64,000 bases of DNA from contig NZ_CP097128.1 of NCBI RefSeq assembly GCF_023330685.1, forward strand, positions 992,001 through 1,056,000, given 5' to 3'. The stretch comes from Conexibacter sp. DBS9H8. Its GTDB lineage: Bacteria > Actinomycetota > Thermoleophilia > Solirubrobacterales > Solirubrobacteraceae. This document shows, piece by piece, positions 1-64,000 of the stretch. The position numbers were made by a program, and so were the translations under genes. The notes under the pieces are model-generated. The model did not search any database. It saw nothing but the letters and a program-made list of their open reading frames with translations, and had not been told where the DNA came from. Position 1 is the stretch's first letter. Each line of letters starts with the position of its first letter.

Positions 1-563
1 ATGCTCGCCGACGGCAGCCCCGTCTGATGACAGGCGTGCTGGAGCACGCCGAGGATCCCCGTCGGGCCCTCATAGGAGGAGCGCTGCAGGGAAAGCCGCT
101 CGGTGAGGCCGGGGTCGGTGGCGAACCCGGTGACGTGCACCGGACGGGTGTGGGGCACGTCGGCGAGCAGCGCCCCGAGGGTCACCACGAGCTGGACGTC
201 GAGCGTCTCGGCGAGCTCGATCACGACCTCCGTGAAGGTCCGCCACCGGTACGACGGCTCGGGGCCGATCAGCAGGATCAGGTCCCGCGGGGCGCGGGGC
301 ACCTTGACCTCGTACACCTCGACGGTCGGCCACTCGATCGAGCGGGTGTCCCCGTCGACGATCTTCACCCGCGGCCGGGTCGCCTGGAAGTCGTAGAACT
401 CCTCCGGGTCGACGGCGGCGAAGCGGCGGCCCTTGAGCGACTCGCCGACGAAGCTGACCGCCGAGGAGGCGGCATCCGCTGCGTCATTCCAGCCCTTGAA
501 GGCGCACACGAGCGCGGGGGCGCGCAGGCCGGAGGGACGGTATTCCCATTGCAGCGGATGCAT
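1..563 (-). CDS. PAC2 family protein (C-terminal part outside window)
   Basis: An open frame on the minus strand starts at ATG 561-563 (MHPLQWEYRPSGLRAP) and runs off the left edge, so about 187 residues are visible and the C-terminus is missing. The order of segments LVCAFKGWNDAADAAS, FYDFQATRP, DLILLIGPEPSYRWRTF, VVTLGALLADVPHTRPV and GPTGILGVLQ matches the PAC2 (proteasome-assembly-chaperone 2-like) family, common next to nucleotide or ligase genes in actinobacteria. Its molecular role in bacteria is not established. It is divergent from the HD-domain gene that begins about 60 bp away. A weak GGTGAGAG lies just upstream of the start. Family assignment is by motif recall. Confidence 0.8.
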   Translation of the reverse strand, partial: MHPLQWEYRPSGLRAPALVCAFKGWNDAADAASSAVSFVGESLKGRRFAAVDPEEFYDFQATRPRVKIVDGDTRSIEWPTVEVYEVKVPRAPRDLILLIGPEPSYRWRTFTEVVIELAETLDVQLVVTLGALLADVPHTRPVHVTGFATDPGLTERLSLQRSSYEGPTGILGVLQHACHQTGLPSAS

Positions 564-626
564 ACTCTCACCGTACAGGATGGCCTGGAGGTCCCTGCGG
601 GGCCGGCGCCGTCCCGGCGGTGCGCG

Positions 627-1532
627 ATGATGGCGGCTGAGATGAGCGCCGCGGCGACGATCAGCACCCTGCGGGCCGGCGATGAGGTCGACGGCGTGTT
701 CGCCTGCGTCCGCAAGGACCGGCTGATGACCCGGACGGGCTCGCCCTACCTCGCCCTCGAGCTGCGCGACCAGACCGGCACCGTGCCCGCCCGTGCCTTC
801 CGTGACGCCGACCTGCTCGGCGGCCGCTTTGACCGCGGTGACCTCGTCAGCGTCCGCGGCCGGGTCGAACGCTTCCGCGACCAGCTCGTCGTCGAGGTCG
901 CCGACATCGCCGCCGCCGGGGACCGGGCCGAGGCCGCGCCGGAGGCATTCCTGCCCGTCGCCTTCCGCGACCGGGACGAGCTTGACGGCTTCCTCGAGCA
1001 CCTCGCCGGGGAGGTGTTCGACCCCGGCTATGCGGCGCTGCTGGAGGAGCTGCTCGCGGACGCGGAGCTGCGCGCCCAGTGGCGGCTGGCACCCTGCTCG
1101 CGGGCGGGTCACCACGCCTACCTTGGCGGGCTGCTCGAGCACACCGTCGCGGTCACCACCCTCGCCCGCGAGGCCGCGGACCTGCACCGCCGGCTCGACT
1201 CCGATCTGCTGCTCACCGCGGCGATCGTCCACGACCTCGGCCGGACCGCCGAGTTCACCTACGGGGCGGAGATCGGCCTCACCGACGCCGGCCGGGTCCT
1301 CGGCCACCTCGTCCTCGGCCAGCAGCTGCTCTCCGCCCGCCCGGCCTTCACCGCCCTCGCCGCCGACCGACAGCTCGCGCTGCTGCACTGCCTGCTCACC
1401 CACCACGGGCCCTCCGGCGCGCCCGGCGGCCGGTTCCAGTCCGCAGAAGCGGTCGCCCTCTACCGGCTCAACGCCGTCGACGCGGCGGTCAAGGGGGTGC
1501 TCGAGCACGGTCTTGAGGGCCTGCGTCCCTGA
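627..1532 (+). CDS. OB-fold plus HD-domain phosphohydrolase (YhaM-like 3'-5' exoribonuclease)
   Basis: A 301-residue protein with an N-terminal OB-fold (about residues 15-97, GDEVDGVFACVRKDRL ... RGDLVSVRGRVERF) and an HD hydrolase domain with a GGLLEHTVAV helix and the metal-binding pair in IVHDLGRTAEF (His202-Asp203). This nucleic-acid-binding plus HD order is that of YhaM/CBF1-type 3'-5' exoribonucleases, so a role in RNA or ssDNA degradation is likely. The frame stays open far upstream, but that part is antisense to the PAC2 gene. The start is one of the ATGs at 627, 630 or 642. It ends 28 bp before the next gene, so the two may be cotranscribed. Confidence 0.75.
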   Translation: MMAAEMSAAATISTLRAGDEVDGVFACVRKDRLMTRTGSPYLALELRDQTGTVPARAFRDADLLGGRFDRGDLVSVRGRVERFRDQLVVEVADIAAAGDRAEAAPEAFLPVAFRDRDELDGFLEHLAGEVFDPGYAALLEELLADAELRAQWRLAPCSRAGHHAYLGGLLEHTVAVTTLAREAADLHRRLDSDLLLTAAIVHDLGRTAEFTYGAEIGLTDAGRVLGHLVLGQQLLSARPAFTALAADRQLALLHCLLTHHGPSGAPGGRFQSAEAVALYRLNAVDAAVKGVLEHGLEGLRP

Positions 1533-1547
1533 CCGGTGCGCCGCTAG

Positions 1548-3593
<2,046 letters not shown>

Positions 3594-3672
3594 GCGCGCC
3601 GCTCAGGTGGTCGTGCAGTGGATCGTGGCGCTGCTCGATACGCGCCGGGCAGGGCGATGCATCAGGGTCGGA

Positions 3673-3701
3673 TTGACCGACGGTGATGGCAGGTCTACTG
3701 T
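3673..3701 (+). promoter_or_regulatory. Predicted sigma-70 promoter of the secreted protease gene
   Basis: TTGACC (3673-3678) and TACTGT (3696-3701) are separated by exactly 17 bp, in a gene-free stretch after the flavin oxidoreductase. A start site near 3708 would make the long GTG-initiated frame opening at 3607 untranslated and supports initiation at GTG 3724 or 3736. Confidence 0.55.
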
Positions 3702-3723
3702 GTCAAAGGTGCCCAAATCCAGG

Positions 3724-5094
3724 GTGTGTATCCGGGTGCGGAACCAGACGACACGTCCCGCCCTCGCGCCGTTCCTGCTCCTCCTGGTGCTGGCGGCAGC
3801 CCTGTCCGGACCGGGGGGCGCCAGGGCACAGAGCCGGCCGCGCGTGGCCGTCGCGCGACCGGCGTCGGTCCGTTTCACCGGCCTGCTGGCGGTCACCCGG
3901 ACGAACCGGATCTTTCACCATCCCGTGAGTTTCGGCGCGATCGGGTTCACCTCGTTCCACCGCCGCGCGATCGGGGATGTGCACCTGTCCCTGCTCGGCT
4001 GTGACGAGAGCGTCGACGGCAACCTCTCCCATCTGGACAACCTCAGCTTTCGGGGGACCGTTCCGGTCGCCCCGGACGGATCGTTCCGCGCCGGGGTCTC
4101 CACCACGATCGACTCCTACCCGGCCAGCATCGCGATCACCGGTCGCCTCGTCGGTCCGGACACGGCCTCGGGCGCCGTCTCCTTCTCTGAGAAGCTGCCG
4201 GCACGGCTGCGCAACTACTGCGGCAGCGCGTTCGGGTTCATCGCCAGCGGCCCCCCTGTGCTGGCCGGCAGTGGCCCGGACGCCTGGCGTCAGTCCAAGG
4301 TCCGTGCCGTCGTCGGCACGCTCGTTGGCACGACCCCGGGCCCGAAGTCACCGTTCTTTCCCTGCACCGCCACGGTGGTCGACAGCGACAACGAGAGTGT
4401 CATCGTGGCCGCCGCCCACTGCCTGGAGACCTTCACCGGGACACCGCTGACGCGCTTTGCCTTTGCGCCCGATCACACCGGCCCGGTCTGTCCCACCCTG
4501 GCCTGTGGCGAGAATCCGGTCGGGGTGTGGAGGGCCACCGGCGCCGATGCCCACTTCGATCCGGCGTTCCGCCGCAACGCCGGACTCGACTTCGGCTTCC
4601 TTCGCGTCGGGCTGAACGGGGTCGGCGAGTCGCTCCAGCTCGCCGTCGTGCTCGGCAACCGCCGCGATCCCGGCACGGGCGGCTGGGTGCCCTCACTCAC
4701 CACCGCGCACGGGCTGGCCGCCGCGTTGCACCGGCGCTGGTGGTCGGTCGGGTATCCCATCGTCAGCGACAGCGAACCGCCGCTCAATGATCGCGCCTGC
4801 ATGACCGTGTCGTCGCCGTCATACGGCAACTGTCAATACGCCGCCCGGCGGGTCTGGTGCGCCGGGGTCGCCTCGTCCCATCCCGTCGGAGCGGCACGTC
4901 TCGGACAGCTGAGCGGCTGCTTCGACTACCAGGCCGGCGCGAGCGGCGGCCCGTGGTTCGATCAGTCCGGCAACGTCGGACTTCTCAACAAGGCGGCCAA
5001 CTCCTCGACGTTGCTCGGCACCCCGCTGGCCGCGGCCGCCGACCGCTACCTCGCCGTCGCCGGGGCGGGGATTTCCTTCCAGCCGGCCTCCTGA
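3724..5094 (+). CDS. Secreted trypsin-like serine protease
   Basis: About 456 residues. A short basic start (VCIRVRNQTTRPALAP) leads into a hydrophobic stretch (FLLLLVLAAALSG) and an Ala-rich cleavage region, so the protein is predicted to be exported. The chymotrypsin-fold triad is visible: His in VAAAHCLE (about residue 231), Asp in GLDFGFLRV (about 289) and Ser in AGASGGPWF (about 407). Paired Cys around the His loop and late in the domain fit extracellular disulfides. About 170 residues between signal peptide and catalytic domain are unassigned and could be a propeptide or beta-domain. The frame opens at 3607, but the promoter at 3673-3701 argues for starts at 3724 or 3736. Confidence 0.8.
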   Translation: MCIRVRNQTTRPALAPFLLLLVLAAALSGPGGARAQSRPRVAVARPASVRFTGLLAVTRTNRIFHHPVSFGAIGFTSFHRRAIGDVHLSLLGCDESVDGNLSHLDNLSFRGTVPVAPDGSFRAGVSTTIDSYPASIAITGRLVGPDTASGAVSFSEKLPARLRNYCGSAFGFIASGPPVLAGSGPDAWRQSKVRAVVGTLVGTTPGPKSPFFPCTATVVDSDNESVIVAAAHCLETFTGTPLTRFAFAPDHTGPVCPTLACGENPVGVWRATGADAHFDPAFRRNAGLDFGFLRVGLNGVGESLQLAVVLGNRRDPGTGGWVPSLTTAHGLAAALHRRWWSVGYPIVSDSEPPLNDRACMTVSSPSYGNCQYAARRVWCAGVASSHPVGAARLGQLSGCFDYQAGASGGPWFDQSGNVGLLNKAANSSTLLGTPLAAAADRYLAVAGAGISFQPAS

Positions 5095-5134
5095 GGGCCG
5101 TCCTGGCCTGCCCCAGGACGATCGTCGGGCCGGG

Positions 5135-8100
5135 TCAGCGGCACGGTGGTGAGTAGCGCGCGCCGGGCACGTAGCGGCTCCATTCGACGCGGGTGATCGG
5201 TGCGCCTGCCATCACACAGATGCGGGCGATCGCGGCCGCCGGACGGTAGTGCCAGAAGGTCATCCGCTCGGTGCTGCTGCCCGCCACGAGCGTCTGCCCG
5301 TCGGGGCTGAAGGTGAGGTCATAGAGCAGGCCGGGGGCTGCGGCAAGCGTGGCGAGCAGCCGCGGACGGCGCCGGTCCCGGAGGCCCCACAGCCAGACCT
5401 GCCCGCCGGTCGTGGCGGCGCCGAGGGTGAGCCCGCTGGGGCTGACGGCGACCTGGTACACGTTGTCGCCGGGACCGGTGAGCGGGGGGCCCAGGGACCG
5501 GGGGTGGGCCGGGGCGACGATGCTCCACAGCCGGACGGTGTCGTCTGCACCGCCGGCGATCAGCGTCCGCCCGTCCGGAGAGATGACGGTGCTGTAGACG
5601 GCGGAGTGAAAGCCGCCGAGCACCGCGAGCCGTCGCGGCCGGGCGGGATCGGCGATGTCCCACAGCCACACCCGGTCGTCGGCGCAGCCGACGGCGATCA
5701 GGCGACCGTTCGGGCTGTAGGAGACGCCGAGCACCGGCCCCGAACGGCCCGGGCGGTCAAGCACCGACAGCAGGCGCGGGCGTGCCGGATCGCCGACGTC
5801 GTAGAGCCGCACACGCCCGCCATCATCGCCGACCGACAGCAACCGCCCATCCGGGCTGTAGTCGATCTGCTCGATCAGCGGCTCAGCGCCGGTGATCAGC
5901 GGCCCGACCGTCCGGGCGTGCCCGGAGGCCGTCAGCCGGTACTCCTGCACGTCACCGGCGACATCCCCGACCGCCAGCAGCCGTCCGTCGGGGGTCATCG
6001 CCCCGACGGCGGCGACCGGGCCGAAGCTGCGTGGCATCGTGATCGACCCGACCCGTCGTGGCCGCCAGGAATCGGCGGTGTTCCAGATCTCCACCTGCCC
6101 GTGAGGTCCGCCGGTGATCGCGGTGAGCTCGCGGCCGTTGGCGGTGTAGTCGATCGTGTAGGGCGGTCCGATCGTGACGTCCGCGCCGGGGGGTGGAAGC
6201 GGCCACAGCCGCGTGGTGCCGTTCTCATCGACGCTGACGAGTGCCCGGTCACCGGCTGTGAAGGCGAGGCCGTCGACGGGGGAGACGTCCTCCAGGGTCG
6301 CCTCCGGCGCCCATGAGCCGGTCCGCCAGATCCGGATCGTGTTGTCGGAGGAGCCCGCCGCGAGGAACCGCCCGTCATGGCTGAAGGTGAGCGAGTCGAC
6401 CCAGTTGGCAAAGCCGTGCAACGGGCGGCCGGGAAGCCGCGGGACCCCGTTCGCTCCGAGCCGCCAGTGCCAGACGGTGAGATCGTGGGCGCCGGCGGCG
6501 AGCGTCGACCCGTCCGGGCTGAAGGCGAGCGCGGTCAGCTGCGTCGGGGCGACCGTGACGCGCGTGATCAGTCGCGGTCCGGAGCGGCCCAGGGTCCAGA
6601 TCGCGAGAGTGCCGGCGGCGCCCGCCGCCGCGAGGTCCCGTCCCGTCGGGGAGTAGGCGACCGCGTCAAGGCTCGGGTGGCCGGGCAGGTCAAGGGTGAC
6701 CGGCGCCCCTGGTTCGCCGGCGGGTCCCAGAGGCCACTGGCGCACCGCGCCGCCGTCACCGACTGCGGCGAGGCGTCCACCGCCGGGTGAGAAGGTGACG
6801 TCGTTGACCCCGCCGCTCACCGACAGTCTCGCGAGGAGCCTCGCCCCCCGGTGCGCGGACAGCCGCCACAGCTCCACGGCGCCGGACGGCGCGCCGCTGG
6901 CCAGCAGCCGGCCGTCACCGCTGAGCGCCACCGTGTCCGTTCCCGGCGGGCCCCCCGGGAAGGGGCCCGCGGTCCGCAGGCCGGTGCTGTGGAGTGCCAG
7001 CAGGCGAACCTGTCCGCTGGCCACCGACAGCACGCTGAAGAGATGCCCGCCGGCGTCTGAGCTGAGTCCGGTCAGCCCGATCGGGCCGAGCAGACGGGAG
7101 GGCATCGGTCCGGCTGTCGCGTCGATGAGCGTCGACCTGGCCTGGGTCGTGGGGGAGATCCCGAAGGCGACGACCGCCAGCTGCATCGCGAGGGAGGGGT
7201 TGGCCGGGCCGATCTGTGCCGACTCCACCGCAACCTCCCGTGAGAGCGCCCGGTCGCGCGCGTTCAGCGCCGCCCGGCGGGCACTCAGCGCAACCACCGC
7301 GAGGGCGACCGCGAGGAGGGCGAGCGCTCCGATCAGCCCGGCGGCCTGACGGGCCCGCACGAGCCGGCGCCGCTCGGCGGCACGCTCGGCCTGCGCCCGG
7401 GCGAGGGAGGTGTCGAGGTAACGCCGCTCGGTCGCGTTCAGCTCCCCGCGATGATCGCCCTCCTGCACCCAATCGGCGATCGCTGACAGCCGCGCGCCGC
7501 GCAACAGCTCCCCATCATCCTCGCCGGTCTCGGCCCACGTGTTCGATGCCCGGGTGAGAGCGCGGTGGAGCCGAAGCCCCGCGCGGTCGCGGACGAGCCA
7601 TTCCGCCAGCCGGGGCCAGGCGACCATCAGCGTCTCATGGCTGATCTCCACGGTCTCCTCCTGAGCGCTGAGCAGACGCGCGGCGATGAACCGCTCGAGC
7701 ACGTCGGGACGCCGCTGTTCCAGCGGTCCGGGTGAGGGGTCCTGGCCCGCTTCCGCAACGAGCTCGGCCAGCTCGCGCCGGGCGACCCGGCGCCGCGTGA
7801 GCGGTCCGTCGTCCTCGACGCGCACGAGCCGGCAGAAGATCCGTCGCGCCAGCTCCTGCTCGCCGGCGGTGAGAGCCTGATAGACGCTCTCTGCGCTGTG
7901 GCTGACGGCTTCGAGCAGGCCGCCGGCCGCCCGGTAGTCCTCGACGCCGAGGCGCGCGTGCGGGGAGCGTTCCCAGGTGCTCAGCAGCGCGTGGGAGAGC
8001 AGCGGCAGCGCGCCGGCCGCGTGGGCGGGGCCGTTCGCCTCCGCTGGGGCCATCTCAGACAGCAGCAGTTCGACGAGCGACTCATCCACGGCGGCTGCGG

Positions 8101-8947
8101 CCGCCCGGGCCGGTTCGACGATCGCCGCTCGCAGTTCCGTGCGGGTCAGCGGTCCGACCAGCAGCTGGGAGTCGCGCACGGCCCCAAACAGCGCCGGCTC
8201 GGCGACGGCCTCGGCATAGAAGTCCGCGCGCAGTGCCGCCACCGTCGCCGAGCCGGGGGGCCGGAGGTGCCCAAGCTTGGCGAGGAACCTTTCACGCACA
8301 GGCTGAGGGAGGCCAAACAGCTCTTCGAGCTGGTCGACCAGGACCAGCCGCCGCCGCTCATGATCACGCTCACCCGGGGGCGACAGCGGGGCGCCAGCGT
8401 CCCAGGTGCCGGGCGTGAGCACGCTCAGCTCCCAGCCCGGGCCAAGCGCGCCCGCCGCCACCTGGGCGCCCAGACCGGCACGCAGCAGGGACGACTTTCC
8501 CGACCCGGACGGGCCGACGAGCAGCAGCGGCCACGCCGACGGGCCGGCGTCGGTGGCAAGCATCGCGCGCAGCCGCCCCAGCAGCTCGCGGGTGATCGCC
8601 TCCCGGCCAAAGAACCAGGCGGCATCCTGGACGTCGAAGGCCTCCAGGCCACGGTACGGGGCGGGCCCTCTCGCGTGGCGTCCGTCACTGCCGCGGCGTA
8701 CCCGCAGGAGCGCATCGATCCACGCCGGGACCGCGTCCCCTGGCACCCCGCACTCACGCAGGATCGCGGTGTAGAGCTCGAGCTGGCGCGGGCCGGGGAG
8801 GTGCCGGCCGCTGACGTAGTCGCCGACGGTCGCCGTTGGCATCGCCAGCCGCCGCGCGAGCTCTCGCACTGACAGACCGCGTGCCTCCCGCAGCGCACTC
8901 AAAGCGGCGGCCAGCTGCTCGCGGTTCGTGATCTCCTGTGGCCCCAT
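5135..8947 (-). CDS. XRE-HTH / nSTAND NTPase / WD40 repeat membrane protein
   Basis: A 1270-residue STAND-type signalling ATPase. In order: an XRE helix-turn-helix (about 5-60), a Walker A P-loop GPSGSGKSS (145-153) and Walker B RLVLVDQLEELF typical of the nSTAND1 family, a helical region, one strongly hydrophobic helix (AAGLIGALALLAVALAVVAL), then a WD40 array with about 14 blades ending in motifs such as TIRIWR, RVRLYDV, RVWLWDI, TVRLWSI. Fourteen blades would make two seven-bladed propellers. STAND proteins switch on by nucleotide-driven oligomerisation after ligand binding to repeats, and some are antiviral or developmental regulators. Start ATG 8947 (MGPQEITNRE) directly precedes the HTH; the open frame reaches 9139 without recognisable sequence. 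Confidence 0.85.
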   Translation of the reverse strand: MGPQEITNREQLAAALSALREARGLSVRELARRLAMPTATVGDYVSGRHLPGPRQLELYTAILRECGVPGDAVPAWIDALLRVRRGSDGRHARGPAPYRGLEAFDVQDAAWFFGREAITRELLGRLRAMLATDAGPSAWPLLLVGPSGSGKSSLLRAGLGAQVAAGALGPGWELSVLTPGTWDAGAPLSPPGERDHERRRLVLVDQLEELFGLPQPVRERFLAKLGHLRPPGSATVAALRADFYAEAVAEPALFGAVRDSQLLVGPLTRTELRAAIVEPARAAAAAVDESLVELLLSEMAPAEANGPAHAAGALPLLSHALLSTWERSPHARLGVEDYRAAGGLLEAVSHSAESVYQALTAGEQELARRIFCRLVRVEDDGPLTRRRVARRELAELVAEAGQDPSPGPLEQRRPDVLERFIAARLLSAQEETVEISHETLMVAWPRLAEWLVRDRAGLRLHRALTRASNTWAETGEDDGELLRGARLSAIADWVQEGDHRGELNATERRYLDTSLARAQAERAAERRRLVRARQAAGLIGALALLAVALAVVALSARRAALNARDRALSREVAVESAQIGPANPSLAMQLAVVAFGISPTTQARSTLIDATAGPMPSRLLGPIGLTGLSSDAGGHLFSVLSVASGQVRLLALHSTGLRTAGPFPGGPPGTDTVALSGDGRLLASGAPSGAVELWRLSAHRGARLLARLSVSGGVNDVTFSPGGGRLAAVGDGGAVRQWPLGPAGEPGAPVTLDLPGHPSLDAVAYSPTGRDLAAAGAAGTLAIWTLGRSGPRLITRVTVAPTQLTALAFSPDGSTLAAGAHDLTVWHWRLGANGVPRLPGRPLHGFANWVDSLTFSHDGRFLAAGSSDNTIRIWRTGSWAPEATLEDVSPVDGLAFTAGDRALVSVDENGTTRLWPLPPPGADVTIGPPYTIDYTANGRELTAITGGPHGQVEIWNTADSWRPRRVGSITMPRSFGPVAAVGAMTPDGRLLAVGDVAGDVQEYRLTASGHARTVGPLITGAEPLIEQIDYSPDGRLLSVGDDGGRVRLYDVGDPARPRLLSVLDRPGRSGPVLGVSYSPNGRLIAVGCADDRVWLWDIADPARPRRLAVLGGFHSAVYSTVISPDGRTLIAGGADDTVRLWSIVAPAHPRSLGPPLTGPGDNVYQVAVSPSGLTLGAATTGGQVWLWGLRDRRRPRLLATLAAAPGLLYDLTFSPDGQTLVAGSSTERMTFWHYRPAAAIARICVMAGAPITRVEWSRYVPGARYSPPCR

Positions 8948-9157
8948 CGCCCAGTCGCGGTCCGAAAGCGCGAGTCTATTCCCGGGGTCGACGGCGGGCA
9001 AGCCGTGGCGTCGGCGCGCGAGGCCCCGGCAGGGGGTGTCCGGGTTCGTCCGAGGTTCTCGGACACGCCTTGACCACCCGCAGCGCGAGGCCCGATGCTC
9101 GGAGCTGACCGACGGGCCGTCCTTCGGGCGCCCGGTCACACGTCACGGAGAGATGCC

Positions 9158-9700
9158 ATGCACGCCGATCAGGCAGGTCACGTCCACACGTTTGCCGACG
9201 ACGCCGCGTCCGGGCGCGGCACGGGCCACGGGCTGCGACTCAGAGGCAGGACCGGTCCCAGGGTCACCGTGGTGATCGCCACCGCCCTGACCGCCCTGGT
9301 GATGTGCCCCGTCGGCACCGGGGCGACGGTCAGAGCGCAGGTCGACCAGATCAGGTTGACCGCCGTGGCCGCCCGGGGGTCGCACAAGCCGCCTCCGCCA
9401 CGCAGCCGCTCCTGTCCTCCGGTGCGCTTCCAACGCAACCTGAACGCCTTCAGCGATCTGCGGGCTCGCAAGCTGAGCTGTGCCCAGACACGCAGCATCC
9501 TGGCGAAGCTCTCCTTGCGCTACGGCAGCGGCAGCGGCCGCGGACATGCGGTCATCACAACGGGTTCACTGACTGTGCGCTGCGTCTTCGTCCGCCGTGC
9601 CGTCACGTTCGACGGGCAGGTGGTGCTCGGAGGCCCCGGTCGCTGCAGCGGCCCCGGCGCGCGCCTGCTCACCTTCCACGGCGTCCAGTACTCCCAATGA
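9158..9700 (+). CDS. Predicted exported protein, unknown function
   Basis: A 180-residue protein starting at ATG 9158 behind a good ribosome site (CACGGAGAG, 5 bp spacing). After about 38 polar residues comes one hydrophobic segment (VTVVIATALTALVMCPVG), a signal or anchor sequence, then a Pro/Arg-rich linker and a small domain with four Cys (RSCPPVRF, KLSCAQT, VRCVFV, GRCSG) that could form two disulfides outside the cell. No family was recognised. Its TGA overlaps the ATG of the next gene (ATGA), so it is translationally coupled to it. It is divergent from the nSTAND-WD40 gene, about 210 bp away. Confidence 0.65.
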   Translation: MHADQAGHVHTFADDAASGRGTGHGLRLRGRTGPRVTVVIATALTALVMCPVGTGATVRAQVDQIRLTAVAARGSHKPPPPRSRSCPPVRFQRNLNAFSDLRARKLSCAQTRSILAKLSLRYGSGSGRGHAVITTGSLTVRCVFVRRAVTFDGQVVLGGPGRCSGPGARLLTFHGVQYSQ

Positions 9701-10551
9701 CGGGCTCGGGGGATCACGCCGCCGGGACCGGCGGCACCGGCACGTCAAGGAGCTCGCGGGGAGGGCGGCAGCTGGCCTCGCCGCTCCGGCTGCTGGCGAT
9801 CGTCGGCCGAGTCCGGGTGGCGCTGCTCGGGCGCCGAGCGGGGCTGCTCGGCCTGGCCCTGTGTGCGGGTGCGGCTGTGGCCGGGGTGGCGTGGGCTGGG
9901 GCGCCGGTGAGCGGCAACCCGCAGGCGGTGGCGCTGGCCCGCGCGGAGGTCCGGGCCTATCTCAGCGTCAAGGTCGTCAGCTACCACCAGAGCGGCTACA
10001 TCGAGCTCAACGACCAGGAGGGCAGCACCTCCTACCTCCAGTTCCGCTACTACGAGGACAGCCTCGCACCGGGGTACAGCTGGACGCGGGAGAGCATGTT
10101 CGTCGCCCTGCACGCCGGGGATGTCGTCTGGTACCGCGACGAGCTGATACCCCCGCCGTGCCACGCGGCGGGGGTCTGCCATCGCATTCCCGCCGAGGTG
10201 GTCGGCGAGCGCGTCCGAGGTATCGACGGCGCCTTCGCCGCGTTCGGCACACCCGCCCGCCACACGTGCTTCTTCGCGCTGAGCGTCGGCACGCTCAGGC
10301 TCGGGGCGTCCTTTGCCGGCGCGACCGGCCGCTACGCCGCTCCCGTCTGGCGGGGACGGACCGTCCGTCTGACCAGGGCCGTTCCCTACCCGGGAGGCCG
10401 GGCGCTGATCTCAGCCGTCGACTCCCGCCGTACCCACCTGACCTTCACCCAGCGCATCGTCCTGCCCACCGGACATGTCATCAGCACCGTTCTCGGCTAC
10501 CCCCGCGCCACCGTTACACCGGCCGCACCCCGACTCCGGTTCTGCCGATGA
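9697..10551 (+). CDS. Predicted exported protein, unknown function
   Basis: A 284-residue protein starting at ATG 9697, which overlaps the stop of the preceding gene by four bases. A basic, Gly/Arg-rich N-terminus precedes one hydrophobic helix (AGLLGLALCAGAAVAGVAWAG). The rest is predicted outside the membrane and is rich in beta-prone sequence (SYLQFRYYEDSLAPGYSWTR, MFVALHAGDVVWYRDEL), with Cys at PPPCHAAGVCHRIP and HTCFFALS. It somewhat resembles extracytoplasmic proteins that measure lipid or surface properties, but no family could be named. It lies in the middle of a three-gene, fully overlapping set of exported proteins. Confidence 0.65.
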   Translation: MTGSGDHAAGTGGTGTSRSSRGGRQLASPLRLLAIVGRVRVALLGRRAGLLGLALCAGAAVAGVAWAGAPVSGNPQAVALARAEVRAYLSVKVVSYHQSGYIELNDQEGSTSYLQFRYYEDSLAPGYSWTRESMFVALHAGDVVWYRDELIPPPCHAAGVCHRIPAEVVGERVRGIDGAFAAFGTPARHTCFFALSVGTLRLGASFAGATGRYAAPVWRGRTVRLTRAVPYPGGRALISAVDSRRTHLTFTQRIVLPTGHVISTVLGYPRATVTPAAPRLRFCR

Positions 10552-11672
10552 AGCTCGCCCGCGGAGCATCAGCCCTGGTGGGGGTGCTGCTCGCGCTTGT
10601 GCTGCCGGTACCGGGGGCGGCGGCATCCGGACTGAGCTGGGGAAGGCCATTCAGGGTCCTTCCCGCCGTCAGTGGCTCACACTCTGGCAACGACTACAGA
10701 ATGTTCGTGGCCTGCCCGGTCAGCTCCCGCTGCACGGTCATGGGCATTCCAGAGATCGACGGGTTCGCTCATCAGCTCCTCGTCATCGCCAGCTTTGACC
10801 CGGCGGCGCCCAAGCGGGTGCGGCACGGATCCTTTGGCACCGGCACGGCCTCGTTGCTCGGTTTCGCCTGTCCGGCGCCGAGCCTCTGCCTCGCCGTCAA
10901 CGCCCTTGGGGAGGTGATCTTCAACCCCGGCGCGCCCCGCCCGGTCTGGCATCCGCTGCTGCCCCCGCCGCCGCCGGGTGGTGGGAGCCTGACCGGCGCG
11001 CTCGCCTGCCCGACCGAGCAGCAGTGCACCGCCCTGACCGACGGCGGTCAGGAGCTGACCTTCGATCCCTCCGCGCCAGGAGTTGCCGCTCCCGTCAGCG
11101 TCGACCCCAACGACCCGTTTCCCTACCAGGACTCGGGTGATCTCTCCTGCCCGACGTTGGGGGAGTGCGTCGCCATCTCACTGAACAGCAGGGTCAGCTT
11201 CAACCCGCAATCGCCCGGGCGCCCGGTGGCCTCACCGTTTCCAGGCGCGCTTGGCGTCGCCTGTCCGGGCCCCCGGCAGTGCACCGCGATCGGTACGACC
11301 GCGGCGCTCACCTTCGATCCGCTGTCAACGGCTCCCCCGGGTCAGGGAACGACCATCGACGCGAACGCGCCCCTGACGGGCGATCTCGCCTGCCCGACCG
11401 GCCGGCAGTGCATCGCCACCGACGGTGTGTCGGCCATCACCTTCGACCCACAGGACCCGCGGCCCGTCATCGGGCCACGGGTGGCCAATGCCGATCTGCA
11501 GGTGGCCGTGTGCCCCTCCTCGCGCCTGTGCGTGGCCGTCGACGGCAATGGGACGGTGAGGGTTGGTCACGCCCCAGTCCACGGCGGACGCCGGCACCGC
11601 GGTCAGGGTGGCTCGAGCCGCGCGCGGGCACGCCTTGACGGGTCCGCGTCGACGGGCGCGTCGCGCTGGTGA
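10548..11672 (+). CDS. Secreted protein with repeated CPxxxxC blades (beta-propeller-like)
   Basis: A 374-residue protein whose ATG (10548) overlaps the preceding TGA. A clear signal peptide (KLARGASALVGVLLALVLPVPGAAAS) is followed by at least seven repeats of about 45 residues, each holding a motif of the form (A/S/V)CPxxxxC(T/L/V/I)A: ACPVSSRCTV, ACPAPSLCLAV, ACPTEQQCTAL, SCPTLGECVAI, ACPGPRQCTAI, ACPTGRQCIAT, VCPSSRLCVAV. Most repeats also contain a strand ending in TFDP or FNP. Regular spacing with one likely disulfide per repeat fits a secreted beta-propeller. The last 30 residues are Arg/Ser-rich and unlike the repeats, see the finding on a possible frameshift. Function unknown. Confidence 0.7.
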   Translation: MKLARGASALVGVLLALVLPVPGAAASGLSWGRPFRVLPAVSGSHSGNDYRMFVACPVSSRCTVMGIPEIDGFAHQLLVIASFDPAAPKRVRHGSFGTGTASLLGFACPAPSLCLAVNALGEVIFNPGAPRPVWHPLLPPPPPGGGSLTGALACPTEQQCTALTDGGQELTFDPSAPGVAAPVSVDPNDPFPYQDSGDLSCPTLGECVAISLNSRVSFNPQSPGRPVASPFPGALGVACPGPRQCTAIGTTAALTFDPLSTAPPGQGTTIDANAPLTGDLACPTGRQCIATDGVSAITFDPQDPRPVIGPRVANADLQVAVCPSSRLCVAVDGNGTVRVGHAPVHGGRRHRGQGGSSRARARLDGSASTGASRW

Positions 11673-11939
11673 TGCTGCGGATCCCGCTCGATCGTCTCGG
11701 ACGGAGGCTGCTCACCCATCAGGTCCGGCTGCAGGTCAGCGTGCAACTGCTGGACGCCGGCCGGATCACGGAACGGGGCACCCTCATCTTCGGCCGGCCC
11801 CGAGCGGGCGCCGGTCCGAGCCTGACGCCGGCGGTGGAGATCATCGGGTGGGCTTCTCCGGGCGGGGTGGGCTCCTCCGGGCGGCGAGGCACGCCTCGTC
11901 TGCGCCGTCCCCCACCCTGGGACGGGGATCACGACCGTC

Positions 11940-12356
11940 TCAGCGCGCTGGTCCGGGGTGGCGCTCGAGCCCGTCCTCAGGGATCGGCTCCCACACGGCC
12001 GCGTCGGCGGTGAACTGTCGGAAGCTCGGGCGGACCTGCGGGTCGCCGTCGATCACGCCGAGGCGGACGCCCATCTGAGCGGGGTCCTCCGGCAGGCGGG
12101 AGAACAGGTGCGAGCCACAGACAGAGCAGAACAGCTTCTCAAAGCCCCCGTCCGGGTGGCGCCAGCCGCGCAGGAGCTCCTCGCCGGCGTCAATGGTCAG
12201 GGTGGCGGCATCAATCCGCGCCTGGGCGGACGCGGCGGCACCCGTGCGGCGCTGGCAGCGGGTGCAGTGGCAGTAGCCGGCGCGGGGCGGGACCTCGCTG
12301 AGGCTGAACCGGACTCCGCCGCAGTTGCAGTGGCCCGTGAGGGCGCTTGTGGACAT
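11940..12356 (-). CDS. GFA family (Mss4-like fold) zinc protein
   Basis: A 138-residue protein starting MSTSALTGHCNCGG. The Cys pattern CNCGGVRF, YCHCTRCQRRTG and FCSVCGSHLF is the two-zinc signature of the glutathione-dependent formaldehyde-activating enzyme (GFA) family. Most members of this size are of unknown function, and actinobacteria usually lack glutathione, so a real formaldehyde role is doubtful. The frame stays open upstream to 12536, but that part crosses the inverted-repeat cluster. The start at ATG 12356 is placed by the conserved N-terminus. Confidence 0.8.
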   Translation of the reverse strand: MSTSALTGHCNCGGVRFSLSEVPPRAGYCHCTRCQRRTGAAASAQARIDAATLTIDAGEELLRGWRHPDGGFEKLFCSVCGSHLFSRLPEDPAQMGVRLGVIDGDPQVRPSFRQFTADAAVWEPIPEDGLERHPGPAR

Positions 12357-12393
12357 GACCAGGAGGATCGCACGGCCGGCCGGCCGCCGGCAA

Positions 12394-12510
12394 CGACCCA
12401 AATCGTGCCCTAGTGCTCCTCCCGGCGGGGCTGGGCACGATTTGGGTCGCTGGGGGCACCCAATCGTGCTCGCGCCCGCCCGCCGGTGCGGAAATGCGCG
12501 ATTTGGGTCG
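12394..12510. repeat. Cluster of four copies of an ACCCAAATCGTGC-type element, two forming a perfect hairpin
   Basis: CGACCCAAATCGTGCCC (12394-12410) and its exact reverse complement (12433-12449) form a 17-bp inverted repeat with a 22-nt loop. A third, one-base-shorter copy (ACCCAATCGTGC, within 12458-12469) and a fourth inverted copy (CGATTTGGGTCG, 12499-12510) follow. The cluster lies between vapC (stop 12579) and the GFA gene. Confidence 0.8.
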
Positions 12511-12578
12511 TTTGAGGCGGCGTCGAGGGCCGACAATCGGACCCGGACGCCGCCGGAGCCGAGCGGGCCGGCGATCTC

Positions 12579-12977
12579 TCAGCCCCGGTAGATGCGCAGC
12601 GCCGTGCAGGTCGCGAGACGGTCAAAGTCGTGGTCGGCGTGCAGCAGGGGAACGTCGGCCCGCACACACGGGGCGGCGATCAGGCAGTCGAGCGTCTTAC
12701 GGATCGTGACCCCGCTCCGGCGTGCGCTGCGGTACAGATCGGCCGCGAGCGCGAAGTCGTCGAGGGCGCTGAGCCGAAGAACCGGGAACGCCTCAAGGTG
12801 GTGGCGGACCGCCGCCACCTCACGGTCGGTCCGCAGCCCCTGCAGCACCTCGCAGAAGACGATGTCGGTCAGTGCCACCGGCTCACCGGCTCCGATCAGC
12901 GCGATACAGGTGCGCGCCGGGCCTGTCTCGGTTCCGTTGAGGACGTCGATCCAGACACTCGTGTCGACGACGATCAC
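12579..12977 (-). CDS. vapC: VapC family PIN-domain ribonuclease toxin
   Basis: A 132-residue PIN-domain protein. The acidic active-site residues are in place: Asp in [11 protein letters not shown] at the N-terminus, Glu in FCEVLQGLR, Asp in KTLDCLIAA and Asp in [12 protein letters not shown]. VapC toxins are Mg-dependent RNases, usually cutting tRNA or rRNA, held inactive by VapB. It starts with GTG (12977) overlapping the vapB stop (GTGA), so the pair is translationally coupled with the antitoxin first. Confidence 0.9.
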
Positions 12978-13183
12978 TCCGGCCCGTGTCCCTCGCGGGA
13001 GCGCACGAGATCTCCCTCCCAGTGCACCTTCCCCCGCAGATCGAGCAGACCGAGGCGCCGCTCTCGTGCCACCACCTCACGGAGGGCGAAGTCAACCGCC
13101 TCCCGTTTGGTGGCGATGCCCGTCAGGCGCCGGACCTCGGCGAGCAGCTCGTCGTCGATGTCGATGTTCGTCCGCATACACAT
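12974..13183 (-). CDS. vapB: VapB family antitoxin
   Basis: A 69-residue protein ([19 protein letters not shown]) with the ribbon-helix-helix DNA-binding N-terminus and a C-terminal tail ([14 protein letters not shown]) typical of the VapB subfamily that pairs with PIN toxins; the tail would fill the VapC active site. ATG 13183 or 13177 are both possible. A GTATAC-centred stretch (AGGTATACACCT, 13184-13195) right at the start codon is a plausible autoregulatory operator. Confidence 0.85.
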
Positions 13184-13398
13184 AGGTATACACCTGCGGT
13201 CGGTCTGTGAGTGGAGCGCCGCAGGCCCGCCACCCGCCCGCCGGACGCCGCCCACCGGACAGCGCTTGCACGCCCGCCGCCGCCGCCGCCCGCCGGACGC
13301 CGCTCACACGCCGCTCACACGCCGCTCGCACGCCGGACGCCGCCCCGCCCCGCCCGTCACAGCGCCGTCGCGGGGAACCGCTCTAGCATCCCGCCCGC

Positions 13399-13884
13399 GT
13401 GCCCGCCTCGTCACCGCTCATCCGCCTCTATGACCGTCTCGACGGGCTCCCGTTCGGCCGCCGGGTGTTCTCGATCGCCTACCAGGCCGCCGCCCCCTAC
13501 TTCCTCACCATCCCCGCCCGGGTGACCGCCGTGGCTCCCGGGGAGGCGCGGGCGGAGATGGGACATGCCCCGTGGGTGTCCAACCACCTCGGGACCGTGC
13601 ACGCCATCGCGCTGTGCAACCTCGCCGAGTACACGATGGGCGCCGTCGCCGAGGCCACCGTCCCCGACGGCTACCGCTGGATCCCGAAGGGAATGAGCGT
13701 CGACTACCTCGCCAAGGCGCGGGGCCGGATGGCCGCCCACGCCGTCCTCCGCCTCCCCGAGCCGCTCGGCGACGCCCAGGAGGTGCCGGTCCAGGTCACC
13801 GTCAGAGATCCCGCCGCCGTCCCCGTCTTCACCGCCCAGATTCGCATCTGGATCACCACGAACGCCCCGAAGGAGACCCCGTGA
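13399..13884 (+). CDS. DUF4442 / hotdog-fold thioesterase-like protein
   Basis: A 161-residue GTG-initiated protein. The segments MGHAPWVSNHLGTVHAIALC, AEYTMGAVAEATVPDGYRWI and KGMSVDYLAKARGRM fit the DUF4442 branch of the hotdog-fold acyl-CoA thioesterase family, where a His/Asn and Glu pair on the central helix often handles the thioester. The substrate is unknown. Its TGA overlaps the GTG of the carbonic anhydrase gene, so the two are coupled. Confidence 0.75.
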   Translation: MPASSPLIRLYDRLDGLPFGRRVFSIAYQAAAPYFLTIPARVTAVAPGEARAEMGHAPWVSNHLGTVHAIALCNLAEYTMGAVAEATVPDGYRWIPKGMSVDYLAKARGRMAAHAVLRLPEPLGDAQEVPVQVTVRDPAAVPVFTAQIRIWITTNAPKETP

Positions 13885-14486
13885 GCGACCCCGCCGCCCC
13901 CGCCCGACCCACCCCCGCGCCGATGCCCGCCGACCCCGGGCTGCCCGAGCGCCCGGACCGGGCCGGTGAACCCACAGTCACCGGCCCGGCCACCACGATC
14001 GATGACCTTGTTTCCAACAACGCGGCCTATGCCGACGCTCTGGCGCCTGCCCATCTGCCCGTGGAGCCCGCGCGGCGGATTGTGATCGTGACATGCATGG
14101 ACTCTCGGATCGACGTGTTCGCAGCGCTCGGTCTCCACAACGGAGAGGCGCACATCGTGCGCAACGCCGGTGGGGTCATCACCGATGACATGATTCGCTC
14201 ACTCGCGATCTCCCAGCGCAAGCTCGGCACTCGGGAAATCATGCTCATCCATCACACGGACTGTGGCATGCAGAAAGTCAGTGACGATGCGTTCCGCGCC
14301 GAACTGCAGGAGGCAACCGGCATCGCGCCGGCGTTCGCGATCGAATCTTTCACTGACGTCGAGGCTGACGTGCGACAGTCCATCCTGCGCGTCCGGCGCA
14401 GCAGCTTCGTTCCGTACCGCGACGTTGTCCGCGGCTTCGTCTATGACGTGGACACCCACTTGCTGTCAGAGGTCGAGTGCCCCTGA
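13881..14486 (+). CDS. Beta-class carbonic anhydrase
   Basis: A 201-residue protein for CO2/bicarbonate interconversion. Zinc ligands are visible: Cys72 in VTCMDSRID with the Asp74-Arg76 dyad, and His125-x-x-Cys128 in HHTDCGMQK. The start GTG 13881 has a strong AAGGAG site 6 bp upstream and overlaps the stop of the preceding gene. The first 35 residues are Pro/Ala-rich, absent from typical members, and more GC-rich than the rest: from about position 14000 codon use shifts toward A/T at third positions. It lies close to pckG, which uses or releases CO2, though on the opposite strand. Confidence 0.85.
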   Translation: MSDPAAPARPTPAPMPADPGLPERPDRAGEPTVTGPATTIDDLVSNNAAYADALAPAHLPVEPARRIVIVTCMDSRIDVFAALGLHNGEAHIVRNAGGVITDDMIRSLAISQRKLGTREIMLIHHTDCGMQKVSDDAFRAELQEATGIAPAFAIESFTDVEADVRQSILRVRRSSFVPYRDVVRGFVYDVDTHLLSEVECP

Positions 14487-14593
14487 AGCTGGGACGGCGA
14501 ATGTGTCCCAGCGGGCCGGCCGGCCAGGAGACTGATCCGGTGGATCGATCGTCGTGGTCGGCCTGACCCAGGCTGGGTTCGTTTGCCCGAGGC

Positions 14594-15784
14594 TCAGACC
14601 GGGTCACCGTTGGCGTGCCGATCGGGAACCTCGAGTGAATGGCTGTTGCATCCGAGCAGAACAATGGCCGCGGTCGCCCGTGTCAGTCGTGTCAACGTCA
14701 CAAGCTGTGCCTGCTCGACCCTGTGTGCGTCGCCCCGGGTACCCCCAACGTATTCCTCCAAGGCGTAGGTGAGTGCGGTGCCCTGGTGTTCCCATGCCCG
14801 GCGATGATCAAAGCACATGGGGCGACTCAGGAGTCGAGCCCCGCAGACGACGTTGATCGTGCCCTCGTGCAGGGCGATCCTGATGGAGCCAAAGGCCGGG
14901 TCGTGCGCCGGTCGACGGAGCCGCTGATCGAGCGCCTGCACGGCAGCGTACTCGTGGGCGGCCAGCGAAAGCCATGCCTCCCTGGCCGTGGCGAGATGGC
15001 TGGCGCTACGTTCGCCCGTGGGACGCGAGATGGACACAGCATCGAGCCGGCCCGGCGCCGTTTGCACGTCGAGCGCGGCTGCGAGGTGGTATGCGGTCAC
15101 GTCATTGCAGGGGTGCAAGCGCAGATCGAGCTTGCCCGCTCTCGTGGCGAGTTCAGCGGTGACGGAGTGGACGGCGGCGTCCAGGACGGCCGCTCTCGGC
15201 TCTGGCGCGTGAGCGTTCCCGGCACCGGCCACGTTGGATGTGGCGAGAAGTAACAGTGCCGCCACGTCGATGGCGCGCTCAGTGAGCGCCGCGGCGGTGT
15301 CATAGCTCAGAGGGTGTCCGGTGCCCGCCGACCCGAGCACGGCACGGAGGGACGCGGTGGCCTCCTTGCCGGCTTCAGTGGGGATGGCGTAGGTGAGTTC
15401 ACCGGCGAGGATCGATTCCTCATGCCGGGCGAGGCGCTCAGCCAACTGTTGGCCGAGCTGGGCCCGGCGATCGGTGCACGTGGTCCTGCGGGCGGTCAGT
15501 GGCGCCACCGCGAGGATGAGCTCGGCGCTCGCGTTCGCGCCCGCAGCGCTGAGTGCGTCGGCGTTCCCGGCATCCGCAGTTCCGAACGTACGGAGGAGGG
15601 TGTCAGAGGCTGCTGCGGCCGCATTGACTGCGGCCTGGAACATCGGGCCGGGTGCCTGCTCGGTCCGGCGCGCGGGCGCTTGGCGGACATCTGTGAGCAC
15701 GCGGTCGAGCGACTCACGCCAGATACCGTCGCATCCAGGCGCCGCTCCGGCATCGCCGAAGCGGAAGGTCACCGGCCGGTGCAC
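14594..15784 (-). CDS. Hypothetical protein downstream of pckG
   Basis: No family recognised. The reading frame remains open from within pckG to 14594. The part after the pckG stop, from GTG 15784 (VHRPVTFRFGD), gives 396 residues with codon third positions mostly G/C as expected of a real gene. It is Ala-rich and mainly helical, with conserved-looking segments LRLHPCNDVTAYHLAAALDV, LSLAAHEYAAVQALDQRL and MCFDHRRAWEHQGTALTYAL. There is no signal peptide or membrane segment. It follows pckG by about 20 bp and is probably cotranscribed. Two antisense frames overlap it, but their sequences look like shadows. Start uncertain; ATG within PGPMFQAAVN is an alternative. Confidence 0.5.
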   Translation of the reverse strand: MHRPVTFRFGDAGAAPGCDGIWRESLDRVLTDVRQAPARRTEQAPGPMFQAAVNAAAAASDTLLRTFGTADAGNADALSAAGANASAELILAVAPLTARRTTCTDRRAQLGQQLAERLARHEESILAGELTYAIPTEAGKEATASLRAVLGSAGTGHPLSYDTAAALTERAIDVAALLLLATSNVAGAGNAHAPEPRAAVLDAAVHSVTAELATRAGKLDLRLHPCNDVTAYHLAAALDVQTAPGRLDAVSISRPTGERSASHLATAREAWLSLAAHEYAAVQALDQRLRRPAHDPAFGSIRIALHEGTINVVCGARLLSRPMCFDHRRAWEHQGTALTYALEEYVGGTRGDAHRVEQAQLVTLTRLTRATAAIVLLGCNSHSLEVPDRHANGDPV

Positions 15785-15804
15785 CGAGACCTCGGGCGGC
15801 CGCT

Positions 15805-17634
15805 TCAGCGGCGCGTGAGCCGTCGCTCGAGCGCTTCGAGCGACTCCCCAAGCCGGGAAGGGAGGCGCGAGCCGAACTGAGCGAAGTGCTTGCGTATCAG
15901 CGGCACCTCCGTGCGCAGCTCGTCCTCGTCGACGGCCAGCGCCCGCCTGAGCGCGCCGGGAGCGAGTTTCAGGTCGGTCAGGTCGAGGTCCTCGGGCGTG
16001 GGGATCAGTCCGATGGGCGTCTCCTCCGCGTGGGCGAGTCCGTCGCAGCGGCGGAACACCCAAGCCAGGACGCGGGCGTTCTCCCCGTACCCGGGCCACA
16101 GGAACCGACCCTCGGGGTCCTTGCGAAACCAGTTGACCTGGAAGATCTTCGGGAGCTGTGCGTCCGTGCGTGAGCCGAGCGTGAGCCAGTGGTCGAAGTA
16201 GTCACCCATGTGATAGCCGCAGAACGGCAGCATCGCGAACGGATCAAAGCGAAGCTCCCCGACCGTTCCCGCGGCGGCGGCGGTCTTCTCCGAGCTCATC
16301 GTTGCGCCGAGAAAGACGCCATGGCACCAATCGAAAGCCTCACGTACCAAGGGAACGACGCCTGCTCGACGGCCCCCAAACAGGATCGCGTCGATCGGTA
16401 CGCCGGTGGGATCCTCCCACTCGGATGCGATCACCGGGCATCGGGCCGCCCCAACCGTGAAGCGTGCGTTCGGATGCGCCGCCGGCTTTCCGTCGGCCGG
16501 GCTCCAGTCATTTCCCTGCCAGTCGATGAGATGGTTCGGGATCTCGTCGGTCATGCCCTCCCACCACACGTCACCGTCATCTGTGAGCGCACAGTTGGTG
16601 AAGATCGTGTCCCGGTTGATGGCGGCCATGGCGTTTGGGTTGGTCTCGTATCCGGTCCCCGGCGCGACGCCGAAGAACCCGGTCTCGGGGTTGATCGCAT
16701 AGAGGCGACCATCTTCACCAAACGTCAGCCATGCGATGTCATCGCCGAGGGTCTCGACCTTCCAACCCTTGATGGTCGGGATCAACATCGCCAAGTTCGT
16801 CTTTCCGCACGCGGATGGGAACGCGGCAGCGATGTACTTGACCCCGCCCTCTGGCGAGGTGAGCTTGAGGATCAGCATGTGCTCGGCAAGCCACCCTTCA
16901 TCCCGGGCGATCACCGACGCGATCCTCAGGGCCAGACACTTCTTGCCGAGCAGCGCGTTGCCGCCGTAGCCCGACCCATAGGACCAGACCTCACGGGTCT
17001 CGGGGAAGTGAACGACATGGGTCTGTTCCGGATTGCAGGGCCAGGGCACGTCCACGACGCCGTCCCGGAGTGGGACGCCGACGGAGTGCACGCAAGGAAT
17101 GAAGCTCGCCTCGTCAGTGAGGGCGGCGAGCGCCGCGCTGCCCATGCGGGCCATGATGCGCATCGAGACGACGACGTAGGGGGAGTCGGTGAGCTGGACG
17201 CCGATGGAGCAGATGTCCGATCCGGCTGGGCCCATCATGAACGGGACGACATACATCGTCCGGCCGCGCATGGACCCCCGGAACAGCTCCATGAGCATCG
17301 GCCGCATCTGCTGCGGGTCACGCCAGTTGTTGGTTGGGCCCGCGTCCATCTGGCTGCGTGAGCAGATGAAGGTGCGATCCTCGATGCGGGCGACATCCCG
17401 CGGATCTGACCGCGCAAGATAGGAGTTCGGACGCCTGAGGTCGGCAAGGCGGGTGAACGTTCCGGCGTCGACGAGCTGTTGGCAGAGCCGGTCGTACTCC
17501 TGCTCGGAGCCGTCGCACCACTGGATCGCCGCCGCCTGCGTCCACTCGGCGGTCTCCTGCACCCAGGTGAGCAGCTGCACGTTCATGACCGGTGAGGCGA
17601 GCGCGTCTGTGCCGCTGGGGGTTGGGGGCGTCAT
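15805..17634 (-). CDS. pckG: Phosphoenolpyruvate carboxykinase (GTP)
   Basis: A 609-residue enzyme that converts oxaloacetate + GTP to PEP + CO2 + GDP, at the branch between the TCA cycle and gluconeogenesis, and can run in the carboxylating direction. The GTP-class P-loop with its reactive cysteine, [14 protein letters not shown] (about residues 270-283), and [17 protein letters not shown]-like [10 protein letters not shown] and [20 protein letters not shown] segments are all present. Start ATG 17634 has a perfect GAAAGGAG site. The 77-bp gap to the upstream hydrogenase gene contains the palindrome TCTTATAAGA, so pckG may have its own regulated promoter while lying in line with the hydrogenase operon. 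Confidence 0.95.
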
Positions 17635-17692
17635 CGAGACTCCTTTCGGACCGACAGAGGGTCAACACGACGTGCCGACCACGTTCTCAAAA

Positions 17693-17702
17693 TCTTATAA
17701 GA
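17693..17702. promoter_or_regulatory. AT-rich palindrome upstream of pckG (candidate ArsR-type operator)
   Basis: TCTTATAAGA is a perfect 10-bp palindrome inside an AT-rich island (about 17690-17714) in otherwise GC-rich DNA, about 60 bp before the pckG start. Read on the minus strand it also contains TATAAG, a possible -10 element. It resembles the palindromes at the arsR/hyf intergenic region (24765-24783). Confidence 0.45.
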
Positions 17703-17710
17703 GTTGAAGA

Positions 17711-18211
17711 TTAGTTGCGTCTGGGTGACAGCTGCGGGCCTGACCCCTCGGCCGGCCGGGGACGCTGGAGGGCTGCGGTGAGCGCCGCCGCGATCGCCGC
17801 GGGTGTCGGCGGGCAGCCGGGGATGCGCAGGTCGATCGGAAGGATCGTCTCGAGTGGACCGGCGAGCTCTGCCTGGGTACCGAGGAGGTTGCAGCCGAGG
17901 GCGCAGTCGCCGAGTGCGGCGACGACCCTCGGTTCGGGCATCGCGGCGTAGGCCGTGCGGAGCGGTCCGGCCATACGCGTGGTGATCGCGCCGGTGATCA
18001 GCAGCACGTCGGCGTGGCGCGGGGAGGCGACGATGTTCAGCCCGTATTGCTGAAGGTCGTAGAGCGGATTGGTGGCGGCGGTCAGTTCGTGTTCGCACCC
18101 GTTACAGGAGCCGGCGTCGACATGGCGAAGCGCAAGGGAGCCCCGCACACGCGACGATGCCGGGGCTGTGTCACGGCGGAGGAGACGAAGATGGTGGAGC
18201 AGTACGAACAC
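17711..18211 (-). CDS. hyfI: Group 4 [NiFe]-hydrogenase-like small subunit (HyfI/HycG/NuoB family)
   Basis: A 166-residue NuoB-family protein that would hold one 4Fe-4S cluster (N2 type) between the electron donor and the [NiFe] site. The Cys ligands are present: SCNGCEHEL, GDCALGCN and GCPP. The length is close to HycG/NuoB after their N-terminal extensions. The GTG start at 18211 follows the large-subunit TAA by two bases. It is the last gene of a six-gene operon; on the membrane complex it would sit at the interface with the HycD/NuoH-like subunit. Confidence 0.85.
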   Translation of the reverse strand: MFVLLHHLRLLRRDTAPASSRVRGSLALRHVDAGSCNGCEHELTAATNPLYDLQQYGLNIVASPRHADVLLITGAITTRMAGPLRTAYAAMPEPRVVAALGDCALGCNLLGTQAELAGPLETILPIDLRIPGCPPTPAAIAAALTAALQRPRPAEGSGPQLSPRRN

Positions 18212-18213
18212 GG

Positions 18214-19665
18214 TTATCGGTCTGCGCAGGCGTAACAGAGCTCAAAGCTCTTGTTGATGAGTGGGAAGTCGGGGAGCAGCTCGCCGGCCATCGTGTGCGC
18301 GAGGATGGGCCAGTTGGCGTAGGAGCCGGTGCGGAGGTGCAGCGCCGCCAGACGACCGCCGTCGTTCTCGATCACACACACCGTCTCCCCGCGCGGGCTC
18401 TCCACACGACCGATACCGATGGGGCTGACTGGACGAACGTGTTGCAGCCCGCCGTGGGCTGCGGGTTGGCAGAGCAGCTCGTCCAGAAGGTCGAACGATT
18501 GGCGAAGCTCAAGTGCGCGTTGGTTCATTCGCGCCGCCACGTCACCGGACGAGGTCGGCGCGACCGCCGCCGCAAATCCGTGGTACAGAAGGCGGGGGCT
18601 GTGGTGACGATGGTCGCGGTGCACGCCTGACGCACGCGCGACGGGACCGACCGCGCCGAGCCGCACCGCGTCGGCGGTCGAGAGTGTCGCGACGCCGTCA
18701 AGCCGGCGCTGGAGCGAGGTGACGAACCGCAGTTCCCGCCAGTAGGAGTCGTGCTCGTGACGGATTGTCGCCAGCTCGCGTCGCATGGCGGCCGCCTGAT
18801 CGCGGTCGAGGGTGACCGAGCCCGTGCCGAGCTTGACGGTGTCAAAGAGGAACCGGTGTCGAGTGAGACGATGATTGAGGCGCTGGACGCGTTCTTTGAG
18901 GGCGGCGTACGCCATGGTTCCGGGGGCGAAGCCGACTCCGGCGCAGATTGCGGAGACGTCATTGAGGTGGTTGTAGACGCGCTCGAGCTCGAGCAGAATG
19001 GTGCGCCCGCGGCGCACGTGCTCGTCGGGTTCGCACCCGAGCGCCGCCTCACAGGCATGAACGTAGGCGACGGTGTTGGCGACCGAGCAGGCGGCGCACA
19101 TCCGTTGCGCGTACGCGATCCCATCCTCGAGTGGCCGTCCGGTCGCCGCGGTCTCCAGGCCGCGGCGCTTGTAGAAGAGCCGCACGTCAAGGTGGAGGAT
19201 CCGCTCACCGACGACGTGGAAGCGGAAATGGCCGGACTCGATCACGCCCGCATGGACCGGGCCGACGGCGACCTGATGGACGTCCTGGCCGGACGTCGGC
19301 ACCGTCCAGGCTTCGAGCGCTTGTTGGTGGTCGAGGAGGGGACGAAGGGGCTCGTGCCCCGCGAAGTCGATCCCGTGCAGATCATGGGCCTCACGCTCGT
19401 CCCAGCCTGCGGCTGGAATGGCGTCCACGATTGTGTCGACCCCTCGCTCCGCGGCTTCGCAGGTGATCAGCTGCTCGCCGGCGGGTGTACTGAACAGGGC
19501 CCGAACCTGCACGGCTCCTGGAACGCGACGGCTGGCGAAGAGCCCACCGAACTGGCCGCCCTGGGCGTGCGCGTCAAGGCATGCCCGGCGCCAGGCTTGG
19601 GCCGGCACGCGTGTGATCTCGGGCGAACCCGGCACACCGACGGAAGGGCGACGCGGGGTGCTCAC
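18214..19665 (-). CDS. hyfG: Group 4 [NiFe]-hydrogenase-like large subunit (HyfG/HycE family, NuoC-NuoD fusion)
   Basis: A 483-residue fusion of a NuoC-like domain (about 1-125, WDEREAHDLHGIDFAGH) and a NuoD/hydrogenase large-subunit domain that begins GPVHAGVIESGHFRFH, nearly the HycE sequence. All four cysteines expected to bind the Ni-Fe centre are kept: Cys190 and Cys193 in QRMCAACS, Cys477 and Cys480 in FELCYACADR. The surrounding residues differ from the usual RVCGICG and DPCxxC forms. The protein stops three residues after the last Cys (C-A-D-R), so it lacks the C-terminal peptide that HycE-type precursors lose on maturation, as is also known for CooH and EchE. GTG start overlaps the hyfF stop. 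Substrate could be H+/H2, but catalysis is unproven. Confidence 0.88.
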   Translation of the reverse strand: MSTPRRPSVGVPGSPEITRVPAQAWRRACLDAHAQGGQFGGLFASRRVPGAVQVRALFSTPAGEQLITCEAAERGVDTIVDAIPAAGWDEREAHDLHGIDFAGHEPLRPLLDHQQALEAWTVPTSGQDVHQVAVGPVHAGVIESGHFRFHVVGERILHLDVRLFYKRRGLETAATGRPLEDGIAYAQRMCAACSVANTVAYVHACEAALGCEPDEHVRRGRTILLELERVYNHLNDVSAICAGVGFAPGTMAYAALKERVQRLNHRLTRHRFLFDTVKLGTGSVTLDRDQAAAMRRELATIRHEHDSYWRELRFVTSLQRRLDGVATLSTADAVRLGAVGPVARASGVHRDHRHHSPRLLYHGFAAAVAPTSSGDVAARMNQRALELRQSFDLLDELLCQPAAHGGLQHVRPVSPIGIGRVESPRGETVCVIENDGGRLAALHLRTGSYANWPILAHTMAGELLPDFPLINKSFELCYACADR

Positions 19666-21143
19666 GTGAGCCCGCCCATCAGCATGCGTACAGCCGGCGA
19701 TCCAGGCAGCAGGTAGGCGCAGGCCGATAATGCGAGCAGGCCAAATCCCATCGCCCAGGCGAGGCGCTCAACGGCACGGACGCTGCGTCCGCGCTGCCAT
19801 CGGTGGTGTTGCTCGCCGCCGAGCAGTCCCTCGATGAGCGCGTGGGCGAGCCCGAGGAAGCCGAGGGCGAGCAGAGCTGCGGCGAGGACCGCGACAACGA
19901 GGTGCCCGCCGGCGATCCCGCCGGCCAGGATGAGCAGTTCGCTGAAGAACAGGGGTGAGGGGGGTAATCCGCTGAGCGCTCCAAGGCTGACTCCGATGGC
20001 CGTCGCGGTGCCGGTGCTGAGCCTCGCGATCCCTCGCGGGGGATGCTCACCGGCCTCGGCCTGATGCTGCAGCAGGGGAATCGCGGCGTAGAAGCCAAGT
20101 GCCTTGGCGAGTGCGTGCCCAGCCAGGTGCAGCACGACGCCGGCGGTCGCCAGCGGGTTGGCGAACCCGATACCGAGTGCCAGCACCCCCATGTGCTCGA
20201 GGCTCGAGTAGGCCAGCAGCCGCTTCCAGGGAAGTGGCCGCCACAGGAACGGGACGGCGATCGACAGCGACGCCAGCCCGAAGCCCATCAGGATCGCGTC
20301 CCCGACCCCGGGATGTAACGCAGGACCGAGCGTGACCAGGACTCGCCAGGCGACGAGGATCACGGTCGGCAGCAGCGCCCCGGACAGCATCGCGCTGATC
20401 GGTGGGGGTGACTCGCTGTGCGCATCGGGAAGCCAGTTGTGGACCGGGGCCCAGCCGATCTTCGTCGCCAGGCCGCCGATGATCAACAGGAACGCCAGCA
20501 GCGCGGCATGCCGGGAGAGCGAGCTGCGATGACGCGCGATGGACTGCCAGTCCAGCGTTCCGAGGACACCACCGTGCGGTGCCAAGCCGACGTACAGCAC
20601 GAAGATCCCGGTCAGCGCGACGGTCAGACCGAAGGTCGTCAGTACGAGGTACTTCCATCCCGCCTCCAGGGCTGAACGTCGGCCGCTGTAGGCGACCAGC
20701 AGCGCGGAGGCACCGGTGGTCGCCTCCACCAGCAGCCACGCGACGGCGAGGTTGTCAACCAGTGGGACCGCGAGCAGCGCGGCCCAAAACAGGTGGAACC
20801 CCAGGTAGTACCAAGTTCGTGCCCGGGAGGAGGCGAACAAGCTGTGCTGCGTGCCGGTCAGGTACCCGGGGGAGACCAGGGCGCTGAGCACTCCGATGAC
20901 CGCGACCACGGCGAGGAAGGCGCCGCTGGCACCGTCGAGGACGTACCACGTCCCGCGTATCGGATCGGCGCTGTGGGTGAAGGCCACGATGGCAAGCAGG
21001 CTCGCGGCGGTTGCGGTGACCAGTGCGCCGAGCAGGTGGATGCGGTCCGCGCCTCGCGGGGTGCGCGCGAACTGGATGAGCAGTCCGCAGGCCACCGGCA
21101 GCGCCGGAACGGCGATGACGAGTCCCTCAGTCACGGAGGTCAC
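19662..21143 (-). CDS. hyfF: Hydrogenase-4-type antiporter-like membrane subunit (HyfF family)
   Basis: About 493 residues and at least 13 hydrophobic helices. The Mrp/NuoLMN-type proton-translocation segment is recognisable: WAPVHNWLPDAHSESPPPISAMLSG, then LLAYSSLEHMGVLALGIG and HLAGHALAKALGFYAAIPLL. The subunit would couple electron transfer to H+ or Na+ movement. The open frame reaches 21398, but upstream residues are non-hydrophobic and antisense-like. GTG 21143 (or 21134), overlapping the end of hyfE, is the better start. The stop overlaps the hyfG start. Confidence 0.85.
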   Translation of the reverse strand: MTSVTEGLVIAVPALPVACGLLIQFARTPRGADRIHLLGALVTATAASLLAIVAFTHSADPIRGTWYVLDGASGAFLAVVAVIGVLSALVSPGYLTGTQHSLFASSRARTWYYLGFHLFWAALLAVPLVDNLAVAWLLVEATTGASALLVAYSGRRSALEAGWKYLVLTTFGLTVALTGIFVLYVGLAPHGGVLGTLDWQSIARHRSSLSRHAALLAFLLIIGGLATKIGWAPVHNWLPDAHSESPPPISAMLSGALLPTVILVAWRVLVTLGPALHPGVGDAILMGFGLASLSIAVPFLWRPLPWKRLLAYSSLEHMGVLALGIGFANPLATAGVVLHLAGHALAKALGFYAAIPLLQHQAEAGEHPPRGIARLSTGTATAIGVSLGALSGLPPSPLFFSELLILAGGIAGGHLVVAVLAAALLALGFLGLAHALIEGLLGGEQHHRWQRGRSVRAVERLAWAMGFGLLALSACAYLLPGSPAVRMLMGGLT

Positions 21144-21744
21144 CCAGCAGGGAGGTGTCCCCGGTCCCGAACTCCTCGTGGATCTTTGCGCTGAAGGCGC
21201 CGGCGACGGATACGACGACGACGAGGTCGAACACCAGTCCGAGTTCGATGAACACCGGGAAACCCTTGGGGGCGGCGAGCGCGGCAAGATAGATCCCGTT
21301 CTCGACAACCAGAAAGCCAAGGGCTTGAAACACGGCGGGGCGGCGCACGACGGCGATCGCGATCCCGAGTGCGACAAGCCCGACGGCGGTGTGCTCAACG
21401 GCCACCTGCGCCAAACCGATGTCGGGCATGAGCGCGACGACCGCCAGCGCGACCGCCAGCGCGACCGTCAGCCGTGCCAAGGGGTGACGCTCGGACGCCA
21501 TCCGTCCTGGCTCGCGGGTGCGGGAGACGACGGCTGCGAGGAGCGCCGGGAGGGCGATGGCCTTGGCGACCAGAACGATGCCGGCGACCAGCAGCACAGT
21601 TGACGCTCCCGCGGCCTGTGAGATCGCCTGCGCGCCGAGCACCAACGATTGCAGTCCGACGAGCGCGATCGCGACGGAGCGGCGCCGTACGACGACGACA
21701 CCGAGCGCACTGAGCCCGACGATCCAGATCACGGCGTGGCTCAC
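21127..21744 (-). CDS. hyfE: Hydrogenase-4-type small membrane subunit (HyfE family)
   Basis: About 205 residues with six or seven hydrophobic helices, starting at GTG 21744 (VSHAVIWIVGLSALG), which overlaps the hyfC stop (GTGA). HyfE proteins combine a NuoK-like part: compare VVRRPAVFQALGFLVVENGIYL with a Glu in the membrane (VVENG), and FDLVVVVSVAGAFSAKIHEEFG near the end. This buried Glu belongs to the proton pathway in complex I relatives. The longer frame to 21786 would add 14 polar residues inside hyfC. Confidence 0.85.
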   Translation of the reverse strand: MSHAVIWIVGLSALGVVVVRRRSVAIALVGLQSLVLGAQAISQAAGASTVLLVAGIVLVAKAIALPALLAAVVSRTREPGRMASERHPLARLTVALAVALAVVALMPDIGLAQVAVEHTAVGLVALGIAIAVVRRPAVFQALGFLVVENGIYLAALAAPKGFPVFIELGLVFDLVVVVSVAGAFSAKIHEEFGTGDTSLLGDLRD

Positions 21745-22670
21745 ACCCCACCGCCCGCGAACCAGCTCGCCAAACCGAGCAGGCACACCACTGCGCCTCC
21801 ACCCAATAACAACGGAACCTGCAGGATCCGCATCTTCGCCTGGGTTGTCTCAGTGAGTGCCAGCAGCACGCACCACAGTGGGAGCGCCACCGTCAGCAGT
21901 CCCAACCGCGCCAGGAAGGGGCCTGGCTGGGGGAGGAACAGCTCCGTTGCGAGGGCCACCATGATCCAGTGCCGTGCTGCGGACGCCCACTGCAGGAACG
22001 CGAGTTCACGCCCGGCGTACTCAAGCAACGGGCCCTCGTGCACCATCGTGAGCTCGAGATGGGTGTCGGGGTTGTCGATCGGTTGGCGGCCAGTCTCCGC
22101 CAGGAGCACGAGGAGAAATCCGAGCAGTGCCGCCCAGTGAGCCGGCTGGCCCCAGACGCCGGAGCGAGTCGCGGCGAGGCTCAGTGCGACGAGGCTGGTG
22201 CTGTGAACGGGCATTGCCACGAGCACCACCGCCAGGAGCATGACCCCTTCCGCCGGGACGGTGAAGGTGAGGTCGCGGCTCGCTCCCATCAGCCCGAACC
22301 CGCCGCCCGTGTCCCAGGCGGCGAGCGTGATGGCGAACCGGCTGAGCGCGAGCAGCCCGACGAGCACCAGTGCGTCGTGCCCCACCGGCCAGTCCGGTGA
22401 TCGAGCTCCGATCGGCACGAGCACGAGAGCCACCAGCAGCGAAGCGGTGACGAGCGACGGTGCCAGCTCATAGACCACGGTTCGTGGACGGGGCGACACG
22501 CCGCTCTTGTGCCACAGTCGCCGCAACTCGCGGTAGGGCTGTAGCGGGGAGGGGCCCGGGCGACCCTGCAGACGCGCCTTGATCTGTTGGGTCAGGCCGG
22601 GGATCATCGGGGCGAGAAGGATGCCGCCAAGCACTTGGATGACTCCGGCGGCCGCACGGTCGGCGGTCAC
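21741..22670 (-). CDS. hyfC: Hydrogenase-4-type membrane anchor subunit (HyfC/HycD/NuoH family)
   Basis: A 309-residue membrane protein with about eight helices, related to NuoH/HycD, which docks the small and large subunits on the membrane. Family landmarks include LLAPMIPGLTQQIKARLQGR, QPYRELRRLWHK, ETGRQPIDNPDTHLELTMVH (the conserved acidic loop facing the small subunit) and EYAGRELAFLQWASA. GTG start overlaps the hyfB stop. Its neighbours and order (B-C-E-F-G-I) match hydrogenase-4 and M. tuberculosis Rv0083-Rv0087. Confidence 0.9.
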   Translation of the reverse strand: MTADRAAAGVIQVLGGILLAPMIPGLTQQIKARLQGRPGPSPLQPYRELRRLWHKSGVSPRPRTVVYELAPSLVTASLLVALVLVPIGARSPDWPVGHDALVLVGLLALSRFAITLAAWDTGGGFGLMGASRDLTFTVPAEGVMLLAVVLVAMPVHSTSLVALSLAATRSGVWGQPAHWAALLGFLLVLLAETGRQPIDNPDTHLELTMVHEGPLLEYAGRELAFLQWASAARHWIMVALATELFLPQPGPFLARLGLLTVALPLWCVLLALTETTQAKMRILQVPLLLGGGAVVCLLGLASWFAGGGV

Positions 22671-24628
22671 GTGAGAACTCCCAGTTGCACGAGCGCCAGC
22701 AGCACCATCAGGAGTCCCAGGAGATAGACCAGATACGTTCGCAGACTCCCGGACTGCAACCGCCGGATGCGCCCGGCCATCCTCAGCGCTGCGGTCGTGA
22801 CCGGCTCGTAGATCAGCGAGTCGAACAGATGGGGAACGTCAGCCTCATACCGTAACTCCTGGATGACTCCTGATTCGGAGTGGACGATCGTCAGGTCACG
22901 GGTAGGACGCAGCACGTTCTCCAGCAGGATCCTCAGTGGCTTTGTGAATCCCGCGGACGTCCAGGCGAGAGCCGGCACGGTCGCCTGCCCGCACGTCCAT
23001 GCTGGTGTGGGCTCGGCGCGCCCGTTGCGACTGGAGCGCCAGAGGGTGACGGTGAGCAGCGTGAGCGCCAATGCGAGCGGCAGGGCGGGAAGGCCCCCGG
23101 TCCCGGGGAGATCGACTCCCGCGTGAACCGAAAGCAACCCCGTGTGATGGTGGAGCCGCTCGAGGGTCGGCACCAGCACGCCGGGGATGATGCCGAGCAG
23201 CAGACACAGCGACGCGAGCAGGACCAGCGGCCACCGCATTCCGACGCCCGCTTCACGAGCGGCGTCAGCCCGTGTCGTTCGTGGTGGCCCGAGCAGGACG
23301 AGACCGATCACCTTGACGAAGCAGAACACGGCGAGCGCGGCGGTGGCGCCCAGTGCCGCTGCGGACGCGGCGGCCACGAGTGAGACGCCGAACCTGCCGA
23401 AGAGCGAAAGGTGAAGCAGGGACTGCAGGATCATCCACTCTGAGATGAACCCGTTGAGCGGCGGGACACCCGCGATCGCCGCCGCGCCGACCATGAATGC
23501 CGCACCGGTCCACGGCATCCTGCGCAGCAGGCCACCGAGCCCGTCCAAACCCAGACCGCCGACTTGGGCGGCGAACGACCCGGCTCCGAGAAACAACAGC
23601 GCCTTGAAGATCGCGTGGTTGAGCACGTGTAGGAGCGCCGCAGCAAACGCGATCGCGCTCCATTGTGGTCGACCGATCGCCGCGAAAACCAACGACGCGC
23701 CCAATCCCAGCAGAATGATTCCCACGTTCTCAATCGAACTGAACGCGAGCAAGCGCTTGAGTTCATTCTGAAAGAGCGCATACAGCACTCCGCCCAGCGC
23801 TGACAGCACCCCAAGGCCCAACAGTGTCAATCCCACCCACAGGGGCGTCGGTCCGTCCCATTCAAACAGCACACGAATCAGGCCGTACAGCGCAACTTTG
23901 ATCATCACTCCCGACATCAGCCCCGAGATCTGCGCCGGGGCAAGGGGATGCGCGCGCGGGAGCCAGGAATGCAGCGGAACCGCGCCGGCCTTGGTGCAGA
24001 AGCCGATGATTGCCGCGATGGCAACGAGGCCGCGCAGACCATCGCCGTGAAGGGGAACACCAGCGAGCGCGCCGTGATCGGCCAGCACGAGCATGCTCAC
24101 CCACACGCCGACCCCACCGAGATGGGTGATCGCCAGATAGGCGAAGACGTCTCTGCGCGCCGGCTCGTCGTGACGGCCGATCAGGATGAGTGCGGCAGGG
24201 AGCAGCGTCATCAACTCCCAGAATCCGAGGAAGGTCGTGACATCCCGCGCCATCACCAGGCCGACCAGCGAGAGACAGAACGCGCCGGTCAACGCCGCCG
24301 TCATCCGAGCGCCCGCCGTCATCCGCGCGCCGGGAGTGTCGGCCAGTGCGCCACGCGCCCACCCGAGGGCTGGGACGGCGACGACCCCGAGGATGAACAG
24401 GAAGAAACCACTCAGACGATCGATCCCGAACGCTGGAGAAAACCCACGGCCGAATTGCGCACCGACTGCAGCCGCACCAAACAGGACCGCTGCCCCGGCC
24501 GCTCCGATCATCGCCATCCCCAACGCCTCCAGCAGGAGCGCCCAGCGCGTCCTGCCTGCCAGGCTCCCGACGAGACCGCAGGCCACCAACACCGCCCCGG
24601 CGGCACACAGGGTCGCTGGAGGGCTCAC
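22667..24628 (-). CDS. hyfB: Hydrogenase-4-type antiporter-like membrane subunit (HyfB family)
   Basis: A 653-residue protein with about 16 hydrophobic helices, the first gene of the hyf-like operon. Antiporter landmarks are TTFLGFWELMTLLPAALIL with the membrane Glu, KAGAVPLHSWLPRAHPLAPA, SGVMIKVALYGLIRV, LLAFSSIENVGIILLGLG and LHVLNHAIFKALLFLGAG. The loop after helix 14 holds TPAWTCGQ, a hallmark of the HyfB/HycC branch. GTG start at 24628. A leader of about 125 nt separates it from a predicted promoter at the arsR intergenic region. Confidence 0.9.
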   Translation of the reverse strand: MSPPATLCAAGAVLVACGLVGSLAGRTRWALLLEALGMAMIGAAGAAVLFGAAAVGAQFGRGFSPAFGIDRLSGFFLFILGVVAVPALGWARGALADTPGARMTAGARMTAALTGAFCLSLVGLVMARDVTTFLGFWELMTLLPAALILIGRHDEPARRDVFAYLAITHLGGVGVWVSMLVLADHGALAGVPLHGDGLRGLVAIAAIIGFCTKAGAVPLHSWLPRAHPLAPAQISGLMSGVMIKVALYGLIRVLFEWDGPTPLWVGLTLLGLGVLSALGGVLYALFQNELKRLLAFSSIENVGIILLGLGASLVFAAIGRPQWSAIAFAAALLHVLNHAIFKALLFLGAGSFAAQVGGLGLDGLGGLLRRMPWTGAAFMVGAAAIAGVPPLNGFISEWMILQSLLHLSLFGRFGVSLVAAASAAALGATAALAVFCFVKVIGLVLLGPPRTTRADAAREAGVGMRWPLVLLASLCLLLGIIPGVLVPTLERLHHHTGLLSVHAGVDLPGTGGLPALPLALALTLLTVTLWRSSRNGRAEPTPAWTCGQATVPALAWTSAGFTKPLRILLENVLRPTRDLTIVHSESGVIQELRYEADVPHLFDSLIYEPVTTAALRMAGRIRRLQSGSLRTYLVYLLGLLMVLLALVQLGVLT

Positions 24629-24758
24629 CTGCGGTGTGCCCCAGGCGTCGGCGCACTCGGCGGCGCGACGGGCGGCGCCGAGTGTTGCGCGTCACTGGTG
24701 GCGGGAGCGTCGCCAGCCCGGTGATCACGTTCAGGATGCGCGTCGAACACTGGTGGGA

Positions 24759-24783
24759 ATAGTATCTAAGAAACTTAGAAGTT
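24759..24783. promoter_or_regulatory. Overlapping palindromes and -10 element between arsR and the hyf operon
   Basis: TCTAAG-AAA-CTTAGA (24765-24779, 6-bp arms) and AACTT-AG-AAGTT (24772-24783, 5-bp arms) overlap in an AT-rich patch in the 261-bp divergent gap. On the minus strand a -10-like TACTAT (24759-24764) abuts them; a plus-strand TATGAT (24791-24796) lies just beyond. Binding of the ArsR protein here would cover the hyf promoter and probably its own. Confidence 0.5.
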
Positions 24784-24889
24784 AATGAGATATGATGCGA
24801 TGCTGGTCCTGGGTCGACCGGGGGCGAGCTCGGGTGAGCCCCCAGTTCGCTGCAGTAGAGTCGGACCACTTGGCACGTCGGATCCACCT

Positions 24890-25300
24890 ATGTCAAAACC
24901 ACGCCCGTCCGCTCATCCTCCAACCGCTGCCGTTGAATCCGTGCGCGGGCACGCGCACGTCCGGTCGGACCCGGTTTACGTCGCCAAGGCTCAGCTCTTT
25001 CGGGTTCTCGGCCATCCTGTCCGGGTGAGGATTCTGGAGCTGCTGGTCGACGGCGAACGTTCGGTCGGAGACCTCCAGGTCCGGCTGGACCTCGACTCCA
25101 GCGGCACCTCCCAGCACCTGGCGGCGCTCCGTCAGCTTGGGATCTTGGAAAGCCGTCGGGAGGGTACGAGCACCTATTACCGGCTCAAGGATCCACGTGT
25201 CTCGCAGCTTCTCGCGGTCGCGAAGCAGATCCTCGCGTCGGTGCTCTCAGACTCCCAGGCTCTTCTCGGGGATCTGACCCAGCCGCCAGCGGCGCCGTAG
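24890..25300 (+). CDS. ArsR/SmtB-family transcriptional regulator (Rv0081-like)
   Basis: A 136-residue winged-helix protein: AQLFRVLGHPVRVRILELL, then RSVGDLQVRLDLDSSGTSQHLAALRQLGILESRREGTSTYYRL, the ArsR recognition helix and wing. No CxC or other metal-site motif of ArsR/SmtB sensors is visible, so the signal may not be a metal. It is divergent from the hyf-like operon, exactly where M. tuberculosis has Rv0081, an ArsR-type hypoxia regulator next to hydrogenase-like genes Rv0082-Rv0087. The frame opens at ATG 24785, but the candidate -10 at 24791 favours ATG 24890. Unlike typical members it has about 35 residues before the first helix. Confidence 0.85.
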   Translation: MSKPRPSAHPPTAAVESVRGHAHVRSDPVYVAKAQLFRVLGHPVRVRILELLVDGERSVGDLQVRLDLDSSGTSQHLAALRQLGILESRREGTSTYYRLKDPRVSQLLAVAKQILASVLSDSQALLGDLTQPPAAP

Positions 25301-25593
25301 CATCGATCGCCGAGGCGGCCGCGGGGTCGGCGTGGCGGGGTCGGTCTCAGGATCCGATGGTCGGCGCGCCCGCCCCGCTGAGCGCGGCACCGGACCGCAG
25401 CTCCGGCCCCGGGCTGCGCCCCAGCTCGCTGGCGAGGCGGGAGAGGAAGCCGGCAAGGTCGCTGTGGCGGTCAGGATCCCCGCCCTCGAGCGGCGGGCGA
25501 GGGTCGCCTTCCGTTCGGCCGCCAGCGCGGTGAAAGCCGCCTCACCCGCCGGTGTGGGCCGTGCCCGTCCGTGCCGGGGCAGGCCCCGGTCGG
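25301..25593. other. Gene-free gap between arsR and tetR
   Basis: About 290 bp of GC-rich sequence between two convergent genes. No ORF with a plausible ribosome site, no hairpin with a T-tract and no repeat was recognised. Confidence 0.5.
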
Positions 25594-27066
25594 TCAGCTC
25601 GGGCTGGGCGGCGTGGGCGCGGTCCAGGGGGACGTCGGTGCTGGCGGTGGGGGCGTCGACGTTGAGCCGGGGGTGTGGTGGGGACTGCCGCCCTGGCGGG
25701 GGATCGGCTCGGGTGCGGTGGAGATCGTCGCGAGCAGCCGCCAGACCGAACGCAGCAGCCGAGCGGGGGTGAACGCGTCCGGCTCGGTGATCGCCAAGCG
25801 GCCGATCTCCTCCCCGATCGTCAACAGCATCCGGGCGATCGCCTCAACCTGATGGCCCGGGGTGTCCGGTGCATCGGCGTAGATGACGTAGCCGACGAGC
25901 GGTTCGATCCGCTTGGCGAGCGCGGCGCGGCGGCGGTTGACGATCCGCTGCAGGATCCGCGGCGCATTCTCGGGTCGCAGCAGGGCCAGCCGCCAGGTGA
26001 GCGGATACGCGCAGGCGGCGCTGAGGAGACGATGGACGGAGTCAAAGAGGACCTCGTCAGCGGCATACCCGCCCGGATCCTGGGGGATCAGCCCGGCCAG
26101 GGTCGCCCGGACCCGCTGATCCTCGCGGTGCATCAGCGCGGTGATCAGCACTCCGAGGTTGGCGAAGCTGCGGTAGATGACCACGCGGTTGACCTCGGCC
26201 CGGCGGGCGATCGCCTCCATCGTCAGGGCGCCGAACCCCTCCTCGGCGACGAGCACGAGGGCGACGTTGAGCAGCTGCTCGCGCCGTTCGGCCTGGGGGA
26301 CCCGGCGGCGCGGGTCCGGGGCGCAGAAGCGTGCGCTCAGCTCCTCCATCCGGGCCGGCGGGGCGATCTCCGGACGCGGCGGCGGCGTGTCGGCGCGTGC
26401 GGTCGCCGGCGTCGGCGGGATCACCGCGAGCAGGTCGATGGTCGCGGCGGCGAGCCGGTCGGGGCTGAACCGGCGCGGGTGGGCGAGCATCAGCCGGGCC
26501 GCGTCCTCACCGATGGCGACCAACAGCCGGGCGGTGAGCTCGTGATCGAGCCCGCGCGGGCCGCCGCGGGCGGGGAGCCCCCAGTCCAGCAGCGCCCGGA
26601 TCCGGCCGGCCAGCTCCCCCCGGCCGCGTTGGAGCCGGAAGTTCAGCTCGGCCGAGTTCCCGGGCGGGGGCATCAGCACGAGCCGCCAGGAGCTCGGATC
26701 CTCCCGGACGGCGGCGAGGAACGCGTTGATCGTGTCGATCAAGAAGCGGTCGGGGCTCGGGTCGCTCGGCACCCCGTCCCCGAGGATCGCCGCGAGCTGG
26801 CCGGTCACCCGCCGGTCCGCACGCTCGATCAGGGCGAGCAGCAGCGAGCCGAGATCGCCGAAGGTGTCGTAGATGACCGGGCGGGTGACGCCGGCGGCCT
26901 GGGCGATCGCCTCGACGGTGATGTGGGAGAAACCGGCCTCCGCCAGGACCGCCATCGTCGCGTCGAGCAGCTGCTCGCGCCGGTTCTCCGGGGCCAGCCG
27001 CGGGGTCCGGGAAGTGCTGTTGGCCGCCACAGCGGGCAGACTCGCAGACCCCGCGGCGCTTTGCAT
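25594..27066 (-). CDS. Tandem TetR regulator: two complete TetR units in one chain
   Basis: About 490 residues with two TetR/AcrR units. Unit 1 has an HTH at about 30-80 (RREQLLDATMAVLAEAGFSH ... GVTRPVIYDTFGDLGSLL) and its own ligand-binding helices ending in FSPDRLAAATIDLLA. A Pro/Ala-rich linker follows, then unit 2 with an HTH at about 258-305 (RREQLLNVALVLVAEEGFGA ... EVNRVVIYRSFANLGVLI) and a second regulatory domain ending FTPARLLRSVWRLLA. The two units are clearly homologous. The C-terminal 40 residues are Pro/Thr/Ser-rich. Start ATG 27066 (MQSAAGSASL) or 27114. It is divergent from otsB. Usual TetR proteins are 190-220 residues and dimerise. Confidence 0.88.
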   Translation of the reverse strand: MQSAAGSASLPAVAANSTSRTPRLAPENRREQLLDATMAVLAEAGFSHITVEAIAQAAGVTRPVIYDTFGDLGSLLLALIERADRRVTGQLAAILGDGVPSDPSPDRFLIDTINAFLAAVREDPSSWRLVLMPPPGNSAELNFRLQRGRGELAGRIRALLDWGLPARGGPRGLDHELTARLLVAIGEDAARLMLAHPRRFSPDRLAAATIDLLAVIPPTPATARADTPPPRPEIAPPARMEELSARFCAPDPRRRVPQAERREQLLNVALVLVAEEGFGALTMEAIARRAEVNRVVIYRSFANLGVLITALMHREDQRVRATLAGLIPQDPGGYAADEVLFDSVHRLLSAACAYPLTWRLALLRPENAPRILQRIVNRRRAALAKRIEPLVGYVIYADAPDTPGHQVEAIARMLLTIGEEIGRLAITEPDAFTPARLLRSVWRLLATISTAPEPIPRQGGSPHHTPGSTSTPPPPAPTSPWTAPTPPSPS

Positions 27067-27223
27067 CCCCGCCGGACCCCGGTCCGACCCCCTGCCGGTC
27101 CGCTCGCGCCCCATGTCCACACGGTCCGGACGTCGAACCCGCTGCGGCACGCGCGGCCGGCCGCCGCGGCAAGCGCGGCTGCACCCGCCCACCCGGAACC
27201 GGGGCCGCGCCATACTTGGTGAC

Positions 27224-28060
27224 ATGGCGATCGACGGATCCACCCGCGGCCTCAGCGCCCCCGACGAGGTGACCGCCGCCCTCGCGGTCTTCCGCGAGAA
27301 CCCGGCGAGCGTCGCGGTGCTGCTCGACATCGACGGGACGCTCGCCCCGATCGTCGACCTCGCCTCCGAGGCGACCGTCCCGGAGATCACCCGGCAACTG
27401 CTGATGCGCGCCTCCCGCCGCTACCGGGCCGTCGCCTGCGTGAGTGGCCGGCGCGCCTCCGAGTCCCGGGCGATGGTCGGGGTCGGGATCATCACCTACA
27501 TCGGCAGCCACGGCGCGGAGCTGCTCGAGCCGGGCTGGACCGAGGCGGTCCTCGACCCCGCCCTCGAGGGATGGGCGGACCGGATCGCCCGTTTCCGCCG
27601 TGACAGCGACACCGCGGAGCTGCGCCGCGCCCGGGTGCGGATCGAGGACAAGGGGCCGATCGTCGCCTTCCACTGGCGCGGCGCCGACGATGAGATGACC
27701 GCCCGGGAGGCCGTCGACGCGCTCGCCGCGCACGCCGCCGCGGACGGGCTGGAGATCCACTGGGGTCGCAAGGTGATGGAGGTCCGTCCGCCGGTGCGGA
27801 TCGACAAGGGCGCCGGGGTTCGGGCGCTCGTGGCCCGCAGCGGCGTCACCCGCGCCCTGTACGCCGGCGACGACGTCACCGACCTCGACGCCTTCACCGC
27901 TCTGCGCGCCCTCCGCCGCGACGGGGTCCTCCAGCACTGCCTGTGCGTCGGGGTCGCCTCCGAGGACGGTCCGGCCGCGATCCGTGAGGAGGCCGACGTC
28001 GTCGTCGACGGAACCTCGGGAATGCTCGACGTGCTCGCGGCGCTCACCGCCGGTGAGTGA
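27224..28060 (+). CDS. otsB: Trehalose-6-phosphate phosphatase
   Basis: A 278-residue HAD-superfamily phosphatase. Motif I LLDIDGTLAPIVD carries nucleophile Asp35 and Asp37; CVSGRRASESRAMVG, IGSHGAELLE, DKGAGVRAL and the motif IV segment LYAGDDVTDLDAF are typical of OtsB. It removes phosphate from trehalose 6-phosphate, the last step of trehalose synthesis by the OtsA-OtsB route; no otsA lies in the window. ATG 27224 begins about 160 bp from the divergent tandem TetR gene, which could regulate it. The downstream membrane-protein gene starts 21 bp after the stop. Confidence 0.88.
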   Translation: MAIDGSTRGLSAPDEVTAALAVFRENPASVAVLLDIDGTLAPIVDLASEATVPEITRQLLMRASRRYRAVACVSGRRASESRAMVGVGIITYIGSHGAELLEPGWTEAVLDPALEGWADRIARFRRDSDTAELRRARVRIEDKGPIVAFHWRGADDEMTAREAVDALAAHAAADGLEIHWGRKVMEVRPPVRIDKGAGVRALVARSGVTRALYAGDDVTDLDAFTALRALRRDGVLQHCLCVGVASEDGPAAIREEADVVVDGTSGMLDVLAALTAGE

Positions 28061-28081
28061 GCAGCGGCGCGGAGGGCGGCC

Positions 28082-28627
28082 GTGCGCTTTGGCGAGTTCC
28101 TGAGGACCGCGATGCTGGCGAGCGCGGCGTCCGCGAGCGCGCTGATTGTCGCGACGCTGATCGCCGTCAACGCCGACGACACCCCCGGGGTGCTGTGGGT
28201 CGCCCTCGGCTGGTGGGTGGCCGCGACCGGGATCGGCCTGTGGCTCGGACGGGGCGGCGCGGCGACGGCCCCGATCCGGTCGCTGCTGGCGGGCGCCCGG
28301 ACCCAGGCGAGCCTGCCCGAACTCGTGCCGGCCCGCACCCTGCTGAACCGGCTGTGGCCGCTGCTCGGGGCGACCGTGGTCGCCGCCATCTGCGCGGCGA
28401 TCCTCGCCCAGGTGCCCGCCGTCGTCGCCGGTTTCATGATCATCTGGGCCTTCGCCTGGCGCCACCAGCCCCAGGCGATCAAGGCGATCGAGGACCGTGA
28501 CGGAGTTCGCTTCTACGTCGCCCCGACCCGCTTCTGGCAGCCGATCCGGCTCCTGCGCACCCCCGGCTTCCGGGCGACCCCGGTGGAGATGCCCGCGGCC
28601 AGCGCCCCGGCGGGAACACCGAACTGA
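28082..28627 (+). CDS. Predicted membrane protein, unknown function
   Basis: A 181-residue protein starting at GTG 28082 with GGAGGG upstream. It has about four hydrophobic helices: AMLASAASASALIVATLIAV, LWVALGWWVAATGIGLWLG, LWPLLGATVVAAICAAILAQ and AVVAGFMIIWAFAWR. A cytosolic tail follows (AIEDRDGVRFYVAPTRFWQP), common in small actinobacterial membrane proteins of unknown role. It probably shares a transcript with otsB. Confidence 0.7.
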   Translation: MRFGEFLRTAMLASAASASALIVATLIAVNADDTPGVLWVALGWWVAATGIGLWLGRGGAATAPIRSLLAGARTQASLPELVPARTLLNRLWPLLGATVVAAICAAILAQVPAVVAGFMIIWAFAWRHQPQAIKAIEDRDGVRFYVAPTRFWQPIRLLRTPGFRATPVEMPAASAPAGTPN

Positions 28628-28787
28628 GCCGGAGGGCTCGCCCGGCGGGCCGCCAGAGGGGGACCGTCACCGCCCCAACGACGATCGCGACCGGCGGGCA
28701 CGAACTCCGGTTGCGCTCAGGTTGACATCCCGTTGCCCGCCCCCGTCCCCATCCCCGCCGGGCCGGGGTGATCTCTAGGATGGCCCT

Positions 28788-29735
28788 GTGCCGCTGCTCG
28801 CCTACATCCCCAGCCCGCCGGCCAACGGCTTTCACGTCGGCCCGTTCTTCTTCCACTTCTACGGGATCATGTACGTCATCGCGGTCGCGGTCGCGATCGT
28901 CATCGCCCGGCACGAGTGGGAGCTGCGTGGCGGCAGTCGCGAGCTGATCTACGAGGCGGCGTGGTGGGGATTCCCCGCCGGCCTCGTCGGCGGGCGGATC
29001 TACTACGACATCACCACCCCGCCCTCCCACGCCCCGTGGTACTGGCCGGTGGCGATCTGGGACGGCGGCCTGGGGATCTGGGGCGGTGTCGCCCTCGGCG
29101 CCGCCGTCGGGGTGTGGCGGATCCGGCGCAAGCTCAGCTGGCCCGAGACGCGCGCGTTCATGAACGTCGTCGCGCCGGTGCTGCTGTTCGCCCAGGCGAT
29201 CGGGCGGATCGGTAACTACTTCAACCAGGAGCTCTACGGCAAGCCGAGCACGCTCCCGTGGGCGGTCCGGATCGCCCGTCCCGACTGGCCCGCCGGCTAC
29301 CACGTCCCGCTCGCCTTCCAGCTCAACGGCGGCCGGTACGCGACCTTTGAGCCGAGCTTCCTCTACGAGCTGATCTTCGACATCTGCCTCGGCCTCTTCC
29401 TCGTCTGGCTCGGGCGCCGCGACAAGGTCCGCGCGCCCGGGATCTTCGCCCTCTACATCGGCGGCTACTCGGGCTACCGGATCTTCGAGGAGACGATCCG
29501 GATCGACTACTCCCAGTACATCCTCGGGATGCGCCTCAACTTCTGGATCGCGATCCTCGTCTCCCTCGCCGGGTTCACCTGGTTCGCCTACCTGCAGTGG
29601 TTCGGCCCGCGCGCGCGGCGGGAGCGAGCGGCCGGCGTCAGCCCCGCCGACGGACCGTTCACGATCACGTCACCCGGCGGCGAGCCCTCTGGGAGGGCAG
29701 TTCCCGCCGGAGCTGTCGCCAGGGCCGCGAGTTAG
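28788..29735 (+). CDS. lgt: Prolipoprotein diacylglyceryl transferase
   Basis: A 315-residue integral membrane enzyme that transfers diacylglycerol from phosphatidylglycerol to the lipobox Cys of prolipoproteins, the first step of lipoprotein maturation. The Lgt signature GRIGNYFNQELYGKPS and segments WDGGLGIWGG, HVGPFFFHFYGIMYV and QPSFLYE-like EPSFLYELIF are visible, with about seven helices. The GTG start at 28788 lies behind AGGATGG. The last 24 codons run into the 3' end of the oppositely oriented PolX gene. A lipoprotein substrate candidate is encoded at 37897-38841. Confidence 0.92.
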   Translation: MPLLAYIPSPPANGFHVGPFFFHFYGIMYVIAVAVAIVIARHEWELRGGSRELIYEAAWWGFPAGLVGGRIYYDITTPPSHAPWYWPVAIWDGGLGIWGGVALGAAVGVWRIRRKLSWPETRAFMNVVAPVLLFAQAIGRIGNYFNQELYGKPSTLPWAVRIARPDWPAGYHVPLAFQLNGGRYATFEPSFLYELIFDICLGLFLVWLGRRDKVRAPGIFALYIGGYSGYRIFEETIRIDYSQYILGMRLNFWIAILVSLAGFTWFAYLQWFGPRARRERAAGVSPADGPFTITSPGGEPSGRAVPAGAVARAAS

Positions 29736-31428
29736 CGATCTCGGCCGGGCCGAGCCCGGCCCGGCGGGCGGTCGCGACGCCGTAGCGGTTGACGTCGAAC
29801 CCGTCGGTCCGGTGCGCATCGGTGTTGATCACGATGAGGATCCCAGCCGCGGCCGCCGCGGCCGCCCAGCTCTCTGAGAGATCCCGGCGGACCGGGTTCG
29901 CGTTGATCTCCAGCAGCGTCCCGGTCGCCGCGGCCGCCGCGAGGACCGCCTCCAGGTCGAGCGCGTAACCGGGGCGGCGGTCGAGGCGCCGGCCGGACAG
30001 GTGGCCGATGCAGTCGACGTAGGGGTGCTCGATCGCCGCGACGATCCGGGCGGTCATCGCCGCTTCCGACAGGGCAAAGGACGTGTGGACGGAGGCGATC
30101 ACCCAGTCGAGCTCGGCGAGCAGCTCATCCGGATAGTCGAGGGAACCGTCCGGGAGGATGTTCACCTCACTGCCGGCCAGCAGCTCGATCCCGTCGACCT
30201 CGGTCCCGCGGATCGCCGTAATGTGCTCGGCCAGCGCGCTCGCGGACAGGTCGGCGCCGAAGCCCATGCTCGCGGAATGGTCGGTGATCGCCAAATACTC
30301 ATACCCGGCCGCCGCGGCGGCGGCGGCCATCTCCGCCACCGAGGCGGTCCCGTCCGACGCGGTCGTATGGGCGTGCAGGTCCCCGCGCAGGTCGGCGACG
30401 GAGACGAGCTCGGGCAGGCGGTGCTCGGCGGCGAGGCGCACCTCCCCGCGCCCCTCCCGCAGTTCCGGTTCGATGTAGTCGAGGCCGAGGCGGGCGTACA
30501 CCTCCGCCTCGGTCGCGCAGCGGTGGGTGAGGCCGGTGGCGTCGTCGAGGATCCCGTACTCGGAGACGTGCAGTCCGCGCCGGACCGCGTACTCGCGCAG
30601 GTTGACGTTGTGCTCCTTGGAGCCGGTGAGGTGCTGGAGGACGTTGCCGAACTGATCGGGTTCGACGATTCGCAGGTCGACCTCGAGCCCGCTGTGGGTG
30701 CGCAGTCGGACCGCGTTCTCCCCCGGCGTGGAGGCGGAGGCGACGAGTTCGAGCGCCGCCGCCGCCCGGGTCAGCGCCGCCGGATCGGTCGCCGTCGCGA
30801 CGATGTCGAGGTCCTTGACCGTCTCGGTCATGCGTCGGGCCGACCCGGCAAGGGCGACCCGGTCCGCCGCGGGGTGCGCGGCGATCGCCGTGACGAGCTC
30901 CTCGCCGACGGCGAGCGCGCGGTCAAGCAGTACCCGCCGGCGCGGCCCCTCGGCCTCATAGGCGTCAAGGGCCTCGAGGATCGCCGCCTCCGCCTTGGCG
31001 CCAAAACCCTTCAGCGCCTGGATCTGACCCTCCATGGCGGCCGTGCGCAGGCCGGGCAGGCCGTCGATCCCGAGCTCGTCAAAGAGCCGCCGCGCCCGTT
31101 TGGGCCCCAGTCCCGGCAGCCGGGTCATCGCCACCAGGCCGGGCGGGTACTTGGCGGTGAGCTTCGCCCGGGCGGGGATCTCCCCCTCATCGGCGAGCGC
31201 GCGGATCTTCTCCTGGATCGTCGCCCCGACTCCCGCCAGCTCGGTCGCCCGGCCGGCCCGGGCGAGCGCGGTCACGCTCACCGACGCGCCCCGCACCGCC
31301 TTGGCCGCATTCCGGTAGGCGCTGATCCGGTGGATCACCGCGCCGTCGAGCTCGTACAGGTCCGCGAGCTCCTCGAGGGCATCGGCGACCTCGGCGTTCG
31401 TCGGGTCCTGTCGGCTCGGTTCGGCCAT
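29665..31428 (-). CDS. polX: DNA polymerase/3'-5' exonuclease PolX (Pol X plus PHP)
   Basis: A 587-residue family-X repair polymerase fused to a PHP phosphoesterase. Order: N-terminal 8-kDa helical domain (ADLYELDGAVIHRISAYRNA), helix-hairpin-helix (LPGLGPKRARRLFDELG), the nucleotidyltransferase core with ALAGSARRM, KDLDIV and LEVDLRIV supplying the three Asp, then a PHP domain (DLHAHTTASDG, AITDHSASMGFG, AGSEVNILPDG, VINTDAHRTDG) giving Mn-dependent 3'-5' exonuclease or AP-site cleavage. It acts in gap filling and base-excision repair. Its 3' end overlaps lgt by 71 bp, convergent. Confidence 0.92.
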   Translation of the reverse strand: MAEPSRQDPTNAEVADALEELADLYELDGAVIHRISAYRNAAKAVRGASVSVTALARAGRATELAGVGATIQEKIRALADEGEIPARAKLTAKYPPGLVAMTRLPGLGPKRARRLFDELGIDGLPGLRTAAMEGQIQALKGFGAKAEAAILEALDAYEAEGPRRRVLLDRALAVGEELVTAIAAHPAADRVALAGSARRMTETVKDLDIVATATDPAALTRAAAALELVASASTPGENAVRLRTHSGLEVDLRIVEPDQFGNVLQHLTGSKEHNVNLREYAVRRGLHVSEYGILDDATGLTHRCATEAEVYARLGLDYIEPELREGRGEVRLAAEHRLPELVSVADLRGDLHAHTTASDGTASVAEMAAAAAAAGYEYLAITDHSASMGFGADLSASALAEHITAIRGTEVDGIELLAGSEVNILPDGSLDYPDELLAELDWVIASVHTSFALSEAAMTARIVAAIEHPYVDCIGHLSGRRLDRRPGYALDLEAVLAAAAATGTLLEINANPVRRDLSESWAAAAAAAGILIVINTDAHRTDGFDVNRYGVATARRAGLGPAEIANSRPWRQLRRELPSQRARRRVT

Positions 31429-31540
31429 GCCGAGTTGACCCTACCGCGCGTGGCCGCCGCCGGCCCGACAGCCGCACCGAGAACGGCAGCGCCGACAGCG
31501 AGTAGTCGACCGCCGGTGGCGACGATCGCGACGTCAGCCC

Positions 31541-31620
31541 GGCTCCGCTCACCGCCCGGCACGAGCCCGGCTCCGAACGCGGCTCCGCTCACCGCCCGGC
31601 ACGATCCCGGCTCCGAACGG
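31541..31620. repeat. Two tandem copies of a 40-bp unit
   Basis: 31541-31580 and 31581-31620 are a direct duplication differing at only two positions (G/T and C/G). They lie in the 418-bp gap between polX and trxA, in which no gene was recognised. Confidence 0.85.
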
Positions 31621-31846
31621 TTCGGTCTCGGGGGGCAAGGTGGCGCCGCCTGCCGGCGTGGTTGACTTCTGACTCCAGCGCCTGCTGGAGCCAGAGCGTG
31701 CGGTATGACTCGGTCGTGAGCGAACCGGCGCTGAGAGAGACGCGGTAGGCACCCATGCCGGGCCAGGATCTCAGCGATCCCCTCCGGGGTCACTATCCTA
31801 AATGAAGTAAAGGGAAGGCCGCGAGCAACCACAGAGGAGTCCCACC

Positions 31847-32176
31847 ATGGCGGGCATCGTTTCTGAAGTCACCGACAACAACTTCCAAGCCGAGGTCCTC
31901 GAGTCCGAGGTTCCCGTCCTCGTCGACTTCTGGGCGCCCTGGTGTGGTCCCTGCCGCCAGGTCGGGCCCGTCGTCGAGGAGATCGCCCGGGAGAAGGGCG
32001 AGTCGCTCAAGGTCGTCAAGCTCAACACGGACGAGAACCAGCAGACCGCGATCTCCTACAACGTCCTGTCGATCCCGACCCTGATCGTGTTCAAGAACGG
32101 GGCGGAGGCCAAGCGCGTGATCGGTGCCTACCCGAAGAAGCGTCTCGAGGCGGAGATCGACCCGGCGATCGCCTAA
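31847..32176 (+). CDS. trxA: Thioredoxin
   Basis: A 109-residue classical thioredoxin. The redox-active pair is Cys33-Cys36 in DFWAPWCGPCRQVGP, and the conserved cis-Pro loop is in YNVLSIPTLIVFKNG. It reduces protein disulfides in the cytosol with thioredoxin reductase, which is not in the window. ATG 31847 has an excellent AGAGGAG site. A TATCCT hexamer near 31795 could be the -10 element. Monocistronic by context. Confidence 0.95.
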   Translation: MAGIVSEVTDNNFQAEVLESEVPVLVDFWAPWCGPCRQVGPVVEEIAREKGESLKVVKLNTDENQQTAISYNVLSIPTLIVFKNGAEAKRVIGAYPKKRLEAEIDPAIA

Positions 32177-32248
32177 CACCCCGTCCCGCCGGCGGGCTCG
32201 GGGGCTCGGCCGCGCGCCCCGGCGGTCGGTGTCCCCGCCCGACCGGGG

Positions 32249-32309
32249 TATCGCGTGGGTTCACTGCGGCTCTTCGCCGCTCCGGCGCGACGGTGTCGCG
32301 TGAGTTCAC
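32249..32309. repeat. Pair of 16-bp direct repeats in the trxA downstream gap
   Basis: TATCGCGTGGGTTCAC (32249-32264) and TGTCGCGTGAGTTCAC (32294-32309) match at 14 of 16 positions, 45 bp apart, and are flanked by CCCCG/CGGGG blocks. They could be operator half-sites or remnants of a duplicated element. Confidence 0.55.
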
Positions 32310-32379
32310 CCCGGCCTCCGGGCGGGTATGTCCCCGGTGAGAGCGACTCGGCGCGGCCCGGCCGCGGAAGGAGACCACC

Positions 32380-32463
32380 ATGCAGCAGAACGACCACGGC
32401 GGCGCGTATCCCCGCCAGCCCACACACCTCACGCGGCGGGTGCCGCAGGGGTGTGGCCGATGA
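32380..32463 (+). CDS. 27-residue ORF coupled to the downstream dehydrogenase (leader peptide candidate)
   Basis: ATG 32380 stands behind a strong ribosome site (GGAAGGAG, 6 bp spacing) and opens a 27-residue frame (MQQNDHGGAYPRQPTHLTRR, then seven more residues). Its TGA (32461-32463) overlaps the ATG of the dehydrogenase (32460), which has no good ribosome site of its own. The arrangement suggests that translation of the short ORF feeds the dehydrogenase. No homologue was recognised; it may be a leader peptide or the remnant of a longer gene. Confidence 0.5.
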   Translation: MQQNDHGGAYPRQPTHLTRRVPQGCGR

Positions 32464-33356
32464 CGCGGGTCGCGGTGATCGGCCTCGGCGGGATGGGCAG
32501 CCGGATGGCCGCCCGCCTGCTCGCCGCAGGGCTCGAGGTGTGCGGCCACAACCGTACGAAGTCCAAGGCCAAGGCGCTCATCGCCGACGGGCTGGCGTGG
32601 GCTGACAGCCCCCGCGAGGCCGCCCGGGACGCGGAGGTCGTGATCACGATGGTGAGTGACGACAGTGCGCTCGCCGCCGTCACCGACGGTCCGGACGGGC
32701 TACTCGCCGGCTTGGGTGCGGACGCCGTCTACGTCGATATGAGCACGGTCAGTCCCCCGGCGAGCGCGGCGCTCGCCGGACGGGTCACCGCACTCGGCGC
32801 CACGATGCTCGACGCGCCCGTGTCGGGCAGCCTGCCCCAGGCGGAGACGGGCAAGCTGACGGTGATGGTCGGCGGCCCCGCGGACGCGTACGCCCGCGTC
32901 AAGGCGGTGCTCGGGCACCTCGGCCACGTCGTCCACGCCGGCGAGCAGGGGCACGGGCTCGTGCTCAAGCTCGCGATCAACCACAGTCTCGCGATGCAGG
33001 TGATCGCCGCCGCCGAGAGCCTCGCCCTCGCCGAGCGCGGCGGGGTCGACCGTGACGTCGTCACCCAGGTGATCACCGGTTCGGCCATCGCCTCTCCGGC
33101 GGTGACCGGTCGGCTCCCGCTGATGCTCGACCCGCCCGCGGACGCCTGGTTCCCCGTCACGCTGCTGCACAAGGACGTCCGTCTGGCGATCACTGAGGCG
33201 GCACGGGTCGGCGCCGCGCTCCCCGGTGCGCTCACCGCCGACGCGCTGCTCAGCACAGCCGAGGCGCTCGGCTACGGCGGCCGCGACATCGCATCCGTCT
33301 ACGGGCTCCTGCACGACCACCCCGGCGAGGTCCAGACTGCGCTCGGGTCGAGCTGA
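32460..33356 (+). CDS. NAD(P)-dependent beta-hydroxyacid dehydrogenase (3-hydroxyisobutyrate dehydrogenase family)
   Basis: A 298-residue protein. The N-terminal Rossmann fold begins VAVIGLGGMGSRMAARL; NRTKSKA after the second strand, ending in Arg/Lys, favours NADP(H). The substrate-binding segment DAPVSGSLPQAETGKLTVMVGG and the catalytic Lys170 with Asn174 in VLKLAINHS follow, then the all-helical C-terminal domain. Members oxidise 3-hydroxyisobutyrate, tartronate semialdehyde, gamma-hydroxybutyrate or act as imine reductases; the substrate cannot be told. ATG 32460 overlaps the stop of the 27-residue ORF. Confidence 0.88.
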   Translation: MTRVAVIGLGGMGSRMAARLLAAGLEVCGHNRTKSKAKALIADGLAWADSPREAARDAEVVITMVSDDSALAAVTDGPDGLLAGLGADAVYVDMSTVSPPASAALAGRVTALGATMLDAPVSGSLPQAETGKLTVMVGGPADAYARVKAVLGHLGHVVHAGEQGHGLVLKLAINHSLAMQVIAAAESLALAERGGVDRDVVTQVITGSAIASPAVTGRLPLMLDPPADAWFPVTLLHKDVRLAITEAARVGAALPGALTADALLSTAEALGYGGRDIASVYGLLHDHPGEVQTALGSS

Positions 33357-33519
33357 GGCGCGGGTCGGCACCGGCTGGGCCCGGCGTGGCCGGGTGTGCT
33401 CGCCGGCCACGGTCGGGCCCTCGCCCGCCACGTGCCGAGGACGAGAGGGGAGAAGAGTGCCTCGAGGGCACGTCCCCCGTTGCTCTCTCTGGCCCGCGTC
33501 GGATCGCCCAAGCGGGCGC

Positions 33520-34839
33520 TCAGAAACGCGTGTGCACGGCGGCGACGATCCGCCGAGCGTCGTCGACGACCGGGATCACCGCCCAGCGATCGAAGGCGCC
33601 GCAGGGATGAGAGACAGTGAAGCCGACGAGATCACCGACGGCGACCGGCGCGTCCGGCTCGAGTCGCACCGTCGCATGCTGGTCATTGAGGCGCAGCACG
33701 CTCGCGCTCGACAGAACCACCTGGTGGCGTCCGTCACGCGAGCGCCACCAGCGTGGCGTCGGCAGCCGGATGTCGTAGGGCATGTCCCGCCGTCCCGCCC
33801 CGACCACGGCGACCTCCGCCTCCGGGCGGGAGAGGACGGCCCCCCACACCTCGATCGCGTTCTCGAGCGGTTCGGGCTCCTCACCGCGCCCCGCAAGGGG
33901 AGAGACCTCGGCGTAGAAGCCGCCGTCCTGGGAGATGTAGCAGCCGCTGCGCAGCAGGACCCGAAACCGATCGGTCCCAAACCGGGCGAGGACGCGGTCG
34001 AACAGGGCGCTGCCACCGGCGCTCACGAGCGGGTCAGTGAGCCTGCCCTCGGTGGTCAACGCGACGGTGATGGCGTGTACCTCCTCCAGTTGCGCGTCGA
34101 CATCGGCGATCGTCGCCGCCATGTCCGCCGCGTCGATGCGCAGCCCCTCGAAGAACTCGACCCCGATCAGCTCGAGATGCTCTGAGGCGCCGACCGCATC
34201 AGCGACCGCTCGGGCGGTCTCGAGCGTCCGGGCGCCCGCCCGCCCGCCGGCCGTCCCGACTTCAAGCAGGACGGGCAGGCGCCGGGTCGCGGTGAGGCCG
34301 ACGGCGCCCAGGTCCCGGCAACTGCGGGCCTGCCGGAGCTCGCGGTCCAGCAGCGCGACTCCGGCGACCGAGTCGACGAGACAGATGAGCTCGAAGGACG
34401 GGTCACGGTCCAGTTCTGCGGCCAGCCAGGCGATGGCGGCCGTTTCAACGAGCTCGTTCGCGCAGACGATCCGCCGCACCCCGAAGGCCCGCAACGTCCG
34501 GATCTGGGACGGGGTCGCGGCGGTCATCGCCCACGCGCCCGCGTCGATCTGGGCGGCGATCAGCTCAGGAGACATCGTCGTCTTGGCGTGGGGGGCGAGC
34601 AGAACGCCGCGGTCGGCGGCGAACCGCGCCATCCGGTCGACGTTGTGGACAAGCGCGGAAGCGCTCAGGAGCAGCAGCGGCAGCGGCAGCGTCCCGTCGA
34701 GCGCCTCGATTCCGGACGTCGCGAGCTGCGCAACTGACATCACCCGCTCGAGCGGGGCGCCCTTCCACCCGGGACGGACCTCCTCACGGAGCCGCCTCAG
34801 CGCCGCAGGGTCATATGAGGTCGAACCGGTCTCGATCAC
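33520..34839 (-). CDS. Fold type III PLP enzyme, D-threonine aldolase / D-serine dehydratase family
   Basis: A 439-residue protein with an alanine-racemase-like PLP barrel; the PLP lysine is Lys86 in LLAPHAKTTMSPEL. The C-terminal beta domain carries VSHPCGAFDRW (His411, Cys413), the metal-binding motif of D-serine dehydratases and D-threonine aldolases. It would cleave or dehydrate a D-beta-hydroxy amino acid, such as D-threonine to glycine and acetaldehyde. It is divergent from the XRE-cupin regulator, 95 bp away, and so is a likely target of that regulator along with the amidase. Confidence 0.82.
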   Translation of the reverse strand: MIETGSTSYDPAALRRLREEVRPGWKGAPLERVMSVAQLATSGIEALDGTLPLPLLLLSASALVHNVDRMARFAADRGVLLAPHAKTTMSPELIAAQIDAGAWAMTAATPSQIRTLRAFGVRRIVCANELVETAAIAWLAAELDRDPSFELICLVDSVAGVALLDRELRQARSCRDLGAVGLTATRRLPVLLEVGTAGGRAGARTLETARAVADAVGASEHLELIGVEFFEGLRIDAADMAATIADVDAQLEEVHAITVALTTEGRLTDPLVSAGGSALFDRVLARFGTDRFRVLLRSGCYISQDGGFYAEVSPLAGRGEEPEPLENAIEVWGAVLSRPEAEVAVVGAGRRDMPYDIRLPTPRWWRSRDGRHQVVLSSASVLRLNDQHATVRLEPDAPVAVGDLVGFTVSHPCGAFDRWAVIPVVDDARRIVAAVHTRF

Positions 34840-34934
34840 AGCGTGCGCCTCCAGGCCTTGACGTCACGGTCACGTCCAGTCATCCTGGACACTCACGTAT
34901 ATCGTTCATTCTCTCAGAACACAGGTGGGGTGGG

Positions 34935-35519
34935 TTGGATCAGGAACTGGCCACGATCGTCGGACAGCGAGTACGCCGGCTCCGGACCCAGGCGGGACAC
35001 AGTCTGCGCCGCCAGGCGGAGCTGAGCGGCGTGTCCGCCTCCGCCCTGTCGGCGCTCGAGAACGGCCGCGGCGGCATGTCGATCGCCGCTCTGCAGCGCG
35101 TCGGCGCCTTCTTCGACCTGACCATCTGTGACCTGCTCGACGTTCCGGAGGACAGCGTCAGGACGGGGTCGCGACCGCGGATCGAGGTCTTCTGTCCCGG
35201 CGACGCGGTCGCTCACACGGTCGAGCGCGGCAGCGGCGTCGCCTACCAGGTGCTCGGGCGCGGGGCCGGTCATGCCCTGGCGCCGTATGTCATCTCCTTC
35301 GCCCCCGGTTCCGGCTATGACGCGGACCGCATCGCCCACCCGGGGGAGGAGTTCACCTACGTCGTCTTCGGTGAGGTCGAACTGTTCCACGGGGACGAGC
35401 GCCGGCCGGTACGCCAGGGGGAGGCCGTCCGCTTTGACACCGACATCCCGCACGCGTTCGCCAATCCGTCGGCCAGCCTGGCGGCCGTGATCGTCGGCAC
35501 GGCAACACCCCCCTGGTGA
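34935..35519 (+). CDS. XRE-family regulator with C-terminal cupin domain
   Basis: About 194 residues: an XRE helix-turn-helix (residues 5-60, GQRVRRLRTQAGHSLRRQAE ... SALENGRGGMSIAALQRVGAF) and a cupin sensor domain (HPGEEFTYVVFGEVELFHGD ... RFDTDIPHAFANPS). This architecture is usual for regulators of small-molecule catabolism. No ATG or GTG occurs in a suitable place; TTG 34935, preceded by GGTGGGG, puts the HTH at the N-terminus, whereas the ATG at 34815 lies within the divergent gene. Its stop is 11 bp before the acetamidase/formamidase ATG, so the two form an operon, now broken by an insertion sequence. Confidence 0.82.
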   Translation: MDQELATIVGQRVRRLRTQAGHSLRRQAELSGVSASALSALENGRGGMSIAALQRVGAFFDLTICDLLDVPEDSVRTGSRPRIEVFCPGDAVAHTVERGSGVAYQVLGRGAGHALAPYVISFAPGSGYDADRIAHPGEEFTYVVFGEVELFHGDERRPVRQGEAVRFDTDIPHAFANPSASLAAVIVGTATPPW

Positions 35520-35675
35520 GAGGAGCCACGATGAGCCAGACCCACACGATCGACCCGACCCGTATCCATCACCGCTGGGACAACCGGTACGCCCCGGCGC
35601 TCACGGTCGCCTCCGGTGATGTCATCGAATACGACCTGCTGATGTGCGGGCACGGTCAGTGCCATGAGGGGGCGA

Positions 35676-35683
35676 GCTTTGGG
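35676..35683. repeat. Left target-site duplication of the IS
   Basis: GCTTTGGG directly precedes the left terminal repeat and is repeated after the right end (37077-37084). Eight base pairs is the usual duplication for the ISL3 family. Confidence 0.93.
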
Positions 35684-37076
35684 GGGTCTTGTGACGTGTT
35701 CGTGGGTCATTTCACCCGGTCTGGGAGTGGCGGGCAGAGCCCGGATAGCGTGAGCATCGCGAGTGCGATCAACGCCGCAGCGCTGTGAAACCCGTAAGCG
35801 CGTCTGGTGATCAGCCGGATCTGGGTGTTGATCTGTTCGACTCGGGCGTTGGACAGTCCGAGGCGGACGGCGGCGAGGATCCCGTCACGTTGGGCTTTGA
35901 TCGTCCGGGCGAGCTTGGTGAACGCTGGCAGGCGACATCGCCGAGCCCAGCACAGCCAGCCGTCCAGCAGCGCCTCGGCTTCCTCGGGACTGTCGGCCCG
36001 GTAGATCTGGCGGAGTTGTTCCTTGAGCAGGTACGCGCGGTAGAGCGGCCCGTTGAGCTTCTGGATCACCGCGAGCTTGGCCTGCTGTTTGTCGGTCAGG
36101 TTCTCGGGGTTTTTCCACACGCAGAACCGGGCGCCTTTGAGGTCCTTGGCGAGCGTCAGGTTCTTCTCCCGGCGAGCCTCGCGCCACAGCTCACGGCGGA
36201 CCTCGTCCAGCGCGTCGCTCGCCAGCTGAACAACGTGGAACGGGTCCACGCACCGCTCGGCCTGGGGGACGGCCTCAGCGACCGCCGAGCTGATCCAGCC
36301 GGCCATGTCGCAGGACACCGATTCGATCTCTTTGCAGCGCTCTTCGCCCAGGGTGGCGAAGAACACAAGGACTGTCGCGCGGTCACGGCCCGGGGCGGCC
36401 CACACCAGCCGGCCGGTGTGGTGATCGACTACGACGGTCAGGTATCTCTGACCGCGTCGGTGCGAGATCTCGTCGATCCCGATGCTCCGCAGGCCCGACA
36501 GAAGATCGACCTTGAGGCGCTGTTCGTTGCAGACGCGTTCAACGATCCGTCCGACGCTCCGCCAGGAGCAGCGCATCAACTGAGCGACTGCACTCTTGGA
36601 ACAGTTGACAGCCAGCCACGCCACCTGGTCCTCGAACGCGCGCGTGAACCCCGAATCGTGGCGCGCCCACGGCACCCTCGCGACGACCACGCCGTGACGA
36701 GAACAGCGCACGCGTGGCGCGTCGGCCTCGATCCAGCAGAACGACGTCCCGAGATCCAATCCGCGCCAGCGCCGCCGCCCGCCACCACGATCGAACCGAC
36801 CCGAACGCCGTCCACAGATCCCGCACCGGTCCCGCTCGCGCCAGCCCGGCCGGACCGCCACGACGACCTCTACCCCGTCCCCAGCGTCGTTGACCGTCAC
36901 GTCCTCGATCACCGCTCCGCGCAGCCCAAGCAGCCGCGCCCATACCCTGATGCTGCGCACGTCTCGTTTCGCCTCCTGAGATTTCCAGCCCTGAAGAAGC
37001 CGGAAAGCCTAGAAGCGACGGGGCGTGCGCCCCTATCTCAGCCGGTCACTGCACCCACGAAGACGTCACAAGCGCC
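35684..37076 (-). mobile_element. Complete ISL3-family insertion sequence, 1393 bp
   Basis: Terminal inverted repeats of 24 bp begin GGGTCTTGTGACGTGTTCGT (35684-35707) and, reading inward from the right end, GGCGCTTGTGACGTCTTCGT (37076-37053), matching at 21 of 24 positions. An 8-bp direct duplication flanks the element. It carries one transposase gene on the minus strand, opposite to the interrupted amidase. Ends, duplication and transposase are all intact, so the element may still be mobile. Confidence 0.93.
35707..36960 (-). CDS. ISL3-family transposase
   Basis: A 417-residue transposase. The N-terminal zinc-ribbon-like region contains RCGICGRRSGRFD and Cys near PRVRCSRHGVVV, followed by an HTH (CSKSAVAQLMRCSWRSVGRI). 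The DDE catalytic domain shows IGIDEISHRRGQRYLTVVVD, VSCDMAGWISSAVAEAVPQA and CVDPFHVVQLASDALDEVRR, and the late Glu lies in NARVEQINTQIRLITRRAYG. These are the hallmarks of ISL3. Start GTG 36960; the stop abuts the left terminal repeat. Confidence 0.92.
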   Translation of the reverse strand: MRSIRVWARLLGLRGAVIEDVTVNDAGDGVEVVVAVRPGWRERDRCGICGRRSGRFDRGGGRRRWRGLDLGTSFCWIEADAPRVRCSRHGVVVARVPWARHDSGFTRAFEDQVAWLAVNCSKSAVAQLMRCSWRSVGRIVERVCNEQRLKVDLLSGLRSIGIDEISHRRGQRYLTVVVDHHTGRLVWAAPGRDRATVLVFFATLGEERCKEIESVSCDMAGWISSAVAEAVPQAERCVDPFHVVQLASDALDEVRRELWREARREKNLTLAKDLKGARFCVWKNPENLTDKQQAKLAVIQKLNGPLYRAYLLKEQLRQIYRADSPEEAEALLDGWLCWARRCRLPAFTKLARTIKAQRDGILAAVRLGLSNARVEQINTQIRLITRRAYGFHSAAALIALAMLTLSGLCPPLPDRVK

Positions 37077-37084
37077 GCTTTGGG
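37077..37084. repeat. Right target-site duplication of the IS
   Basis: GCTTTGGG, identical to 35676-35683, follows the right terminal repeat, after which the amidase frame continues with GAGACCAAC. Confidence 0.93.
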
Positions 37085-37896
37085 GAGACCAACCTCGACT
37101 TCGACACCCTCTACAACCTGTCCGGTCCGGTGTACGTCGAGGGCGCAGCCCCCGGGGACACGCTGCGGGTCGACATCCTCGAGATGACACCCGGTGCGTG
37201 GGGGTGGTGTGTCATCCAGCAGGGGATGGGCACCCTCCCGGACAGCTTCGGCGAGGACTATTTCCGCACCTTCGACCTGCGCAACGGCACGCACGTCGAC
37301 TTCGCGCCCGGCATCCAGATCCCCTTCAGTCCGTTCCTGGGGACGATGGGCACCGCGCCGGATGATCCGGTGGAGGCGGCCGTGTTCCCGCCCCACAAGG
37401 GGGGCGGGAACGTCGACACGCGCCACCTCACCGCCGGCACAACCCTGTGGCTGCCGGTCTGGTGTGCGGGCGCGCTGTTCAGCTGCGGGGACCCGCACGC
37501 GATGCAGGGAGATGGGGAGGTTTGCGTCGCCGCGCTCGAGTGCGACATGCGGGCGACACTGCGCCTCAGCGTCGAGCATCGTCGCATCTCCGCGCCCGCC
37601 TTCCAGACCGCCGGCGCCCTCACCCCGAAGGTGGACGGGGCCGGCCATCACGGGGTGATGGGGATCGCGCCGGACTTGATGGAAGGCACCCGCACGGCCG
37701 TGTCGGCGATGATCGAGTGGCTCGTCGCCGAGCACGGGTTGGAAGCCCGCGACGCGTACATGCTCTGCAGCCTCGCCGGGGACCTGAAGATCTTCGAGGT
37801 CGTCGACATGGGCATGTGGAACGTCGGGCTCACGCTGCCACTCGCACTCTTCCACGACTGAAACCGGGGAGGCCCCTCGGCGGGGTGGCTGACCGC

Positions 37897-38841
37897 CTAC
37901 GCGGCCGGGAAGAGCTGGCCGGCCATGCCGCCGGCGATCCGGCGCGCCGACCCGGGCTGGGTGACGACCGCCCGGAAGCTCCAGCCCCCGGCCTGCTTGG
38001 GCTCGGAGAAGGCAAAGCTCGCCGTCCCGGCGGCGTTCGTCGTCGCGGCTGGCGCGGCGCTCATGCTCGACCCCATCGCCGTCGAACTGGAGCCCATCGC
38101 CGTCGAGCCCATCCCCGTCCCCGAGCCGGTGACGACCTTGCTCGGCGTCCAGCTCACCCCGGCCCCGACGATCGGCGCGCCGGCGGCGTTGGCGACCTTG
38201 ACCTGAAAGTCGGTGCGGGCGCCCGGCCGGGTCTGGGCGAGGAACGGGGTGACGGTGACCCGGTCTCCGACCGGTGCGGTCGGAGACGTGCTCGGCGTCG
38301 TCCACCAGGCGTCGAGCAGGCCCAGCCCCCGCCCGAGGGCGGTGTCGTAGCTGCTGAGATCGCCGACCCGGACGGCGACCATCTCCATGCGCTTGGCCGG
38401 CTGGCCGAGCAGGACGATCCGGGCCTGGCCGGCGGCGTTCGTCTTCGCCGTCGCCGTGGCGACGTACGGCGCCGCCGCGGACGTGCCCGCCTCATACCAG
38501 TGGGCGGGATGGACACCCGACAACGGGACCATCGGCCCGACCCACCAGCTGACCGGCTCACCGGCGGCGGGGGAACCGCTCGCGGTGAGGGCCCGGAGGG
38601 TGAAGGTCGCCTCGTTCGCATGGGCGGATGGGCGCGCGGCGGCCGCCACCATCTGTGCGGTCACGTCGCTGTCGACGACGGCGACTGCGGCAGACGGACG
38701 CCCTGAGGTGGTGGCGGTGGAGGCGGCACCGGAGGAGGAACCGCAGGCGGCGATCGCCGCGCTCGCCAGGAGGCTGATGGGAACCCAGGCAAGCCGCCGA
38801 GACGGGGGGCCGAACCGGAGGATGGGGGGTGCAGGGCTCAT
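37897..38841 (-). CDS. Predicted lipoprotein with two Ig-like domains
   Basis: A 314-residue protein with a lipoprotein signal: basic and hydrophobic N-terminus (RRLAWVPISLLASAAIAACG) with lipobox AIAAC, so it is expected to be lipidated by Lgt. Two domains of about 110 residues resemble bacterial Ig-like (Big-type) sandwiches, each with a TNAAG(Q/T)A turn (AKTNAAGQARIVLL, TTNAAGTASFAFSE) common in such folds. Between them is a Gly/Ser/Met-rich linker with three GS(T/S)xMGS-like units (about 230-255). Function unknown. The Met-rich linker might bind metal but could be only a flexible spacer. Confidence 0.75.
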   Translation of the reverse strand: MSPAPPILRFGPPSRRLAWVPISLLASAAIAACGSSSGAASTATTSGRPSAAVAVVDSDVTAQMVAAAARPSAHANEATFTLRALTASGSPAAGEPVSWWVGPMVPLSGVHPAHWYEAGTSAAAPYVATATAKTNAAGQARIVLLGQPAKRMEMVAVRVGDLSSYDTALGRGLGLLDAWWTTPSTSPTAPVGDRVTVTPFLAQTRPGARTDFQVKVANAAGAPIVGAGVSWTPSKVVTGSGTGMGSTAMGSSSTAMGSSMSAAPAATTNAAGTASFAFSEPKQAGGWSFRAVVTQPGSARRIAGGMAGQLFPAA

Positions 38842-38956
38842 GGGCGGGACTCCGATCGGTCGGTGAACCGGGGCGTCACAGTGCCGCGGCGGGGTGGGTC
38901 AACCGGCCGGGCCGGATCGTCCGGACATTACCGAAAGCCGGGGACCGGCCCGCTCC

Positions 38957-39040
38957 GGGCCGGCGGGCTTCGACTCCGGCGGGCCGGCGGGCTTCGACTC
39001 CGGCGGACCGGCGGGCTTCGACTCCGGCGGGCCGGCGGGC
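38957..39040. repeat. 24-bp tandem repeat, three and a half copies
   Basis: Units at 38957-38980, 38981-39004 and 39005-39028 share GGGCCGGCGGGCTTCGACTC plus CGGC, with one mismatch in the third copy, followed by half a unit to 39040. It lies in the 276-bp gap between the lipoprotein start and the ileS stop. Confidence 0.9.
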
Positions 39041-39055
39041 GCCGCCGTCAATAAC

Positions 39056-39098
39056 GTGGGGGGAGAAATGCGTCGCCAGAACGCATTTCTCCCCCCAC
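39056..39098 (-). terminator. Perfect 18-bp-arm hairpin downstream of ileS
   Basis: GTGGGGGGAGAAATGCGT (39056-39073) and its exact reverse complement (39081-39098) enclose a 7-nt loop. It begins 20 bp after the ileS stop on the minus strand, the position of a transcription terminator, but no T-tract follows, only GTTATT. It could instead be an intergenic palindromic repeat. Confidence 0.5.
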
Positions 39099-39117
39099 AT
39101 CCTGTGGAGGCGGAGGC

Positions 39118-42100
39118 TCAGGCGCGGCGGAGGAAGATCGACAGCTCCCGCCCGTCGATCACCACCGTCGCCACCGCGTCGGAGATCGGCCCGGGCGCAG
39201 AGGCCACCGAGGTGGCGAGCACCTCAGCGGTGATGTAGGCCTCATGGGCACGGGCGGTGTCGAGCAGCTCGGCGTCCCCGGCGAGGGTGAGGACGATCCG
39301 GTCGGAGATGTCGAGCCCGGCGGCCCGGCGGGCGCCCTGGACGGCGTGAACGATCTCCCGCGCCCAGCCTTCCAACCGGAGGTCAGCGTCGATCTCGAGC
39401 TCGAGGGCGACGGCGTGGGATCCCTCCCGCTCGACCTGGTAGCCGGGGAGCGGCTTCATCGTCACGAGCACGTCATCGGCGCTGAGGGTGTGCTCGCCCC
39501 CGCCGACGTCGATGCCGACGGTCTCGCCCCGCTTGAGCCGGGCGGCGGCATGCTGGGCCTCCAGGCCGGCGACGGCCGCCGCGACGGTCGGCATGTCCTT
39601 GCCGAAGCGCTTGCCGAGGGTGCGGTAGTTCGGTTTCAGCTCGACGTCGCCGAGGTCGTCGGCGTCGTTGACGAACCGGACGGTGTGGACGTTGAGCTCG
39701 TCCGCGACGATCTCCACGAGCGCCTCGATCGCGGCGCGCTCGGCGCCGGTCGCGACGACGACGGCCGCGCGCAGCGGCTGGCGCAGCTTGATCTTCGCGC
39801 CCGCCCGGGCGGCCTGGCCCATCCGGACCGTCTCCCGGGCGACCGCCATCGCCGCCTCCAGCCCAGGGTCCCGGCCGGTCGGCACCGGCCAGTCACAGAG
39901 ATGGACCGACGGCTCACCGCCGTCGAGGTTGTCGTAGATCTCATCCGCGAGGAACGGGCAGAACGGGGCGAGCAGCTGGGCGAGCGTGACGAGGATCCGG
40001 TGCAGGGTGGCGAGCGCCGCGGGCTCGCCGCGCCAGAACCGCGGGCGGGAACGGCGGACGTACCAGTTCGACAGCTCCTCGACAAAGTCGGCGATCGCCC
40101 GCCCCGCCCCGGTCGCGTCAAAGGCCTCCAGCCCGGCCCCGACGGCCTCGACCGTCGCGGCGAGCCGGGAGAGCGCCCAACGGTCGAGGTCGCCGAGCGC
40201 GTCCGGGACCGCCGCGGGCCCGGTGCCGGCCTGTGGACCGGTGGCGGGGCTCGCCACGGCCCCCCCGTCGGCCGCGGGCGCCCCGCCGTGGCCCCCCAAC
40301 CCACAGTGGGGAGCCACGCCAGATCGGTCGGCGGCCCCCGACGCGTTCGCGTAGAGGACGTAGAAGCTGTAGACGTTCCACAGCGGCAGCAGGAACCGGG
40401 TGACCGACTCCCCGACCGCCTCGAGGCTGAACCGGTAGCCGTCCCACGGATACTTGGAGGTGAACAGGTACCAGCGGAAGGCGTCGGCCCCGAAGCGGTC
40501 GAGCACCGACCACGGGTCGACGACGTTGCCCTTGGACTTGGACATCTTCTGGCCGTGCTCGTCGAGGATGTGGCCGAGGCAGACAACGTTGGCGAACGAG
40601 CTGCGGTCGAAGAGGAGGGTTGAGACGGCCAGCAGCGAGTAGAACCAGCCACGGGTCTGGTCGATCGCCTCACAGATGTAGTCGGCGGGGAAGTGGGCGT
40701 CGAAGTCGGCCTCGCCGACGTGCGGGGCGCCCCACTGGGCAAACGGCATCGCACCCGAGTCGAACCACACGTCGATCACCTCCGGCACCCGGGTCATCTC
40801 ACCAGCACAGTCGGGACAGGGGAAGTGGACGTCATCGACGAACGGGCGGTGCGGGTCCGCGAGGCTCACCCCGGACCGCTCGGTCAGCTCGGTCAGCGAC
40901 CCGATCACCTCGATGTGGCCGGCCGGGCAGCGCCAGACCGGCAGCGGGGTGCCCCAGTAGCGCTCGCGCGACAGCGCCCAGTCGACATTGCCCTCCAGCC
41001 ACTGGCCGAAGCGGCCCGACTTGATGTGGGGCGGCTGCCAGTTGACCGTCTCGTTCGCGGCGAGCAGGCGATCCTTGACCTGGGAGGTGGCGATGTACCA
41101 GGACGGCTTTGCGTAATAGATGAGCGCGGTGTCACAGCGCCAGCAGTGCGGGTAGGAATGCTCGTAGGGGACGGCCTTGAGCAGGCGCCCGCGGGCGCGG
41201 AGGTCCGCGACGATGTCCTCGTCACAGTCGCGCACCTTGCGGCCCGCGTACGCGGTGATGCGGTCGTCGTAGGTGCCGTCGGGGCGGACCGGGTTGACCG
41301 GGGCGAGCCCTTCGGCGACGCCGAGCTGGAAGTCGTCCTCCCCGAAGGCGATCGCCGTGTGGACGAGACCGGTGCCCTCATCCGCGGTGACGAAGCCGGC
41401 CGCCAGGACGGTATGGCCCTTGGCGCCGTAGTCGGCGGCGGAGATGAACCCGAACGGCGGCTCATAGGCGGTGCCGACGAGCTCGGCGCCGGGGAAGCGG
41501 GCGAGCACGGTCGCGCCCGGGCCGAGCACCGGCTCGAGCAGCGCCTCGGCGAGCACGTACTCGCCGGCGGGCAGGGGGGAGTCGGGGGCCGGACGCGCGC
41601 GGACGTAGCCGAGGTCGGGTGCGACGGCGACCGCCGCGTTGGAGACGAGCGTCCACGGGGTCGTCGTCCACACGAGCAGGTTGCCGGCGTCACTGGGCAG
41701 GATCACGTAGGCGGACAGGTCGACGTCGTCCTGGTAGGCGCCGGGCTGACCGAGTTCGTGGCTGGAGAGGGCGGTGCCACAGCGCGGGCAGTAGGGGACG
41801 ACCTTGAGCTTCTCAAACAGCAGGCCCTTGGCGTGGATCGTCTTCAGCGCCCACCAGAGCGACTCGATGTAGGCGGGATCGAGGGTGCGGTAGGCGTCGG
41901 CGGTGTCGATCCAGAAGCCGATCCGCTCGGTCAGCGCCGTCCAGTCGTCGATGTTGGAGAAGACGCTGTCGCGACAGACCTGGTTGAACGCCTCGATGCC
42001 GTAGCTCTCGATCTCCTGCTTGCTGGCCAGGCCGAGCGCCCGCTCGGCGGCGAGCTCGACGGGCAGGCCGTGGCAGTCCCAGCCGCCCTTGCGGTCGACC

Positions 42101-42423
42101 CGGTAGCCGGCCATCGTCCGGTAGCGGGGGAAGATGTCCTTGAACGAGCGGGCGAGGACGTGGTGGGAGGCTGGCTTGCCGTTCGCCGTCGGCGGCCCCT
42201 CATAGAAGGTCCAGCGGGGCGCGTCGGCACGGCGGCGCAACGATTCGGCGAACACGTCGCGGTCCCGCCAGCGGGCGAGGATCGCCGACTCGAGGGAGGG
42301 GAGGTTCGGCTTGGGGTCGACCGGACGGTGGACGGGGGCGCCGGGTGCGGGGCGGTCGGCGGCGGGGCGGTCGGCGGCGGGGCGGTCGGCGGCGGGGCGG
42401 TCGGCGGAGTCGGGGGCGGCCAT
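39118..42423 (-). CDS. ileS: Isoleucyl-tRNA synthetase
   Basis: A 1101-residue class I synthetase charging tRNA-Ile. The HIGH-equivalent is GPPTANGKPASHHVLARSFK, the long-form IleRS type, and KMSKS is in HGQKMSKSKGNVVDPWSV (about 625). The editing domain (GTGLVHTAIAFGEDDFQLG) lies between them, and zinc-binding Cys pairs appear in YCPRCGTALS and HCWRCDTALIYY. An insert of Ala/Gly/Pro-rich sequence at about 700-725 (GLGGHGGAPAADGGAVASPA) interrupts the anticodon-domain entrance. The N-terminal 25 residues are a repeat of ADRPA encoded by 15-bp tandem units. The MmcQ-like gene ends 15 bp upstream, so the two may be cotranscribed. No T-box leader was seen. Confidence 0.96.
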   Translation of the reverse strand: MAAPDSADRPAADRPAADRPAADRPAPGAPVHRPVDPKPNLPSLESAILARWRDRDVFAESLRRRADAPRWTFYEGPPTANGKPASHHVLARSFKDIFPRYRTMAGYRVDRKGGWDCHGLPVELAAERALGLASKQEIESYGIEAFNQVCRDSVFSNIDDWTALTERIGFWIDTADAYRTLDPAYIESLWWALKTIHAKGLLFEKLKVVPYCPRCGTALSSHELGQPGAYQDDVDLSAYVILPSDAGNLLVWTTTPWTLVSNAAVAVAPDLGYVRARPAPDSPLPAGEYVLAEALLEPVLGPGATVLARFPGAELVGTAYEPPFGFISAADYGAKGHTVLAAGFVTADEGTGLVHTAIAFGEDDFQLGVAEGLAPVNPVRPDGTYDDRITAYAGRKVRDCDEDIVADLRARGRLLKAVPYEHSYPHCWRCDTALIYYAKPSWYIATSQVKDRLLAANETVNWQPPHIKSGRFGQWLEGNVDWALSRERYWGTPLPVWRCPAGHIEVIGSLTELTERSGVSLADPHRPFVDDVHFPCPDCAGEMTRVPEVIDVWFDSGAMPFAQWGAPHVGEADFDAHFPADYICEAIDQTRGWFYSLLAVSTLLFDRSSFANVVCLGHILDEHGQKMSKSKGNVVDPWSVLDRFGADAFRWYLFTSKYPWDGYRFSLEAVGESVTRFLLPLWNVYSFYVLYANASGAADRSGVAPHCGLGGHGGAPAADGGAVASPATGPQAGTGPAAVPDALGDLDRWALSRLAATVEAVGAGLEAFDATGAGRAIADFVEELSNWYVRRSRPRFWRGEPAALATLHRILVTLAQLLAPFCPFLADEIYDNLDGGEPSVHLCDWPVPTGRDPGLEAAMAVARETVRMGQAARAGAKIKLRQPLRAAVVVATGAERAAIEALVEIVADELNVHTVRFVNDADDLGDVELKPNYRTLGKRFGKDMPTVAAAVAGLEAQHAAARLKRGETVGIDVGGGEHTLSADDVLVTMKPLPGYQVEREGSHAVALELEIDADLRLEGWAREIVHAVQGARRAAGLDISDRIVLTLAGDAELLDTARAHEAYITAEVLATSVASAPGPISDAVATVVIDGRELSIFLRRA
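42346..42405. repeat. 15-bp tandem repeat encoding the ileS N-terminus
   Basis: Four units of GGCGGGGCGGTCGGC (the first with T for the first G pair) encode ADRPA-type pentapeptides before the conserved synthetase sequence begins. Copy number may vary between strains. Confidence 0.85.
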
Positions 42424-42438
42424 GGGTGGCCGAGGATT

Positions 42439-42768
42439 CTAGGTGGGCGGGGGTGAGCGGCCCGGCTCCTCCCCGGCAGGGTCGCGCTGCTGGAGGATCG
42501 CCGCCTTCTCGAGCATCCCGGCGGTGCGCAGACCGAGCAGCTCGCCGTCGGGAATCTCCCGGCCGAGCGCGGTGAGCGCACGGATGTCGGACGGGTTGAG
42601 CGGACGCACCCAGGCGAACGCCTTGGGCTTGGGTTTAGCCGCCACCTTCCAGGCGCGGGTGCGGAAGAACGGGCCCGACTCGGTGGCCGGGAGGGAGCGG
42701 GCGATCTCCTCAACATCGTCCCAGGTGGCGATTGCGCGACGATACCGGGCATGCGCCTGCGTCTGCAC
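42439..42768 (-). CDS. MmcQ/YjbR-family protein
   Basis: A small protein (97-109 residues) of the CyaY-like-fold MmcQ/YjbR family: TWDDVEEIARSLPATESGPF, AWKVAAKPKPKAFAWVRPL and ELLGLRTAGMLEKAAIL. Members bind DNA or act in stress responses, and the molecular role is poorly defined. The conserved beginning (M)ATWDDV here has ATC (42730-42732) where ATG is expected. The nearest regular in-frame start is GTG 42768, which would overlap the divergent hydrolase gene by 18 bp. Confidence 0.72.
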   Translation of the reverse strand: MQTQAHARYRRAIATWDDVEEIARSLPATESGPFFRTRAWKVAAKPKPKAFAWVRPLNPSDIRALTALGREIPDGELLGLRTAGMLEKAAILQQRDPAGEEPGRSPPPT

Positions 42769-43590
42769 CACCACCGGGACGGGGCGCGCATCGCCTACCG
42801 GGAGCGGGGAACCGGACGGCCGCTCGTCCTGTTGCACTCCCTCGGGCTCAGCCACCGCGAGTGGGAGCCGATCGTCGCGCCGCTCGCGGACCGGTTCCGG
42901 GTGATCCTGCCGGACCTGCCGCTGCACGGCGATTCTGAGGACCGGCCCCGGCACCCCTACACCGGCGACTGGTTCGCGGAGCTGCTCACCGGGTTCTGCG
43001 CCGAGGTGGCGGGATCGGCGCCGCTGCTGGCCGCCCACGACTTCGGGGCCGAGATCGCCCTGACGGCGATCATCGAGCACCGGCTCGCCCCAGCCAAGCT
43101 CGTGCTGATGGACACGCGGATGCACCACGCCCCCGTCAGCGGGCTCCGCTGCCGGCTGTGGCGCTCGGGGGCGGCGGTTGGCGTGGTGCCCGGCCTCGAC
43201 CTGGCGATCTCCCACGCGGTGCCGGTTCTGTTCGGCCCCCGGCGCGGGGATCGGCTGTCCGCCGCCCAGAACCCCGCGAGCCGAGACCTGCTTCGCCACG
43301 CCGTCTCCGACGTCGCCGGGAACGCGAACCGCGCGCGGGCGTGGGCGAAGTTCGCCCGCCACTGGCAGCTCGGGGAACGGCCCGACTGGCCGGGCGCCTA
43401 CGCGCAGCTGACCCTCCCCGTGTTGTTGTTGTGGGCGGAGGAGAACCCGGACGCGCCGCTGGCGTGGGCCGCGGACGCCCTCGAGCTGTTCGCCGACGCG
43501 CAGCTGCGGACGGTGCCGGGCGCCGGCTTCCTCGCCGCCTATGACGAACCGGTCGTGCTCGCGCGGGAGCTGATCGCCTTCCTCGGGTAG
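42751..43590 (+). CDS. Alpha/beta-hydrolase-fold protein with altered catalytic His region
   Basis: A 279-residue protein with the oxyanion motif LVLLHSLGLSHREW, the LPDLPLHGDSEDRP loop and a nucleophile elbow LLAAHDFGAEIAL where Asp, not Ser, is in the nucleophile position, as in haloalkane dehalogenases and epoxide hydrolases. An acid position is possible at LLLWAEENPDAPL. The C-terminal segment that normally reads GxGHF(P/L) reads VPGAGFLAAYDEP, so the catalytic His is missing. It may be a non-hydrolytic or degenerate member. Divergent from the MmcQ-like gene. Confidence 0.78.
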   Translation: MRLRLHHHRDGARIAYRERGTGRPLVLLHSLGLSHREWEPIVAPLADRFRVILPDLPLHGDSEDRPRHPYTGDWFAELLTGFCAEVAGSAPLLAAHDFGAEIALTAIIEHRLAPAKLVLMDTRMHHAPVSGLRCRLWRSGAAVGVVPGLDLAISHAVPVLFGPRRGDRLSAAQNPASRDLLRHAVSDVAGNANRARAWAKFARHWQLGERPDWPGAYAQLTLPVLLLWAEENPDAPLAWAADALELFADAQLRTVPGAGFLAAYDEPVVLARELIAFLG

Positions 43591-43600
43591 CGTTCAGTCG

Positions 43601-43680
43601 CGCGAGAACGGTTCGGGCTCGGGCCGGGCTCGCGAGATCCGGTCGGGCCTGTGAGAACGTGTTCGGGCCGCGAGAACTTC
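43601..43680. repeat. Degenerate repeats of CGCGAGAACG-GTTCGGGC upstream of fumC
   Basis: Four related copies start at 43601, 43631, 43650 and 43669 (for example CGCGAGAACGGTTCGGGCT and TGTGAGAACGTGTTCGGGC) in the 110-bp gap before fumC. They might be operator sites for a fumC regulator or a decayed tandem duplication. Confidence 0.55.
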
Positions 43681-43700
43681 AGACCTTCGAGGACGTGGTG

Positions 43701-45029
43701 ATGAGCGTTTCAGATCAACAGCAGCTGTGGGGCGGCGAGACGACCAAGGCGGTCGCCAACTTCCCGATCTCCGGCGAGCCCGTGCCGGCCCCGGTGATCC
43801 ACTGGCTCGGGGCGATCAAAGGCGCAGCCGCGCGGGTCAACGGTGAACTCGGCCTGATCGACCCCGAGATCGCCGAACGGATCGCCGTAGCGGCCGACCG
43901 CGTCGCCGCGGGCGACTACGACAGCCAGTTCCCGATCGACGTGTTCCAGACGGGGTCGGGCACCTCGACGAACATGAACGCCAATGAGGTGATCGCCACG
44001 CTCGCCGGCGCGCCCGTCCACCCCAACGACCACGTCAACTACGGCCAGTCCTCCAACGACGTGTTCCCCTCGGCGGTACACCTCGCCGCCCTCGATCAGG
44101 CGACCAACGATCTCCTCCCCGCCCTGTCGGAGCTCGAGGCGGCGTTCACGGAGAAGGCGGTTGCCTTCCACGACGTCGTCAAGTCCGGGCGCACCCACCT
44201 GATGGACGCCGTCCCGGTCACCCTCGGTCAGGAGTTCTCCGGGTACGCCGCCCAGATCCGCCTCGCCCAGCGGCGGGTGAGCCACGCGCTGCCCCAGGTC
44301 GGCCAGATCCCGCTCGGCGGGACCGCGACCGGGACCGGGCTCAACACCCACCGCGAGTTCGCCGCCCGCGTGCGCGAGCGCCTGGCCCAGCGCTCCGGGC
44401 TGACGATCTCCGCCCCCGAGGATCCGTTCGAGGCCCAGGGGAACCGGGACGCCCTCGTCGAGCTGTCGGGAGCCCTGAAGGTGATCGCCGTCTCCCTCAC
44501 CAAAATCGCCAACGACCTCGCGCTGATGGGGTCGGGGCCACGCGCCGGGATCGGGGAGCTGCTGCTGCCCGAGCTGCAGAAGGGCTCATCGATCATGCCC
44601 GGCAAGGTCAACCCGGTGATTCCGGAGGTCACCCTGCAGGTCGCCGCGCAGGTGATCGGCAACGACACGGCGATCACGATCGCCGGAAGCCAAGGGAACT
44701 TTGAGCTCAACGTGCGAGTGCCGCTGATCGCCCGCAACCTGCTCGAATCGATCCGGCTGCTCGCCGCGACAGCGCGCGTGCTGACAAGCAAGTGCGTGGC
44801 CGGGATCGAGGCGAACCTCGCCGGTTGTGAGCGCTCGGCCGAGTCGACGCTCGCGACCGCGACCGCGCTCAACACCCACATCGGCTATGACCGGGCGGCC
44901 GAGATCGTCAAGGAGGCGACCGCGTCGGGCCGGCCGCTGCGGGAGGTCGCGTATGAGAAGGGCGTCGACGAGGCGACCTACAACGCGGCGATCAACCTGC
45001 GGGAGATCGCGCGGGGGAATCTCGACTGA
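43701..45029 (+). CDS. fumC: Class II fumarate hydratase
   Basis: A 442-residue member of the aspartase/fumarase superfamily interconverting fumarate and malate in the TCA cycle. The family signature GSSIMPGKVNPVIPE (about 295-309) has the catalytic Ser loop; QTGSGTSTNMNANEV, YGQSSNDVFPSAVH and SGRTHLMDAVPVTLGQE are the other three substrate-binding segments, and the last favours fumarase over aspartase. Start ATG 43701 (MSVSDQQQLWGG) is preferred over GTG 43659, whose extra residues are not family-like. It lacks an Fe-S cluster, so it is oxygen-stable. Confidence 0.93.
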   Translation: MSVSDQQQLWGGETTKAVANFPISGEPVPAPVIHWLGAIKGAAARVNGELGLIDPEIAERIAVAADRVAAGDYDSQFPIDVFQTGSGTSTNMNANEVIATLAGAPVHPNDHVNYGQSSNDVFPSAVHLAALDQATNDLLPALSELEAAFTEKAVAFHDVVKSGRTHLMDAVPVTLGQEFSGYAAQIRLAQRRVSHALPQVGQIPLGGTATGTGLNTHREFAARVRERLAQRSGLTISAPEDPFEAQGNRDALVELSGALKVIAVSLTKIANDLALMGSGPRAGIGELLLPELQKGSSIMPGKVNPVIPEVTLQVAAQVIGNDTAITIAGSQGNFELNVRVPLIARNLLESIRLLAATARVLTSKCVAGIEANLAGCERSAESTLATATALNTHIGYDRAAEIVKEATASGRPLREVAYEKGVDEATYNAAINLREIARGNLD

Positions 45030-45049
45030 CCGAGTTCGTCTCCGGGGGC

Positions 45050-45622
45050 GTGAGGTCCCGTCCCGGGCCGGTTGGCCCGGGGGCTCCGGCGGGTGCGGGC
45101 GGGCCGGCGGGTGCGGGCGGGCCGGTGGATGCGGGCGGGCCGGCGGGCACGGGCGGGCCGGCGGGTACGGGCGGGCCGGCGGGTGCGGGCGGGCCGGCGG
45201 GTGCGGGCGAGAACTCGCTCGTCTGGCTGCGCCGGGTCCGGGACCGGATCGACCGGGAGTACGCCCGCCCGCTCACCGTCGCGGAGCTCGCCCGCGGGGT
45301 CCACATGTCCGCAGGCCACCTCAGCCGGGAGTTCCGTCGTGCCTACGGGGAGTCGCCCTACAGCTACCTGATGACCCGCCGGATCGAGCGGGCGATGGCC
45401 CTCCTGCGACGGGGCGACCTCAGCGTCACCGAGGTCTGCTTCGCGGTCGGCTGCGGGTCGCTGGGCACCTTCAGCACCCGCTTCCGTGAGCTCGTCGGCA
45501 TCTCACCGAGTGCGTACCAGCGCCTCGGTCCCGGCGCGGTCGCCGGCCTGCCTCCGTGCGTGATCCGGCAGGTGACGCGGCCGGTCAGAAATCAAGAAGC
45601 GCCGCCGGTGTCGCTGCATTAG
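45050..45622 (+). CDS. AraC-family regulator with Gly/Ala/Pro hexapeptide repeats
   Basis: A 190-residue protein. Residues 14-53 are a repeat of AGAGGP-type hexapeptides (six full units), then a complete AraC/XylS DNA-binding domain: RDRIDREYARPLTVAELARG, VHMSAGHLSREFRRAYGESP and the second HTH LSVTEVCFAVGCGSLGTFSTRFRELVG. No ligand-binding domain is present. It begins with GTG 45050, 20 bp after fumC. The downstream VOC gene follows within 11 bp; an AraC gene paired with a VOC gene is a frequent actinobacterial arrangement, and the regulator probably controls both. Confidence 0.82.
   Translation: MRSRPGPVGPGAPAGAGGPAGAGGPVDAGGPAGTGGPAGTGGPAGAGGPAGAGENSLVWLRRVRDRIDREYARPLTVAELARGVHMSAGHLSREFRRAYGESPYSYLMTRRIERAMALLRRGDLSVTEVCFAVGCGSLGTFSTRFRELVGISPSAYQRLGPGAVAGLPPCVIRQVTRPVRNQEAPPVSLH
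45089..45208. repeat. 18-bp tandem repeat inside the AraC-family gene
   Basis: Six and two-thirds units of GCGGGTGCGGGCGGGCCG, some with two or three substitutions, keep the reading frame and encode AGAGGP hexapeptides. The period of 18 preserves frame when copies are gained or lost. Confidence 0.9.
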
Positions 45623-45632
45623 CGTGGCCGGC

Positions 45633-46043
45633 ATGGACATCACTCTCTCTGCGACGTTCCTGCCCCACACCGATCCCGAGGCCTCACTCGCCTTCTGGCG
45701 GGACACCCTCGGCTTCAGCGTCCGCCAAGACGTCGGCAGCGGCACGATGCGCTGGATCACCGTCGGTGCCGCCGACCAGTCGGATGTCTCGATCGTCCTT
45801 GCCCCCGCCGCCGTCGACCCGGGCGTCACCGACGCCGAGCGGGAGACGATCACCGCGATGATGGCCAAGGGCACCTTCGCCATCATCACCCTGACAACGC
45901 CCGACCTCGATCGCGTCTTCCGCGACCTGCAGTCCGCCGGCGTCGAGATCGTCCAGGAGCCGACCGACCAGTTCTACGGGGTCCGCGACTGCGCGATCCG
46001 CGACCCGGCCGGAACCCTCATCCGGATCAACGAGCGGCGGTGA
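45633..46043 (+). CDS. VOC superfamily protein (glyoxalase/bleomycin-resistance type)
   Basis: A 136-residue vicinal-oxygen-chelate protein with two beta-alpha-beta-beta-beta units: SATFLPHTDPEASLAFWRDTLGF and TLTTPDLDRVFRDLQSAGVE, ending GVRDCAIRDPAGTLIRI. Metal-ligand positions His15 and the late Asp/Glu are plausible. The enzyme may be a dioxygenase, isomerase or a binding protein; substrate unknown. Start ATG 45633 or GTG 45624. Cotranscribed with the AraC regulator upstream and overlapping the YdeI-like gene downstream (GTGA). Confidence 0.82.
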   Translation: MDITLSATFLPHTDPEASLAFWRDTLGFSVRQDVGSGTMRWITVGAADQSDVSIVLAPAAVDPGVTDAERETITAMMAKGTFAIITLTTPDLDRVFRDLQSAGVEIVQEPTDQFYGVRDCAIRDPAGTLIRINERR

Positions 46044-46705
46044 CCCGGGTGCCTGAACCGGTGAAGGCACGGTCGGTGGGGACGGCGGCCGGCGGCCGCG
46101 CGAACTCTCTGGATGCCGAACGCGACGAGGCGATCCGCTGTGCCGCTCCCCTCGAGTGGATCGGAGAGACGGCGATCCTGCGGCTGCCGTCGGCCGCGAG
46201 TGCCCAACTGCCCTCTCGCGGTCAGGTGGCGGCGAGTGGCTCGATCAACGGGCAGGCGTTCGCCACCGTGATCGAGCCGGACGGCCGGCGTGGGCACTGG
46301 CTCAAGCTCGCCCCCGGCCTGGTGAGTGCTCTCACCGACGGCCGGGAGGGCGCGGGCGGCGCTGGGGAAAGTGGCGGTTCCACGCACGTTGAGGTGGTGC
46401 TGGTCCCGGCCCGGGAGTGGCCAGAGCCTGATCTCCCCGATGATTTTGCTGCCGCGCTCACCGCCGCCCCGGCGATCGCCCCGCTGTGGCAGGCGATCAC
46501 GCCGATGGCCCGCTGGGAGTGGGTCCGCTGGATCAACGCGACGCGCAACCCGCAGACCCGGGCGCGGCGAGTGGCCGTCGCCATCTCCAAGCTCGATGCC
46601 GGCACGCGTCGGCCCTGCTGTTTTGACCTCTCCGCCTGCACCGACCCGGAGCTGTCCCGCAGCGGGGTGCTGGTCGGTGCAGGCTCCGCAGAGGCTCCGG
46701 GATGA
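46040..46705 (+). CDS. DUF1905 plus YdeI/OmpD-associated domain protein
   Basis: A 221-residue protein starting at GTG 46040, coupled to the VOC gene. An N-terminal DUF1905 barrel (WIGETAILRLPSAASAQLPS ... GHWLKLAP) is followed by the YdeI helical domain (DFAAALTAAPAIAPLWQAIT, WEWVRWINATRNPQTRARRV), an arrangement often annotated as bacteriocin-protection or YdeI family. The biochemical role is unclear. The Arg-rich helix pair is typical. Confidence 0.78.
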   Translation: MTRVPEPVKARSVGTAAGGRANSLDAERDEAIRCAAPLEWIGETAILRLPSAASAQLPSRGQVAASGSINGQAFATVIEPDGRRGHWLKLAPGLVSALTDGREGAGGAGESGGSTHVEVVLVPAREWPEPDLPDDFAAALTAAPAIAPLWQAITPMARWEWVRWINATRNPQTRARRVAVAISKLDAGTRRPCCFDLSACTDPELSRSGVLVGAGSAEAPG

Positions 46706-46906
46706 TCCCTGCCGATCCCGGGGTTCCTCCGATCTCGGGGTGATCCCCGCCCCCGTGTTCGTCACCCAGACGATCACCTCGACCCGCGACAAACCGCGCA
46801 CCTCCGGGCGGTCTCGCCCGTTATGACAACAGCGGCCACCCTGGCAGAACCGTTGCAGGACGCCGTTTTCTCGCCGGATCTGTCAGGGTCCAGCCCGTCT
46901 GCACCG

Positions 46907-48643
46907 ATGAAACACGGAATGCAAACAAGGAATTGGATCCTCGCCGTCGTAGCCGCGCTCCTTGTGGTCGTGGCGCTTCCCTCGCTCGCCCTTGCCTCCG
47001 GTGGGCGGTCGGCGCTCCGCTCGAGCCGCTCGGCGGCCCGCCCGGCCGCTGAGAGCGTTGGCCGCTCTGGCCGGGTCCGCGCACACGCGATCGTGCCCGC
47101 GCTGGCCCGGGCGACAGCTCGCGACGGGCGTGCCCGGTCCGCGGCTGCCACCACCGTCGCTCAGTTCGGTCAAGGCACGTTCGAGATCCGTGGCGGCGGG
47201 TTCGGTCACGGGATCGGGATGAGCCAGTACGGGGCGATGGGCTTTGCCCAGCATGGCTGGAACTACCAGGGGATCCTCGCCCACTACTACCAGGGCACGA
47301 GCCTCGGGCACGTGCCGAACTCGACGGTCACCGTTCTGCTCAATGACGGCGCGGCGACCGTCAACGGTGCCGACGATGCGAACGGCCATCCCCTGTCGCC
47401 GACCAAGAACTTCGGCGTGATCGCCGTCAACAACAAGCTCGAGCTGATCAGCGACGGACGGCGCAGCGCTCCCTTCACCCCGCCGCTGCGCCTGACGGGG
47501 ACGAACGCAGGACTCACCCTCATCGGGCACGGCACCTACGCCGGCGCCCTCGTCTTCTATCCCAGCCCGTCCGGTGGGGTGCTCACCGTCAACGCCGTCG
47601 ACCTCGAGGACTACGTGCGCGGGGTGATCGCCGAGGAGATGCCCTCGAGCTGGCCCGAGCAGGCGCTCGAGGCCCAGGCGGTCGCGGCCCGCACCTACGT
47701 GCTCGCCGACGCCCCGGTGAACCCCGATTACGACGTCTACTCCGACACCCGCTCGCAGATGTACGGTGGGATCAGCGCGGAGACGCCCGCCACGAACACC
47801 GCAGCGGAGGCGACCCAGGGGCAGGTTGTCGAGAGCGCCGGCCAGATCGTCCCCACGTACTTCTTCGCGAGCTCCGGCGGGCACACCGAGAGCATCCAGA
47901 ACGTCTGGCTCGGGGTCAGTCCCGCCCCCTACCTCGTCGGGGTGCCCGACCCCTACGACACGGCCGCTGATGACCCCTATTACCGCTGGCAGGATGCTCT
48001 CAGTCTGTCCACCGCCGCCGGCGACCTCGCGGGTCTCTACCAAGGTGCCTTCAAGGGGATCACGATCCTCGCCCGCGGCGTTTCGCCACGGATCGTCACC
48101 GCCCGGGTACTCGGCAGCCTCGGCAGTTCGACGGTGTCCGGCTCGACGCTGGAGTCCGACCTCTCGACCTACAGCACGTGGATGTCCTTCACCGCGGTGA
48201 CCGCGCGCGCTTCAGGCGGCTCGGGAGCCGGCCGGGGGCGGGCGACGTCCACTCGCAACGGCCGCTCCTCACGGGGCGGGACGACGTCCACTCGTCACCG
48301 AGCCACGAAGCGGACCGGTCGCTCCGGCACCCGCCACCGGCCACCCGCCTCCCCCTCCGGTGGCGCGAGCGCGACGAGCCGTCCGCACCCGTCCTCACCG
48401 ACGTCGGGGGGCGCCGGGATCGGCGCCCTTGCCCACAGCGACCGAGCGCTCACCGGAACGGTGTTCCCGGCCACCCCCGGCGCGTCCGTGACCGTCGAGC
48501 GCCGCGGTGTGAGCGGCTGGTCGGCGGTCACCCGGGCGTCAGTGACCCGATCGGGGAGCTACGCAGTGCGGGTGTTCGGGCCCGGGCTCTACCGCGTTGT
48601 CTATCACGGGGTCGCCGCGCCCGCGGTCCGGATCGGCGGGTGA
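46907..48643 (+). CDS. Exported SpoIID/LytB-domain protein
   Basis: A 578-residue protein. From ATG 46907 a signal peptide or anchor (RNWILAVVAALLVVVALPSL) leads to a SpoIID domain: FGHGIGMSQYGAMGFAQHG, VDLEDYVRGVIAEEMPSSWP with the catalytic Glu, LEAQAVAARTYVLA, SDTRSQMYGG and YFFASSGGHTESIQNVW. SpoIID is a lytic transglycosylase acting on denuded glycan strands in sporulating firmicutes; related proteins in non-sporulating actinobacteria probably remodel cell wall. A 60-residue Ser/Arg/Thr/Gly-rich linker then joins a C-terminal strand-rich domain (GASVTVERRGVSGWSAVTRA) of Ig type. The longer frame from 46823 has no leader features. Overlaps the exonuclease gene by four bases. Confidence 0.85.
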   Translation: MKHGMQTRNWILAVVAALLVVVALPSLALASGGRSALRSSRSAARPAAESVGRSGRVRAHAIVPALARATARDGRARSAAATTVAQFGQGTFEIRGGGFGHGIGMSQYGAMGFAQHGWNYQGILAHYYQGTSLGHVPNSTVTVLLNDGAATVNGADDANGHPLSPTKNFGVIAVNNKLELISDGRRSAPFTPPLRLTGTNAGLTLIGHGTYAGALVFYPSPSGGVLTVNAVDLEDYVRGVIAEEMPSSWPEQALEAQAVAARTYVLADAPVNPDYDVYSDTRSQMYGGISAETPATNTAAEATQGQVVESAGQIVPTYFFASSGGHTESIQNVWLGVSPAPYLVGVPDPYDTAADDPYYRWQDALSLSTAAGDLAGLYQGAFKGITILARGVSPRIVTARVLGSLGSSTVSGSTLESDLSTYSTWMSFTAVTARASGGSGAGRGRATSTRNGRSSRGGTTSTRHRATKRTGRSGTRHRPPASPSGGASATSRPHPSSPTSGGAGIGALAHSDRALTGTVFPATPGASVTVERRGVSGWSAVTRASVTRSGSYAVRVFGPGLYRVVYHGVAAPAVRIGG

Positions 48644-49551
48644 ACGGGGCCGCCGCGGACGGGCCGTCGGCCGGGGTCGAGACGCCCCCCGCCGTTGCGC
48701 CGCTGCTCGTCGTCGACGCGCCGTGGCTGCTCTACCGCTCCCACTTCGGCCTGCCGTCCTCGATCATCGGGGTCGAGGGCCGGCCGGTGAACGCGTTGCT
48801 CGGGATGGCCAACGCGCTGCTCGGCGTGGTCGGTGCGTTGAAACCGCGGGCGGTCGCTGTCTGCTTCGGGGCCGAGGACGCCGCTCACCGCGTTCGTCTC
48901 TTCTCCGGCTATCACGCCGCCCGGGAGGCGATGCCGCCCGCCCTCGCCTGGCAGTTCGCCCGCGCGCCGGAGCTGTTCGCGGCGTGGGGCTGGACGGTCG
49001 CGAATGCGGGTGCCCTCGAGGCGGACGACCTGCTCGGCGCCTACGCCGAGGTCGAGTCGGCTGCGGCGGGTGACACGGTCATCCTCACCGCCGACCGGGA
49101 CATGTACCAGTGCGTCGAGGAGCACACGCGGGTCCTGCACCTCAAGGGGGGTGAGCTGGAGTTCGTCGACGTCTCCGGGGTCGAGGCCCGCTACGGGATC
49201 GCCCCCGCTCAGGTCCCGGACTTCATCGCCCTCCGCGGCGACCCCTCCGACGGCATCCCCGGGGCGCCCGGGATCGGGGCGAAGACCGCGGCGAGCCTGC
49301 TCGTCCGGTTCGGCTCGCTCGAGGCGCTGTTGGCGGCGGCGGACGCCGGCGGCGACGACCTGCGTCCCCGGCTCGCCCAGACGCTGTGCGACCACGCGGA
49401 GGCGCTGCGCACCTTCCGGGCGGTGGCGACCCTCGTCCCGATCCACCCCGACCGGCCGCCGGACGCCGTCCTCGACGTGGCCGCAGCGGCCGCGGCCGCC
49501 GACGCGCTCGGGCTGGGGCAGCTCGCGGGCCGGCTCCGGGCGGGTCGTTAG
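48640..49551 (+). CDS. 5'-3' exonuclease (FEN/PolA N-terminal family)
   Basis: A 303-residue stand-alone flap-endonuclease-type nuclease. Acidic metal ligands appear in LLVVDAPWLLYRSHF, VCFGAEDAAHRVRLFSGYHA, GALEADDLLGAYAE and TADRDMYQCVEEHTRVL, and the helix-hairpin-helix is GDPSDGIPGAPGIGAKTAAS. It would remove RNA primers or flaps in lagging-strand synthesis and repair, as does the N-terminal domain of Pol I. GTG 48640 overlaps the upstream TGA. The first 20 residues are low in conservation. Confidence 0.88.
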   Translation: MNGAAADGPSAGVETPPAVAPLLVVDAPWLLYRSHFGLPSSIIGVEGRPVNALLGMANALLGVVGALKPRAVAVCFGAEDAAHRVRLFSGYHAAREAMPPALAWQFARAPELFAAWGWTVANAGALEADDLLGAYAEVESAAAGDTVILTADRDMYQCVEEHTRVLHLKGGELEFVDVSGVEARYGIAPAQVPDFIALRGDPSDGIPGAPGIGAKTAASLLVRFGSLEALLAAADAGGDDLRPRLAQTLCDHAEALRTFRAVATLVPIHPDRPPDAVLDVAAAAAAADALGLGQLAGRLRAGR

Positions 49552-49613
49552 GCGTTCCGTCTCCGGGCGGTCGTTAGGCGTTCCGTCTCCGGGCGGGGCC
49601 CCACGCCGCCAGC

Positions 49614-49652
49614 GAGTGCGATTTTTCGTCGTATTGACGAATCTGTGCACTC
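49614..49652. repeat. Imperfect 17-bp-arm palindrome after the exonuclease gene
   Basis: GAGTGCGATTTTTCGTC and GACGAATCTGTGCACTC pair at 12 of 17 positions around the loop GTATT. The six terminal and six loop-proximal pairs are perfect. It lies between two convergent genes and could act as a weak terminator; the T-run is within the stem. Confidence 0.5.
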
Positions 49653-49680
49653 CCTCCACGGTTGGGCCGGGTCCAGAGGT

Positions 49681-49824
49681 GCCGCCGTGCCCCGGTCCGC
49701 CGCCGCGCCCCAGCTCGCCGCCGCGCCCCAGCTCGCCGCCGCGCCCCAGCTCGCCGCCGCGCCCCGGCTCGCCGCCGCGCCCCGGCTCGCCGCCGCGCCC
49801 CGGCCCGCCGCCGCGCCCCGGCCC
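49681..49824. repeat. 18-bp tandem repeat, eight copies
   Basis: Eight units of GCCGCCGCGCCCC(A/G)G(C/T)(T/C)C fill 144 bp between the exonuclease stop and the ychF stop. Substitutions are graded along the array (CAGCTC, then CGGCTC, then CGGCCC), as expected from stepwise expansion. It is outside any credible gene. Confidence 0.9.
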
Positions 49825-49841
49825 GCCGCCACCGCGCCCGC

Positions 49842-50927
49842 TCAGGGCGTGAACTTCACGGTGATCACGTCACCGTCGGCCATCACGTAGTCGCGGCCCT
49901 CGAGCCGCAGGGCCCCATGGTCCCGGGCGCCCGCATACCCGCCGAACTCGACGAGCCGGTCCCAGCCGACCACCTCGGCACGGACGAACCCCTTCTGGAT
50001 GTCGGAGTGGATCTGGCCGGCAGCGTGCCAGGCGCTCAGCCCGCGGCGTAGGTGCCAGGACTGGGCGGGCTTGGCCTCCCCGGCGGTGAAGAAGCTGATC
50101 AGCTCGAGCAGGTCGAAGGCGCCGCGGACGACGGTCGCGAGGCCCGACTCGGCGAGCCCGAGGTCGGCCCGCATCGCCGCCGCCTCGTCCGGCTCGAGCT
50201 CGCCGAGCTCCTTCTCGAGGCGGGCCGAGACGGCGACCGCCCGGGCGCCCTGCGCGGCGGCGTGGGCGGCGATCGCGCCCGGCACCTCGGCGTCACCCTC
50301 ATCGACGTTGACGACGAACAGGACCGGCTTGGCGGTGAGCGACCCGAGCCGGACCGCCGCGTCGGCGGCCTCATCGGGCACCGGCACGCTGCGCACCGGC
50401 TGCCCCGCCCCGAGCGCGGCGATCACCCGCTCGAGCCAGGCGTGCTCGGCGATCGCCGCCTTGTCCCCGCCGCGGGCCTGGCGGACGACCCGCTCGATTC
50501 GCCGTTCGGCCTGCTCGAGGTCGGCGTAGATGAGCTCGGTCTCAATCGTCGAGATGTCCCGCAGCGGGTCGACGCTCCCCTCCGAGTGGATGATCGACGC
50601 GTCCGTGTGCGCGCGGACGACGTGGACGATCGCGTCGGTCTCCCGGATGTTGGCGAGGAACTGGTTGCCGAGCCCCTCCCCCTTGTGCGCCCCGGCGACG
50701 AGCCCGGCGATGTCATGGAAGGCGATCGTGTCCCAGACGAGCTCGGAGGCCGCGACGGTCGCCGCGACCTGGCGCATCCGGTCATCCTCCACCCCGACGA
50801 TCGCGACGTTCGGCTCGATCGTCGTGAACGGGTAGTTCGCCGCCTCCGCCGCCGCCCCGGTGAGCGCCGAGAACAGCGAGGACTTGCCCGCGTTGGGCAT
50901 CCCGACGATTCCGACCTTCATGCTCAT
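49842..50927 (-). CDS. ychF: YchF/OLA1-family ATPase
   Basis: A 361-residue Obg-related P-loop protein. G1 is [17 protein letters not shown]; switch/G3 [20 protein letters not shown] has the YchF hallmark; the G4 position FVVNVDEGD departs from NKxD, in line with the ATP preference known for YchF. The C-terminal TGS domain ends [11 protein letters not shown]. It binds ribosomes and is redox responsive. Start ATG 50927 or 50921 (MKVGIVG). It overlaps the upstream PAP2 gene stop. Confidence 0.95.
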
Positions 50928-51385
50928 CGGCGTCCCAGTTCCCCGATCAGGCTGCCGAGCGCCGCCCCGGCGAGCACGTCACTCGGGTAGTGCACCCCGA
51001 GGTAGAGCCGGCTGAGGGCGAGCGTTCCCGCCACCCCGTAGAGCGCGCCGGCGGGCGCAAGGCCGCCGTAGACGCGCGCGGCCGCGAACGAGGTCGTCGA
51101 GTGCGCGCTCGGGAAGGACAGCTGCGACATCGTGTGGGTGAGCGGCGGCAGGTCCGCCAGCTGCGGGCGCGGCCGGGCGACGACTCGCTTCAGGGCCTGG
51201 TTGGCGAGGTAGGCCGCCACGACTGTGCCAGCCCCCCGCCGCCAGGCCTGGGCCCGCGCCGGGTCGGCCGACAGCCGCCCGCCCGCGAGCCCGAGCGCGA
51301 TCCAGCCGAGGGCGTGCTCACCGAGGGCCGAGTAGGCGCCGACGGCCCGGTCGCGGCCGGGGGTGTGCCCGCGCGTGCGGAGCAC
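50924..51385 (-). CDS. PAP2-family membrane phosphatase
   Basis: A 153-residue PAP2/acid phosphatase-fold protein with about five hydrophobic helices. The three catalytic motifs are KRVVARPRP, PSAHSTTSF (lipid-phosphatase form PSGH with Ala for Gly) and SRLYLGVHYPSDVLAG with the catalytic His. It probably dephosphorylates a lipid or isoprenoid phosphate at the membrane. Homology appears to extend a few residues upstream of GTG 51385 (LSGLDTQLLR), where no regular start codon is in frame. Confidence 0.82.
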   Translation of the reverse strand: MLRTRGHTPGRDRAVGAYSALGEHALGWIALGLAGGRLSADPARAQAWRRGAGTVVAAYLANQALKRVVARPRPQLADLPPLTHTMSQLSFPSAHSTTSFAAARVYGGLAPAGALYGVAGTLALSRLYLGVHYPSDVLAGAALGSLIGELGRR

Positions 51386-51411
51386 GCGCAGCAGCTGCGT
51401 GTCCAGTCCGC

Positions 51412-51633
51412 TCAGAACCCGACCCGATGGTCGTCGTGTTCGATCTGCAGGTAGTCGATGCGGGTGAGGTCGAGGACGACGGTGCCGCCCTCCGCGGCGA
51501 GCTCGTGCCAGCCGCCGTTCTTGCCGAGCAGCTCCCGCAGGCGCGCCAGTTCGGCGGGGCGGACCCGGGCGGGCAGCACCTGGCCGCCGGTGAAGCCGAG
51601 GCTGATCCGCACCGGGCTGTCTGAGTCACTCAT
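51412..51633 (-). CDS. Small conserved-looking protein of unknown function
   Basis: A 73-residue protein (MSDSDSPVRISLGFTGGQVL ... DLTRIDYLQIEHDDHRVGF) with a strand-helix-strand pattern and no membrane segment. Its ATG directly follows the TAG of the epimerase gene, so it is in the same operon. No family recognised. The ordered alternation of hydrophobic residues and tight spacing speak for a real gene. Confidence 0.6.
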   Translation of the reverse strand: MSDSDSPVRISLGFTGGQVLPARVRPAELARLRELLGKNGGWHELAAEGGTVVLDLTRIDYLQIEHDDHRVGF

Positions 51634-52044
51634 CTAATGGTCCTCCGCGGGTTGGACGATCTCGGTGAGCACGCCGCCGCTGGAGGCGGGGTGCAGGAAG
51701 GCGACCCGCGAGCGGCGGATCCCCGTGCGCGGCGTCGCGTCGATCAGCCGCGTGCCGGCGGCCGCGAGCGTCGCGAGCGTCGCGTCGATGTCCGCCACCC
51801 GGTAGGCGACGTGGTGGAGGCCGGGGCCGCGCTTGGCGAGGAACTTCGCCACCCCCGTGTCGGGACCGAGCGGCGCGATCAGCTCGACGTGCCCGTCCCC
51901 GACGTCGAGCAGCGCCGCCTCAACCCCCTGTTCGGTCACCGTCTCCCGGTGCACGAGCTCGAGCTTGAGAACATCGGTGTAGAAGGCGAGGGCGGCGTCG
52001 ATCTCCTCGACCGCGACGCCGACGTGATCGATCAAGGTCAGCAT
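51634..52044 (-). CDS. mce: Methylmalonyl-CoA epimerase
   Basis: A 136-residue VOC enzyme (LTLIDHVGVAVEEIDAALAF ... GPGLHHVAYRVADIDATLAT ... GVLTEIVQPAED) with metal ligands His7, His-His pair in LHHVAYRV and Glu in LTEIVQ. It interconverts (R)- and (S)-methylmalonyl-CoA in propionyl-CoA use. The length and ligand order fit epimerase over other VOC enzymes; the mutase is not in the window. ATG 52044 is the start; the frame upstream of it is not conserved. Confidence 0.88.
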   Translation of the reverse strand: MLTLIDHVGVAVEEIDAALAFYTDVLKLELVHRETVTEQGVEAALLDVGDGHVELIAPLGPDTGVAKFLAKRGPGLHHVAYRVADIDATLATLAAAGTRLIDATPRTGIRRSRVAFLHPASSGGVLTEIVQPAEDH

Positions 52045-52117
52045 TGGCCGCCAAGTTACTGCACCGGGCGTGCCGGCACCGGTGCCGGCCACCGGGCCGG
52101 CACCGGTGAGGCCGGTG

Positions 52118-53227
52118 TCAGGTCACCGGCCTCAGGCGCGGGTTGGGGCGCCAGCGGCGGCCGGCCTTCGCGCACGGGCGGCCGTCGAGGCGGACGACGT
52201 CGGCGGTGAAGTCGTTGCGGCCCCGGATCAGGCTCGAGCCGACCCCGTAGGCGTCGACGGGGACGCCGGCGGCTTCGAACCGGTCTATCCGTTCCGCGTC
52301 GAACCCACCGGAGGCGACGATCCTGACGTGGGCGTGCCCGGCACGGTCGAGCGCGTGGCGGACATTCGCGACGAGCTGGGGGTTGACTCCGCGCGGGTCC
52401 CCGTCGCCCATCTGCTCGAACAGGGAGCGGTCGACGAGCTGCTCGGAGGTGTCGAGGCGGACGCCCCACAGGTCGGGGCCGAGCGCGTCGGCGACCGCGA
52501 CGGCGGTACGGACGCTGTCGTTCTCCCAGTCGACGAGCACGGTGATGTTCATCTGCCCGTGGAAGCGGCGGGCAAAGGCGCGGGCGGCGGCGACCGTATC
52601 CCCGCCGTAGGCGGCGATCAGGCCGTGGGGGACGGTGCCGATCCCCGTCCCGCCCCACCACGAGGCCTGGGCGTCGGTCGAGACGCCGATCGCCCCGGCG
52701 ACGTGGGCGGCCCAGCCGTCGCCGGTCTGAACGAGCCAGTGGTCGTGGCGGGCGGGGAAGTAGAAGATCGGCTTGCCCGCGGCGGCGTCGACGACGGCCC
52801 GCACGTTGGCCATGATCAGTGAGCGGCGGGCGAGGGTGCCGAGGAAGACGGTCTCGAGGTGGGCGAACTCGGCGTAGTCCCCCTCGATGCTCAGGACCGG
52901 CTCATGGGCGCTGATCGGGTCGCCTTCGGCGAGCGCGGCGACCGACAGCTGCGGCCAGGCCTCCACCCACTCCCCGTCGGAGCCGTGGTGGCCCGCACAC
53001 AGCTTGAGGATCGCGATCGCCTCGTCGATGCCGCCGAGCCACGCCTGCGGGCGCTTCTGGAACACCTGCATCGTCACGTGCGGATGGTGGTTCTCGGCCT
53101 CCAGCAGCGTCTTGGTGTGGACGAAGTAGGCGTCTGAGTAGTAGCCCTCACGGATCCGCGCGACCGGCAGGCGGAAGGTCGCGGGGTCCAGCCGGGGGGT
53201 GGCGGTCCCCGTGTCCGGGGTTGCCAT
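52118..53227 (-). CDS. pncB: Nicotinate phosphoribosyltransferase
   Basis: A 369-residue type II phosphoribosyltransferase making nicotinate mononucleotide for NAD salvage. YYSDAYFVHTKTLLE at the N-terminus, WWGGTGIGTVPHGLIAAYGG with the phosphorylated His, VLVDWENDSVRTAV, VRLDTSEQL and IVASGGFDAERI are typical. It is shorter than PncB of E. coli (about 400) and closer to the archaeal/actinobacterial PncB2-like form. Its ATG touches the stop of the M20 peptidase gene (one-base overlap). Confidence 0.88.
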   Translation of the reverse strand: MATPDTGTATPRLDPATFRLPVARIREGYYSDAYFVHTKTLLEAENHHPHVTMQVFQKRPQAWLGGIDEAIAILKLCAGHHGSDGEWVEAWPQLSVAALAEGDPISAHEPVLSIEGDYAEFAHLETVFLGTLARRSLIMANVRAVVDAAAGKPIFYFPARHDHWLVQTGDGWAAHVAGAIGVSTDAQASWWGGTGIGTVPHGLIAAYGGDTVAAARAFARRFHGQMNITVLVDWENDSVRTAVAVADALGPDLWGVRLDTSEQLVDRSLFEQMGDGDPRGVNPQLVANVRHALDRAGHAHVRIVASGGFDAERIDRFEAAGVPVDAYGVGSSLIRGRNDFTADVVRLDGRPCAKAGRRWRPNPRLRPVT

Positions 53228-54558
53228 CAGCCGAGCAGGTCCCGGGCGGCGGCGATGAAGAACCGCGTCGCGTAGGTGAGGTCGCGCACGTCAATGCGCT
53301 CGTCGGCGGAGTGCACGAGCGGGGCGACCTCGGTGATCGGCATGTGGCGGTGGGGAAAGAAGCCGTAGGCGATCAGGTCGGGGAAGGCGCGGCGGAACCA
53401 GGAGGAGTCGCTGTAGCCGGGCAGGAGCACCGGGACGGTGCTCGCCTCGGGATCCTCGGCGGCGAGCCACCGTTCGATCGTCTCCATCAGCGGCGAGTGG
53501 ACGGGGGAGAGGTAGCCGTACACCTGCTCGGTGAAGCTGATCTCGACGAGGTCGGCGCTGTCGCCGAGGACCTCATGGAGGGCGGCCAGCGCGGCCTCCT
53601 CCCCGAGCCCGGGCGGCACCCGGCAGTCGACCTTCAGCGTCGCCCGGGACGGGATCACGTTGATCTTGTCGGAGGCGTGGGCCATCGTTGGCGCGAGCGT
53701 CACCCCGAGCATCGGCTCCAGCAGGGCGGGCAGGTCGGGGTGCTCGTGGGTGAGGGCGGCGACCGCGGCGGCGGCGGTGGTCTCATCGATCTGGGCGGCG
53801 TCGAGGCCGGTGAGGGCGGCGAGCAGTTCGCGGGGCGGTTCGGTGAGTCGGTAGCTCGGCTGGGCGGCGCCGAGGCGGGTGAGGACGGGGGCGAGCTTGA
53901 GCAGCGCGTTCTCCCCGTTGCGGGGCAGGGAGGCGTGCCCGGCTCGGCCCCGGGCGGTGAGCAGGAAGCGGAAGATGCCCTTCTCCCCGCAGCAGACCCC
54001 GTAGCGGCGCCGGCCGCCGAGCTCGAAGGTCGCCCCGGCGCCCTCGTTGAGCAGATAGTCACAGCGGACGGCGTCCGGGTGGTTCTCACAGATCCAGCGG
54101 GCCCCGATCTCCCCGCCGGTCTCCTCGTCGGAGACGACGATCACCCGGAGGGCGCCGCGGGCGGGCCGCCAGCCCTCCCGGGCCAGTGTCGCGGCGGCGA
54201 CGACCTCCGCGGCGGTCTGGGATTTCATGTCGAGGGCGCCCCGGCCCCACAGGTAGCCGTGCTCGTCGATCTCTCCCGACCACGGGTCTCGTCGCCACTC
54301 CTCCGGGTTGGCGAGGACGGTGTCGACGTGGGAGAGCAGGCCGAGCACCGGACCCCCGGCATCGCCCTCGGCGGCGAGGGTGGCGACGAGGTTCGGTCGC
54401 TCGGGCTCGGCGGCGAGCTGCACGGTGCGGAAGCCGGCGGCGGTGAGGTAGGCGTCGAGATACTCGATCGCGGCGCGCTCGTTCCCGGGCGGGTTGACGG
54501 TGTTGTGCCGGATCAGGGTCGCGAGGACCTCCGCGCTCTCGGCTGTGAGGTCGACCAT
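53227..54558 (-). CDS. M20-family zinc peptidase/deacylase
   Basis: A 443-residue di-zinc amidohydrolase. Metal-binding and catalytic motifs are LGLLSHVDTVLA, LWGRGALDMKSQTA, VIVVSDEETGGEIGARW and the late FPHRHMPIT segment; the dimerisation lid is in the middle (about 190-310). Family members hydrolyse dipeptides, N-acyl amino acids or succinyl-diaminopimelate. The specificity is not clear here, although the M20/M25/M40 general-peptidase form fits best. ATG 54558. Overlaps the pncB start. Confidence 0.85.
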   Translation of the reverse strand: MVDLTAESAEVLATLIRHNTVNPPGNERAAIEYLDAYLTAAGFRTVQLAAEPERPNLVATLAAEGDAGGPVLGLLSHVDTVLANPEEWRRDPWSGEIDEHGYLWGRGALDMKSQTAAEVVAAATLAREGWRPARGALRVIVVSDEETGGEIGARWICENHPDAVRCDYLLNEGAGATFELGGRRRYGVCCGEKGIFRFLLTARGRAGHASLPRNGENALLKLAPVLTRLGAAQPSYRLTEPPRELLAALTGLDAAQIDETTAAAAVAALTHEHPDLPALLEPMLGVTLAPTMAHASDKINVIPSRATLKVDCRVPPGLGEEAALAALHEVLGDSADLVEISFTEQVYGYLSPVHSPLMETIERWLAAEDPEASTVPVLLPGYSDSSWFRRAFPDLIAYGFFPHRHMPITEVAPLVHSADERIDVRDLTYATRFFIAAARDLLG

Positions 54559-54717
54559 GGCGTGGCAGGCTAGCGCCTGCCCCGGGCGTCACGGGCCGGT
54601 CCGCAGGGGCCTCGGCGCCCTCGGTCCGCCCCGGTCGGCGTCGGTCCTTCCGCCCCGCCGGTCGGTCGGCTGCCCCGCGCCCGGCGGTGTCGTCCCGATC
54701 CACTAGGATCGCCCGCC

Positions 54718-55551
54718 GTGAATGGATATGGCGCCCCCGAGCACAGCGACGATCTCAGCCTCGCCCTCACCCTCGCCGACCTCGCCGACGCGATCACCGT
54801 CGGCCGCTTCGGCGCCTCCGACCTCGCGGTGGAGACCAAGCCGGACCTGACGCCCGTGTCGGAGTCCGACAAGGCGGCCGAGCTGGCGATCCGCGAGCAC
54901 CTGCGTGAGGTCGCCCCCGAGGACGCCGTCGTCGGCGAGGAGTTCGGCGCGGAGGAGGCGACGAACCGCCGGCGCTGGATCGTCGACCCGATCGACGGGA
55001 CCAAGAGCTACGTCCGCGGGGTCCCGACCTGGTCGACCCTGATCGCCCTGCAGGTCGACGGCCACAGCACGGTCGCCGTCGTCTCGATGCCGGCGGTCGG
55101 GCGGCGCTGGTGGGCGACCCGGGGTGGTGGCGCCTACGCCGCGGTGACGGCGGCGCCCGTCGCGGGGGCGCAACCGGCAGTCAGCCCCCGCGTCACCCGC
55201 GTCGGGGTGAGCGCGGTGGCCGACCTCGCCGACGCGCAGATGGGATGGTCGGGGATCGAGGACTGGGACGCGGTCGGGCGGGGGGACGCGGCGCTCGCGC
55301 TCGCGCGCTCGTGCTGGCGGACCCGGGGGATCGGGGACGTCTGGCAGTACATGCTCGTCGCCGAGGGCGCCTTTGAGATCGCCACCGACCCAGAGGCGAC
55401 GCTGTGGGATCTCGCCGCGCCGGCGCTGATCGTGGAGGAGGCCGGCGGCCGTTTCACGAGTCTCGCCGGGGAGCCCGGCCCGGGTGCCGGCAGCGGCCTG
55501 GCGACGAACGGGATCCTGCATGAGCGCGTCCGGGCCCTGCTCGGCGGTTGA
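54718..55551 (+). CDS. Inositol-monophosphatase-family phosphatase (histidinol-phosphatase HisN type)
   Basis: A 277-residue Mg-dependent, Li-sensitive-fold phosphatase: AIREHLREVAPEDAVVGEEF with GEE, WIVDPIDGTKSYVRGVPTW with the DPxDGT metal motif, and LWDLAAPALIVEEAGGRFT with the WD acid pair. The DGTKSYVRG form is typical of actinobacterial HisN (histidinol-phosphate phosphatase). Other possible substrates are inositol phosphate or PAP. It starts with GTG 54718 and is divergent from the M20 gene. Confidence 0.87.
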   Translation: MNGYGAPEHSDDLSLALTLADLADAITVGRFGASDLAVETKPDLTPVSESDKAAELAIREHLREVAPEDAVVGEEFGAEEATNRRRWIVDPIDGTKSYVRGVPTWSTLIALQVDGHSTVAVVSMPAVGRRWWATRGGGAYAAVTAAPVAGAQPAVSPRVTRVGVSAVADLADAQMGWSGIEDWDAVGRGDAALALARSCWRTRGIGDVWQYMLVAEGAFEIATDPEATLWDLAAPALIVEEAGGRFTSLAGEPGPGAGSGLATNGILHERVRALLGG

Positions 55552-55610
55552 GGGCCGCCGGCCGTCCTATCATCGAGTCTCGAGATGTGTGAGACGGCCC
55601 TCCTTCAGGC

Positions 55611-55946
55611 ATGAGGGACATCGCCCACCCGGCGATCGATCAACTCAGCCTCCCAACTGTCCTGCACGCGCTCTCGGACCCGGTGCGGCTCGAGATCGTG
55701 CGGACGCTCAGTGACGGGAGCGAGCGGCCCTGCGGCGCCATTGCGGTGCCGGTCTGCAAGTCCACGCTCACCCACCACCTGAAGGTTCTTCGCGACGCAG
55801 GCGTGACCCGGACCCGGCGCGACGGAGTCCAGCGTCTGATATCACTGCGACAGCGTGACGTCGAGACCCGGTTTCCCGGGCTACTTGACTGTGTGCTCGC
55901 GGATGCCGATAATGGTGTCCGGGCGAGCGTTCGCGCGCACGCCTGA
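55611..55946 (+). CDS. ArsR-family transcriptional regulator
   Basis: A 111-residue winged-helix protein: LHALSDPVRLEIVRTLSDGS, CGAIAVPVCKSTLTHHLKVLRDAGVTRTRRDG, with the recognition helix KSTLTHHLKVL. One Cys pair (PCGAIAVPVC) flanks helix 3 and could sense redox or metal, but no standard CxC site is present. A partial palindrome (CATCGAGTCTCGAGATG, 55571-55587), 24 bp before the start, is a candidate operator. No obvious target gene is adjacent. Confidence 0.82.
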   Translation: MRDIAHPAIDQLSLPTVLHALSDPVRLEIVRTLSDGSERPCGAIAVPVCKSTLTHHLKVLRDAGVTRTRRDGVQRLISLRQRDVETRFPGLLDCVLADADNGVRASVRAHA

Positions 55947-56158
55947 CCTCCAGCCGGGTTTCGCCCCGGCCGCCATATCAGGAGTTCTCTGCAGCCAAAT
56001 CGGGTAGGTCTCCGATGGAGGCGGAAGCCCCAGGCGAAACCCTGAGGAGCAGGATTCCGTTGGGTATGTGGAGAAGTGAGCACGGCTGGGCGCTTGGGGC
56101 CCGGTCGCTGCGGGATGGCCCCGCGACAGATGAAGTGGACTCTTACGTATCACTTCAC
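55947..56158. other. Gene-free stretch upstream of the sigma-factor promoter
   Basis: No supported gene. The overlapping frames are Arg/Ser-rich and look random. AT content rises toward the promoter at 56159. Confidence 0.5.
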
Positions 56159-56187
56159 TTGACAGAAACCTTCCGCAGGCGTATATT
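56159..56187 (+). promoter_or_regulatory. Near-consensus sigma-70 promoter of the sigma-factor gene
   Basis: TTGACA (56159-56164, perfect -35), a 17-bp spacer and TATATT (56182-56187, one mismatch to TATAAT). Transcription should begin near 56194, giving a 225-nt leader before the first regular start codon at 56419. It is the strongest promoter recognised in the window. Confidence 0.8.
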
Positions 56188-56418
56188 TCGATCATCATCA
56201 AACAAGAGAACGACTGGAGCCCCAAAACGGATACGAAGACGACACTCAGCCGCGCCCGCGGTGAGCACTCAGACAAGGAAGCAACGACGACGCGACGCTC
56301 TCGCGGCGCGAATTCGGCTGCGGCCAAGCCGCGCACCGACTCGTCCCACCGCCGTTCCCACACCACGACTCCGCGTCCGACGCGGACCCGCGCCGCGCTG
56401 CCGCTGGCGGACGGGTCG

Positions 56419-57237
56419 ATGGAGTCACTCGAGCTCTTTTACCGTGAGGCCCGCACCCACCATCTGTTGACCGCCGCCGAGGAGATCCAGCTGGCGCAGC
56501 GGATCGAACGGGGCGACCTTGATGCCAAGGCCCAGATGATCAACGCGAACCTCCGTCTGGTGGTCGCCCAGGCCCGCCGTTACCAGGGCCACGGGCTTCC
56601 GCTCGAGGACCTCGTCCAGGAGGGGATGCTCGGCCTCATCCGCGCCGTCGAGAAGTTCGACTACCGCAAGGGGTTCAAGTTCTCCACCTACGGGACTCTG
56701 TGGATCCGCCAGGCGATCCAGCGCGGGCTGCAGAACTCGGGTCGGACGATCCGTCTGCCCGTGCACGTCGCCCAGCGTCAGGTGAAGGTGCGCAAGGTCG
56801 AGGGTGAGCTCAACCTCAAGCTCGGGCGTGAGCCGACCGACGAGGAGATCGCGCTCGTCGCCGAGCTGCCGATCGAGCAGGTGACCGAGGTTCGTGAGCT
56901 GTCGATGGGGCTGGCGTCCCTCGACCAGCCGATCGGAGACGACGGTGAGATGGCGTTGGGCGACCTGCTCAACTCCGACGCGCCCGAGCCCGATGAGGTC
57001 GTCGCCGACAACTGGCGCGACGCTCAGGTCGCTGAGCTCGTCGGTCAGCTGCCGAGCATGGAGCAGCAGGTGCTGCGCCTGCGCTTCGGCCTCGGTGGCG
57101 ATGAGCCGCGGACGATCCGTCAGACCTGCGCGGAGCTCGGCATCACGCCTCGGGAGGCCTCGGAGTTCGAGTCCCGGGCGCTGGCGACGCTCAGCAAGTC
57201 AGACGCGCTCGCCGCGCTGCGCGCCTCGCTCGCCTGA
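56419..57237 (+). CDS. Sigma-70 family RNA polymerase sigma factor (group 1/2 type)
   Basis: A 272-residue sigma factor with region 1.2 ([20 protein letters not shown]), region 2 ([60 protein letters not shown]), region 3 and region 4 ([38 protein letters not shown]). Region 1.1 is missing, as in group 2 sigma factors. The core-binding and -10 recognition residues of region 2 are conserved. The frame stays open for 95 codons upstream (Ser/Thr/Arg-rich, like actinobacterial sigma N-terminal tails) but has no ATG, GTG or TTG. The region 4 recognition helix is less canonical than in RpoD. Monocistronic. Confidence 0.9.
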
Positions 57238-57314
57238 TCGGCCCTCAGCCGCACAAGGATGTGACCGCGGGGTCCGTCTCCCTCTGGGGGCGGGCCCCGT
57301 CGGCGTTTCGGGGC

Positions 57315-57358
57315 CGGCGGTGCCGCTCAGGCGGCCGGCGGGGCCGCTCAGGCGGCCG
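57315..57358. repeat. 20-bp tandem repeat at the rarA 3' end
   Basis: GCCGCTCAGGCGGCCGGCGG occurs twice in tandem (about 57319-57358), running into the last codons of rarA. A GC-rich hairpin (CGGGG...CCCCG, about 57268-57299) lies between it and the sigma-factor stop and may terminate both convergent genes. Confidence 0.6.
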
Positions 57359-58670
57359 GCGGGTCGGGGTGGTCCTGGCCGCTGCCCGACGGCGTGTAGA
57401 TCCGGGTGCCGTAGAGCTCGGGCGGTAGGAAGACCATCGCCTCCGCCCCCGGCTGGGATGCGTGGATGTACCCGTCGCCGTGCCCGAGCCGGCGGTCCAG
57501 CACAGTGCTCGGATTGCGCAGGTGGGAGGGGACCGGGTAGTGGGGGCGGTCGGTGACGAGCCTGCGAGCCGCCGCGAGCCCCTGGTAGGCGGCCCAGCTC
57601 TTGGGCGCGCGGGCGAGGTAGGCGGTCACGTGTGCGAGGGTGATCCAGCACTCGGGCGGACCGACGAGCGCGACCGCCTGCATCCCGGCGACGGCGACCG
57701 CGAGCGCGCCGGAGGCGGCGACGCCGACCTCCTCTGAGGCCGAGATGACAAGGCGCCGGGCGACGAACTCGGGCGGCTCCCCGCCGGCCTCCATCCGCGC
57801 GAGCCAGTAGAGCGCGGCGTCAGGGTCTGAGCCGCGGATCGACTTGATGAACGCGCTGGTGACCGCGTAGTGCTCGTCTGCGCCCTTGTCGTAGCTGACC
57901 GCCCGCCGCCCGGCGGCCCGCTCGACCGTCGTCTGTTCGAGCATGCCGCCGCCGGGGCTGAGGGTGACGGCGGATTCGATGATTCCCAGCAGGCGCCGCG
58001 CGTCCCCGTTGGCGACGAGCAGGAGGTGCTCGCGCGCCTCGGGGCTGAGGCGGTAGGGGTTGGTCGGGTGGCCGACCCCGCGTTCAGGGTCGCGGAGGGC
58101 CCGGTCGGCGAGCTCGCCCAGGTCGGCCTCCGACAGCGGGGCGACGACGTGGATCTGGACCCGGGAGACAAGGGCCCGGTTGAGCTCGAAGCCGGGGTTC
58201 TCCGTCGTCGCCCCGACGAGCAGCACCGTCCCGTCCTCCACGTAGGGGAGCAGCGCGTCCTGCTGGGCCCGGTTCCAGCGGGCGATCTCATCGATGAACA
58301 GGAGCGTGCTCCGGCCACCGCGGCGGCGCTCGCCCGCCCGCTCGATCACCGCCCGCAGCTCACGGATTCCGTCCGTCACCGCGTTGAGCTGCTCGAACGC
58401 GGCATCGACGGACCCGGCGACACAGCGGGCGATCGTCGTCTTGCCGGTGCCGGGCGGTCCCCACAGGACCATCGACACCGGCGTGCCGCGCTCGAGGGCG
58501 ACCCGCAGCGGAGCGCCGGGGCCGGTCAGCTGGGGCTGGCCGACGACCTCATCAAGGTGGCGGGGGCGCATCCGCTCGGCAAGCGGGGCGGCGGGCGCCG
58601 GTTCTGCGGTGCCGCCTGGGGTGCCGCCTGGGGTGCCGCCTGGGGTGCCGAGGCTCAGCTGCTCGTCCAC
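57348..58670 (-). CDS. rarA: Replication-associated recombination protein A (RarA/MgsA AAA ATPase)
   Basis: A 440-residue clamp-loader-like AAA+ ATPase. Walker A is [19 protein letters not shown] and Walker [21 protein letters not shown]; sensor segment [18 protein letters not shown] and the C-terminal domain ([20 protein letters not shown]) are typical of RarA/Mgs1/WRNIP1. It acts at stalled replication forks with SSB. The N-terminus has a GTPG repeat from 12-bp tandem units (58610-58645). Start 58670. Confidence 0.93.
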
Positions 58671-58783
58671 GGCTGTTCACCCTAGCGCCCGGCCCCGGAC
58701 TTCCCGCCCGCGCGCCCGGCCCCGGTCCCCCCACCCACGCGCCCGACCCCGATGCGCTCCGGAGGACGGGGGCGGCTACGCTT

Positions 58784-59527
58784 ATGGGCATGCCCGCACA
58801 GGCCTACGCCGGCAAGGAATGCGTCTGTCAGTACCGCAAGGGAATCTGCGACCAGTCCTGTGTCCGCGACATGCTCGAAACCCCGTTCTACATGGCCTGC
58901 CTCAAGCTCAAGGGACGCCGCTGCCTTGTCGTCGGCGGCGGAGATGTCGGGCTTGAGAAGGTCGAGGGCCTGCTCGCCTGTGACGCCGACGTCACCCTGG
59001 TGGCCCCGCGAGCGGTGCCCGCGCTCGAGCAGCTCGCCGCGGAGGGGTCGATCGACTTCCTGCAGCGGCCCTATGAGACGGCCGACCTCGACGGGCACCT
59101 GATCGCGATCGCCGCGACCGACGACACGGACGTCAACATCGGCGTGTTCAACGACGCGGAGGCGCGGGCGATGCTCGTCAACGTCGTCGACGTGCCGCCG
59201 CTGTGCAACTTCATCCTGCCCGCCGTCGTCCGCACCGGGCCGCTCGCCGTCGCGATCTCCACCGCCGGCGCAAGCCCCGCACTCGCCAAGCGGATGAAGC
59301 GGGAGATCGCCGAGCTGTTCGGCGAGCCCTACGCCGACCTCGCGGTGATGCTCAATGACGTGCGCGGCTGGGCGAAGGGCACGCTGCCGACCTATCAGGA
59401 CCGCAAGGAGTTCTTCGAGTCGATCGTCAACGGCGACCCGGACCCGATCGCGCTGCTGCGCGCCGGGGACGTCGCGGGCGTCCGCGACCTGATCGCCGCC
59501 GCGCAGCGCTCGGTCCCGGTGCTCTGA
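58784..59527 (+). CDS. Precorrin-2 dehydrogenase-type siroheme synthase (CysG N-domain family) with Cys-rich N-terminus
   Basis: A 247-residue protein. Residues 35-200 match precorrin-2 dehydrogenase/sirohydrochlorin ferrochelatase: [87 protein letters not shown]. It converts precorrin-2 to sirohydrochlorin with NAD and may insert iron. The first 30 residues hold four Cys in the order C-x-C-x6-C-x3-C ([20 protein letters not shown]), an unusual addition that could bind zinc or an Fe-S cluster. ATG 58784 or 58790. It lies near the haem genes. Confidence 0.85.
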
Positions 59528-59562
59528 GCCGCCGGGCGGTGGCCCGGGGGCCCCTCAGCGGT

Positions 59563-59799
59563 CTAGATCGTCTCCGCGTAGCGTCCGAGCGGAACCGAGT
59601 CGTTGGTGAGGCCGTGCTGGAACTCCTCCCAGTGCTCGGCGGGCTGGTTCTGGCGCGACTCCTCCCGGGACCGCTCAAGCGCGATCGCGTCGCTCAGCAG
59701 CACCCGCGCGAGCAGAGCCGGGTCCGTGCTCAGCCGCTCGGCCATCAGCGCCAGCTCCTCCGCCGGTCCGTCGTCCAGCAAGACATTGACCTGTTGCAT
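59563..59799 (-). CDS. Small helical protein of unknown function
   Basis: A 78-residue protein (MQQVNVLLDDGPAEELALMA ... HGLTNDSVPLGRYAETI), acidic, with a central amphipathic helix (ALLARVLLSDAIALERSREE). No membrane segment and no recognised family. It begins about 54 bp from the divergent ccmA-like gene. Start ATG 59799. Confidence 0.55.
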   Translation of the reverse strand: MQQVNVLLDDGPAEELALMAERLSTDPALLARVLLSDAIALERSREESRQNQPAEHWEEFQHGLTNDSVPLGRYAETI

Positions 59800-59852
59800 G
59801 ACTGCACCCTAGCCGCGTCGGTCGCCGCGGTGGGAATAACCTCGCCGGCGCG

Positions 59853-60533
59853 ATGACCGCCGCGATCGAACTGGACGGCCTCGTCCGCAACTTCGGCGAG
59901 CGGACCGTGCTGTCGGGGCTCAGCCTGAGCGTGCCCGCCGGGACGAGCCTCGCCGTGCTCGGCCGCAACGGCGCGGGGAAGTCGACCCTGCTGCGGATCC
60001 TCGCGACGCTGCTGCGCCCCCACGCCGGTCGGGTCGCCATCTTCGGGCGGGACCTGCCCGCGGACGGGTGGGCGGTGCGCGGGCGGATCGGCCTGCTCAG
60101 CCACGAACCGCTGCTCTACCGGGAGCTGAGCGGCCGGGAGAACCTCACCTACCACGCCCGGCTGCACGGAGTCGGGGCCGACCGGGTCGAGGAGGTCCTC
60201 GCCGCCGTCGGCATGGCCCGGCGCGGCGATGACCCGGTGCGCTCCTGCAGCCGGGGGATGGTCCAGCGTCTCGCGGTCGCCCGGGCGGTGCTGCACCGCC
60301 CGGAGCTGCTGCTTCTCGACGAACCGAAGTCGAACCTCGACCCGGCCGCAAGTGACCTGATCGAGCCACTGATCGGCCGTTCCAGCGGGGTCACTCGGGT
60401 GCTCACCAGTCACGATCCCGAGGCCGCGCTCGCGGAGGTTGACCTCGTGCTCGCGATCGCTCAGGGTCGGGCGGCCTACCTCGGTCCGCCGAGCGGCATC
60501 GACTCCGAGACGATCCGGGGGTTGTACCGGTGA
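59853..60533 (+). CDS. ccmA: CcmA-like ABC transporter ATP-binding protein
   Basis: A 226-residue ABC ATPase: Walker A AVLGRNGAGKSTLLRIL, signature CSRGMVQRLAVARAVL in place of LSGGQ, Walker B LLLLDEPKSNLDP and switch His in LTSHDPEAAL. With CcmB it forms the CcmAB unit which, by ATP hydrolysis, releases haem-loaded CcmE in system I cytochrome c maturation. The next gene overlaps by four bases (GTGA) and encodes CcmB, which settles the assignment. Confidence 0.87.
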   Translation: MTAAIELDGLVRNFGERTVLSGLSLSVPAGTSLAVLGRNGAGKSTLLRILATLLRPHAGRVAIFGRDLPADGWAVRGRIGLLSHEPLLYRELSGRENLTYHARLHGVGADRVEEVLAAVGMARRGDDPVRSCSRGMVQRLAVARAVLHRPELLLLDEPKSNLDPAASDLIEPLIGRSSGVTRVLTSHDPEAALAEVDLVLAIAQGRAAYLGPPSGIDSETIRGLYR

Positions 60534-61234
60534 GGGTTGCCTGGGCGATCCTGCGCAAGGACCTCACCGTGGAGCTGCGGACCCTCGAGACGGTCCCGGC
60601 GATGGCGATCTTCACCGTCGCGACGTTCGTCATCTTCCACTTCGGCCTGCAACGGGACAGCCTGAGCGGCCAGCTTGCGGCCGGGGTGTTCGCCGTCAGC
60701 CTCCTGTTCGCCGCCGTGCTCGGCACCAACCGCCTGTTCGTCGCCGAGCGCGAACAGGGGGGCTTTGACGGTTTCCTGCTCGCTCCCGTCGACCGCACCG
60801 CGATGTTCCTCGCCAAGTCGGCGGCGCTGTTCCTCTACCTGACGGTGCTCGAGATCATCGCCGTGCCCGCCTTCGGCCTGTTTGCCGCTCCGCCCGGCTA
60901 CGGCGGCGCGCTCGGGGGCCTGATCGTCTTCCTCCTGCTCGTCAACCTCGCCTTCGCGATCCTCGGCACACTCGTCTCTGCGATCGCCGTCCACACGCGC
61001 GCCCGCGACCTGATCGGACCGATCATCGGCCTGCCGCTGCAGATCCCGGCGCTGATCAGCTTCGCGATCGGGACCGGCAAGCTGCTCGCCGTCCACACCG
61101 TCGGCCCGGGGGAGGTTCTCCCCGTCCACGGCGCCCACCATCCCGCCGGCGAGTGGCTGCTCGTGCTCGCCCTTTATGATGTGTTCACGGCGCTCCTCGC
61201 CTACGCCGTGTTCGACTTTCTCCTCGAGGAGTGA
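60530..61234 (+). CDS. ccmB: CcmB-like haem exporter membrane subunit
   Basis: A 234-residue membrane protein with six hydrophobic helices: MAIFTVATFVIFHFGL, FAVSLLFAAVLGTNRLFVAE, LFLYLTVLEIIAVPAFGLF, LIVFLLLVNLAFAILGTLVS and two C-terminal. ILRKDLTVELRTLETVPAMA at the N-terminus and GPIIGLPLQIPALI near the C-terminus are CcmB landmarks. Starts GTG 60530, coupled to ccmA. Confidence 0.9.
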   Translation: MRVAWAILRKDLTVELRTLETVPAMAIFTVATFVIFHFGLQRDSLSGQLAAGVFAVSLLFAAVLGTNRLFVAEREQGGFDGFLLAPVDRTAMFLAKSAALFLYLTVLEIIAVPAFGLFAAPPGYGGALGGLIVFLLLVNLAFAILGTLVSAIAVHTRARDLIGPIIGLPLQIPALISFAIGTGKLLAVHTVGPGEVLPVHGAHHPAGEWLLVLALYDVFTALLAYAVFDFLLEE

Positions 61235-61276
61235 CACCGCCCGGCTGACCCCACCGCCGAGAGCCGAGATCTGACC

Positions 61277-62005
61277 ATGTCCCCTCACGTCAAGCACCTG
61301 CGCCCCCTGACGATCGCGACGCTGATCACCTTCGTCGCCGGGCTCAGCCTCACCTTCTTCTACGCGCCGATCGAGCTCAACGAGGGGTTCGTCCAGAAGA
61401 TCTTCTACATCCACGTGCCGCTGGCGATCGTGTCGCTGTGCGGGTACGTGCTCGGGGGCATCTTCGGGCTGATGTACCTGCGAACCGGAAAACGGGTCTG
61501 GGACATGCGTTCCTACTGCGCGATCCACATGGCGCTCATCTTCTCCATCGGCGGGATCGTCGCCGGATCGATCTGGGCGAAGGCCGCATGGGGCCACTGG
61601 TGGGTGTGGAGCGAGCCGACGCTCGTCTCCTACCTGATCGTCATCCTCCTCTTCTGCACCTACCAGCCGCTGCGCTTCAGCATCGAGGATCCCGAACGCC
61701 AGGCGACCTACGCCGCAGTGTTCGCGGTCGTCGGTGGTGCGTTCGTGCCGCTCAACTTCATCGTCGTGCGGCTGTCGGTGCAGTACCTGCACCCACGGGT
61801 GTTCAACCTCGAGGGAGGCAACCTGCCCGGCTCGATGGCCCTCACCTTCTACGTGATGCTGCTCGCCGTCGCGCTGCTGTTCGCCACGCTGATGAAGTAC
61901 GAGATGCTCGCCAAGGAGACCCGCGGGCAGACCCGCCGGCTGCGCCGGCGCCTGCTCGGAGATGAGAACGTCGCCCCGATCGGACGCAGCGCCGCCCCGC
62001 TGTGA
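61277..62005 (+). CDS. ccmC: CcmC-like haem-handling membrane protein
   Basis: A 242-residue, six-helix member of the CcmC/CcsA haem-handling family: FVQKIFYIHVPLAIVSLCGY carries the first conserved His, the Trp-rich periplasmic motif reads AAWGHWWVWSEPTLVSYLIV, and VQYLHPRVFNLEGG the second His loop. It presents haem to CcmE. The usual Asp after WWxW is Ser here. A basic C-terminal tail follows (GQTRRLRRRLLGDENVAP). ATG 61277, 42 bp after ccmB. Confidence 0.9.
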   Translation: MSPHVKHLRPLTIATLITFVAGLSLTFFYAPIELNEGFVQKIFYIHVPLAIVSLCGYVLGGIFGLMYLRTGKRVWDMRSYCAIHMALIFSIGGIVAGSIWAKAAWGHWWVWSEPTLVSYLIVILLFCTYQPLRFSIEDPERQATYAAVFAVVGGAFVPLNFIVVRLSVQYLHPRVFNLEGGNLPGSMALTFYVMLLAVALLFATLMKYEMLAKETRGQTRRLRRRLLGDENVAPIGRSAAPL

Positions 62006-62036
62006 CCTGACCCCCCTGACAAAGTAGGCCCACCCG

Positions 62037-62324
62037 ATGTCCCTGATCGCCACCGGAACCGATTTCCTCAACTTCCACAGCTCGGTGAAGTTCGTTGCCG
62101 GCGCCTACATCTTCGTGCTCGCGGTGATCTTCACCTACGTGGCGATCATGGCTGTGCGCCTGGGACGCAACCAGCGTGAGCTCGCCGAGCTGCGGCGCCT
62201 CGTGGACGAGCGGGAGGCCGAGCAGGCGATCACCGGCGCCGGTCAGGCGACGCCGGGCGCCGAGCAGGTCGTCGCGGCGCGGGAGGCAGACGCCGAGGCG
62301 GTCCGCTCGGAGCACCAGTTGTGA
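62037..62324 (+). CDS. Small membrane protein in CcmD position
   Basis: A 95-residue protein with one helix (VKFVAGAYIFVLAVIFTYVA) followed by a charged coiled-coil-prone segment (GRNQRELAELRRLVDEREAE). Position between ccmC and hemA and the single-helix topology match CcmD-type haem exporter subunits, which help release CcmE, but CcmD is poorly conserved and identity is inferred from context. hemA overlaps its stop (GTGA). Confidence 0.72.
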   Translation: MSLIATGTDFLNFHSSVKFVAGAYIFVLAVIFTYVAIMAVRLGRNQRELAELRRLVDEREAEQAITGAGQATPGAEQVVAAREADAEAVRSEHQL

Positions 62325-63661
62325 GCGAGCTGCTCTCGCTCGGTCTGTCCCACAAGACCGCACCCGTGGAGGTGCGTGAGCGTCTCGCCTTCAACGGGGA
62401 GCAGCTCACCGGGCTGCTGCGCGAGCTGCGCGGCAGCGATCAGATCGACGAGGCGGTCGCGATCTCGACCTGCAACCGGACCGAGCTGTACCTCGTCGTC
62501 GGGGACGCGCTGGAGGCCGAGAGCCAGGTGCTCGCCACCCTCGCGCGCAAGGCGGGGATCCGGGCGACCGAGCTGACCGCCTCGATGTACTCAGAGCGCA
62601 ACTGTGACGCCGCCCGCCGGCTCTACCGGGTCACCGCCGGGCTCGACTCGATGATCGTCGGGGAGGCGGAGATCCAGGGTCAGGTCAAGCGCGCGTATGA
62701 GTTCGCGCTCGAGCGCGACGCGACCGGGCCGCTCACCAACCACCTGTTCAAGGCGGCGCTCGCGACGGGCAAACGCGTCCGCTCAGAAACCGCGGTCGGG
62801 CTCGGCGCCCTCTCTCTGCCGGGGGCCGGGGTTGTCCTCGTCCGTGAGGCGCTCGGCTCGCTCGAGGGTGCGACGGTCGTGATCGTCGGGAGCGGGGAGA
62901 CCGCCGACCTGTGCGCCCGGGCCCTGCGCGGCAGCGGCGCCTCCCTCATCTTCGTCGCCGGCCGCCACGCCCTCCGGGCGATCGCGCTCGCCGAACGGTC
63001 CGGCGGTCGGGCCGTCCGGATCGACGAGCTGCCCGAGGTTCTCGCCGCCGCTGACGTGGTGATGACCGCCACGTCCTCCCCGCACATCCTGATCGAGGCG
63101 CGCGCGCTCGCTGAGGTGATGGCCCAGCGTCCCGAGCGGTCCCTGCTGCTCGTCGACCTCGCCGTCCCGCGCGACATCGACCCCGACTGCGGTCAGATCG
63201 CCAACGTCGCGAGCTTCGACATCGACGACCTCGAGGCGGTCGTGCGGCGCACCCGGCGGGTGCGTCGGGATGAGTCCTCCCGGGCCGAGGGGATCGTCGA
63301 GCAGGAGATCCAGAACTTCGCCGCCTGGCTCGGCTCGCTGGAGGTGCGCCCGACGATCGCGGCGCTGCGCCAGCACGCGGAGGAGATCGTCGCCGGCGTG
63401 CTGGCCGAGAACGACGGGCGTTGGGAGTCGCTGTCGGAGCGGGATCGGGAGCGCCTCGACGCGGTCCTCCACGCCGTCGTCAACCGGCTTCTGCACCGTC
63501 CGACACTGCGGATGAAGGAGCTCCTTGACGACCGCGTCCACGGCCGGATGGCGCTCGTCCGCGATCTCTTCGGCCTTGACGTCGATGACGACGGGGCGAT
63601 CGGATCGGCGGCCGCCGACGTTGCGGATCTCAGCGAGATCCGTCAGCTGTCCCAGGCCTGA
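62321..63661 (+). CDS. hemA: Glutamyl-tRNA reductase
   Basis: A 446-residue enzyme reducing Glu-tRNA(Glu) to glutamate-1-semialdehyde, the first step of C5 haem synthesis. Catalytic Cys51 is in AISTCNRTELYLVV; GLDSMIVGEAEIQGQVKRAY, the NADPH Rossmann motif VVIVGSGETADLCARAL and the C-terminal dimerisation helix with LRMKELLDDRVHG are as expected. GTG 62321. Coupled to the upstream small membrane gene and followed by hemC, so cytochrome c assembly and haem supply share one operon. Confidence 0.96.
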   Translation: MSELLSLGLSHKTAPVEVRERLAFNGEQLTGLLRELRGSDQIDEAVAISTCNRTELYLVVGDALEAESQVLATLARKAGIRATELTASMYSERNCDAARRLYRVTAGLDSMIVGEAEIQGQVKRAYEFALERDATGPLTNHLFKAALATGKRVRSETAVGLGALSLPGAGVVLVREALGSLEGATVVIVGSGETADLCARALRGSGASLIFVAGRHALRAIALAERSGGRAVRIDELPEVLAAADVVMTATSSPHILIEARALAEVMAQRPERSLLLVDLAVPRDIDPDCGQIANVASFDIDDLEAVVRRTRRVRRDESSRAEGIVEQEIQNFAAWLGSLEVRPTIAALRQHAEEIVAGVLAENDGRWESLSERDRERLDAVLHAVVNRLLHRPTLRMKELLDDRVHGRMALVRDLFGLDVDDDGAIGSAAADVADLSEIRQLSQA

Positions 63662-63671
63662 GGCGACGGCC

Positions 63672-64000
63672 GTGCCCCTCCGGATCGGGACGCGCAACAG
63701 CGCGCTGGCGCTCGTCCAGGCGCGCTGGGTCGCCGACCGGCTCGGGGACGACGTTGAGATCGTCGAGGTCACCACCGCCGGTGACCGCGGCCAGGCTGTG
63801 TCGGACAAGTCGCGCTGGGTCTCGACGCTCGAGGTGGCGCTCCTGGCCGGGGAGGTGGACGTCGCCGTCCACTCAGCCAAGGACGTCCCCGGGGAGCTCG
63901 CCGACGGCCTCGCGCTGATCGCGGTCCCGACCCGGGTCGATCCGGCCGACGCCCTGATCGGCTACGGCAGCCTCGCCGCCGTCCCCTCCGGAGCCCGCGT
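63672..64000 (+). CDS. hemC: Hydroxymethylbilane synthase (5' part)
   Basis: The first 109 residues of porphobilinogen deaminase, cut by the right edge. RIGTRNSALALVQARWVADR, EVTTAGDR and the KSRWVSTLEVALLAGEVDVAVHSAKDVP region with DVAVHSxKDVP are diagnostic of HemC. It polymerises four porphobilinogen units on a dipyrromethane cofactor; the cofactor Cys lies downstream of the window. GTG 63672, ten bases after hemA. Confidence 0.93.
   Translation, partial: MPLRIGTRNSALALVQARWVADRLGDDVEIVEVTTAGDRGQAVSDKSRWVSTLEVALLAGEVDVAVHSAKDVPGELADGLALIAVPTRVDPADALIGYGSLAAVPSGAR

Follow-up and report, generated by a model that had tools for sequence, protein, structure and literature searches.

Hydrogenase-4 and formate hydrogenlyase, as encoded by hyf and hyc in Escherichia coli, are expected to have linked genes for the ferredoxin subunits HycF/HyfH and HycB/HyfA and for formate dehydrogenase. 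In the order Rv0081–Rv0087 of Mycobacterium tuberculosis the I-type gene presumably comes first, and we take Rv0081 to be a member of the ArsR family. The hyc locus of this bacterium is described as six genes under the regulator Rv0081 (PMC6901956), and that of Nocardioides as being flanked by part of pckA (PMC3087520). Ehr complexes, according to their description, lack the residues coordinating Ni and Fe (PMC6349859). The MBS complex of Pyrococcus furiosus, according to PMC7684303, evolved from a hydrogenase of the hydrogenase-4/complex I superfamily, has lost two of the four ligands and has a shortened Cys motif that leaves the proximal cluster with one open iron. The same source names H38 and Y87 of Nqo4 (complex I NuoD) as the quinone-headgroup residues.

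The complex described here has six subunits and belongs to the same superfamily. Its genes lie in the window, i.e. the whole 64-kb stretch of DNA that was analysed. Six hyc genes and a regulator are also reported for the Rv0081–Rv0087 type, to which the locus is likened here from the published description of M. tuberculosis. A Rhodococcus plasmid (Mycobacteriales, as the Rv locus) carries the same six subunit types, but the HyfI-type gene comes first rather than last, no ArsR gene is annotated directly beside the set, and all four HyfG ligands are gone. With the Ehr complexes the window complex has in common an antiporter-like membrane arm and a hydrogenase-like soluble arm; unlike them, it retains all four cysteines in HyfG. 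Differences to the E. coli hydrogenases include the missing tail after L2 and the altered L1 and DPC motifs of HyfG, and none of the linked genes named above was found in the window. Finally, the operon differs from that of respiratory complex I in having neither an NADH module nor NuoI, and the positions of the quinone-headgroup His and Tyr are changed.

Gene organization and content of the window

The preliminary description of this DNA reported six overlapping Hyf-type genes and a divergent ArsR gene. Open reading frames and Pfam/NCBIfam searches confirm this: genes of the HyfB, C, E, F, G and I types overlap on the minus strand, and the ArsR gene is divergent (Table 1).

Table 1. Features of the locus, with positions in the 64-kb window
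Feature	Position	Strand	Details
PEPCK (GTP), co-directional neighbour	15805..17634	-	NF003253, 973 bits (cut-off 504)
HyfI/NuoB-type small subunit, one predicted [4Fe-4S] site	17711..18211	-	PF01058, E 4.7e-27
HyfG-type large subunit, fused NuoC-like domain	18214..19665	-	483 aa; C-terminal end CYACADR
L2 segment of HyfG, residues 475-483, ELCYACADR	18217..18243	-	in place of DPCxxC
Cys430 of HyfG	18376..18378	-	replaces the His following the PRG motif in E. coli HycE
L1 segment of HyfG, residues 190-197, CAACSVAN	19075..19098	-	Cys pair kept, His replaced by Asn
HyfF-type antiporter-like subunit, mechanical ORF	19662..21398	-	PF00361, E 4e-34
HyfE-type small membrane subunit	21127..21786	-	219 aa; NCBIfam NF008556
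HyfC/NuoH-type membrane anchor with E-channel acids	21741..22670	-	309 aa; PF00146, E 4.8e-39
HyfB-type antiporter-like proton-pump subunit	22667..24628	-	653 aa; PF00361, E 3.5e-39
AT-rich palindrome TCTAAGAAACTTAGA, candidate operator only	24765..24779		sole TAAGN2-4CTTA in 64 kb
Divergent ArsR-family regulator	24785..25300	+	NF033788, 86 bits (cut-off 55)

The following Pfam models were matched above their curated cut-offs: Proton_antipo_M (HyfB, HyfF), NADHdh (HyfC), Oxidored_q6 (HyfI), HTH_5 (ArsR), and Complex1_49kDa and Complex1_30kDa (HyfG). HyfG also matched NiFeSe_Hases weakly, with 28.0 bits against a cut-off of 25.8. HyfE had no Pfam match; its top NCBIfam model was the hydrogenase-4 membrane subunit (E 7.2e-15; 55 bits, cut-off 136). 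The best NCBIfam model for HyfB was NF005086 (E 1.6e-148; 496 bits, cut-off 667), and HyfF matched NF005044 (E 7.8e-69) from residue 101 of the ORF. Since the NCBIfam scores shown for all six subunits are below the curated cut-offs, the Hyf names are given by similarity. The membrane subunits also hit NCBIfam models of Mrp antiporters. Judged from the sequence, the mechanical ORF of HyfF is probably too long, and a GTG start at about 21134 or 21143 fits better.

Genes for HyfA, D, H or J are absent from the operon. None of the 868 reading frames of at least 40 aa contains a CxxCxxCxxxC motif, and none matched E. coli HycB, HycF, HycH, HycI or HypA–E at E 1e-3. All matches of the genome to HypD, HypF and the formate dehydrogenase model TIGR01591 lie outside the window; for the latter there were 15 matches, the best with 577 bits (curated cut-off 666). 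Thus, the reported absence of HycF/HycB, maturation protease and formate dehydrogenase genes from the 64 kb stands. The reported lack of hyp genes holds for the 64 kb but not for the genome, in which a full hyp set plus protease is located about 900 kb from the operon, beside a group 1h-type hydrogenase. The PEPCK gene lies 76 bp downstream of the operon, which does not imply membership in the complex; among the loci compared, a PEPCK match near a relative's locus was found only at L068. A viral search returned no match.

Relatives of the locus and their neighbourhoods

The scan for relatives retained 80 of 357. Large subunits of the 'SFELCYxC' clade, which comprises types A and B, occur in Actinomycetota, Bacillota, Chloroflexota, Nitrospirota and others; the window HyfG is counted with type A. 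In HyfG trees built with the diagnostic columns removed, it groups with Cys-less 'Ehr'-like proteins and is separated by a 100/100 split from E. coli HycE/HyfG, MbhL, a 4g-like group and NuoD. Of the tree check called for in the preliminary description, this part places HyfG outside the formate hydrogenlyases as represented by two E. coli sequences. In groups X and C, the Ni/Fe-coordinating residues are absent. One type B sequence, from a Bacillota draft (L121), is sister to type A; type B is thus not one clade.

The two types differ in the distance between the HyfG and HyfI genes, which is 0–45 bp in all 60 type A loci measured and 315–448 bp in 16 of 19 type B loci, these lengths being approximate because HyfI matches can start inside a frame. 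A HycF/HyfH-like match was present at 15 of the 19 type B loci and at none of the 66 type A loci, some of which have short flanks. Three type B loci (L116, L121, and L123) have short gaps and no HycF match, L121 being without the HyfH gap; in the remaining 16, the space between G and I holds a HycF match (15 loci) or, at L133, a ferredoxin motif. Loss of the ferredoxin-like HyfH subunit in type A is indicated by gene content and spacing. Frames with the CxxCxxCxxxC motif were found at three of 66 type A loci: L069, L072, and L081. Of these, the L069 frame (436 aa) has the look of a genuine iron-sulfur protein, and the L081 frame, which is inside the operon, seems spurious.

Next to the operon, 48 of the 66 type A loci carry a relative of the ArsR gene, which is divergent in five of them. 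ArsR is the only recurrent neighbour within 8 kb (47 of 64 loci; next best family, six) in a blastp search with scores above 80 bits and frames of at least 110 aa. A linked donor gene was accordingly rejected, no other family occurring at more than six of the 64 loci. The earlier suggestion that electrons come from an unlinked donor fits this recurrence of ArsR alone; the search identified no donor.

The likely regulator of the operon is the divergent ArsR protein. Its start probably lies inside the annotated frame: the first 27 residues face gaps in at least 42 of 49 rows (window included), a count that is indicative only, as the rows of the relatives are cut near the match. A role as metal sensor was discarded, since Cys is not conserved (any Cys in 12 of 49 sequences); the Cys of the window protein sits in the doubtful N-terminal stretch. 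The palindrome listed in Table 1 was also discarded as a conserved operator, TAAGN2-4CTTA occurring within 300 bp upstream of ArsR in one of 48 relatives' loci.

Pocket of HyfG, cluster of HyfI and Hyp maturation

The signatures quoted for group 4 [NiFe] hydrogenases in PMC7886697 are C[GS][ILV]C[AGNS]xxH (L1) and [DE][PL]Cx[AGST]Cx[DE][RL] (L2). The L1 segment of the window HyfG, CAACSVAN, departs from the former, ELCYACADR fits the latter, and all four ligand cysteines are present. Conservation was followed in 68 type A rows, i.e. 67 of 91 left after rows with identical ends were dropped, plus the window. C190 was kept in 68 of 68 rows, and C477 and C480 in all 62 rows that reach them. The second L1 cysteine, C193, which we take to bridge nickel and iron in hydrogenases, is Cys in 62 of 68 rows, Asp in five and Gly in one, and at least three changes are needed on the tree to account for its loss. 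The four-cysteine set is thus not conserved across the type A clade. Position 430 is Cys in 61 of the 65 rows reaching it and Ala in four; the six rows without C193 all carry C430.

The window HyfG retains E143, R425, and H233, which belong to the proton path of hydrogenases; E143 is found in all 68 rows. At the columns of Nqo4 H38 and Y87 this protein has Ile142 (with Glu143 beside it) and Ala191, not the residues of complex I. N232 together with N197 was rejected as a mark of a complex I-like site, as the rows of bacterial NuoD show Ser at the former position and Asn, His or Met at the latter. The AlphaFold model had low confidence at residues 468–483, with a pLDDT of about 40 for the L2 segment, too low to draw on the pocket geometry. 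HyfG is probably not a [NiFe] hydrogenase, even though the four ligand cysteines, the fit to L2, the NiFeSe_Hases match and the proton-path residues of the window protein count against this reading.

Three invariant cysteines, a fourth position occupied by Cys or, in five rows, Asp, and a new C430 present wherever C193 is lost could also be read as a different, Hyp-independent metal site, such as a single metal ion or a further iron-sulfur cluster, which would be catalytic or would extend the electron wire. Relatives that have the same six subunit types but lack the cysteines are known, though, and the four-Cys pattern may be mere inheritance; Ala at 430 in four rows and Gly at 193 in one also speak against a site. 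We consider such a site unlikely. The same holds for the corresponding claim on the whole 'SFELCYxC' clade, in which three invariant Cys and a usual fourth ligand, Cys or Asp, would hold the metal.

For the other subunits, type A sequences of at most 80% of the median length were dropped, which left 53–60 of 63 loci. The HyfI ligands C36, C39, C103, and C133 are kept in 59, 59, 58, and 59 of 59 type A relatives aligned, with the CxxC spacing described for hydrogenases. This motif does not fit sulfur or disulfide reduction at the proximal cluster as in P. furiosus MBS, for which the published description (PMC7684303) requires the shortened motif. MBS has also lost glutamate E21 of MbhL, the equivalent of the invariant E143. 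The MBS-like reading, which draws on the origin of MBS from a hydrogenase of the same superfamily, was therefore set aside as improbable.

Dependence on Hyp maturation, as expected of a [NiFe] hydrogenase, was not found for the type A family. In the co-occurrence test on 201 relatives, HypD was present in 12 of the 31 that have the complex and in 58 of the 170 that lack it (Fisher p 0.68). Searches for HypD, HypF and PF00374 covered 79 of the 85 genomes first listed; HypF was found in 30 of the 79, nearly the same ones as HypD. Among type A genomes, HypD and HypF were each detected in 19 of 61. Where a type A genome carries a second PF00374 hydrogenase, HypD usually occurs as well (18 of 22), against one of the 39 genomes without such an enzyme (p 1e-10), the cut for 'second hydrogenase' (E < 1e-10) having been picked after the table was viewed. 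Most of these genomes are drafts, and the four of 22 that lack HypD give a gauge of how often such a gene is missed. Four of five further type A genomes also yielded no HypD. Five single-contig genomes are known to carry type A: G012, G083, and G323 without HypD; and G000 and G084 with it. In G012, the identity of which we infer as Conexibacter sp. S30A1, neither HypD nor HypF was found. Since the window's own genome and G084 both have HypD, the test says nothing for these two. In type B, where a second hydrogenase was judged by match position, seven genomes are without HypD and the other 11 have it. In six of the seven the sole PF00374 match is at the complex itself, and G240 has one further unlisted match. 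It is indicated that type A complexes occur in genomes without Hyp maturation. The genome search for hyp genes proposed earlier thus finds them elsewhere, where they track the second hydrogenase and not the complex.

These co-occurrence data make it very improbable that the complex is a functional group 4 [NiFe] hydrogenase matured with the Hyp proteins of the group 1h-type enzyme. The ligand cysteines, the L2 fit, the Pfam score just over the cut-off and the distant hyp set would suit such an enzyme, but HypD went undetected in 42 of the 61 type A genomes and in four of the five further ones, HypF likewise in 42 of the 61, and the deviating L1, the loss of C193 in six of 68 rows and the tree position point the other way.

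A putative redox-driven ion pump

Charged residues of the membrane arm are invariant in the type A relatives aligned: E138, K213, K291, H338, K342, and E397 of HyfB (53 of 53); E192, D199, E206, E212, and E217 of HyfC (55 of 55); and K223, K302, E311, H338, and K342 of HyfF (60 of 60; the numbering starts at residue 91 of its mechanical ORF). The preliminary description had offered, as one of its alternatives, an ion pump driven by redox chemistry that has ceased to produce hydrogen. This alternative is now well supported by the L1 failure, the missing tie to Hyp, the position among Cys-less proteins in the tree, the conserved pump residues and the HyfI cluster. We consider it likely that the complex is a redox-driven pump and not a hydrogenase. 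A redox-inactive cation/proton antiporter with a relic soluble arm, to which the Mrp matches and the lack of a recurrent donor gene nearby could point, is very improbable, because unused HyfI ligands would be expected to drift and yet are kept in 58–59 of 59 relatives.

The donor and acceptor steps of the proposed pump are weaker than this claim. The donor would be a soluble, low-potential carrier, probably a ferredoxin, that is encoded outside the locus and docks directly on HyfI. Electrons would then cross the single [4Fe-4S] cluster of HyfI and reach an acceptor in the HyfG pocket that once held nickel and iron, and the reaction would drive ions out via HyfB, HyfC, and HyfF. Menaquinone is the preferred candidate for the acceptor, but as a guess, less likely than not and weakened by the absence of the complex I quinone residues Nqo4 H38 and Y87.

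As a pump, the window complex would be unusually small for a redox-driven one, with one iron-sulfur cluster, and would be an intermediate between hydrogenases and complex I. The metal site, if real, would mean that complexes passing for [NiFe] hydrogenases contain a catalytic or electron-relay centre that has escaped recognition. Proteins of this kind can pass the L2 filter for group 4 because the published pattern accepts 'EL' as well as 'DP' (PMC7886697). If the clade is Hyp-independent, part of the group 4 [NiFe] class may carry the wrong label, and soil actinobacteria may have been wrongly predicted to produce H2. The reading matters because similar gene sets, including that of the tuberculosis bacterium, carry hydrogenase labels.

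Gene set and genomic neighbourhood

The genome of Conexibacter sp. DBS9H8 consists of a single contig of 3.64 Mb; Conexibacter sp. S30A1 is among the nearest relatives for the window protein. The tight cluster of six Hyf-type genes and the divergent ArsR gene claimed in the preliminary description were both recovered. The reported absence of polyferredoxin and maturation genes also held: no CxxCxxCxxxC motif and no matches to E. coli HycB, HycF, HycH, HycI, or HypA-E were found in the 868 reading frames of the window.

Features of the window and of contig C1 of the same genome
Feature	Position	Strand	Remarks
ORF, 501 aa	window 14594-16099		overlaps end of PEPCK gene; no Pfam or NCBIfam match
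PEPCK gene	window 15805-17634		directly downstream; starts 76 bp beyond last of six Hyf-type genes
HyfB, C, E, F, G, I types, in that order	window 17711-24628	-	six genes, overlapping or abutting
ArsR-family gene	window 24785-25300	+	upstream of Hyf-type genes, divergent
ORF	window 25594-27390		TetR DNA-binding domain matched twice
HypA, B, C, D, E, F and maturation protease	C1:97-112 kb		grouped; ~900 kb from window complex
Locus L035	C1:97001-117000		group 1h-type hydrogenase, complete hyp set and protease; also NifU/Rieske-domain protein
Locus L178	C1:1164001-1184000		NuoH-, L-, M-, N-like genes adjoin 491-aa protein, which matches just part of NuoD and has a His/Asp/Gly-rich stretch

The ArsR gene was the sole recurring neighbour of the complex, being present at 47 of 64 loci according to clustering and at 48 of 66 by direct search; 14 of the 18 loci lacking it in the latter have less than 300 bp of upstream sequence. 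A PEPCK gene also occurs near a Patulibacter locus (L068). Both cases echo the part of pckA reported to flank the hyc locus of Nocardioides in PMC3087520, according to which several Actinobacteria gained this locus by horizontal transfer. The PEPCK gene may mark a recurrent insertion site. No full NuoD was detected by PF00346 elsewhere in the window genome; in contrast, NuoB-, C-, D-, I-, and L-like matches lie together in a single stretch of G012, a relative.

Loci with a window-like complex (type A) were compared with relatives, most of which have a HyfH/HycF-like match (type B). The HyfG-to-HyfI gap was 0-45 bp in all 60 type A loci measured, whereas 16 of the 19 type B loci had 315-448 bp; a ferredoxin motif lay within this interval at 10 of the 19. 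E. coli HycF was matched at 15/19 type B but 0/66 type A loci. Given the short gap and the missing HycF match, the HyfH subunit was most likely lost in type A. HyfG matches at E <=1e-60 occurred in 12 of 396 genomes spread over the phylum, two of the 12 being Cys-less; the complex is therefore uncommon.

Motifs and phylogeny of HyfG

Relative to E. coli HycE and P. furiosus MbhL, the window HyfG retains the four ligand cysteines in altered surroundings: CAACSVAN replaces CGICxxxH in L1, the segment with C190/C193, and ELCYACADR replaces DPCxxCTDR in L2, the segment with C477/C480. Cys430 takes the place of the His that follows the PRG motif. With L2 at its very C-terminus, the protein offers no tail that a protease could remove. 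C190 was conserved in all 68 type A rows (window included), as were C477 and C480 in the 62 rows extending that far. C193 was replaced by Asp in five and by Gly in one of the 68 rows (at least three changes on the tree), and C430 by Ala in 4/65. The window HyfG does not match the L1 pattern quoted in PMC7886697 and matches the L2 pattern quoted there. The Pfam NiFeSe_Hases profile scored barely above cut-off, covering profile positions 1-67 only.

In HyfG trees built after excluding the diagnostic columns (group labels A, B, C, X, and 4g were coined here), type A formed a single clade (100/100) and grouped with type B (A+B, 96/96) and the Cys-less groups X and C. Type B was not one clade, and a Bacillota draft locus, L121, was sister to type A. 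The A/B/X/C set was split from E. coli HycE/HyfG, MbhL, the 4g-like group, and NuoD (100/100), while an A+B+X clade without C was not rejected as a constraint (p-AU 0.087). These trees place the window HyfG outside the two E. coli sequences, HycE and HyfG, and among Cys-less relatives.

Maturation genes and the second hydrogenase

The large subunit adjoining the hyp set has the L1 motif TSRICGICGDNH and the L2 motif SFDPCLPCGVH, both of which PMC10080006 quotes for group 1h/5 hydrogenases. The hyp set therefore has an obvious client other than the window complex.

Among 201 relatives, HypD was found in 12/31 with a type A complex (here, at least 51% identity to the window) and in 58/170 without it (Fisher p 0.68). 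Of 79 complex-bearing genomes (61 of type A, 18 of type B), 30 had HypD and 30 had HypF, in nearly identical sets (G217 had HypD only; G219 only a HypF fragment). HypD was present in 18/22 type A genomes with a second hydrogenase (PF00374 match, E <1e-10) vs 1/39 without; drafts do miss genes, HypD being absent from the remaining four of the 22. In type B, HypD was present in 11/11 genomes with another hydrogenase and in 0/7 without. Three of the five single-contig type A genomes (G012, G083, and G323) yielded no HypD; the other two, the window's own and G084, have HypD and also a second hydrogenase each. HypD was present in one of another five type A genomes that are 95-99% complete; G323 is one of these five. 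The genome-wide search for hyp genes suggested in the preliminary description revealed a full HypA-F set, but it adjoins the other hydrogenase, and HypD occurrence tracks a second hydrogenase instead of this complex.

Proposed mechanism and related complexes

Sequence data support the gene set, the conserved residues, the apparent loss of a subunit, and the lack of a Hyp link. In the proposed mechanism, a soluble donor, probably ferredoxin, would directly reduce the HyfI cluster; electrons would then reach an acceptor within the former hydrogenase pocket, and this electron transfer would power the pump. Menaquinone would be the first-choice candidate acceptor, a weak step because complex I's quinone residues are missing, the columns of Nqo4 H38 and Y87 being occupied by Ile142 and Ala191.

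Annotation labels the hyc locus of M. tuberculosis (Rv0082-Rv0087) a possible formate hydrogenlyase; the locus is regulated by Rv0081 (PMC6901956), and its comparison with the window complex draws on that published description. Energy-converting hydrogenase-related (Ehr) complexes are known hydrogenase relatives described in PMC6349859 as being without metal ligands. No statement on a clade with kept cysteines and a fitting L2 yet independent of Hyp was found in the open-access full text searched. Cys-less relatives with NKSFNLSY-type ends (L157, L164, L186, L187, L188, L189, and L156 with NKSMNLSY) occur in several phyla, also on plasmids of Rhodococcus and Cupriavidus.

A Rhodococcus plasmid encodes the same six subunit types in the order I-B-C-E-F-G. 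Its HyfG has none of the four ligands, in contrast to the window HyfG, while its HyfI retains the cluster cysteines. Since two lineages share the six-part make-up, one with the cysteines and one without, we argue from these sequences that nickel and iron would not be what this machine needs.
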